A stretch of DNA of 30,410 nucleotides from a virus: positions 1 through 30,410 of IMG/VR virus record IMGVR_UViG_3300042691_010135, one strand, 5' to 3'. Positions 1 to 30,410 of the stretch are shown piece by piece (the stretch's first letter is position 1; each line of letters opens with the position of its first letter). The notes beneath the pieces were generated by a model. That model was not told where the DNA came from, made no database searches, and was given only the letters and a program-made list of their open reading frames with translations. The translations under genes were made by a program, and so were the position numbers.

Positions 1-206
1 TAGGCTCCTGGGTTTACCTTATTAGGTGCTTCAGTTGTAATAAATCCGTAGTTAAAGAATGGGTTTAAAGACTGACGGTTTGCTTCAGTAATTTCGCTAC
101 CTGAACCAGCCATAACTTCAGTATCAGGGCGAGCCTTACGATACTTTCCGTCAGTTGCTCCGTCAGCAAGACCCTTGTTCATTGAACGTGAGGAATTAAC
201 AGCCAT
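1..206 (-). CDS. Hypothetical protein, 3' end at window edge
   Basis: Open reading frame beginning with ATG at 206 and running off the left edge. 68 codons are visible, and the last two bases read TA, so it may stop exactly there (TAA/TAG) or continue with Tyr. The protein starts MAVNSSRSMNKGLADG and is polar, with no recognisable domain. A usable Shine-Dalgarno (AGCAGGTAA) lies about 8 bases upstream, inside the end of the preceding gene, and the TAA of that gene is only 2 bases from this ATG, so it is translated as part of the same operon. Function unknown. It belongs to the run of small unrecognised proteins at this end of the window. Confidence 0.6.
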   Translation of the reverse strand, partial: MAVNSSRSMNKGLADGATDGKYRKARPDTEVMAGSGSEITEANRQSLNPFFNYGFITTEAPNKVNPGA

Positions 207-208
207 GG

Positions 209-655
209 TTATTTACCTGCTTCTCTTTGTGTTTTCATTTTTTTCATTTCGGCAGAGTATTTTGCATCAGCCTTTGCTTCATAGCGGTCAGACCAATCAC
301 TTTTTGCCTGAAGTCTTTTTGCTTTTTTAGAACCAGGAACAACCATTTTAGGCTTTCCTGCAGTAGTGCCTTGGCCAAAAATGCGTGTAGCAATTTTTGA
401 AACATTTTCCATCGGAACTTTTTTAGGTTCGTTTGCAGCCTTTAGGCCACGAGCATTTGCTCTTGCTTCTTTTTTAGAAGGAGTAGCGGTTGCATCTCGG
501 TTCTCTGCTCTTGCTTGACGAGCACCCTTAAGAGACTTGCTGTTTAACTTCTTACCATCAGGTGATTTAACTGTTACGTTATCACTTACTTTGTATGACT
601 TGCTATCTGCACTCATACCTGGTCGTGCACTACGACGGTCATTCCATGCAATCAT
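209..655 (-). CDS. Hypothetical highly basic protein (148 aa)
   Basis: 148-residue protein very rich in Lys, Ala, Arg and Ser, with no hydrophobic segments and no cysteine. The composition looks intrinsically disordered, resembling histone H1-like or nucleic-acid-coating proteins more than an enzyme. The start ATG at 655 overlaps the TGA of the upstream gene (ATGA), supporting this start over the internal Met14. I do not recognise a family. Inference only: such basic proteins in phages are often packaged with or bound to DNA, or are processed virion components. Nothing in the sequence proves this. Confidence 0.6.
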   Translation of the reverse strand: MIAWNDRRSARPGMSADSKSYKVSDNVTVKSPDGKKLNSKSLKGARQARAENRDATATPSKKEARANARGLKAANEPKKVPMENVSKIATRIFGQGTTAGKPKMVVPGSKKAKRLQAKSDWSDRYEAKADAKYSAEMKKMKTQREAGK

Positions 656-1590
656 TCTGATGTACCTTCTCTTTCTGCTCTAATTCTTCTTAAACGTTCT
701 TGCCGTCCAAATCTAGAAGATTCTACGTTACCAGAACTTACTGCTTTGTATGAGGCAAGTGTATCCCCAAGAGCCTTGTCTGCTGCCTCAAAATGCCCAG
801 CACTTTCAGGAGTTACATTGTGGGTTACGTGACGCATAATCCCCAAGATGGTATGAGCAGCAGGAGCCAGTTTCTGCAGTTGGGCATGAACTAAGTTAAA
901 ACTATCGTGATGGGCGTTATATTCATCTGGTTTAGACCTACTTAAAGTCATATTTGCTAGGTGTTGTCTAGCCTGAGAAATCAGTTCCCCAATTTGTTTT
1001 GCATTACCAGCAGGACCTGCAGCGGGCCTAGGTGCGTTACGAATTATAGAAGCATTTCCTTTAGGTCTAGGAGTTAATGGTGAGGCTCCCTCCACAACGT
1101 CTCTACCTGCTGTTGGTAAAACAGTGGTGCGAGTGGCTTGTGTAACTTCTTCGAGGTTGGAACTGTCTACTCGGACTACTTTTCCGTTTAATTTTCTAAC
1201 TTGACCTGGGCGAGGAGCAACTATTCTTCCAGTTTTAGGGTCAAGTTTTTTTCCAGTTTTAGTTGTGCTTCTAGGTTTACGATTACGCTTTGGTTTTGGA
1301 GCAGTAGATACTGCGGTAGTTCCTTTACCTAACTCAGCATTTGTTGGTGTACGAATTTCTGCTTCTTTAAGGTTTTCGGTTGTCTTTACCTTTGGCTTTT
1401 GACGTTTTTGAACAGGTTCTTTATAAGTATTTTTAGTTTTTGGGTCTTTAGGTGTAACGACAGTACGTGGAGAAACTTTTTCTGCCTCTGCACGCTGTTC
1501 AGAAGTTTGTTCAATAGTAGGCTTTAACAACCCTGTTTGAGGGTCTGCAGGATTTGCTGGTCCAACCCAACTAGCCTTTTTCCGTGCCAT
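652..1590 (-). CDS. Hypothetical basic, partly disordered protein (312 aa)
   Basis: 312 residues. The first ~200 are dominated by Lys, Arg, Pro and Thr (patches such as KPKRNRKPRSTTKTGKK near residues 98-114) and look disordered. Residues ~195-290 look helical, with several His residues (HHDSFN, HVTHN), and the last 25 are Arg-rich. No catalytic motif seen. The start ATG (1590) overlaps the TAA of the upstream zinc-ribbon gene (TAATG), and the end overlaps the next gene as ATGA, so it is translationally coupled on both sides. Unknown function; a DNA-binding or virion-associated role is inference from charge. Confidence 0.6.
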   Translation of the reverse strand: MARKKASWVGPANPADPQTGLLKPTIEQTSEQRAEAEKVSPRTVVTPKDPKTKNTYKEPVQKRQKPKVKTTENLKEAEIRTPTNAELGKGTTAVSTAPKPKRNRKPRSTTKTGKKLDPKTGRIVAPRPGQVRKLNGKVVRVDSSNLEEVTQATRTTVLPTAGRDVVEGASPLTPRPKGNASIIRNAPRPAAGPAGNAKQIGELISQARQHLANMTLSRSKPDEYNAHHDSFNLVHAQLQKLAPAAHTILGIMRHVTHNVTPESAGHFEAADKALGDTLASYKAVSSGNVESSRFGRQERLRRIRAEREGTSE

Positions 1591-1790
1591 TACGCCATCC
1601 TGTCTTTAAGGCGTTTTGCTGCAAAGTTGTTGTAACAAGATGGGCACATACCCTTACTGTACATGGCAACAACTGGATTCATAATAAGACCACAAGATGG
1701 GCATGGGTGGTTTCCGCTATAATTCATTAAGTTATTTGCAACGGTCTTTGCTTGCATATCTAAAGGATATGAGCCACTTTCTATATCCAT
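1590..1790 (-). CDS. Small zinc-ribbon protein (66 aa)
   Basis: 66-residue protein with two CPSC knuckles (Cys30/33 and Cys49/52) spaced 15 residues apart, the classic four-Cys zinc-ribbon arrangement, followed by a basic tail (AAKRLKDRM). The start at 1790 has a strong Shine-Dalgarno, GGGAG, 7 bases upstream. Zinc binding is a confident inference from the motif. The partner (nucleic acid or protein) is unknown. It sits between two unrecognised small genes and is coupled by TAATG to the basic protein downstream. Confidence 0.65.
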   Translation of the reverse strand: MDIESGSYPLDMQAKTVANNLMNYSGNHPCPSCGLIMNPVVAMYSKGMCPSCYNNFAAKRLKDRMA

Positions 1791-1792
1791 AA

Positions 1793-2047
1793 TTACTCTC
1801 CCGTATTAGTTTTCATCGTAGAATGCACTGACCGTACGTTTCCCAACGTAGATTTTCCACCTGGTCGATAATCAAGGCCCATTCCACTTGGGAAGGCTGT
1901 ATAAACGGCTCCATTATGAGCCTGTGCTAAATTTTCGTGTGCTGCCTGTGCTGCATCCATATTTGCAGAACGAATTTCAATTTTACTTTGAAAGTTACGT
2001 GGTTGTGCCCAACGTGATGCCCAACGTGCTGCGTTGCTATTTCCCAT
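1793..2047 (-). CDS. Hypothetical protein (84 aa)
   Basis: 84 residues starting MGNSNAARWASRW, with no recognised domain, moderately basic, ending in a Ser/Thr-rich tail. A longer in-frame ORF reaches 2134, but I prefer ATG 2047. It has a near-perfect GGAGGT Shine-Dalgarno 8 bases upstream, and the extra 29 residues would overlap the upstream gene extensively. The stop TAA is two bases from the next ATG. Function unknown. Confidence 0.6.
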   Translation of the reverse strand: MGNSNAARWASRWAQPRNFQSKIEIRSANMDAAQAAHENLAQAHNGAVYTAFPSGMGLDYRPGGKSTLGNVRSVHSTMKTNTGE

Positions 2048-2228
2048 AGTGATTACCTCCGCAATACTCGCAACCTTCGCCAGCAATTGCTGACATTCGG
2101 TCATACCTATCTTGAAAATCGTGTTTTTCAGCATACTCTTTTAATGCAGCCTCTTGGCGTGCTTTATTTTCTGCTCTAAGTGCTAATCGATTAGAGCGAA
2201 GGTCCATACGTCGTGGGATACTTGTCAT
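2037..2228 (-). CDS. Small protein with C-terminal CxxC-GGNH knuckle (63 aa)
   Basis: 63 residues: an Arg/Ala/Glu-rich helical stretch followed by a C-terminal half-knuckle CEYCGGNHYGK (two Cys and a His). Its ATG at 2228 shares a base with the upstream TAA (TAATG), which argues for this start over the longer frame reaching 2291. The C-terminal codons contain the Shine-Dalgarno of the next gene. One CxxC plus His could hold zinc only with a further ligand or by dimerising, so metal binding is a guess. No family recognised. Confidence 0.5.
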   Translation of the reverse strand: MTSIPRRMDLRSNRLALRAENKARQEAALKEYAEKHDFQDRYDRMSAIAGEGCEYCGGNHYGK

Positions 2229-2599
2229 TAGTTGTTTCCTAACGCATTTCTGTCTGCTGCCGAATAACCTGCAACTCCACCTGAGAACCAACTGACACGT
2301 GGTTCTACATAGTTTCTGTCAATGCTTACTATGTCATCAATTCCAAACATTTTTCGGTTATACCCATACTTTTTAGGCATAAGACGTATCTGTGGCATAG
2401 GAGGGCGAACCATCATTGATACATCTTCACGTGGAAGAGAAGCCATCATTAGGGCTTGAGTTACTAAACGCTCTTGATTAGAGGCAAAGGGTCCGTTGTA
2501 CTGCCAACGTTTTGCTACTTGGTCAGGAGTAAATGGAGGGCGTTGATTGTATGGTTTAGTCCAATCGTAACGTCCGTCTGACTTGCTACTGAATGCCAT
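2228..2599 (-). CDS. Hypothetical protein (123 aa)
   Basis: 123 residues beginning MAFSSKSDGRYDWTKPYNQR, rich in aromatic residues, Pro, Met and Arg, with no Cys and no membrane segment. Start ATG 2599 has GGAGAGAG about 6 bases upstream and overlaps the end of the upstream gene by 14 bases. The composition (short, aromatic, basic, low complexity at the C-terminus) resembles other unrecognised genes at this end of the window. No function can be assigned; a minor virion protein is possible but unproven. Confidence 0.55.
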   Translation of the reverse strand: MAFSSKSDGRYDWTKPYNQRPPFTPDQVAKRWQYNGPFASNQERLVTQALMMASLPREDVSMMVRPPMPQIRLMPKKYGYNRKMFGIDDIVSIDRNYVEPRVSWFSGGVAGYSAADRNALGNN

Positions 2600-3212
2600 G
2601 TATCTCTCTCCATCTTCCCCAATTAGTTGCTTGAACTTGATTTGGTAAGACGTTACCGCCTAAATCAAATGCTGCATTTCTAATTGCACTAGCGTGATGC
2701 TCATACCTTCCACCCTTTAGTTTGCCTTGAAGGTCTTCGTGTAGTGCACCTTTTCGCTCAACATTAGAATCATACGCATGGCGGTCAATTGTTACAGGAT
2801 GAGGGTCAGATGGATTTGCAATATTTCTGTAAAAAGAAGTTGTTTTTGGTCCTGTTGCCATACTAAATAACTCGTCTGGGTCTTGTCCAGCCAAAATAGC
2901 CTGAGCCTTACGAACGTTTTGCATACCACCAACCGAAGTTGTTTTGCCTGTTCTTACTAACTCTTTTGCGTTTCTTATATTTAAATCCCAATGAACCATT
3001 GGACTAAGAGCAGAAATAATTCCCGCTCCCTTTTTTGCATCACCTTTACCAAGGTCTAAAGCAACATCGTGTGCTCTCTCATACCAAGTACGTCCTGCTT
3101 CACGCTGTGCCTTTGTAGAGGCGTTATATTGTCTAACAACTGCATCAACATGCTTTTGCATCTGTTGCTGAGAAAGGAGTTTTGACCAACGGTCCGCCTT
3201 TAACTCGTCCAT
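2586..3212 (-). CDS. DUF7178-like conserved phage protein, possibly DNA-glycosylase-like (208 aa)
   Basis: Soluble helical protein of 208 residues. Two motifs stand out: GIISALSPMVHWDLNIRNA in the first half and HPVTIDRHAYD in the second, followed by a C-terminal QATNWGRWREI. This set (ALSP..W..N..A, VTIDRHA, Q.. W) is one I recall from a recurring phage family of unknown function labelled DUF7178. A relation to HhH-type DNA glycosylases is only a weak impression from the 'G.I.ALSP' helix region. An in-frame GTG at 3224 would add 4 residues; ATG 3212, two bases after the upstream TAG, is preferred. Probably acts on nucleic acid, but this is inference. Confidence 0.55.
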   Translation of the reverse strand: MDELKADRWSKLLSQQQMQKHVDAVVRQYNASTKAQREAGRTWYERAHDVALDLGKGDAKKGAGIISALSPMVHWDLNIRNAKELVRTGKTTSVGGMQNVRKAQAILAGQDPDELFSMATGPKTTSFYRNIANPSDPHPVTIDRHAYDSNVERKGALHEDLQGKLKGGRYEHHASAIRNAAFDLGGNVLPNQVQATNWGRWREIHGIQ

Positions 3213-3214
3213 AA

Positions 3215-3757
3215 CTATGACCACTTAGGACGAAGACTTGCAAGTCGCTCACTTCTTTGTCCGTAAAGCGTTCCCTTAACTGGTCTAGGAACATCAGCAC
3301 GTAAGTTTGCTTTTCCATCATTTACTAACTTCGGAGCAGGAGTTAGTTCTGATTCTGGAGAGTATCTGTCTGAATAATAGACAGCCACACCGTATTGGTT
3401 AACAACTTTAGATTTTAATTGTCGGGTTAATCCGCGGGTGGGCTGTAACTCTTGAGGCCAGTAGTATTGAGAAGGTTCAATTCGTTCACCTTTATGAACA
3501 CCACGTTGATAGGCTTTTTTATTTACATTGTTCTTTATAGAATCTAAAAGACGGTCGTCACGACGACGGGTAACTAGCGTACCTAAATAACCATCTGGGT
3601 ATTCGGCGGAAGGAACACGACCGACACCAAGACGCATGAAGTCTAGGTTTGAACGGACTGAAGGTCCACCAACTCCGCCTTGATTGTTGTAGCCGTTAAG
3701 ACCACCAGCACCTAGAGATTGCCAATTTTGATTTGGCGACATATTTTCTGCTGGCAT
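3215..3757 (-). CDS. Hypothetical protein (180 aa)
   Basis: 180 residues: a Gly/Asn/Gln-rich N-terminus (residues 8-35) suggesting a flexible arm, then an Arg/Lys/Tyr-rich body without Cys or hydrophobic segments. The ATG at 3757 shares a base with the upstream TAA (TAATG), with AAGG just upstream. Met6 is an alternative start. No family recognised. Its composition resembles the neighbouring 206-aa and 123-aa proteins, so they may form one functional group, perhaps minor virion or internal proteins, which is inference. Confidence 0.55.
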   Translation of the reverse strand: MPAENMSPNQNWQSLGAGGLNGYNNQGGVGGPSVRSNLDFMRLGVGRVPSAEYPDGYLGTLVTRRRDDRLLDSIKNNVNKKAYQRGVHKGERIEPSQYYWPQELQPTRGLTRQLKSKVVNQYGVAVYYSDRYSPESELTPAPKLVNDGKANLRADVPRPVKGTLYGQRSERLASLRPKWS

Positions 3758-4377
3758 TAGCCTTCACCACGCATACGGTTAACACGGTTTTCGTTTATAG
3801 TTCTAAGAATACTTTCATAGTTAACTGGCTTTCCTGCAAGTGTTCCAGCCTTTTTCTTCCAGTCTTTATTTGCGTATTGATTGCGAGTAAAACTTCCAGC
3901 ACCTGGGGTATCTAATGCTCCTGGACGGTAGCGTGGGTCAACATCATTTTTTCCAAGGTCTGCTGTGTGTAAAAGAACATCTCCACCGCCACCCATATTG
4001 TGACCACGTGCTGATACACGTGTCTTTGACATTCCGTAAGATGCTTTTTGCTTTTCAGCAACCCCCATTTCTTGTGCTTCTTTAGGGGTCTTAGTTTGAA
4101 CAGATAAATCTTGGTCTGCAACACCTGGAGTTGCTGGGTTTTTCCACACACCATGAACGGTTGCATCACTACCACTTGCTAGTTCGTGATGAGCGTTTCT
4201 GTAATTTTGAATATCTTCGGCTTTAATTGGCAAAGCAGTAGGTTTTTCTGCTCCTGCAAAAGAAGTTAGGAATCCCTTACCAGTCACAGGCTCTCTTGTT
4301 TTAAAATTAACAGAGCCTCCATAGCCCTCGTTTATGTGGGCAGCAAACTGTTCGTTACTAAGAGGTCTGTTTTCCAT
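3757..4377 (-). CDS. Hypothetical protein (206 aa)
   Basis: 206 residues, hydrophilic, with a Gly-rich loop (GHNMGGGGD near residues 125-133) and basic C-terminus (INENRVNRMRGEG). No known motif. It is the first leftward gene after a 144-base gap in the minus-strand gene series, so transcription may restart here. The Shine-Dalgarno immediately before ATG 4377 is poor (a GGAG lies more than 20 bases upstream). The gap on the other strand holds the start of a divergent gene (4431-4610). Function unknown. Confidence 0.55.
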   Translation of the reverse strand: MENRPLSNEQFAAHINEGYGGSVNFKTREPVTGKGFLTSFAGAEKPTALPIKAEDIQNYRNAHHELASGSDATVHGVWKNPATPGVADQDLSVQTKTPKEAQEMGVAEKQKASYGMSKTRVSARGHNMGGGGDVLLHTADLGKNDVDPRYRPGALDTPGAGSFTRNQYANKDWKKKAGTLAGKPVNYESILRTINENRVNRMRGEG

Positions 4378-4395
4378 AGGAACTATGGTCTAAGG

Positions 4396-4401
4396 TATAC
4401 T
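4396..4401 (+). promoter_or_regulatory. Possible -10 element for the plus-strand gene
   Basis: TATACT, a good match to a sigma70/SigA -10 box, lies 29 bases before the ATG at 4431, which would give a leader of about 22 bases containing the Shine-Dalgarno. No convincing -35 hexamer is visible 16-18 bases upstream. The core GTATAC is palindromic, so strand assignment rests on the gene it precedes. Inference from sequence only. Confidence 0.35.
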
Positions 4402-4430
4402 CCTATTTGTCAGGATAAAAGGAGTACAAG

Positions 4431-4610
4431 ATGTTAAACCACCACGTTGCCATAGCAATGGTTAACAAAACGGAGTATCAAGCCGTTTGCAACCCCATAA
4501 AATGTGGTTGGGTTGGGGTGGTTACTGATTTAAAGTCTGTGGCGGAGTTTGAGAGGGAGATTCACTATATTGAAATTCTTGCCCTTGATACACCGCGTGA
4601 CCTTCAATAA
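4431..4610 (+). CDS. Small plus-strand protein with CGW-type Cys motif (59 aa)
   Basis: The only convincing plus-strand gene in the window. ATG 4431, preceded by AAAAGGAG with a 6-base spacer, opens a 59-codon frame ending TAA at 4610. The protein contains Tyr16, Cys20, a CGW motif at Cys25 and a later His46 (sequence VCNPIKCGWVGVV, then an acidic helix EFEREIH). This looks like the small phage/actinobacterial C..C-G-W-x-G...H putative zinc-knuckle proteins, though it has CX4C instead of CXXC. It diverges from the gene at 3757-4377 and converges with, and overlaps by 89 bases, the 3' end of the metallophosphoesterase gene. Function unknown. Confidence 0.6.
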   Translation: MLNHHVAIAMVNKTEYQAVCNPIKCGWVGVVTDLKSVAEFEREIHYIEILALDTPRDLQ

Positions 4611-5751
4611 TGTGAACTGATTCAACAGCAAATCTTCCAGTCTCTTCGTTGTACCAAACTATTCCTACTCCTTGTTGCCAATTTTCGAAATGAACTCCTG
4701 GTTTACCATCCGCTCCAATTCCTGCGTTAGCAGAGGGCACAGCACCGTCAACCCGACATAAACATCCTGGGCTAAACGCGACGCTTCTAATAGGTCCTGT
4801 TGAATCGAACGTAGTTCTGTATTGAAGTTCGATTCTGTGTATGTGTCCGAATATCGAGGATAGGTGTGGTGTGTCGTTTGTGTAGGCTGCTGCAGTTGAG
4901 CCGTTGCTTCGTACTTTTGTACCGTGCATGGCTCTGAGATACTTACCAAGCCATACTTGGCTTTCTTGCGACGGATACTTGTCATAAAACTCCACTCCTA
5001 ATTCGTTTAAGCACAATAAGTTTTGAACGCTTAAAACTGGGTCTCCTTCTAAATCGTTTGCTTTCTTTAGCCCATAAGAGGCTGCAGCATTACGAGTAGC
5101 GTGGAGGTTTAAGCGGTTATCGTGATTTCCTTCCAATAGAACAATACGTGTTTTTGGAGCAATCGCTCTTTGCTTTGCTAAAAACTCGTGCCCATAGTTA
5201 ATCGCAAGTTGAGTGGTATTGGCAAATGCTGCTTCTTGAATAAACCGAGAGTGTTCAGGAAGGTCTAAGAAATCCCCTAGATTGATGACAACATCTATAC
5301 CAAACTTCTCTTGCACATAAGCCATGATTTGTAAGGCAACATCTATTGCCTGTACGTCATGGAATGGGTCAAGAGTTCCATCTTCATACCTTCTAAATCC
5401 AATTTGAGGGTCAGGCAAAATAAATGCACATCGCATTTTGGTTTGTGATTTATCGTGTTCGGTGGGTGTCCAACCAATACTTACATTTACTGGGTCTGCT
5501 GGTCGGATGATTTCCCATTTAGGTCCTTCGTTCCACGCGGGGTGGATAACGAATTTAAGACCTTCAAGGTCGTGAACAGTTGCGTTACCGTCTTCGTCTT
5601 TCGTGACGGTCTGATAACTCGATAACCTAACCGTAGAAATATGACCAATGTCTTCCGCATCAAACCCATTTTTTTCAAGCAGTTCTTTTATCTTAGAAGA
5701 CTCTGCGGTCTTTTGTAATTCTTCCCATTGCTTTCCTTTGTCTACCGACAT
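4522..5751 (-). CDS. Calcineurin-like metallophosphoesterase
   Basis: 409-residue phage metallophosphoesterase. Seen: an N-terminal ~100-residue non-catalytic part (helical start, then the region containing EGLKFVIHP), then the catalytic blocks: DPQ (residue ~114), LGDFLD (~158), EGNHD (~207), an AMHG histidine and FGHIHR. These are the family motifs D-x-H/Q, GDxxD, GNHD and GHxH that bind two metal ions. The first has Gln in place of His. Known members hydrolyse phosphodiesters or phosphomonoesters; the phage substrate is unknown. ATG 5751 is preferred, with GGGGG 7 bases upstream; ATG 5757 or a longer frame to 5793 are alternatives. Preceded with a 10-base overlap by a small HTH gene. Its 3' end is overlapped antisense by the 59-aa gene. 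Confidence 0.88.
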   Translation of the reverse strand: MSVDKGKQWEELQKTAESSKIKELLEKNGFDAEDIGHISTVRLSSYQTVTKDEDGNATVHDLEGLKFVIHPAWNEGPKWEIIRPADPVNVSIGWTPTEHDKSQTKMRCAFILPDPQIGFRRYEDGTLDPFHDVQAIDVALQIMAYVQEKFGIDVVINLGDFLDLPEHSRFIQEAAFANTTQLAINYGHEFLAKQRAIAPKTRIVLLEGNHDNRLNLHATRNAAASYGLKKANDLEGDPVLSVQNLLCLNELGVEFYDKYPSQESQVWLGKYLRAMHGTKVRSNGSTAAAYTNDTPHLSSIFGHIHRIELQYRTTFDSTGPIRSVAFSPGCLCRVDGAVPSANAGIGADGKPGVHFENWQQGVGIVWYNEETGRFAVESVHIIEGHAVYQGQEFQYSESPSQTPPQTLNQ

Positions 5752-6005
5752 GCACATGCCCCCGAACGATGCGTTCTCATGGTGTCTTTGCACATGGGAA
5801 TGTTAATTACGGGAGTAAGTTCTCTAAACAGTTCTGAATGCCCTAAATTTGAAGCAAGCAGGGTATCAATAATCTCTCGTCTGTCTTCAGAAAGACTGTC
5901 TAACCATTTAGCAAACTTACATTTGTTTGGTTTAACAGGTCTATCATTTAGATTTACAAGTAGTTTTTTAAAGTCATCTAGTGACGGTTCCATAGTAGTG
6001 TCCAT
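5742..6005 (-). CDS. Small helix-turn-helix-like protein (87 aa)
   Basis: 87 residues. The pattern is Cys29-x4-WLDSLSEDRREIIDTLL, an intermediate helix (GHSELFRELTP) and a C-terminal KDTMRTHRSGACAC. I recognise this layout (C..+L..L....R..I...L, then a recognition-like helix ending T..HR.G.C.C) from a common family of small actinophage HTH proteins. The two clustered Cys at the end are typical. DNA binding is inferred; regulator and small-terminase-like roles are both possible. ATG 6005 has GAGGGAAG upstream. It is coupled to the metallophosphoesterase, and an 85-base gap upstream of it could hold a promoter, though no strong hexamers were found. Confidence 0.6.
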   Translation of the reverse strand: MDTTMEPSLDDFKKLLVNLNDRPVKPNKCKFAKWLDSLSEDRREIIDTLLASNLGHSELFRELTPVINIPMCKDTMRTHRSGACACR

Positions 6006-6090
6006 GTTCTTCCCTCTCGTAAAGAATTTCCTGAAGAAATCCTACCGAAGATAGTGGGAAAAGTTACGAATAAATTAGCGTGTCGAAAAG

Positions 6091-6318
6091 TTATTCTGCG
6101 ACTCTAGTTGGTCCATCATCAAACTTGTAAAATGACCCAGCAGTCTGTTTTGACAAAGGTTGAGGAGTGCCGTATGGGTCGCTTTTATTAGACCAAGCAG
6201 TACGAGCAGAGGCCGAAGACAGGTTCGTAGAACCTAAAGAGGTAGGCGAACCCTGTCCCTGATACGGCTGTAAGGCATTGCCAGTTTGTGAAGCAGACTG
6301 GTTTCTATTTCCATTCAT
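6091..6318 (-). CDS. Hypothetical Ser/Gln/Asn-rich protein (75 aa)
   Basis: 75 residues of low complexity: Ser, Gln, Asn, Gly and Pro dominate, with no Cys and little hydrophobicity, ending FYKFDDGPTRVAE. It follows the 135-aa gene by 5 bases and is followed by an 85-base gap. Such a composition is typical of a disordered linker or virion-associated peptide. No family recognised and no function assigned. Confidence 0.5.
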   Translation of the reverse strand: MNGNRNQSASQTGNALQPYQGQGSPTSLGSTNLSSASARTAWSNKSDPYGTPQPLSKQTAGSFYKFDDGPTRVAE

Positions 6319-6323
6319 TGCGA

Positions 6324-6731
6324 TTACCGCATTGAGTCAGAAGCAGAACCTGTAAATCCTTGACGTGCTCCCATTGTACTTGGAACAACTCGTCCATTTG
6401 TCATAGTGCCACTTGCACATGGGTCAACACAGCCTAACTTTGCTGTGATACGACCTGCTGCACCAAGACGTTCTCCAGAACTAGCGTCAACTTTAACTGG
6501 GGTACGGCGAGGCTTTGGTCCCATTGTTGTAGGGTCACCTGACTTGCCACTCTTTTTTGGAACTAATGTTCCAACCATTTGACCAACAGACATTTTTGCA
6601 CTTCCTGATGCCATCATTGCACCAACATTGTCTGGAATGTCAACTGTTGTTTTAGGTGTTGCGCTTAGAGTGCTACTTGCTGCTCCAGCACGACGACGCA
6701 TTGCCTGTCCCATTTTTCTGTAATCTGACAT
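6324..6731 (-). CDS. Hypothetical low-complexity protein (135 aa)
   Basis: 135 residues rich in Ser, Thr, Gly, Ala, Met and Lys, with a short basic N-terminus (MRRRAG) and a single pair of Cys in GCVDPCASG (residues ~99-106). ATG 6731 has a strong AAGGGAG Shine-Dalgarno. It starts just downstream of the hairpin at 6750-6772. It resembles the adjacent 75-aa protein in composition, suggesting a related role. Function unknown. Confidence 0.55.
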   Translation of the reverse strand: MSDYRKMGQAMRRRAGAASSTLSATPKTTVDIPDNVGAMMASGSAKMSVGQMVGTLVPKKSGKSGDPTTMGPKPRRTPVKVDASSGERLGAAGRITAKLGCVDPCASGTMTNGRVVPSTMGARQGFTGSASDSMR

Positions 6732-6749
6732 CTTAACTCCCTTGTGCCC

Positions 6750-6772
6750 TAAAAGAAGGATACCTTCTTTTA
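6750..6772 (-). terminator. Perfect 10-bp inverted repeat after the SpoVS gene
   Basis: TAAAAGAAGG and CCTTCTTTTA form a perfect 10-bp stem with a 3-base loop. It begins in the TAA stop of the SpoVS-like gene and lies before the Shine-Dalgarno of the next gene. On the minus strand the 3' arm ends CTTTTAG, so part of the U-run is in the stem. The stem is AT-rich and could act as a weak, bidirectional or leaky terminator. Folding energy was not computed. Confidence 0.4.
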
Positions 6773-7105
6773 ACTGACTTGAATGCTAAAAACGATAGCA
6801 GAAATTTCACCGTCGCGGGATTCAATCGTAGTGAATCCTGGCTTGCAGATAAGGTCTAGTCCTCTAGGGGCTACATATCCACGAGCAATTGCTATGGCTT
6901 TTACTGCTTGGTTTACTGCTCCAGCCCCAACAGCACGCAGTTTGACCTGATGGTCAGCGTAGAGGGCATGAGCGATTGCTGAAGCAACGCTTTGAGGGTT
7001 ACTTCCTGCACTAACCCGAAGAAAGTTTTCTTCGGCTGAAACATCTTTTGGTTCAATATCTGTCACGAGTTTGTGTTCCTTTGCTACGTTTTGTGTGCCC
7101 ACCAC
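6770..7105 (-). CDS. SpoVS family protein (Alba-like fold)
   Basis: 111 residues. From residue ~27 the sequence follows the stage V sporulation protein S family closely: FLRVSAGSNPQSVASAIAHAL, then RAVGAGAVNQAVKAIAIARGYVAPRGLDLICKPGF, and a C-terminal strand (SAIVFSIQV). Known SpoVS proteins are ~86 residues with an Alba-like, nucleic-acid-binding fold and affect sporulation in Bacillus and development in other bacteria. Here a ~27-residue N-terminal extension precedes the core. The start is uncertain: GTG 7105 (used here), GTG 7102, or GTG 7066 with AAAGGA upstream, which would give almost the core alone. In a phage a nucleic-acid-binding or regulatory role is inferred. Followed by a hairpin. 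Confidence 0.85.
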   Translation of the reverse strand: MVGTQNVAKEHKLVTDIEPKDVSAEENFLRVSAGSNPQSVASAIAHALYADHQVKLRAVGAGAVNQAVKAIAIARGYVAPRGLDLICKPGFTTIESRDGEISAIVFSIQVS

Positions 7106-7136
7106 TTCGTAACCATAGGTTCAAACCCCATATAAA

Positions 7137-7706
7137 TCAGCCTAAACGTGGTTCATCTCTGTATTTTGGGTCTCTCATTTGCTGAATTACCGCATTTTCT
7201 ACGGCATTTATCCCAACACCCCTAATTAATCTGGCTAAAGCATAGGAGTCTGCTGCATTGTCGTCGTTAAATTCAATACCCCACCGCTTGTACATTTGAA
7301 GCAGCATCTCTTGCTTTTTAGAGTTCCCCTTGCCTGAAGCAAACTTCTTTAAGGTCATAGGAGGAACTTGAAGCGGGTAAATATTGTTATAAAGAAGTTC
7401 TAACTTTACCGCTCCTGCTAACTCTCCAAGTTTTAATGCTGCTGGGCTTTGTAAAACAGACCCTTCCATAGCAACATCAAGTACTTTTCCAGCCCGTGCT
7501 TCATACTCATAAAAAACTTCTCGCATAAACTCTTGAATATCTTTTAGTCTTTCTACGCCAAAATGCGGAGACTTGTAAACCCAGGAAGTGTACTTGTTTG
7601 GGTCATTAGCCTGTAAAAAAGTAATAGCAAAACCCGTTAAAGATTGGTCAATACCTGCGTATACCTCTTGTCCAACTTCTAATCCACCATCAAATTGTTT
7701 TGTCAT
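7137..7706 (-). CDS. RuvC-like Holliday junction resolvase
   Basis: 189-residue RNase H-fold nuclease. Catalytic acidic residues are visible in the RuvC order: Asp20 in YAGIDQSLTGFAI, Glu81 in VAMEGSV, and Asp148/149 with Asp153 in NDDNAADSYALA. A GK-rich loop (KKFASGKGNSKKQ) precedes the last helix, as in RuvC and related phage resolvases. It would cleave branched DNA (Holliday or replication/packaging junctions). It overlaps the dNMP kinase gene upstream by 17 bases. The RBS is weak. Confidence 0.85.
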   Translation of the reverse strand: MTKQFDGGLEVGQEVYAGIDQSLTGFAITFLQANDPNKYTSWVYKSPHFGVERLKDIQEFMREVFYEYEARAGKVLDVAMEGSVLQSPAALKLGELAGAVKLELLYNNIYPLQVPPMTLKKFASGKGNSKKQEMLLQMYKRWGIEFNDDNAADSYALARLIRGVGINAVENAVIQQMRDPKYRDEPRLG

Positions 7707-8214
7707 ACGTTTTCTTGACTAAGAATTCTAACTGTTCAACATCTCCGTCATTTAAAAGTATGTTGTCAAAATTAAAATTATCTAATTCCCACTCTGAAAT
7801 ATGAGAATTTACAGCCGTAACTCCTGGTCTTTCAACTCTCCATATAAGACCTTGATGAGCCTGTATAACTTCGGCTTCATTTTGAAACCTAACATCAGCA
7901 ATTACGTAATTTCTATCTTCCCTCATTTTACTGAAAGCAGCCATAATCCAAACGTCTTTATGAATGTGAGTACGAGCAGCGTATCCAAGTGATTGAAGAA
8001 AAAGCCTGACTTCTTCTTTTGACTTTGCAATTTCCCAACCGTAGTTATCTACCATTGAAATAAGAGATTCCCCATCAACAGAAGGATTTAAAGCATACAA
8101 AATCTCTCTAATAGGGTCAGCAAAAGATATGCGTTCAAACGCATACTCCCTCACAAGGACTTCAGCAACCGTGTCTTTGCCAGAACGTGCATATCCTGAT
8201 AGACCAATAATCAT
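7690..8214 (-). CDS. Deoxynucleoside monophosphate kinase
   Basis: 174-residue P-loop kinase. Walker A is GLSGYARSGKDT (residues 4-15), the signature of phage dNMP kinases (T4 gp1-like and the AAA_18/NMP-kinase type), followed by FADPIREIL (an LID/substrate-side motif typical of this group), then VIADVRFQNEAE near residue 105 and a C-terminal DNILLNDG. It phosphorylates dNMPs to dNDPs to feed DNA synthesis. ATG 8214 overlaps the TGA of the upstream gene (ATGA). Substrate specificity cannot be read from the sequence. Confidence 0.85.
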   Translation of the reverse strand: MIIGLSGYARSGKDTVAEVLVREYAFERISFADPIREILYALNPSVDGESLISMVDNYGWEIAKSKEEVRLFLQSLGYAARTHIHKDVWIMAAFSKMREDRNYVIADVRFQNEAEVIQAHQGLIWRVERPGVTAVNSHISEWELDNFNFDNILLNDGDVEQLEFLVKKTYDKTI

Positions 8215-8702
8215 GTTGAATACTTGTCCTTTCGATTTGCACGGAAATCAGAAGCACGTCGAGTTAACTCACGAGATACTAAAGCAGTGTCTCGTTCTAA
8301 GTTATAAAACATTGACTCTATCATTTTACGATAGGCATAAACTTTATCAAGTTCTTCTGTTAACTTTAATATCTTAGGGTCAATAGAAACTTCGGCTTTA
8401 ATACCTGTAATTCGTTCTCCCGTAATTTTTTGAGTCATACGATTTACCATTAGTTTTGCCGATGCAACCTCTAAGTTCCTATCTGCTGCACGCTCATCAA
8501 TTTGTGCTGCTGATAGTTGTGTAGCAACGTAGTTAGACCATGCTGTAAGTTGGCTAAACAAAGCACTTAACTCTTCGCTATCTAACACGGTTAACTCTTT
8601 TGGCATTAAAGGAAATACAGATTGCTGTGGGGCGTAGGTAAACCCCTGGTCTAACAGAGAGTTAATCGCTTCTTCTGATGCGGGTCCTAGTTTTAAACTC
8701 AT
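8211..8702 (-). CDS. Hypothetical helical protein in recombination cluster (163 aa)
   Basis: About 163 residues from ATG 8702, which overlaps the TGA of the Cas4-like gene (ATGA). A longer frame to 8726 is less likely. Mostly helical with heptad-like Leu/Ile spacing (residues ~60-150), no Cys, Arg/Lys-rich C-terminus (RRASDFRANRKDKY). Its position between a Cas4-like nuclease and dNMP kinase suggests a role in DNA recombination or replication; that is inference from context. No family recognised. Confidence 0.6.
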   Translation of the reverse strand: MSLKLGPASEEAINSLLDQGFTYAPQQSVFPLMPKELTVLDSEELSALFSQLTAWSNYVATQLSAAQIDERAADRNLEVASAKLMVNRMTQKITGERITGIKAEVSIDPKILKLTEELDKVYAYRKMIESMFYNLERDTALVSRELTRRASDFRANRKDKYST

Positions 8703-9538
8703 TTGATTCCTCCAAATTGTTCGCAAGATTTACAGGTAAACCCTGGATTATTTGTACATTCTAACGGAGTACCTGCTTCGACAGCCTCACAGACTCTTTT
8801 GGCTTTTAGAAACTTGCTTTCCACTAATTCAAAGTCTGCTTTAATTACAAACTCTTTGTAATCTTGGTCAGCCTTTAACTCATAAAGAAACACTATCTCG
8901 TTTACTTCATGACCTAGCCTCCTCATTAATTCAAGGTAAATCTGACCCTGCATAACGTGAGTGCTGAAAGGACGACGAATACTTCGCCACGCTGCTTGTA
9001 AATCTCCATCTGCTTTAGCGATTAAATCTGGAGCCTCAATACGAATTGTGCCAGCACCAATAGACTTAATTTCAATAAGGCAATCTTCTCCGATACCTTT
9101 TATCCAGCCGTCTGCATGTCCTGCAATTCTAAGTTCGTCGTAAACCAACGGAACTTCTTTATAAACCTTATCTGGAACACCAACAAGGTCTTTAGAAGTT
9201 GCCCAAGTAGTGCTATTGGGTTTGCCTAAATCCCAAAGCCCATGTAAAACACCCATCTCACTAAACCAGTTCTGCCATTTAGCGTGAATCGAGTGACCCT
9301 CATCAAAAATAGACTGAAGTCGTAAATTTGGGTTATCTTTCTTTACGGGCACTCCAGACAAAGCAAAGTAAGAAGCACGTAAGCACCAATCAGACTTTGC
9401 CATTTCAGAAGGGTGTAGAACATCTGTTCGACGGTCTTCTGGTTTCTTTGCCAAAAGATGACGTTCAATATCGCCAATTAGTCTAGGGTTAGACTTCTTA
9501 GCATCTAAGAACCGTTTTAAGTCACTCATTCCAGTCAT
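8699..9538 (-). CDS. Cas4-like PD-(D/E)XK exonuclease with Fe-S cysteines
   Basis: 279-residue RecB/Cas4-like nuclease. Seen in order: LHPSEMAKSDWC with Cys52, GHADG with Asp143, LIEIKS with Glu156 and Lys158 (the PD-ExK core), QGQIYLEL as the QxxxY-type motif, and a C-terminal triplet Cys261, Cys269, Cys272. One N-terminal plus three C-terminal Cys is the arrangement holding a 4Fe-4S cluster in Cas4 and AddB. Family members are single-strand exonucleases. In phages they accompany RecA-type recombination, and no CRISPR array or Cas1 is present here. ATG 9538 or 9529 are both possible starts. Confidence 0.88.
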   Translation of the reverse strand: MTGMSDLKRFLDAKKSNPRLIGDIERHLLAKKPEDRRTDVLHPSEMAKSDWCLRASYFALSGVPVKKDNPNLRLQSIFDEGHSIHAKWQNWFSEMGVLHGLWDLGKPNSTTWATSKDLVGVPDKVYKEVPLVYDELRIAGHADGWIKGIGEDCLIEIKSIGAGTIRIEAPDLIAKADGDLQAAWRSIRRPFSTHVMQGQIYLELMRRLGHEVNEIVFLYELKADQDYKEFVIKADFELVESKFLKAKRVCEAVEAGTPLECTNNPGFTCKSCEQFGGIK

Positions 9539-9854
9539 CCAATCGCATTATGTATTCCTTTAAGGTCATCTTCTTCTTGTAAGAAGACTTCCATTTACGT
9601 ATTTGTGCGTTCCGTTCTCTGTGAGAAAGACCGCCCCAAATTCCGTGAGGCTCTTCTCTTTCTACAGCATCCCACAGACAATTAAGCCTTACAGGACACG
9701 GGTTCTTTCCGTTTTCTCCTAAACAATAAGCCTTGGCTTCATCAGCAATGACTTTGTAAAGTTCTTTATCTCGTGGAGGGTAGAAGATGTCGGTGTCTGC
9801 AACACCCTTACACCTTGCTTCATATCGCCACGACCAAGATGGTTGTTCATCCAT
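9522..9854 (-). CDS. WhiB-like (Wbl) Fe-S transcription regulator
   Basis: 110-residue protein with the Wbl signature: WRYEARC (Cys15), an Asp/Phe-Pro segment (DTDIFYPP), then Cys44, Cys53, Cys59 within AYCLGENGKNPCPVRLNC, the GIWGG turn (EPHGIWGGLSHRER) and a basic C-terminus (RKWKSSYKKK) for DNA contact. Wbl proteins bind a 4Fe-4S cluster through four Cys and work with the host primary sigma factor; phage members are known to alter host transcription. The spacing Cys2-X8-Cys3 is unusual, since CXXC is normal. ATG 9854 with AGGAA 6 bases upstream is preferred over TTG 9860. Confidence 0.9.
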   Translation of the reverse strand: MDEQPSWSWRYEARCKGVADTDIFYPPRDKELYKVIADEAKAYCLGENGKNPCPVRLNCLWDAVEREEPHGIWGGLSHRERNAQIRKWKSSYKKKMTLKEYIMRLDDWNE

Positions 9855-9867
9855 TGACAATTCCTGT

Positions 9868-10176
9868 TCATAAGTTATCTCTCATTTCTAGGTAATCGTC
9901 TTCAAGGAGAACCACATAGTTCTCCCCATCTAGATGGATGCCAAGTACGGGTATTCGGCTATCTAAGATTGCTTCTCTCGTAATCTTTTTTAATACATCG
10001 GACTTAATGGTGACCTGTTTTTTACCAGTCCACTTGTGCTCAATCAATAAGTCCTTCGACCTTACGTCTCCCTTTCTAGACCAAAAGGCTCCAGAAGCAG
10101 CAGTTCGAGCACCACCAACCCGTTTTGCTAAACGGTTTTCGTGTTTACGAGACTGCTTCTGACCTTCTGATTTCAT
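9868..10176 (-). CDS. Hjc-like PD-(D/E)XK endonuclease
   Basis: 102 residues. Motifs: basic N-terminus with HENRLAKRVGGARTAASGAFW, KGDV (Asp37), LIEHKWT (Glu46, Lys48), then ITREAILDSRIPVLGI and a C-terminal strand. This order (E in helix, SGA, KGD, ExK, EA helix, PVLxI) matches small phage nucleases related to archaeal Hjc resolvases and restriction-type PD-(D/E)XK enzymes. Likely cuts branched or recombination DNA; activity inferred. ATG 10176 overlaps the upstream TGA (ATGA). It makes this the second resolvase-type nuclease beside the RuvC-like one. Confidence 0.72.
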   Translation of the reverse strand: MKSEGQKQSRKHENRLAKRVGGARTAASGAFWSRKGDVRSKDLLIEHKWTGKKQVTIKSDVLKKITREAILDSRIPVLGIHLDGENYVVLLEDDYLEMRDNL

Positions 10177-10421
10177 TTCTCTAACTGCGACTCTCGTTTT
10201 GGCCCAATAGCCACAAGAGTCAAAGCAACCGTTTCTACTATGTCTGTCGCAATAATCATCAAATCTTCAGGGTGGCCTCGTTCTTTTAGCCATTTACCTG
10301 TATACATACTTTGTTTTTGTAATATAACAGGAACTACTATATCTAAAAAGTCTTCCATTGATAGAAACCAAGGAGGACCTGCAATCTCTTGTTCGTACAA
10401 ACTTGCTTTGACTTTACCCAA
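10173..10421 (-). CDS. Hypothetical small protein (82 aa)
   Basis: 82 residues beginning at TTG 10421 with AGCAGGTAA 9 bases upstream. No ATG lies in a better place. It contains a mixed hydrophobic/helical core (WFLSMEDFLDIVVPVIL and ATDIVETVALTLVAIG) but looks soluble, not transmembrane. It overlaps recA by 8 bases and the Hjc-like gene by ATGA. The position suggests a recombination accessory role. No family recognised. Confidence 0.5.
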   Translation of the reverse strand: MGKVKASLYEQEIAGPPWFLSMEDFLDIVVPVILQKQSMYTGKWLKERGHPEDLMIIATDIVETVALTLVAIGPKRESQLEK

Positions 10422-11430
10422 GAGTGATTACCTGCTTTCTTAAATCGTCCATTAGTTCAATTTCTTCTCGAATAGAAGCGATTACCGCTTCGGTTCCTTG
10501 CCATTTACGCTCACCATAGTAATACCAACCGCCTTTTCTTTCTATTATGCCACTAACAACTGACATAGCAGCAATCTCTTTAGCAAAGTCATATTGCCCT
10601 GGCTCACAGTCTCCACCTTTGTCAAAGTAAAAATCAAAGTAAGCCACTCTTTGAGGAGGAGCGGTCTTATTCTTTAAAGTTCTAACCTTGATGGTTTGCC
10701 CTACTCTTTTCTTATCATTACCGCTTCCTGCTTCAATCCAGTCATCTCGACGAATTTCAGAACGAGTAAAGAACGCATAGTTCTTGCCCTCACCTCCAGG
10801 AGTTGTACGAGGGTCTCCGTGCATTACGCCAATCTTCATACGGTATTGATTGATGATTAGCCCTAAAACGGCTCTTTCATCTTCAACTAAACTTCTTTTC
10901 ATGGCAGAACCAACGACTCTAAAGAACTTGTTAGTTAACAAGGCTCCTCTTCCAACAGTCATTTCATCCATGTTCTTTTCCATCTCAGGCATTGGAGAAA
11001 GAGCAGGTAAAGAATCGATAACAATTGCATCAACTGCTTTTGAGTTAGCAAACTCAATTACAGATTGATAAGCCTCTTCCATAATAGAGGTTTCAATTAC
11101 AATAATCTTAGAAGAATCTACGCCACACATTTCTGCGTATTCTGGAACCCACTGTTCTGCAGCAACCCACACAGTTGTGTACTCAGGATTTAGTTTTTGA
11201 TTAGCAGCAATACACTTTAAAGCAACAGCAGTTTTACCGTGAGAAGATTCACCAACTAATTCGTTCCATTGGTTTCCTGGGAAACCACCACCTAGAACAT
11301 AATCTAAAGTGGTTGAGCCTGAAGTAATACGAGGAATTAAATCACTTCTAATATCAGAAGCCTTTACTACAACGTTATCCCCAAACTTCTTGTTTAGTTG
11401 AGCCAATACTTTTAATGCTTCTGCGTTCAT
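10414..11430 (-). CDS. recA: RecA/UvsX-type recombinase
   Basis: 338-residue strand-exchange ATPase. Walker A is GESSHGKT (residues 60-67), where cellular RecA has GPESSGKT; the Walker B is AIVIDSLPAL; MKRS and LIINQYRMKIGVMHGD correspond to the loop L1/MAW neighbourhood, and GGEGKNYAF to L2. It forms filaments on ssDNA for homologous recombination and recombination-dependent replication. ATG 11430 overlaps the upstream TGA (ATGA), with GGGAG about 10 bases away. The longer frame to 11466 is rejected. It lacks the long basic C-terminal tail of some cellular RecAs. Confidence 0.92.
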   Translation of the reverse strand: MNAEALKVLAQLNKKFGDNVVVKASDIRSDLIPRITSGSTTLDYVLGGGFPGNQWNELVGESSHGKTAVALKCIAANQKLNPEYTTVWVAAEQWVPEYAEMCGVDSSKIIVIETSIMEEAYQSVIEFANSKAVDAIVIDSLPALSPMPEMEKNMDEMTVGRGALLTNKFFRVVGSAMKRSLVEDERAVLGLIINQYRMKIGVMHGDPRTTPGGEGKNYAFFTRSEIRRDDWIEAGSGNDKKRVGQTIKVRTLKNKTAPPQRVAYFDFYFDKGGDCEPGQYDFAKEIAAMSVVSGIIERKGGWYYYGERKWQGTEAVIASIREEIELMDDLRKQVITLG

Positions 11431-11795
11431 CCGTCTATTCTCCCTATAATTCCTTGAGGATTCCAATTACTTTGAACATCATTGCCGTTAGCAACTTTAG
11501 TAGGGCCTTCAACGTTTGCTCCAGTTAATGCCCCATACCTACTTCCAGATTGGCTAATTGGATACCCACAGTCATAACAATGGGGAGCAGCATTTGCAAC
11601 AGCCATGTAATTTTTACTGCCACATTCAGGACAAGACAGTGTTTGATTTGCACTTCCAATACGAAGATTTGGCTGTGGTTGTGGAGCAACATAAGGAGTC
11701 ATCGGTTGTTGAGAAGGGGGCATTGGAGGAGAAGAGTCTTGCCTTGGTTGCGGAACTTGACCCTGTAACTTCTTTGCCCACCAATCAGCACTCAT
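11427..11795 (-). CDS. Zinc-ribbon protein with Pro-rich N-terminus (122 aa)
   Basis: 122 residues: an N-terminal WWAKKL motif, a Pro/Gln-rich linker (residues 14-44), a four-Cys zinc ribbon (Cys55, 58, 73, 76 in CPECG...CYDCG) and a Gly/Asn-rich tail. I recall proteins of this layout next to recA in actinophages; their role is not known to me. Zinc binding is inferred from the ribbon. Start ATG 11795 has an AAGGAG Shine-Dalgarno and ATGA overlap with the upstream gene. Confidence 0.65.
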   Translation of the reverse strand: MSADWWAKKLQGQVPQPRQDSSPPMPPSQQPMTPYVAPQPQPNLRIGSANQTLSCPECGSKNYMAVANAAPHCYDCGYPISQSGSRYGALTGANVEGPTKVANGNDVQSNWNPQGIIGRIDG

Positions 11796-12229
11796 TTTTT
11801 TACACTCCTTGGAATTATTGGACCGAGACTTAGCAATCCTATATCAACCAACTGACAAATAGCCCCAGTTACAGAGGCAATTGCAATTTGATGTGACCTA
11901 GAAAAATAGTAGTCCCAATACTCGTCAGGGGCTTCATTGGATTCACTCCCCATCTTAGTTCGGTGTAACTCAGTAGTTGCTTTTGCCACTTGATAACACT
12001 GAGCCACAATTAACGGCATTAAGTATTCAATTCTGCTAAATCGTTTATCGCTATCTTGTTGCTCTTTTTCAGCAACCTCGTCACTTACGTATGAAGCACC
12101 AGCAATCACACTTAAAGCAAAAGCGTCTTGAAGTTGTGAATCTAAAAACATACCTCGCATACGGTACATAATTTCTGCCATAAGCATGTCAGAGTCTAAT
12201 TCGGCAGGTTTCTTTTTTCGGAAGAACAT
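11792..12229 (-). CDS. Hypothetical protein downstream of DNA polymerase (145 aa)
   Basis: 145 residues from ATG 12229, which shares a base with the polymerase TAA (TAATG). The 12247 extension is rejected. Basic start (MFFRKKKPAE), then helices with hydrophobic face, a short acidic patch (VAEKEQQDSDKR) and a hydrophobic C-terminal third (IAIASVTGAICQLVDIGLL). It could have one membrane-associated helix, but this is not clear. No family recognised; translationally tied to the polymerase. Confidence 0.55.
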   Translation of the reverse strand: MFFRKKKPAELDSDMLMAEIMYRMRGMFLDSQLQDAFALSVIAGASYVSDEVAEKEQQDSDKRFSRIEYLMPLIVAQCYQVAKATTELHRTKMGSESNEAPDEYWDYYFSRSHQIAIASVTGAICQLVDIGLLSLGPIIPRSVKK

Positions 12230-14241
12230 TACTTTGCTTGCCCCCATTTCTGTACTATATGTGTGTCAGCAATTAAAGGTACAAGCATGTCTGGAAGTTT
12301 TACTCCCTCCATAGACTCTCTAATTGCTAAGGCTGTCTCTTCGGCTAAGTGGTCAGGAGCAATTGTGACCAATTCATCGTGCACAGTCAATAGGACATTC
12401 ACAGTAGGTTCGCCTACAAAACAAGAATGTGCTCTAACCATGGCTAATTTAATTAAATCTGCAGCAGAACCTTGAATAACGGTGTTAAAGGCTTGGCGTT
12501 CTGCCCTAGACTTTGGTCCTAAATCTTTACTTAAAATTTCAGGGATATAACGTCGTCTGCCCAAGATTGTCTGGACAAAAGGTAGGGGTCTTTGTTGCTT
12601 AGCAAATCTAATAATTTGATTTCTGTAACGGTTGATGTCTTTAAATCTGTCGTTAAACAAGTCCATTAACTGGTGGGCTTCTTTTACAGTACACCCAATT
12701 TGGTCTGCAATTTTTTCTGGTCCAATTCCGTAAGCAATTGCTAATACTAAAACCTTACCTGCTTTTCTATCCACACCCATTCTTTCGCCAATGGTGGTGT
12801 AAATGTCTCCACCATCTAAGTAGTTCTTAACGAACGCAGGGTCTTTTGAAAACGAAGCAATAATTCTTGGTTCAATCTGTGAGTAGTCAGCAACAATTAG
12901 TTTGTGCCCTGGTGGTGCTATAAATAAATCACGAATAAGTTTCCCATACTCTCCTGAGTTAGGAATGTTCTGTAAGTTAGGCTCGCTACTGGAAAAACGC
13001 CCTGTCTCTGCTCCATGAGATTTAAAGTTAGTATGAACCTTACCGTTTACCAAAAGACTCTGACGTTCTGTAGTCTTTGATTTTCCAGCAGTCGTTCTAG
13101 TAACTTCACCACCTGAGTATGGAGTCACGTAAGTAGTCATTAGTTTGTTTAAGTCTTGGTAACGCATAATGGCTGCTACTAATGGGTCTTTTTCTCTATA
13201 GTAATCTAAGGCTTCAGAACTTACAGAATAATGATTTATTAATACCTCTTGCCCACTTTTCATGGCTTCAAACCCTTTTGGTGTTAATGCAATCTTAATA
13301 GTTTTATTTGGGCGAATACCTCTGCCACCTTCAGACTTTGGAGTAAACAAAAGTTTTTGCTTTTCTGGAATAGAGTTCATGTGAAACTCACGCCCAGCAA
13401 TTTTATATGCTTCTGCTGTAACTTCTACAATGTCTGCGTCAATCTTCTTTTTCAAACGGTCTAGTTCTTCAATATCAATTGATGCTCCAGTAAGTTCCAT
13501 ATCTGCTAAAACTAAAAGAAGGTCCATCTCTAATCGCCAAACCGTCATCATGTCGCGTTCTTTTAAACGAACACTATAAATCTTGTATAACTCCCACGTG
13601 CTTTCTGCGTCTATACCTGCGTATTTAGCAACGTCACTAAAAGCATGTTTTTCAACAGCGTGACCAATTCCTTTTACAACAACTTTGTTTAGTTCTCGTT
13701 TTGCACAATCATCAAGCCCTAAACCATTTTTAGTTCTGTTATCTAGAATAAAAGAAGCCATCATTGTGTCAAAATAAGGCTTTGGACAAACTACTCCACG
13801 GTAATACTTTGCAATTGCTTTAAGGTCAAACTTAATATTGTGACCAACCTTTACTTTGTCACTAAACATCAAAGGCTTTATGTGCTTAAACACATCACCA
13901 GGAAGTAACTGTTCAGGAGCATCATCAAAAATTGCTTTCCAACTATCTTCTCGTTTAGAGAAGTCTTGCTCACGAATCTCTTTACCTTCATCTACTCTTT
14001 TTTGCCCTGATGCAAGTAAAGGCTTTTCCCAAAATAAAAACTCTCCATTTGGATGTCCCATAGGAATTACATCTACGCGTCCTTCTGTAGCGAACGCAAT
14101 CCAAGTTACTTTGTTTAAAAGAGGATGCACTCTTGCAAAGTCATCGTCCCCAACGGTTTCTACGTCAAAAGCAAATGCAGGTTGGGTTAAGTAATAGTCC
14201 ACCATTTCTAGTAAACCATCTTGTGTCGTAATGATATTCAT
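12229..14241 (-). CDS. Family A DNA polymerase with 3'-5' exonuclease
   Basis: 670-residue replicative polymerase of the Pol I family without the 5' nuclease domain. Proofreading motifs are intact: Exo I FDVET (Asp26, Glu28), Exo II HNIKFD (Asn135, Asp139), Exo III YAGID (Tyr207, Asp211). Polymerase motif A is VADYSQIE (Asp452), motif B DRKAGKVLVLAIAYG (Arg492, Lys496, Tyr504) and motif C VHDELV (His621, Asp622, Glu623). In motif B, Leu500 occupies the position of E. coli Phe762. ATG 14241, with AAGGGG 4 bases upstream, is preferred over 14283, which would read through the hairpin at 14263-14292. Confidence 0.93.
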   Translation of the reverse strand: MNIITTQDGLLEMVDYYLTQPAFAFDVETVGDDDFARVHPLLNKVTWIAFATEGRVDVIPMGHPNGEFLFWEKPLLASGQKRVDEGKEIREQDFSKREDSWKAIFDDAPEQLLPGDVFKHIKPLMFSDKVKVGHNIKFDLKAIAKYYRGVVCPKPYFDTMMASFILDNRTKNGLGLDDCAKRELNKVVVKGIGHAVEKHAFSDVAKYAGIDAESTWELYKIYSVRLKERDMMTVWRLEMDLLLVLADMELTGASIDIEELDRLKKKIDADIVEVTAEAYKIAGREFHMNSIPEKQKLLFTPKSEGGRGIRPNKTIKIALTPKGFEAMKSGQEVLINHYSVSSEALDYYREKDPLVAAIMRYQDLNKLMTTYVTPYSGGEVTRTTAGKSKTTERQSLLVNGKVHTNFKSHGAETGRFSSSEPNLQNIPNSGEYGKLIRDLFIAPPGHKLIVADYSQIEPRIIASFSKDPAFVKNYLDGGDIYTTIGERMGVDRKAGKVLVLAIAYGIGPEKIADQIGCTVKEAHQLMDLFNDRFKDINRYRNQIIRFAKQQRPLPFVQTILGRRRYIPEILSKDLGPKSRAERQAFNTVIQGSAADLIKLAMVRAHSCFVGEPTVNVLLTVHDELVTIAPDHLAEETALAIRESMEGVKLPDMLVPLIADTHIVQKWGQAK

Positions 14242-14262
14242 AATGCCCCTTGCTATAGAAGT

Positions 14263-14292
14263 GGGGAGTCTGTGTGACGGCACAGACTCCCC
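14263..14292 (-). terminator. Strong 12-bp hairpin between SSB-like and polymerase genes
   Basis: GGGGAGTCTGTG and CACAGACTCCCC form a perfect 12-bp, GC-rich stem with a 6-base loop (TGACGG on the plus strand), in the short gap between the SSB-like stop (14307) and the polymerase start (14241). On the minus strand it is followed by ACTTCTATAG, without a U-tract, so a canonical intrinsic terminator is not seen. It may instead attenuate transcription, protect or process mRNA, or act as a binding site. Type assignment is tentative. Confidence 0.45.
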
Positions 14293-14306
14293 TTGTGCTC
14301 AGTAAA

Positions 14307-14957
14307 TTAGGCTCCTGCTACTTCACGAGCAATTTTTAACATCTCTTCACGAGGTGTTTCTTTAATAGCGTCAGGTGTAAAACAAACCGCATTTTTAACG
14401 AGTTGGTTTACTTCTTCGAGGTTGAGATTCCACTCTTCTTCAAGGTCACGACCTCGAACATAGTTTAGAGTGTATTGAGTTGTTGGCCCATTTCCCATAC
14501 GAGAAACTTCCCAAAACTCTTTGCTTAAAGGTCCTTTTCTGTCATCTTCATGTGCACGGCGAATTTGACGTGCAAATGAAGGAGGAGCAGTTAGGATTTG
14601 AACGGTTTGAGTTTCACCGCTCAATGCAAGCACGTTAAAAGCAAAGCGTGCTCTTGGCTTACTTCCAAGTAAATCTGTAAGTGGGTCATCTTGTTCTAAA
14701 GCAACAAATGACTTTTTCCCAGTTCTTTCAATCCAGTGCTGTTCATACACACGGAATGGACCATCTTCTAGGAATTTAATGAGTTGAGGTTCTTCGCTGA
14801 ATTTAAAATCAGTTGGAAACTCTGTAGTGTCTTGACGTAATAGAGCATCGGCTGAATCCCAACCAGATTGAACGGTTGTTCCGACTTTTGGTTTTGCATT
14901 TTCGTCATCTGCATCTAAATAAGTATTTGCATTGACTGTTGGTTGTGTGATTGACAT
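14307..14957 (-). CDS. Single-stranded DNA-binding (gp32-like) protein
   Basis: 216 residues. Residues 32-100 match a phage ssDNA-binding pattern I recognise from actinophages: GWDSADALL, FPTDFKFSEEPQLIKFL, FRVYEQHWIERTGKKSF, then PRARFAFNVL. Relatives usually carry a Cys-rich loop between SF and PRAR; here it reads ALEQDDPLTDLLGSK without Cys, so a zinc knuckle appears lost. It would coat ssDNA during replication and recombination. The strong hairpin follows its stop. It has no acidic C-terminal tail of the kind in bacterial SSB. Annotation is from pattern memory, hence moderate confidence. Confidence 0.68.
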   Translation of the reverse strand: MSITQPTVNANTYLDADDENAKPKVGTTVQSGWDSADALLRQDTTEFPTDFKFSEEPQLIKFLEDGPFRVYEQHWIERTGKKSFVALEQDDPLTDLLGSKPRARFAFNVLALSGETQTVQILTAPPSFARQIRRAHEDDRKGPLSKEFWEVSRMGNGPTTQYTLNYVRGRDLEEEWNLNLEEVNQLVKNAVCFTPDAIKETPREEMLKIAREVAGA

Positions 14958-15005
14958 GTGTCTGCTTTCGGTTATGAGGCTTTCGCTCTCTAATGGATGT
15001 GAGGT

Positions 15006-15479
15006 CTATTGACTCTCTGATACAGCATCTTTCCAACGTGACACAATCGCGTGGGTAAGGTCTGTATGCAAAGACCATTCTACACGAGCAGTTCCTAAAA
15101 GACCTCTTTTAGAAAACTCGTCAATCGCTATCTCTATAAGTTCCCTTGTATAGACGCGATTTCCGCTTACTTTCTGACCATTTAAGGTCTTAGAACGTAA
15201 ACGATATGGAGCACGAGGTATGTACCCCTTTTTTTCCCACGACCTAATGCTAATGATGCTCTTTTCAAGAGCCTTTGCCATTGCACCAATCGTGAAAACT
15301 TCAGTTTCTTTTCCGCCAAGCATTTTAACAACTGGATTAACGTCCCAATCGTTTTCAGCAATTGCACGACGTTTTTGGGCAGTAGGAGAATCGGCTCTTC
15401 GCTTTTGCCTTGACCCTGGTTTGTATTCAAGGTCGGCAAAGGCTTTTAAAACCTCATCTTCTCCACGTAGTCCTGGCAT
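15006..15479 (-). CDS. MerR-like helix-turn-helix protein
   Basis: 157 residues with a basic N-terminus (KRRADSPTAQKRR) and a winged HTH of MerR type at ~60-95: VFTIGAMAKALEKSIISIRSWEKKGYIPRAPYR. This follows the MerR/excisionase pattern: a TIGxxA helix, then an R.WE..G.+P turn. A possible second DNA-binding segment lies at 105-130. No effector domain of classical MerR regulators is present. Known relatives in phages act as regulators or excisionase-like factors; the target here is unknown. ATG 15479 directly follows the TAA of the upstream gene. Confidence 0.72.
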   Translation of the reverse strand: MPGLRGEDEVLKAFADLEYKPGSRQKRRADSPTAQKRRAIAENDWDVNPVVKMLGGKETEVFTIGAMAKALEKSIISIRSWEKKGYIPRAPYRLRSKTLNGQKVSGNRVYTRELIEIAIDEFSKRGLLGTARVEWSLHTDLTHAIVSRWKDAVSESQ

Positions 15480-15737
15480 TTATTCAGTCGCAATTGCAAT
15501 CGCTTGTTTTAATGCCTTAGCCCAAATCTCACACTCAACTGCTTTGTTAGTGTCGCCTTTTTTTAAAGCATTAATAACAAGTTCAAGGTGAGCAATGTAT
15601 TCATTTGTTAGGTCGGCAACAATTCTTGCACGAATATTTGACCCTGTTGGAATTTGAGAAAGTTTTCCTTCTTCCGACAAAGAAGAAATTGCTTTTGACT
15701 TAGGGGTTTTAGGTTCCCACTGCTTTTCTGGGTGCAT
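15480..15737 (-). CDS. Hypothetical protein (85 aa)
   Basis: 85 residues: a charged N-terminal 30, then two predicted helices (IRARIVADLTNEYIAHLELVINAL and VECEIWAKALKQAIAIA). One Cys, no motif. It lies between the 147-aa gene and the MerR-like gene with 3-base and zero-base gaps, so it is co-translated. Function unknown. Confidence 0.55.
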   Translation of the reverse strand: MHPEKQWEPKTPKSKAISSLSEEGKLSQIPTGSNIRARIVADLTNEYIAHLELVINALKKGDTNKAVECEIWAKALKQAIAIATE

Positions 15738-15740
15738 TTG

Positions 15741-16184
15741 TTACTTCTTACTCAATGTAAGTGCCCATACAACCTTTGTAGGGAACATACTTTCTACTTC
15801 TTCTTCAGTTAGCGTACCGTCGTATACGGCAGCCATAAGTTCATCTTCGTCTACGTTTTCAACCATCTTCAGTAAACGGTCGCCTAAGCCTTTTGCTTTG
15901 ATTGCTTCAATAGCGGTTTCACTAGACTTGTCAATCTTCTGTGTAACTCGCTTTTGTTTTTGGATGCTTAAAAATTCGTCAATTGGTTCAGGAAGTTCAA
16001 GCCAAACATTTCCTTTGTCATCTTCAAAGCCATCATTTTCAATGTGCAAGAAAAGAGAAGTCTTCAACTCTTTGGCACGGTCTTCAAACAAGTCAATATT
16101 CTTTTTTACTGACACGTACTCTTTTGCTTGTGATACTAAGTCGTCACCACTAAATTCTCGTGGTGCATCGGCTGCTCTTGCCAT
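15741..16184 (-). CDS. Hypothetical replication-cluster protein (147 aa)
   Basis: 147 residues: an N-terminal coiled-coil-like helix (VSVKKNIDLFEDRAKELKTSLF), a β segment DDKGNVWLELPEPI, a Lys-rich segment and an acidic C-terminal (VDEDELMAAVYDGTLTEEEVESMF). It has a strong AAAAGGAG Shine-Dalgarno and begins directly after the SNF2-type helicase. The N-terminal helix plus acidic C-terminal part looks like a nuclease/recombination accessory layout, but I cannot name a family. Function unknown. Confidence 0.6.
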   Translation of the reverse strand: MARAADAPREFSGDDLVSQAKEYVSVKKNIDLFEDRAKELKTSLFLHIENDGFEDDKGNVWLELPEPIDEFLSIQKQKRVTQKIDKSSETAIEAIKAKGLGDRLLKMVENVDEDELMAAVYDGTLTEEEVESMFPTKVVWALTLSKK

Positions 16185-16196
16185 GGTGCTCTCCTT

Positions 16197-17765
16197 TTAT
16201 ATTTGATTCTTTATTAAAAAGTTTAAGAGACTGCCGACGGTTAAGTCAACACCCCCCTTTATATTGATTCCTGTGCCGTCTAAAACAGCATCAGCAACAG
16301 CGTTTTTCTGATTCAACATGTCAAACTGTCTTTCCTCTATAGAGTTTAGAACTAGGAAGTCTTGAATAACTACAGACTTCCAAGTGCTTGAGGCTCTACG
16401 AATTCGAGAGTTTCTTTGAACTGCCGTACCAGATGACCAAGGTAAATCGTAGTTTATCAGTAGGTTGGCTTGAGGTAGGTCCACGCCATACCCACCAGCA
16501 TCAGAAGAAATTAAAACCCTAACTTCTGAAGAAGTTTGGAATTCTAATTTTGCGGTTTCTTTGTCTTTTGCGTTCATTTCGCCAGAATATAGACGAGAGT
16601 CAATCTTCTTTAACAAAAGTTCCTTCTTTAACAAAGGCAGCATTCCTAGGTAACTAACAAAGATAACTACCTTGGAATTGTCATCCGTGTCTAGATGGTC
16701 TACCACATAATCCACAACTGCCTCCAACTTTGAATGGGTCTTAGATACATTATCTAGGTGACCACTGACATCTAAGGAGTAGACATAGGAACTGCCGTGC
16801 TGCCCCTCAGAGTCTTTAAACTTAGCAGCACTGGCTGACAAAAGAGACGGGTGGTCACAAAGCATCCTTAAAGAAGTTATCTTGGACATTATGGAACCAC
16901 GCAAAGCGTCTCCTGGGCTACCTGGTTGATGCCCCTGCCCATAATGAGCCTCTAACGAGAAGTTACCTCCGTACAACTCTTGGGCTTCTTGTAACTCATT
17001 AGATAAATCCATGGCAATTTTTTCATACACATCTCTGGTCTTGCTGTTTAGTTTGACCTTGATAGGGTCTAAATGAATAGTGGCAGGTAGGTAGGGAGCA
17101 ACATCAGGGTCAGACTGAGCCTTTCTAACAGAGGCTTCTTTCATTTTCTCATGAAGTAGTGGGAGATTGCGGTATCTCTGAACTCCGCCAAAGTTATTCC
17201 GCACAATAAACGTCTTATCAAACAGGTCAAACCTACCAAGCAAAGTTGGTTGTACAAATTGCATGATGCTGTATAACTCTTCGGGTTTTCCGTTTTGAAT
17301 TGGAGTTCCAGTCAACGCAAAGCGAATAGGAACCCCACTAGAAAGTTCTTTTACCTTCTTTGTTCTTTTAGACCTAAATCCTTTTATAGCAGTGGCTTCA
17401 TCACATATAACTGCGCTAAAAGAAAGGTAGCGTAACAATTCCCAGTCGTTGACTATTGACTCATAGTTAGTAATTACGTAATCAAAGTGCCCAGCATCTG
17501 CATATTGCAAAGTTCTAGTTGGTTTTGAACCATCAATAACAATGGAAGTTGCGTCAGAAAACTTAGCAATTTCACTTGCCCATTGATACTTAAGGCTTGC
17601 TAAAGCAATAATTAATACGGGGTCTCTGCTTCGCAATGTTTCCATAGCAGCAATTGTCATACAGGTTTTTCCAAGACCCATCTCATAGGCAACCAAAAGC
17701 CTTTTTTTAACTATCATCTCTTCTACGGCCTCTACTTGATAGGGCTTTAAAGTTCCCTTAAACAA
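16197..17765 (-). CDS. SNF2-type (superfamily 2) DNA helicase/translocase
   Basis: About 522 residues. Seen: KPYQVEAVEEM Q-like motif, Walker A EMGLGKT, LIIALASLKYQW, TNYES, motif II DEAT (DEAH/DEAD class), ALTGTPIQN (motif III), and later VVIFVSYLGM, LISSDAGGYGVDLPQANLLINYD (motif V) and QRNSRIRR (motif VI, with Ser in place of the usual Gly). This is a SNF2/RapA-like ATP-driven dsDNA translocase. Phage members are thought to act in replication or fork remodelling. TTG 17765 has AAAGGG 5 bases upstream; TTG 17783 is the longer choice. It overlaps the primase end. Confidence 0.87.
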   Translation of the reverse strand: MFKGTLKPYQVEAVEEMIVKKRLLVAYEMGLGKTCMTIAAMETLRSRDPVLIIALASLKYQWASEIAKFSDATSIVIDGSKPTRTLQYADAGHFDYVITNYESIVNDWELLRYLSFSAVICDEATAIKGFRSKRTKKVKELSSGVPIRFALTGTPIQNGKPEELYSIMQFVQPTLLGRFDLFDKTFIVRNNFGGVQRYRNLPLLHEKMKEASVRKAQSDPDVAPYLPATIHLDPIKVKLNSKTRDVYEKIAMDLSNELQEAQELYGGNFSLEAHYGQGHQPGSPGDALRGSIMSKITSLRMLCDHPSLLSASAAKFKDSEGQHGSSYVYSLDVSGHLDNVSKTHSKLEAVVDYVVDHLDTDDNSKVVIFVSYLGMLPLLKKELLLKKIDSRLYSGEMNAKDKETAKLEFQTSSEVRVLISSDAGGYGVDLPQANLLINYDLPWSSGTAVQRNSRIRRASSTWKSVVIQDFLVLNSIEERQFDMLNQKNAVADAVLDGTGINIKGGVDLTVGSLLNFLIKNQI

Positions 17766-18768
17766 AGAAAGCCCTTTCTCCAAAAATCATGTCTTTTGCA
17801 TTATCAAGCCCAAACCTAATGTCTTCTTCGGACATATCGCCAATGTCTTTTGTGTGTGGGTTACGATAGTTAAAGAACTTTAATTCAAACCCATATTTAC
17901 GGGCTATTTCTAATATCTGCTCAGAGGCTTTTTTTCCAGAAGGGTCAAACGATGGGTTATCAAAAGCAGAGATGATTACCTCTGACCTACGTAGTAGTTT
18001 AATTTGTGGAGCACTAACCATAGCCCCTAATACAGCAACAGCCCCTGGGATATTTAAACTGTCCAGTTTTACAACATCTAGTGGCGACTCAACAACAATT
18101 ACTCGCTCTTTTATCATGTGTTGAACACCAAAAAAAGTTGTTGATTTCTTCAATCCTGGAGGTCTATTCATAAACTTCTTAGAAAAACCAAACTCCAACG
18201 GCTCATCACAACGTTCTAAAACAGGCTTCTGAGATTTTTCTTGCCACCCTAATAACTCATAAGTGTATGGGTCTCGTAAGGGAAGAATCCATTGCGAGTC
18301 TTTTTCTTTCCAAAGCACTTGATGTTTACGACAGGCTTCTGCTGTAACTTCTCTAGCATCTAGTGCCCACTGTGGAGGCTCAATAAACAAAGCAAGGCGT
18401 GCCTCTGACATGGGTATCGGAGGAGGTAAAGAGACATAATCTTTAGAAGACTTTAAACGTTCACTTAATTGTTCTACAGATATTTCATGTGTATTTGCAA
18501 GCCAAGTTTTAACTTGGTCATAATCTACGTTATGGCTTTCATCAAAAAATTCACGAATGTTGCCAACTAAAGAGAAGATGCTCCCCTTCCAACCACATGA
18601 AAAACAAAGGTTGGCCCCTGTGTCCTTATTTATCCAGAAGGAAGGGTTGCTATCTTCTTTGCCAGTATTCTGCACGTGTAAAGGACAATGGCAAAGAATC
18701 TCATCGCCTCGTTCTCTCACAACGTCTACGTACAGTTTTGCTAGGAGTGCAGGAATATCTAAGTTCAC
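17758..18768 (-). CDS. DNA primase (CHC2 zinc finger plus TOPRIM)
   Basis: 336-residue DnaG-type primase without the helicase-interacting C-terminus of bacterial DnaG. Zinc-binding domain: CHCPLH (Cys26/28, His31), NPSFWI, and LCFSCGWKGSI (Cys55/58). TOPRIM region: VIVVESPLDVV with catalytic Glu227, and ISAFDNPSFDPSG with Asp270 and Asp275, longer than the usual DxD. It makes RNA primers. GTG 18768 overlaps the helicase TGA (GTGA). Phage primases often have split or expanded TOPRIM loops; the expansion here is stated from memory of the usual spacing. Confidence 0.9.
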   Translation of the reverse strand: MNLDIPALLAKLYVDVVRERGDEILCHCPLHVQNTGKEDSNPSFWINKDTGANLCFSCGWKGSIFSLVGNIREFFDESHNVDYDQVKTWLANTHEISVEQLSERLKSSKDYVSLPPPIPMSEARLALFIEPPQWALDAREVTAEACRKHQVLWKEKDSQWILPLRDPYTYELLGWQEKSQKPVLERCDEPLEFGFSKKFMNRPPGLKKSTTFFGVQHMIKERVIVVESPLDVVKLDSLNIPGAVAVLGAMVSAPQIKLLRRSEVIISAFDNPSFDPSGKKASEQILEIARKYGFELKFFNYRNPHTKDIGDMSEEDIRFGLDNAKDMIFGERAFFV

Positions 18769-20018
18769 GGCAAAATTCCGCGTTTACATATTGCACAACT
18801 AGACATCTTTATTTCTTCATGGAAACAACCTGTTTCCCAATTCCACGTTAGAACCACCTCTCTTGGAGCACAGTTACGACTAGCCACAATCTTTAAGTTA
18901 CGTAGGTCTTCATAATCAGGGACAGGCTCTAAACCTAAAATTACATCTGAATCTTGGAAGAAAGATGAGGAGTAACCAATAGAGTCTGCCGTTACCTTTC
19001 CTCCACGCATTTTCCATAACAGGGTTTGAGTAGTTACAACTACGGGAATGTCATGCCTTTGTGCTAGTCGTTTTAAAGAACGAGTTACGTTAGTGATTGC
19101 TTGAGGGGTATTCATCTCGCCAGTCAATTCATCCATCATGAGATAAACACCGTCAACAAATACAATGCTTGGCTTGAGTTTAGTAATGGTTGCGGATAAG
19201 GAGGCAACCGTTAAACCATTTACCGCATCAACTAAATGAAAGGAATCGTTCATTGAATCCATGCTGTTAAGCATGTCAATATAACGTTGCTCTTCATCCG
19301 CAAAGAGTTTTCCTCGCCGTAAACGAGCATGAGAAACATTGGCACGAATAGAGTCATGCCGTTGTTGTTGTTCACGGTTTGTCATTTCGAATGACTGGAA
19401 CATTGGAACATTGCCATTGCTATGTGTGTGGATAGCCATGGCAAGTGCTATTTGTGATTTTCCTGTTTTTGGAGGGGCAATTACCGTAACTAATTGTCCG
19501 CCCTGTAGACCCGCAGTTGCTTCGTCGATGACATCGAAGCCTGTGGGAACTCCTAACATAGTGTGACTTGCTAAGGCTTGATACTCAGCAAATCTAGCAG
19601 CAGCATCTTTTGTCAAATCAAGTTCGTTTGTTCCAGTTACACCAGAGGTATTAACTCGTGTAATTGTTGACTCCATAGCAACCAACGCACCTTCATGGTC
19701 GTTGCTGGTTAATTTATCAACAGAAGTTTGTAAACCCTGCCTAATTAAAAGTCTGCGACGAAAAGAAACGGCTTGGTCAACAAGGAACTCTAGAGTGTCT
19801 TGTACATCTAAAATTTTGTAGGTGGGATAGTGGTCTTTAACTGTTACAGCAGTAGGAACTTCTGCGTACTCGCTGTAGTGTTTTAGAACAAACTTCCAGA
19901 CATCAACATTGTCATCATCTAAAAACCAGTCAACTGTTAAACCACGTTGTAATACAGGAAGAATGTCTCTGTCTCGTATTACCTTGCTGACCAGTCTGTG
20001 CTCGTTGTCTGCTGCCAC
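18765..20018 (-). CDS. DnaB-like replicative helicase
   Basis: 417 residues. N-terminal helical domain (~1-110), then the RecA-like helicase domain: GVPTGFDVIDEATAGLQGG, Walker A APPKTGKS (181-188), FQSFEMT (DnaB H1a-like), IVFVDGVYLM (Walker B/H2 region), and VVVTTQTLLWK, DSDVILGLEP. It unwinds DNA 5'-3' at the fork with the DnaC-like loader and primase. The last residues CAICKRGILP add a CxxC not typical of DnaB. GTG 20018 lies within a tandem 10-bp repeat that also supplies AAAAGG. Confidence 0.9.
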   Translation of the reverse strand: MAADNEHRLVSKVIRDRDILPVLQRGLTVDWFLDDDNVDVWKFVLKHYSEYAEVPTAVTVKDHYPTYKILDVQDTLEFLVDQAVSFRRRLLIRQGLQTSVDKLTSNDHEGALVAMESTITRVNTSGVTGTNELDLTKDAAARFAEYQALASHTMLGVPTGFDVIDEATAGLQGGQLVTVIAPPKTGKSQIALAMAIHTHSNGNVPMFQSFEMTNREQQQRHDSIRANVSHARLRRGKLFADEEQRYIDMLNSMDSMNDSFHLVDAVNGLTVASLSATITKLKPSIVFVDGVYLMMDELTGEMNTPQAITNVTRSLKRLAQRHDIPVVVTTQTLLWKMRGGKVTADSIGYSSSFFQDSDVILGLEPVPDYEDLRNLKIVASRNCAPREVVLTWNWETGCFHEEIKMSSCAICKRGILP

Positions 20019-20033
20019 CTTTTGCCACCTTTT
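20014..20033 (-). repeat. Tandem 10-bp repeat at the helicase start
   Basis: AAAAGGTGGC occurs twice head-to-tail on the minus strand, covering the AAGG Shine-Dalgarno and the GTG start of the helicase. Each copy carries one GTG, but the copies are in different frames (10-bp offset). Only the downstream GTG opens the helicase frame. The upstream copy probably supplies the ribosome-binding AAAAGG. The repeat could have arisen by slippage. Confidence 0.6.
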
Positions 20034-20038
20034 GCTAC

Positions 20039-20455
20039 TTATAAGTTCTGTAGTTCTACTCCATGTGAGCCATACAAGGCTATTCGACTTGGTATGTCTA
20101 TTACTCCTCGTAAGTTAACCCGATACGGTAGGTCTCCTACAAGTTCCTGCGGTGTGCTGTACATCTGTGCGTAGTTAAAGGGGTTACCCCCACGTCGGTC
20201 AAGTATATCCATAACTTTGTCTAACATTTCTTGCGTCCAACCTTCTGACTCAAGTCCTGCTAATTCAGTAGATAACCCATACTTGTTGGTTAGCGACCAC
20301 AACTTGATTAACTCTAGTTGATTTAACTCCCCTACTTTAAAAACTGTTTTGCTTTTAAATAACTTCTTCTGTGTTTCTTCTTTTCGATTTACAACTACTT
20401 CAGCCAAAACAATTATTCTCGGAGATGTCTCGTTAGATATATCTCCGTTTTTCAC
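20039..20455 (-). CDS. Hypothetical protein in replication cluster (138 aa)
   Basis: 138 residues from GTG 20455, which overlaps the TGA of the SWIM gene (GTGA). It has a Lys-rich patch (NRKEETQKKLFKSK), then a helical block and a C-terminal β-rich part (LPYRVNLRGVIDIPSRIALYGS). No Cys, no motif. Context between the SWIM protein and DnaB suggests a replication accessory role; inferred only. Confidence 0.55.
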   Translation of the reverse strand: MKNGDISNETSPRIIVLAEVVVNRKEETQKKLFKSKTVFKVGELNQLELIKLWSLTNKYGLSTELAGLESEGWTQEMLDKVMDILDRRGGNPFNYAQMYSTPQELVGDLPYRVNLRGVIDIPSRIALYGSHGVELQNL

Positions 20456-20751
20456 AAGATTTCAACTCGTGCATACTTTAGTACAAACTCTCTAAATTTA
20501 GTAGGGTCTGCATTTGCTGCTTCGGCAAGTTCTTCTGGAACATTTTCTGGAACCAGAATGGCATAGTGTCCATCATTTTCTTCCATACGAGCCTGAATGA
20601 ATCGGGTGTGTTTGCAAGAATTTCTAATTTTATATGACGCACAATTACAGCGTGGTTCATCGCTATCAGGGCGAAGTTGAACTTCGTGTACACCTGTTGG
20701 AGAAATAAATATCTGAACAGTACGCCATGCGTCCAATTGTGAGCCTTTCAT
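20452..20751 (-). CDS. Small SWIM-type zinc finger protein
   Basis: 99 residues with a clear SWIM signature, CNCASYKIRNSCKH: Cys35, Cys37, Cys46, His48 (CxC-X8-CxH), preceded by a strand (VHEVQL) as in SWIM domains. A C-terminal helix (ELAEAANADPTKFREFVLKYA) follows. SWIM fingers are known to bind DNA or protein partners in SNF2-type and recombination proteins. As a free-standing small protein in a replication cluster it may recruit a partner such as the SNF2-like helicase; this is inference. ATGA overlap with the upstream gene. Confidence 0.75.
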   Translation of the reverse strand: MKGSQLDAWRTVQIFISPTGVHEVQLRPDSDEPRCNCASYKIRNSCKHTRFIQARMEENDGHYAILVPENVPEELAEAANADPTKFREFVLKYARVEIL

Positions 20752-21470
20752 GCTCTAGCCCTCCGTAAGTCTTGATTTACTAAGCGAACTCTTTGGAATG
20801 CTTCGTTACCAAAACTTTCCATTGCTTTGCTGTACTGGGTTCCCCAGTTTTCTAGCATAACATTGGTAGTAACTATTGTAGGCAATGCACGGTCATATCG
20901 ACTGCGTAAAATCTCATCAAAAGATGAGTCGTCATATTTGCTGCCGTATTCTTTGCCTAAATCGTCAAGAATTAGTAAGCGAACATTAAGCCAATCTTCT
21001 TTAGCCCTTCCGTGAAGTCCTTCTATAATGCGAGATACTTCGCGTTTTTCATCAGGTTCTGCATCAAAATTAGATTTCTTTAAAGATAAGAACTCTGGAT
21101 ATGTTAGATAGTAGATAGGACGAGAAAGCATTCCGTAGTCATCTGTCTTGCTGTACTTAAGTATTTTTCGAGATTCAATATCATCGCTAGGTAAACGACG
21201 GACGAACTCCATCGCAGATATGACCGCCATAGTTGTTTTACCAAGCCCTGGTCCGCCATCAAGCAGGAGACCGACTCCTGTCAGTCCTAATCCACCCACC
21301 TGCTTGATGACGGAACCAGCCAAAGCATCGCTTAGCCAATCCTCCACCTCAACAGGGCACTTTGTATTTAGGTCAGAGAACTCAACCCCTAAGAACCTAC
21401 TAGGGATATTGGAGTTTCTCAATAACCAATGGCGATGTAGAGGGGGCAGGGTGTCTAATTTATAACTCAA
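20748..21470 (-). CDS. DnaC-like AAA+ helicase loader
   Basis: About 240 residues. AAA+ core: GGPGLGKT Walker A (~residues 72-79), LLILDDLGKEYG Walker B, then SRYDRALPTIVTTN as sensor I and RVRLVNQDLRRARA at the C-terminus holding the arginine/sensor II region. An N-terminal segment precedes the core, as in DnaC/DnaI. It would load the DnaB-like helicase, consistent with its position two genes upstream. TTG 21470, with GGGGA 7 bases upstream, is preferred over TTG 21476. There is no ATG start. Confidence 0.86.
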   Translation of the reverse strand: MSYKLDTLPPLHRHWLLRNSNIPSRFLGVEFSDLNTKCPVEVEDWLSDALAGSVIKQVGGLGLTGVGLLLDGGPGLGKTTMAVISAMEFVRRLPSDDIESRKILKYSKTDDYGMLSRPIYYLTYPEFLSLKKSNFDAEPDEKREVSRIIEGLHGRAKEDWLNVRLLILDDLGKEYGSKYDDSSFDEILRSRYDRALPTIVTTNVMLENWGTQYSKAMESFGNEAFQRVRLVNQDLRRARA

Positions 21471-21660
21471 CTTCAATCCCCGTTTCTAAATCTGTGTACT
21501 TTCTTCCGTCGGTCATAAAGTCAGTTTCTTGAATAGTAAGTACAAAGTACTTTTCTCCTGGAAACAAAATGCTTGTAACTACATCTAATATCTTTGCTTT
21601 CCACTTCGGCATTTCAACAACTGCAAAGACAGGCAGTTTCTGCTTCTTTTTACGAGCCAC
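21460..21660 (-). CDS. Hypothetical small protein (66 aa)
   Basis: 66 residues, starting at GTG 21660 with a GGAGG 8-9 bases upstream. Lys-rich N-terminus (MARKKKQK), then β-rich with WKAKILDVVTSILFPGEKYFVLTI, possibly a small β-barrel. No Cys. It overlaps the FmdB-like gene by 11 bases and the loader gene. Function unknown. Confidence 0.6.
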   Translation of the reverse strand: MARKKKQKLPVFAVVEMPKWKAKILDVVTSILFPGEKYFVLTIQETDFMTDGRKYTDLETGIEVEL

Positions 21661-21820
21661 CCCATCCGCCTCCTTTAAAGTGAACTGCTGGTGGTGTCAT
21701 CACCTTTGTCATGTCATAACCGCAACGGTCGCAGACGGGCTTTTGTGTTGCATCAAATGCTAAGTGCATCTCCACAATACTACCTTCGCAGTAATCACAT
21801 TTAAAATCATACCTAGGCAT
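21650..21820 (-). CDS. FmdB-like small zinc-ribbon protein (56 aa)
   Basis: 56-codon gene: ATG 21820 overlaps the preceding TAG (ATGCCTAG), and the stop is at 21650. The protein starts MPRYDFKCDYC and has Cys8/11 and Cys30/33 plus a C-terminal FKGGGW. This is the FmdB-type layout (MP.Y.+.C..C, CPxCG, V.FKGSGW). FmdB-family proteins are putative regulatory zinc ribbons of unknown exact function. Its position between the wHTH initiator and AAA+ loader suggests a replication or regulatory role; inference. Confidence 0.75.
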   Translation of the reverse strand: MPRYDFKCDYCEGSIVEMHLAFDATQKPVCDRCGYDMTKVMTPPAVHFKGGGWGGS

Positions 21821-22784
21821 TTAGTTTCTTCTCATACCTCTCTAAAGCGTTACGACCCATCAAGGTGTCGTGGAATACCGTTCCGTCAGAAGCGTATAAC
21901 ACCGCCTCGCTCTGTGGGGTATCTTCTTGGCTCATGTCTCCTAGTAAATTTAACCCTAGGTTCTGCCGAGCCTTGTTCATGTGGGTGCGAAACATTGCAA
22001 GATAGATTTTATAAAGATGCGGGGCCTCGTTGCCAATGTTCTTAAAGTTGTTATCGTCTGCAACAAACATCTTTAACAACTCCAACTCAATCAGGGCTGT
22101 CGTCTGATTCTTAGTTCGCATCTGCTGCAAGGCTCCTGATAAAGAATTTACGTTGACCGTTCCTGGCAACCATGGGAAGCGTCGCCCGACAAGATAGGAA
22201 AACTCTGCAGCCACATCCCAGACAGTCCAATGCTCTTGAGGTCGCTTGCCTCTAGTTGCTGGCTTGTTGCGTGGCACGCCCTTTTTCGGGGTGTCCTCGG
22301 AGTCTAGTTTGCCGATGCCCCCGATTGAGTTATCGGCTTGTTGCTCCTCTTGCCATTTACGATTCATCGATTCCTCACTTACTTTTTTTATTTTTATATT
22401 TTCATAACTAGATTGACTAATATGACTATTAGGTACTAATGACTTATTGACTAGGTAGTCATAGTTACTAACTGCTCTATCTGTAGATGCCTCCGTAGCA
22501 GGGCATAGCGATGGCTCCTGTAGAGGGCATAGCAATTGATATTTATTGCCAGCATAGAACCCTCGTCCCCGCTTTTTTCTACAGGTTTCAAGTAGCCCTT
22601 TAGCCTCTAAGGTCCGTATAGCCTCTCTGACTGTGTTGCGAGACTTAGCCCTCGCCAAGCGTCCTAGAGTATCCATGGGCTGCTCTACGACCCCTTCTGA
22701 GGTCGCTAAAGACCATAGGGTAACAAAGAGACGGAACTGGAAGTGGCTTAAATTTGCTTCGAGCAGCCGAGATGACAGGCTCAT
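21813..22784 (-). CDS. Winged-helix replication initiator-like protein
   Basis: 323 residues. N-terminal winged HTH (~1-85): FQFRLFVTLWSLATSEG, MDTLGRLARAKSRNTVREAIRTLEAKGLLE, then the wing KKRGRGFYAGNKY. Residues ~110-185 look disordered and charged. A C-terminal helical part (~190-300) follows with WTVWDVAAEFSYLVGRRF. A wHTH N-terminus plus a helical C-terminus directly upstream of a DnaC-like loader resembles phage DnaD/RepN-type initiators. Origin recognition is inferred; iterons were not found in the gene by eye. ATGA overlap with the upstream gene. Confidence 0.72.
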   Translation of the reverse strand: MSLSSRLLEANLSHFQFRLFVTLWSLATSEGVVEQPMDTLGRLARAKSRNTVREAIRTLEAKGLLETCRKKRGRGFYAGNKYQLLCPLQEPSLCPATEASTDRAVSNYDYLVNKSLVPNSHISQSSYENIKIKKVSEESMNRKWQEEQQADNSIGGIGKLDSEDTPKKGVPRNKPATRGKRPQEHWTVWDVAAEFSYLVGRRFPWLPGTVNVNSLSGALQQMRTKNQTTALIELELLKMFVADDNNFKNIGNEAPHLYKIYLAMFRTHMNKARQNLGLNLLGDMSQEDTPQSEAVLYASDGTVFHDTLMGRNALERYEKKLNA

Positions 22785-23245
22785 TCTGGCTTACGGTATT
22801 TGAATTTACCGTCGCCATTTACCTTGTCAATAACCATCTTGTACACAACTGAAATTAGGGCATCTGTGAACTCTTCTAGCACATGAGTAAGGTGCTCCTC
22901 TAGGGCTTCGGTCTCAATGTCGATTATGTTCAGACCGTCCGTAATGTCCCAAACTTCGTTTTTGCCCCCTGAAAGTTCTATGACAGTTTCAAAGGCTTCA
23001 TCTGAGTCATCCCATGCAATTGCTATAACGTCCAATTGTTCTTTAGAGGCTATAAGTTCTTCAACAGTTCCTGTCTGGACAACTGGAATGTTCTTTTCCG
23101 CAGAAACTACGATGATTTGGTCGTGAGTCTCATTTTGCGGAGCATTAGGAATAACAATCATTGTTACTTCTTTTTTCTCAAGGAGCATACGAAGCCCCAT
23201 AGTTACATCTACATCATCTGCCGTACCTACGATTAGTAGTCTCAT
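22781..23245 (-). CDS. Hypothetical Rossmann-like protein (154 aa)
   Basis: 154 residues beginning MRLLIVGTADDVDVTMGLRMLL, then a second β-α unit (MIVIPNAPQNETHDQIIVVSAEK), DVIAIAWDDSDEAF and VWDITDGLNI. The alternation of hydrophobic β strands and helices suggests a Rossmann or flavodoxin-like fold, but no nucleotide-binding GxGxxG or catalytic set is visible. It starts TAATG with the upstream membrane gene and has an AGGAG Shine-Dalgarno. I recall the 'WD.TDGL' ending from other actinophage proteins of unknown function. Confidence 0.6.
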   Translation of the reverse strand: MRLLIVGTADDVDVTMGLRMLLEKKEVTMIVIPNAPQNETHDQIIVVSAEKNIPVVQTGTVEELIASKEQLDVIAIAWDDSDEAFETVIELSGGKNEVWDITDGLNIIDIETEALEEHLTHVLEEFTDALISVVYKMVIDKVNGDGKFKYRKPE

Positions 23246-23493
23246 TAAAATCTCCTAGTTTGAACTGTTTGAGGACGGTCAAGAAGCATCATCATCGCTA
23301 AAGATACAAAAGAAGATGCTGGGGCTAACACGATGATGTCTTGCCAAAAATACCCGAATAGGTAAAAGATACCTCCAGCAAGTGGGAGGGCAATAAACCC
23401 TTTTAATTTGCCGAGGTAGAAGTATGAGTCAATTGCTCCAATGACGTAAGAGACACTGAAGGCGGTGATTAGTATTTCAATTAAGGTGTCCAT
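23245..23493 (-). CDS. Small membrane protein (82 aa)
   Basis: 82 residues with about three hydrophobic segments: TLIEILITAFSVSYVIGAI, GFIALPLAGGIFYLFGYF and IIVLAPASSFVSLAMMMLL, then a hydrophilic Arg-rich tail. No signal peptide cleavage site. Holins have similar size and number of segments, but it lies far from any lysis gene here and has no endolysin neighbour, so holin is only a possibility. A TATAGT box 8 bases before the ATG suggests a near-leaderless transcript. Confidence 0.65.
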   Translation of the reverse strand: MDTLIEILITAFSVSYVIGAIDSYFYLGKLKGFIALPLAGGIFYLFGYFWQDIIVLAPASSFVSLAMMMLLDRPQTVQTRRF

Positions 23494-23507
23494 GGGCGAA
23501 GACTATA
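23494..23507 (-). promoter_or_regulatory. Possible near-leaderless promoter at the replication module
   Basis: TATAGT at 23507-23502 lies 8 bases upstream of ATG 23493. A start point 6-7 bases downstream would leave a leader of 1-2 bases, as in leaderless transcripts common in Actinobacteria. No clear -35 hexamer is seen 17 bases upstream (CAATGA). The site sits at the boundary between tail and replication genes. Confidence 0.35.
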
Positions 23508-23524
23508 CCCCCATCGACCTAAAA

Positions 23525-25744
23525 TCATTGGATTCGGGAGTAGGAGTCTCCTTCAAAACCCTTATAAGAGCGGATTCTATACGGCTGGTTTAGTGCCATC
23601 CACTCTCCGAGTGTCCACAAAAGGCGTGGAATCTTGATAGTTCTGCTGACATAGCAGTAAGAGTACGAGGCATGGGCAGTGCCTGACCAAAATACTCCCT
23701 GTGCTACAGGCAAAGACCCATCAAAGTAATCGCTTGGAATAAATCCTTTTTCAAATTGAGCATTATCTACAAATACGTTTTCCCCAGTTAATGTGGCAGC
23801 AAGATTTAATGCCATAGTTATGTTGCCTAAAGTTGAGAACCCAACTGGAACAAAGAGGCGAACTGAATAACGTTGCCAATCGGTAGTTAAGTTCCAAGTT
23901 GCAACCGCAGTGTCTGAGTCTACTCCGTCATCGTCTGTTGCTGAAAGAGTTGCAGTAATTGCTTTAGCAGCAGATGCTTTTAAGTACGCAGAGAAAATAT
24001 AGGTATTACCCTCAGTTATTTTGTAGGTGGTTGGGGTTTTATTGAGTTCAACCGCAACAGCAAAAGCGTTTTGACCACTAAATCTACAAGACCACGCTCC
24101 AGGTAACCCAGGTGGCACATCAGCCACACGAGTTTTTGATGAGTTAGTTGTCCAGTTATTTGTATTAGTTTCAAAAGAAGGATTAGCAATGATGTTAACC
24201 TTTGAGGAGTCTAGGAAAATATCTATTCCCCGTGCTTCATCAAAGTTAGTTGCCGTTGCTTGAGGTGCTAGTTGAATACAGTCAATGTTATAAGAGTTTT
24301 GAGTTGTAAATACAAATCTGTAAGTAGCGTAAACCGCAGTTGCTGGAGAAGTTACGTTTATAGAGAACCTTTGGTAAACACCAGTTGTTCCATTTATCTG
24401 GGCTTCTTGAACATAACTACCAATTGCTGCACCAAGATAATCATGCCATGTTATATCTGCTACAACGTTTCCATTGGAATCAGAGGCTGCGTAGTAACTA
24501 AATCTGTAGGCAGTTGACCCCTTTACTGGGGTTCCTTTTGTAACAGGGTTGTCTTTGCCTAGTCTCATAGTTGAACAGTTTGTTACTGTTCCCGTTGCGG
24601 TTACTTCAGCAACGTTTTGTGCTGTGTTAGCAAATCTAAATGTAGTTGCAGAAGGAACTGCGGTAATGGAACGAACCCCGTTAAAATCAGCAGTGGATAC
24701 TCCAGCAATTGTTACGCTATCTCCAACAGCCAATCCATGGGCTAAAGCCATAGTAATAGTGGCAACGTTGTCGGTTCTTGCTATTTTAGAAATTTGAGCA
24801 ACTGCGGTAACAAATCTTCCAGAATAAACTAAGTCAACCGCATTAGTTCCAGTAGGTCCTGGTTTATCACTAGCCGAAGTTAATGTGCCGTTTGTTCCTG
24901 TCCAACGCCCAACTCCTTGAGTAAAAGAAGAATCTTGGGTATCTAAAAAGATGTTTGGAGAAACAGTTAGGGTTGGAATGTAATTACTGACAGCCTCAAC
25001 ATAATTTTGAATTCCTTGCAAAGTTCCTTTAAGTTTGTAAAGGCGTAGGCTTTCTCTAATAAGTTTCTTTTGATTTCTATATGGTAGGCCCATTTCAGGG
25101 TAAAGACCAACGTTATCTGCAGCAAGTGGAACTAAAAACGGAGGGGTTTTTCTCTTTCCAAAAGAAGGTGTAAGCAATTCAGCCGATGTAATAATCTGGT
25201 CGTAAGTAAAGGAAAAGGCTTTTAGATAAGTTGCTAAGAAACTATCTGGGTCAGGAACTCCTGTAGGGCTTTTTTCTGGGCTAGTAAATACTCTTGGCAA
25301 AAGACGAAGCATTGTGGTTTGAGAGCCTCTATCCCTTGGCATTAACGTTGTTGCATAACCTGCTGGAATCCAAATAGAGTTGCTTGTGAAAAGAAAAACA
25401 GTGTAATAAATAAACTGACCTGGAGTAATGGGAAGGTTGTTGTTTGCATACGGGTCAATGAAGTTATCTTCACCATCTAAAAACCTATCACGCTCTACTA
25501 AACCAGTTAAATCTGTAGTTGAGGATTGTTCCCATAAAATAACGCCGTCTTCTTCTGTTTCAGAAAAGTTGTCATTGTTTCTGACAAGGCGAATTTTTGT
25601 AAAGTTACCTGAAGGAGAGTTCCATCGTACAAGGATTTTTCCATAGTCGATTGCCGATGCAGACATCGGTTCGGCGTTGAGAACAAGCCGTGGAGAGTTG
25701 CCGTAGTAGGCTCCACGGTAAATAAACCCCGTATACTTTGCCAC
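23525..25744 (-). CDS. P2 gpI-like tail protein fused to Fn3- and CBM-like modules
   Basis: 739 residues. An Fn3-like N-terminal module (~20-135), then a gpI-like region (~145-255) with LLPRVF, FLATYLKAFSFTYDQI and the KGTLQGIQNYVEAV helix typical of P2 gpI / phage_tail_I proteins. After ~265 come two carbohydrate-binding-like (CBM_4_9-type) β-sandwiches (WTGTNGTLTSAS..., NPSFETNTNNWTT...), with an HGLAVGDSVTIAGV phage β-module between. gpI is a baseplate component, so this protein could link the baseplate to cell-surface glycans. GTG 25744 has TAGGAG 6 bases upstream. Confidence 0.78.
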   Translation of the reverse strand: MAKYTGFIYRGAYYGNSPRLVLNAEPMSASAIDYGKILVRWNSPSGNFTKIRLVRNNDNFSETEEDGVILWEQSSTTDLTGLVERDRFLDGEDNFIDPYANNNLPITPGQFIYYTVFLFTSNSIWIPAGYATTLMPRDRGSQTTMLRLLPRVFTSPEKSPTGVPDPDSFLATYLKAFSFTYDQIITSAELLTPSFGKRKTPPFLVPLAADNVGLYPEMGLPYRNQKKLIRESLRLYKLKGTLQGIQNYVEAVSNYIPTLTVSPNIFLDTQDSSFTQGVGRWTGTNGTLTSASDKPGPTGTNAVDLVYSGRFVTAVAQISKIARTDNVATITMALAHGLAVGDSVTIAGVSTADFNGVRSITAVPSATTFRFANTAQNVAEVTATGTVTNCSTMRLGKDNPVTKGTPVKGSTAYRFSYYAASDSNGNVVADITWHDYLGAAIGSYVQEAQINGTTGVYQRFSINVTSPATAVYATYRFVFTTQNSYNIDCIQLAPQATATNFDEARGIDIFLDSSKVNIIANPSFETNTNNWTTNSSKTRVADVPPGLPGAWSCRFSGQNAFAVAVELNKTPTTYKITEGNTYIFSAYLKASAAKAITATLSATDDDGVDSDTAVATWNLTTDWQRYSVRLFVPVGFSTLGNITMALNLAATLTGENVFVDNAQFEKGFIPSDYFDGSLPVAQGVFWSGTAHASYSYCYVSRTIKIPRLLWTLGEWMALNQPYRIRSYKGFEGDSYSRIQ

Positions 25745-25753
25745 TTATGGCTC

Positions 25754-26197
25754 CTACTGGACTTGAATTGCGTAATAGTTAAGTTTGAGTGGAAAGTTAT
25801 TTCCAGATTGACTGTCAGTAATTGCTACGTTCATATCTACTTCGTAAGAAAATGATGATGACGAGACTGTTTTAACAGTTGCAAAACCATTTTTACCAGT
25901 TGTTGGGTAAATAACTGACAAAAGAACTACAGGTGTTGCTGTAAAACGACCTACATCAAAGGATTTTGTACCAATAATCAATAAATCTCCATTAGTTGAA
26001 GTTGTAAGATTTACTGTTCCAGTTTCGTATGCTAAAGGAACTTGAGTTGGACGAACAATGTTTGCGTTAAATGTTTGTGGTTGAGTAAAAGTATTCGTGG
26101 TTGCTTTTTGAGCATACGGAGATAAATCAGGGTAGGCAACAGATAGGGATTCCCACTCTGTACCACTCCACACTCGTACTTCTCTATACAATGACAT
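25754..26197 (-). CDS. Tail-associated protein, possible lectin-like C-terminus
   Basis: 147 residues. N-terminus VRVWSGTEWESLSVAYPDLSPYA resembles fibre/baseplate attachment leads; residues ~65-147 are β-rich: FDVGRFTATPVVLLSVIYP, GFATVKTVSSSSFSYEVDMN and LNYYAIQVQ, a spacing like H-type lectin domains. A receptor-binding role is inferred from this and from position before the gpI-like gene. No enzyme motif. ATG 26197 shares a base with the upstream TAA (TAATG). Confidence 0.6.
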   Translation of the reverse strand: MSLYREVRVWSGTEWESLSVAYPDLSPYAQKATTNTFTQPQTFNANIVRPTQVPLAYETGTVNLTTSTNGDLLIIGTKSFDVGRFTATPVVLLSVIYPTTGKNGFATVKTVSSSSFSYEVDMNVAITDSQSGNNFPLKLNYYAIQVQ

Positions 26198-26391
26198 TAT
26201 CGTTCCTGTCTAATTATCTTTGTGCCATCCCACTTATCGCCAACATGAGGTCTATCGCCCAATTCTGGGGTTCTTTCAATAACTAAAGGTTCACTCTGTA
26301 AAACTGCAGCCAGACGCTCATCTGTTATAAGAATGAATACAATTTCTCCGTCTATTACAAAAAGCAGTTCTTTATCATCTGGATTACTCAT
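26197..26391 (-). CDS. Hypothetical small tail-module protein (64 aa)
   Basis: About 64 residues from ATG 26391, with AAAGGAGAG upstream; the longer frame to 26427 is rejected because it overlaps more of the upstream gene. Mixed β/charged: LLFVIDGEIVFILITDERL, then VIERTPELGDRPHVGDKWDG. Resembles short tail-fibre accessory proteins but has no recognisable motif. Function unknown. Confidence 0.55.
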   Translation of the reverse strand: MSNPDDKELLFVIDGEIVFILITDERLAAVLQSEPLVIERTPELGDRPHVGDKWDGTKIIRQER

Positions 26392-26674
26392 TTGACTCTC
26401 CTTTATCGGTTGTAACTGTAACAGCATCCCACTTCCCTATGGGGCATGAAGCATGCGGTAGTTTTGTCTTTTCTTTCATAAAACACCCACATTTTTTACA
26501 TGTGGTGGTTAGTTTGATTAAGTGCTCGCATCCAAGACAAAGGTTTAAACGCTTAGTCTTAGTCTCTTCATCAACTCGACCTATATTTGGGTTCGCAAGG
26601 TCCCAAGGACGTACTGGGTCTCCAGGATTTTTTTCCTTAAACAGTTGCCAAGGTGTTTTCTTTTTCTCTGTCAT
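26384..26674 (-). CDS. Cysteine-rich zinc protein (DUF6171-like)
   Basis: 96 residues. N-terminal PWQLFKEKNPGDP, then a six-Cys cluster: Cys46, 49, 59, 62, 64, 77 in CLGCEHL...CKKCGCFMKEKTKLPHASCP, ending in GKW. The spacing C..C, C..C.C, CP.GKW is the DUF6171-like pattern I know from other phage genomes, where it sits near tail fibre genes. Four or more of these probably bind zinc. Function unknown. ATGA overlap with the cysteine-rich fibre gene. Confidence 0.68.
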   Translation of the reverse strand: MTEKKKTPWQLFKEKNPGDPVRPWDLANPNIGRVDEETKTKRLNLCLGCEHLIKLTTTCKKCGCFMKEKTKLPHASCPIGKWDAVTVTTDKGESNE

Positions 26675-27981
26675 TGTCCGAACGCCTTTACTTGTATTGA
26701 GCCTATGTTCCTACCATCTTCATAAACGCTAGGAGCACCAATAATACCGTATTTTCCTGCAGAAAACGCATTTGTTACAGAGGTAGTTTTTACAAGTTGG
26801 GTGTAGTTGATGTCTTTGTAAGCATTAATAGTGAGGGTGACATTAAATCCAGTGACCTTAAGAGCATTCCATCGCTCTGTAGTTTGAATATCTTGGGTTG
26901 TAAGAACCCCACCAGTCATAGTCAAAACCCTGATGTAGTAAAACTGTTCAAAAGCGGTAGCAGTTCCTGCTACTTCACAGACAAATCGTGACCCAGATTG
27001 GCAGCAGTTATAGTAAGGAACTTGCACATAGCCAGTAGAACAGGTGGCTGGAATTGTGTAAGTTTCAGTTGTAGTTGTTGAACCCGTGCAAGTAGTAGTT
27101 GGTACACCTTCTGAATACGCAGTACATACTTCAAAGTACTCAAGCCTTGTTACGCAACTTCCAGGAACTGTACGAGTACAAGTATCTCTATCACAACAGA
27201 TTGTTGAACAAGTTGTTGTACATGCTCCAGGTACAGTTCTGCACCTAGTTATTCCATCTTCTCTGGTACATTGAGTAGAGGACGGAGCACAGGTTTCTCT
27301 ACATGAGTTACAGTTTTTAATACAGCAACTGTAAGTTTCGGTTGTAGCAGGGCTACATATTGATACTGGTGTTGAATAAGAGTAAGAGTCAATACATTGA
27401 CGCTCTCCTATAACTGTTGTACAACCTGTTGGGACTGTAACTTGACGAGTGCCTGTGGTTGCTGGGGTCTCAGTTCCATAACAAACGTTGTTATACCCCG
27501 CTGGTTGAGTACATGAGGCAATACAGTAACTTTCATTTCGACCTGATACGCAAATTGGGTAGGTATATGAGGTTTGGTTATACCAAGGAAGTATTGCAAC
27601 CCAGTTATTTGCATCTAAGGCTCTTACTACAACTCCCATGCCAGGAGAAAGTTCGTTTGCTTGTAGTTCAAAATCTACAACACCCATATCAATAACTGCT
27701 AAAGGGTAATCTGTTTTTGCAGAGGTAGTGTTAGCAGCGTTATCTAGGATACGCCAAACACCTCGAAGGACTTCCCATGATTGTCCACTATCTGCTGTTC
27801 CTATAGAACTTGAGGTATTGGCTCTTCCAAATCCATCTTTAATTTCTGCAGCCCAAAATTGTTTCCAAACATTTTCAACTTTAATATAGCCCGCTCTTGC
27901 AGGTTTCCAACCACCGTCTACTTTTGCGTAGAGATTGGCAGCAGATTTAAACTGACCGCTTACCTTAGAACCAATAGCCAT
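26671..27981 (-). CDS. Tail fibre-like protein with dense cysteine-rich insert
   Basis: 436 residues. Start: two short units (LYAKVDGGWK, GYIKVENVWK) as in fibre N-termini, then a jelly-roll-like domain (GFGRANTSSS..., WRILDN, DFELQANELSPGMGVVVRA...NNWVAI). From Cys144 to Cys335 there are 26 Cys in 192 residues, none outside, with four [VI]P-x-x-C units (Cys187, 254, 276, 314) and many Thr/Ser. After it the β domain resumes (FYYIRVLT, ERWNALKVTGFNVTLTINAY). The insert is thus within the β domain. Receptor-binding role inferred. Start has AAGGA; end overlaps the DUF6171-like gene. Confidence 0.72.
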   Translation of the reverse strand: MAIGSKVSGQFKSAANLYAKVDGGWKPARAGYIKVENVWKQFWAAEIKDGFGRANTSSSIGTADSGQSWEVLRGVWRILDNAANTTSAKTDYPLAVIDMGVVDFELQANELSPGMGVVVRALDANNWVAILPWYNQTSYTYPICVSGRNESYCIASCTQPAGYNNVCYGTETPATTGTRQVTVPTGCTTVIGERQCIDSYSYSTPVSICSPATTETYSCCIKNCNSCRETCAPSSTQCTREDGITRCRTVPGACTTTCSTICCDRDTCTRTVPGSCVTRLEYFEVCTAYSEGVPTTTCTGSTTTTETYTIPATCSTGYVQVPYYNCCQSGSRFVCEVAGTATAFEQFYYIRVLTMTGGVLTTQDIQTTERWNALKVTGFNVTLTINAYKDINYTQLVKTTSVTNAFSAGKYGIIGAPSVYEDGRNIGSIQVKAFGQ

Positions 27982-27990
27982 TATTAGTCC

Positions 27991-28653
27991 TTACGCTGTG
28001 TACTTAATCCAGATGTCTCCGTTATTACCACCAGTTGGGTCTGCTGTAGACACAGTGATATTGCGAAGACGTGAAGTAAGTGCTTGGTCTCCTTGAAGGG
28101 TTCCTCCAGTGATTTGAATGGTTGTTTCAGCAGATAAAACTGCAGGTGTTGAATCTGAATCTACCCAAATTGTTCCTGTTGGAAGCCCTAGTGCAGCAGC
28201 ATCTGGTTGTGTTGCTTGCATAAGAATCGGTTTAATCTCTTGGTTATTGATATAGAGTTTTCCTGCAGCATCTACCTTTGTTAAAGTTGTTCCACCTGAG
28301 TTTTTAAACTGAAGTAAATCAGAACTTTGGCTGGTAAATCCTTGGACTGTTAGGGGAACGGTTGCAGCATTTGCTGGTTGAATGGTTCCGCCTGTGTACT
28401 TAAAGTACTGGGTATGGACATCGCCTTTAATACCCCGCTCAATATTTTGAATGCGAGCCTTTAGAGTTGCAAAACTAACTGTAGATTCGTCAAAGGTTCC
28501 AGTGTAGCCCGAAGTAACTTGAGGCAGGGTTCCAATAGTTGCTTGAATTGCTGTAACCTCGTTTTGAAGCGAGTTAATGTGTTCAGCAAGAACTAGGTCG
28601 GTAAAGTCTTCTTTATTGGTAAAGGACTTTACGCCTTCTGGAAATACAGCCAT
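27991..28653 (-). CDS. Minor tail/fibre protein with coiled coil
   Basis: 220 residues. N-terminal MAVFPEGVKSF, coiled-coil HINSLQNEVTAIQATIGTL, then KARIQNIERGIKGDVHTQYF, and repeated β segments (TVPLTVQGFTSQSSDLLQFKNSGGTTLTKVDAAGKLYINN), ending in GGNNGDIWIKY. The repeat-rich trimeric-fibre style resembles distal tail/fibre proteins; trimerisation via the coiled coil is inferred. ATG 28653 has GGAG 8 bases upstream. A 64-base gap upstream holds only a short AGGGA/TCCCT hairpin. Confidence 0.7.
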   Translation of the reverse strand: MAVFPEGVKSFTNKEDFTDLVLAEHINSLQNEVTAIQATIGTLPQVTSGYTGTFDESTVSFATLKARIQNIERGIKGDVHTQYFKYTGGTIQPANAATVPLTVQGFTSQSSDLLQFKNSGGTTLTKVDAAGKLYINNQEIKPILMQATQPDAAALGLPTGTIWVDSDSTPAVLSAETTIQITGGTLQGDQALTSRLRNITVSTADPTGGNNGDIWIKYTA

Positions 28654-28717
28654 CTTCTTTTCTCCTAATCTACAGGGATATTCTCCCTAGTTTTTGCTTA
28701 TTAAACTGGCTTAATTC

Positions 28718-29215
28718 TTAGCCATTGTTCCCGTGAGTATGCTGAATTGAGGTTCTAGTCGCCAAAGTTGCCCTAACAAGTGCTAAGTCAGTCTCTAAGG
28801 TTTTAATCTTGTTTGCCATAACCAAGAGGGTTGCTACAAGGTCTACCTCTGTTGTGCCATTTGCTGTGCGTTCTGTAATGATGTGGGTATTTTGTATGCC
28901 TGTTAAAGAAGTTGTATCACGTAAAACCTTTATGTTTACTCGTTTGTCTTTCTTAGGCTTACCAAAAGTCCCACACCAAATAGGGTATGAAGGGTCTCCG
29001 CCTTCAAAAATAATCCACACCCCGTCGCCAATGTCAGGAACTTCAGAGCGTACGCTAGAGACTTCTTGAGGCCACACGTAGTTAGTTACATCAACATCAT
29101 TTAATTGAGGAATTTTGACTTTTATTCTACGGTGACCTTCAGGGTCTTTGTTGTCAACAACTACTCCTCTGTATTGACCAAAGAACTTTTCAGAGTCTGC
29201 AACATTGTTATACAT
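28718..29215 (-). CDS. gp5/gpV-like baseplate OB-fold protein
   Basis: 165 residues. N-terminal OB-type domain: FFGQYRGVVVDNKDPEGHRRIKVKIPQL, WPQEVS, then PDIGDGVWIIFEGGDPSYPIWCGTFG, which follows the T4 gp5 / P2 gpV / VgrG N-terminal motif. The C-terminal part lacks the long β-helix and has a coiled-coil-like helix (LLVMANKIKTLETDLALVRATL) and an HTHGNNG tail. It is a hub or spike component of the baseplate. TAATG overlap with the baseplate J gene. A short spike suggests a separate tip protein elsewhere. Confidence 0.78.
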   Translation of the reverse strand: MYNNVADSEKFFGQYRGVVVDNKDPEGHRRIKVKIPQLNDVDVTNYVWPQEVSSVRSEVPDIGDGVWIIFEGGDPSYPIWCGTFGKPKKDKRVNIKVLRDTTSLTGIQNTHIITERTANGTTEVDLVATLLVMANKIKTLETDLALVRATLATRTSIQHTHGNNG

Positions 29216-30410
29216 TATGCCAAGGTCGCCTCTAAGATAATGTCTGACTCTGCAAAACTTAAAATCTCATTATCTAGGGCTTGAATAACTGCAAGTCCTT
29301 GACTACCTCCAGTTTTAAATAGGTACTGACACTTTGCTCGTAAAATTCCTGGGATATTAGTAATTACATACTCAACATCTTGAGCAGAAACTCTTTCGCC
29401 AAAGTTTACATAGTTGTAACCAAAGTTAGAGATTAACGCTTGCTTTAAAGTTCTTTCTGCTACTGCTGTAGTAAACGATGGGTCTAGTTTGTATTGAACG
29501 TTCATTGTTACTGGTACATAGGTAGGTTGTGTAAGTGTAAGACTAACTCCTGCTAAAGTTTTATCTGAAAAAAAAGATACAACTGCATCACGAAGGTTAT
29601 TCCACTCTACCGTTGGGGTTGCAACATTGTTTATGGTTTCAATACCTGGGGTTGGGTCACCATCTACATCTTCTCTACGTGGAGCAATGTACATAGTTAC
29701 AGAGGTGTACCCACTAGATACTGCTTTTGCTTTTCCGCAGTTTTCAACTGCTAATGCAAGGTTCTGGTAATCATCAATAGTAATTGCACGATTTTGTGCA
29801 CGTAAGAATAAAGGAGCATTCTTTCTAATTGACGCATCTGACTCTGGATTTAATCCACCAGCACCAACAGAAACGTTATTTATATCAATTACTCCTGCAA
29901 GAGAAGCAACTTGTTGCTCTGATAATCCAGGAACATACTCTAAAGTATTAATAATTCCCGTCTTAACATTTCCTAAACTTCCACCACCAATAGTGTAGGT
30001 TGCTCTAATAGCAGAGTGAATTGTGGGAATTGCTCCAGAAACACCGTCACCAAATACAACAAACAAACGGTTATCACTATCGTAGCGAACGGTATACACC
30101 GCATCATTTGGTCCATAATCAATTAAATGTTGAACACGAGTCCAAAGTCCAAAGGTGTTACCGCTTTCAACGTAGACATTTATGCTGTCTAAAACAACTG
30201 GGTCATCATCAATGTCAAACACTTGCTCAGCATCTCCATTTGAAGCACCTAAAAGAACTCCGTAAACATTGCCAGCCTCTACAGTGTTAGAAATTCCCTC
30301 TTCGCATAGTGTTGAGGCTTCTCCACGAACATTGTTTGCAAAAGCAGGGATAGTAACTGCATTTAAAGTAGTAAATGTTACGGTAATTGTTTCATCATCA
30401 TTAATAAGGT
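29215..30410 (-). CDS. Baseplate J-like protein, 5' end outside window
   Basis: 397 residues visible and open to the right edge with no stop. Seen: NVRGEASTLCEEGISNTV, DGVSGAIPTIHSAIRATYTIGGGSLGNV, SVGAGGLNPESDASIRKNAPLFLRAQNRAITIDDYQNLAL, the region typical of baseplate J family (P2 gpJ / T4 gp6-like), and a C-terminal GERVSAQDVEYVITNIPGI. The GTG at 30222 is internal, not the start. It builds the baseplate wedge. The 5' end must be sought upstream. Confidence 0.85.
   Translation of the reverse strand, partial: LINDDETITVTFTTLNAVTIPAFANNVRGEASTLCEEGISNTVEAGNVYGVLLGASNGDAEQVFDIDDDPVVLDSINVYVESGNTFGLWTRVQHLIDYGPNDAVYTVRYDSDNRLFVVFGDGVSGAIPTIHSAIRATYTIGGGSLGNVKTGIINTLEYVPGLSEQQVASLAGVIDINNVSVGAGGLNPESDASIRKNAPLFLRAQNRAITIDDYQNLALAVENCGKAKAVSSGYTSVTMYIAPRREDVDGDPTPGIETINNVATPTVEWNNLRDAVVSFFSDKTLAGVSLTLTQPTYVPVTMNVQYKLDPSFTTAVAERTLKQALISNFGYNYVNFGERVSAQDVEYVITNIPGILRAKCQYLFKTGGSQGLAVIQALDNEILSFAESDIILEATLA

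Follow-up and report, generated by a model that had tools for sequence, protein, structure and literature searches.

An Even Number of Cysteines in the Variable Loop of a Predicted Phage Tail Adhesin Points to Disulfide Stapling

A gene in the tail module of an uncultured virus encodes what is probably a baseplate-borne receptor-binding adhesin, in which a CBM66-like scaffold would carry a variable loop stapled by intrachain disulfides. Its family comes from uncultured, mostly actinobacterial phages, and the cysteine number of the insert was even in all 88 family members in which both halves of the scaffold were present, which suggests that bacterial surfaces are gripped by a disulfide-stapled loop. 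The window analyzed here is the whole stretch of DNA, an IMG/VR virus record of 30,410 bases (Table 1). Gene order within it runs from baseplate J through a V-type baseplate protein, a 220-residue tail protein, the Cys-insert protein, a DUF6171-like protein and two small proteins to a 739-residue protein, and synteny places the Cys-insert gene in this module, from baseplate V/J to the 739-residue protein, in the window and in relatives L002 and L004.

Table 1. Coordinates of the Cys-insert gene, its parts and its neighbors in the window
Feature	Coordinates	Strand	Basis or remark
Cys-insert tail adhesin, 436 aa	26671..27981	-	ORF and syntenic relatives
N-terminal module, residues 1-48	27838..27981	-	Probably virion attachment
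First half of CBM66-like (concanavalin-like) beta-sandwich, residues 49-143	27553..27837	-	Predicted structure
Cys-rich insert, residues 144-335	26977..27552	-	26 Cys; 13 putative intrachain disulfides
Second half of beta-sandwich, residues 336-436	26674..26976	-	Predicted structure
Ascending stalk strand, residues 126-167 (C144, C153, C157, C167)	27481..27606	-	AlphaFold2 model
Descending stalk strand, residues 318-356 (C326, C327, C335)	26914..27030	-	AlphaFold2 model
C227 codon	27301..27303	-	Missing together with C258 in L002; putative disulfide partner
C258 codon	27208..27210	-	Putative partner of C227
DUF6171-like companion, 96 aa	26384..26674	-	Six Cys kept in 5/5 aligned
220-aa tail protein, directly upstream of Cys-insert gene	27991..28653	-	Same place in L002, L004
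Baseplate V / spike (Phage_base_V)	28718..29215	-	Pfam
Baseplate J, truncated by record end	29215..30408	-	
739-aa tail protein	23525..25744	-	CBM_4_9 above cut-off; Tail_P2_I below cut-off

The original prediction described a block of 26 cysteines within the fiber-like protein and none outside it, and recounting placed all 26 of the protein's cysteines within the insert exactly. Likewise, the four [VI]P-x-x-C units were recovered, starting at residues 183, 250, 272, and 310, as were the near-identical repeats RTVPGAC (residue 248) and RTVPGSC (residue 270). Against a background of 72 cysteines in the 9,418 residues of the other listed window proteins, the binomial chance of at least 26 cysteines in 192 residues was 2.7e-24. 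The insert contains no histidine and one lysine, and the neighboring tail proteins of the window contain 0 (three proteins), 1, 3, and 4 cysteines. A frameshift or assembly error was ruled out as the source of the block because relatives retain both the reading frame and the cysteine codons. Eighteen relatives, 35 to 73% identical, aligned across the frame. The window shared 26 cysteine codons with L007, of which 7 differed synonymously, and 24 with L002, of which 5 differed synonymously, with two cysteines present in the window only.

The N-terminal module matched phrog_36019 over residues 1 to 44 and phrog_25859 over residues 5 to 45. The only Pfam match of the window protein was Gmad2, which at 17.6 bits stayed below its cut-off of 25.7, and the family profile matched only the F17-G lectin among PDB sequences, at E values of 0.46 and 0.5. 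The 220-residue protein upstream has a C-terminal end, ITVSTADPTGGNNGDIWIKY, that is nearly invariant and matches tail fiber families, and the rest of the protein diverges more; in Rhizobium phage RHph_I46, an end that looks alike by eye lies ahead of the adaptor-bearing gene. With its CBM_4_9 domain, the 739-residue protein may be a second component of the virion that binds sugars. Elsewhere in the window (positions 1590 to 1790), a 66-residue protein with two CPxC motifs is probably a small zinc protein and had no Pfam match at an E value of 0.001.

The window encodes a WhiB protein (PF02467, 8.4e-15), as do 10 of the 13 family records with the window counted, and an actinobacterial host is proposed because of it. 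The GC content per kilobase of 37 to 46% would suit low-GC freshwater actinobacteria as hosts. Streptomyces phages pSt2308 and BRock have the baseplate in common with the window, and their translated tail-module proteins carry 0 to 4 cysteines each.

IMG/VR relatives carried a Cys-rich insert at the identical point of the identical beta-sandwich. The family was gathered by scanning viral contigs with single proteins and with profiles; a strict regular-expression search, which gave 26 proteins, was replaced by a profile of the first-half domain. The first-half profile found 93 distinct family proteins among the fetched loci. In GTDB genomes, 214 pattern matches included no relatives. When 50,697 phage records were searched by tblastn with six queries, nothing beyond residues 1 to 47 was matched: the window protein, L019, L157, L199, and L183 found no match among the cultured phages, and L021 matched seven Rhizobium phage records through residues 1 to 47 only. 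One locus, L183, encodes two adjacent Cys-insert paralogues (3420 to 4325 and 4775 to 5710) with 6 and 8 cysteines, and no DUF6171-like gene was found within 2.5 kb of the pair. The inserts of L178, L177, and L179 are marked by many short Asn-Cys steps (NCNS, GNCN, PTCN), whereas the insert of the window is Thr rich; judged by eye, they possibly adopt another fold.

The original prediction that the block is inserted into a beta domain of the receptor-binding type was supported by the in-frame alignment and by predicted structure. An AlphaFold2 model of the window protein, made with 19 family sequences (mean pLDDT, 79.6; pTM, 0.53), folded the residues on either side of the insert into one beta-sandwich, from which the insert exits and to which it returns through two very long strands, with more strands between them and with pLDDT values of 54 to 83 over the insert blocks. 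With moderate confidence, the insert is thus predicted to be a long antiparallel beta-ribbon arm and not the compact knot that had been proposed. The modeled protein matched CBM66 (Z 16.9; rmsd 2.5; 149 residues aligned) and the central fiber protein gp20 of phage Douge (Z 16.5; rmsd 2.7; 167 aligned). A second model, of L178 from a remote clade (13 sequences; mean pLDDT, 56), repeated the sandwich and the stalk strands (residues 103 to 120 and 276 to 291) but did not resolve the loop, in which residues 118 to 276 fell below 50. It matched CBM66 (Z 17.0; rmsd 2.4; 147 aligned) and the receptor-binding domain of TM4 gp23 (Z 15.5; rmsd 2.9; 168 aligned). Among viral models, the six best Foldseek rows were uncharacterized proteins of uncultured Caudovirales phages (E values of 2.4e-19 to 2.5e-10), and the next was an Arthrobacter phage minor tail protein at 5.4e-4. 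Foldseek against the PDB gave no match at an E value of 0.001 or below, and its top rows, pore-forming proteins and a phi29 tail part, were set aside with rmsd values above 35. We conclude that the sandwich, as modeled, is CBM66-like, a fold also found in mycobacteriophage receptor-binding domains.

If the arm is an antiparallel ribbon, its strands would bring particular cysteines face to face. In the 19 aligned proteins, C144, C314, C326, and C335 were cysteine in 19 of 19, C153 in 17, C157 in 15, and C167 in 16. By our own arithmetic on residue numbers, the sums 144 + 335, 153 + 326, and 167 + 314 lie between 479 and 481, and a near-constant sum is the pairing ladder expected across an antiparallel ribbon. 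The putative rungs are therefore 144-335, 153-326, and 167-314.

Evidence for disulfides comes from parity. The sample comprised 87 proteins with a second-half profile match plus the window protein, which was delimited manually and in which each of the 26 cysteines was taken as insert. Six of the 93 family proteins were left out for want of a second-half match: L006, L032, L056, and L066, which are truncated by the record end and have 12, 13, 17, and 3 cysteines, and L121 and L223, with 24 and 5. Five of the 88 (L092, L186, L205, L206, and L209) are incomplete ORFs that run off one record end but matched in both halves. Counting of cysteines began 3 residues short of the first-half end and stopped 8 residues beyond the second-half start, bounds fixed before parity was known. 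All 88 inserts were even, as were 66 of 66 after redundancy reduction at 70% and 34 of 34 at 40%, even though the inserts ranged from 37 to 461 residues in length and held 4 to 50 cysteines in 19 different counts, including 18, 22, 26, and 30. With the lower bound moved between -3 and -10, 65 to 66 of the 66 stayed even when counting ran to 4 to 20 residues past the second-half start, 58 of 66 when it stopped at that start, and 36 of 66 when it stopped 5 before; a lower bound of 0 or +3 gave 29 to 64 of 66. Counted over the whole protein, cysteines were even in 79 of 88, and the nine exceptions had one cysteine outside the insert bounds; in L182, L188, and L192, an additional cysteine 12 residues past the second-half start was scored as outside.

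For other amino acids, 41 to 82% of these 66 inserts had an even count; cysteine itself read 0.89 in this control, the slice for which starts after the first-half boundary and drops the first cysteine in 7 of 66. An even count does not by itself prove disulfides: control genes with at least 4 cysteines were even in 65 of 93 cases and those with at least 8 in 14 of 22. A fair coin would give 34 of 34 with odds of 5.8e-11, and the base rate of 65 in 93 would give it with odds of about 5e-6 by our own arithmetic. Moreover, on a tree of 77 proteins from which the insert was left out, cysteine count changed at least 47 times and parity did not change once; the tree was a quick build in which 27 of 74 inner branches were weak and ten end branches were long. 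Chance or inheritance as the sole cause of parity was ruled out by the uniform parity and by the tree.

Changes between close relatives also came in twos. Among 110 insert pairs 50 to 99% identical, which are not independent of one another, 67 differed in cysteine count, by 2 in 52 pairs, by 4 in 12, by 6 in 2, and by 8 in 1. Eight close comparisons made position by position showed no cysteine change in four and a change of exactly two in four, representing three separate events. C227 and C258, both present in the window and L007 and neither in L002, are exactly the cysteine difference between the window and L002; L011 has two cysteines absent from L013, and L019 has two absent from L020. The pattern is that expected if disulfides are gained or lost as units. 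Even parity through many count changes, together with paired changes, indicates that the insert cysteines most likely are all paired within the chain, with 13 disulfides in the window protein. The stabilization by disulfides that the original prediction offered as one option is therefore very probable from the parity, the tree, and the paired changes.

Apart from its cysteines, the insert is the part of the protein that diverges most. Mean pairwise identity was 0.27 for the insert, compared to 0.64 for residues 1 to 48, 0.63 for the first half of the sandwich, and 0.49 for the second. In eight pairs, dN/dS was 0.16 to 0.49 for the insert and 0.09 to 0.30 for the halves, exceeding both halves in 5 of 8, and there was no sign of positive selection (dN/dS above 1) in the insert in any of the eight. 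Constraint on the insert thus tends to be weaker with the cysteines kept, as judged from sequence. Reverse transcriptase (PF00078), looked for as the mark of a retroelement-diversified variable protein, was found in 0 of 13 records, which may be fragments.

Even parity could in principle arise in other ways. Were the insert a metal-binding domain (zinc or iron-sulfur) devoid of disulfides, even numbers would also be favored, as zinc sites favor them and may explain the 65 of 93 even control genes; moreover, the neighboring DUF6171-like protein resembles a zinc ribbon by eye, and phage tail tips can hold iron-sulfur clusters or iron, as in lambda gpL and P2 gpV. Family counts nevertheless shift by two, the values 18, 22, 26, and 30 are not multiples of 4, CxxC occurs only 0 to 2 times per protein in the aligned 19, and the window insert has no histidine and a single lysine. 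We consider this explanation very improbable, and the metal stabilization raised as an option in the original prediction is unsupported. Disulfides that cross-link chains and lock subunits together have a precedent in phage Milano, in which sheath, baseplate, and receptor-binding proteins are joined by inter-subunit disulfides (PMC10811340), and cysteine pairs swapped between copies of one chain would be compatible with the counts. Cross-linking would not require an even number in each chain, however, yet all 88 inserts are even, and the window protein has no cysteine outside the insert; we regard such cross-links as quite improbable.

Another explanation assigns the insert no part in binding, such that it would be a rigid spacer for mechanical or chemical stability, with binding left to the sandwich or other tail proteins. 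A CBM66-like fold can bind sugars alone, as the Douge CFP-tip-CTD binds mycobacterial glycans (PMC13033339), and the CBM_4_9 domain of the 739-residue protein could serve the same end. The insert nonetheless varies more than any other part of the protein and, at 37 to 461 residues, spans more than a tenfold range of length, uncommon behavior for a simple spacer, and we think a spacer unlikely. The adhesin with a stapled, variable loop remains the preferred reading, with the arm probably exposed and engaged in host binding.

We propose a mechanism for the stapled adhesin as follows. The N-terminal module would fix the protein to the virion, and the predicted sandwich would act as a scaffold in which one loop has been replaced by the insert, rising as an antiparallel ribbon. 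The staples, strongly supported by sequence statistics, would let a fast-changing loop vary its surface and yet stay folded and protease resistant outside the cell. The ligand is probably a cell surface glycan of the actinobacterial host, to judge from the fold and WhiB. Because synthesis takes place in a reducing cytoplasm, the disulfides would probably close during or after lysis. Thioredoxin was found in 4 of 13 records, the window not among them, and Erv-type oxidase was found in 0 of 13, in a search the control for which likewise had no match.

The original prediction also linked the insert to the adjacent DUF6171-like protein, a link that gene order shows to be real. The companion scored 28.2 bits against PF19668 (cut-off, 27) and matched phrog_13558 at 5.6e-16. 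In 60 of 73 instances from loci L154 to L223, which were found via the sandwich itself, a DUF6171-like gene began at most 400 bases past the end of the Cys-insert gene (gap of at most 30 bases in 45 of the 60; 49 of 58 with each distinct protein counted once); one of the remainder lay further off, seven had no such gene, and five were at a contig end. Approached from the other side, 80 DUF6171-like loci, the best 80 of 584 confirmed matches, had a Cys-dense protein (at least 8 cysteines per 100 residues) in the 1.5 kb upstream in 52 of the 75 loci with room, downstream in 0 of 78, and among 6 of 318 ORFs elsewhere, in a sample that leans towards the Cys-insert family because the query was built from that family's own companions. 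The Cys-insert family occupied the upstream position in 29 of the 75, and of 17 distinct, complete Cys-dense proteins of other kinds beside DUF6171-like genes, 13 had even cysteine numbers. The DUF6171-like protein is not an exclusive partner, because it also occurs away from Cys-rich genes, as in Stenotrophomonas phage Moby.

Other architectures stand beside the same companion. In the cultured Synechococcus phage S-SRM01 (L072, 2883 to 4336), the gene immediately ahead of the DUF6171-like one encodes an adhesin of a different type with 11 cysteines. Upstream of DUF6171-like genes in L093, L095, L100, L102, L143, and L149, proteins seem by eye to have Ig/Fn3-type repeats followed by FFPPFFP tracts, with cysteines mostly towards the C terminus, so that this companion is shared by a distinct Cys-dense architecture. 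The cysteine pattern of the companion, CxxC...CxxCxC...C, was kept in all five aligned proteins, looks like a zinc ribbon, and would suit either zinc binding or activity on thiols. Speculatively, the companion may help maturation of the adhesin. No paper on DUF6171 was found in the open-licence PMC literature.

Phage receptor-binding domains usually count as disulfide poor, since their folding takes place in a reducing cytoplasm. The original prediction likewise took dense disulfide knots to be rare in phage virion proteins, but disulfides in phage tails have a precedent in the extensive network of Milano (PMC10811340). The original prediction knew of no described system of this kind, and in the open-licence PMC literature we too found no paper describing a disulfide-stapled, length-variable loop with even-cysteine parity; the accessible parts of PMC12750041, PMC6802176, PMC10202952, and PMC13252515 do not describe a Cys-insert adhesin. 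If a large family follows an even-cysteine rule in the loop that varies most, disulfide stapling would be shown to diversify phage adhesins, and the rule gives a testable code for loop connectivity. The gene link hints at a role for the unassigned DUF6171-like family, and the adhesins would offer stable binders for uncultured freshwater actinobacteria.

Comparison with known systems separates what is familiar from what is new. The best structural match of both models is CBM66 of Bacillus subtilis (4B1M, 4B1L, and 4AZZ), with targets of 161 to 165 residues, which leaves no room for a long insert, and a sequence identity of 11 to 13%; CBM66 is not known to have a virion role. Residues 470 to 878 of Douge gp20 (PDB 8ZDP/8ZDQ) contain a similar beta-sandwich at an actinophage tail tip. 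Recombinant Douge CFP-tip-CTD binds Mycobacterium smegmatis as well as mycobacterial LAM/AM and alpha-glucan fragments (PMC13033339), a result that, among experimental ones, speaks most strongly for binding by this kind of fold; the word disulfide does not occur in the main text of that paper. The receptor-binding domain of TM4 gp23 (PDB 9N6A) has the same fold as the second-clade model but, unlike the Cys-insert family, has 4 cysteines in 784 residues and no Cys-dense block. Agrobacterium phage Milano has many disulfides in its contractile tail, and the bonds stressed in its report join different subunits (PMC10811340), whereas the even counts in one hypervariable loop here point to bonds within the chain.

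A like design is seen in the ultralong CDR H3 of bovine antibodies, in which a beta-ribbon stalk rises from a beta-sandwich and bears a variable Cys-rich part with a bias towards even cysteine numbers (PMC7366855). The bovine protein is unrelated and arises by somatic hypermutation, and the likeness is an analogy only. Extending it, uncultured actinobacterial phages may conceivably use a similar scheme, with a fixed lectin-like scaffold, a beta-ribbon stalk and a stapled loop, new binding shapes arising by paired gain and loss of cysteines, and a DUF6171-like protein, bearing a conserved CxC and dedicated to the task, managing the thiols of the Cys-insert and other Cys-dense adhesins, although we hold this fuller scheme to be doubtful. 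The receptor-binding-type domain is of a known kind, and what is new is the stapled, length-variable loop with its even-cysteine parity.
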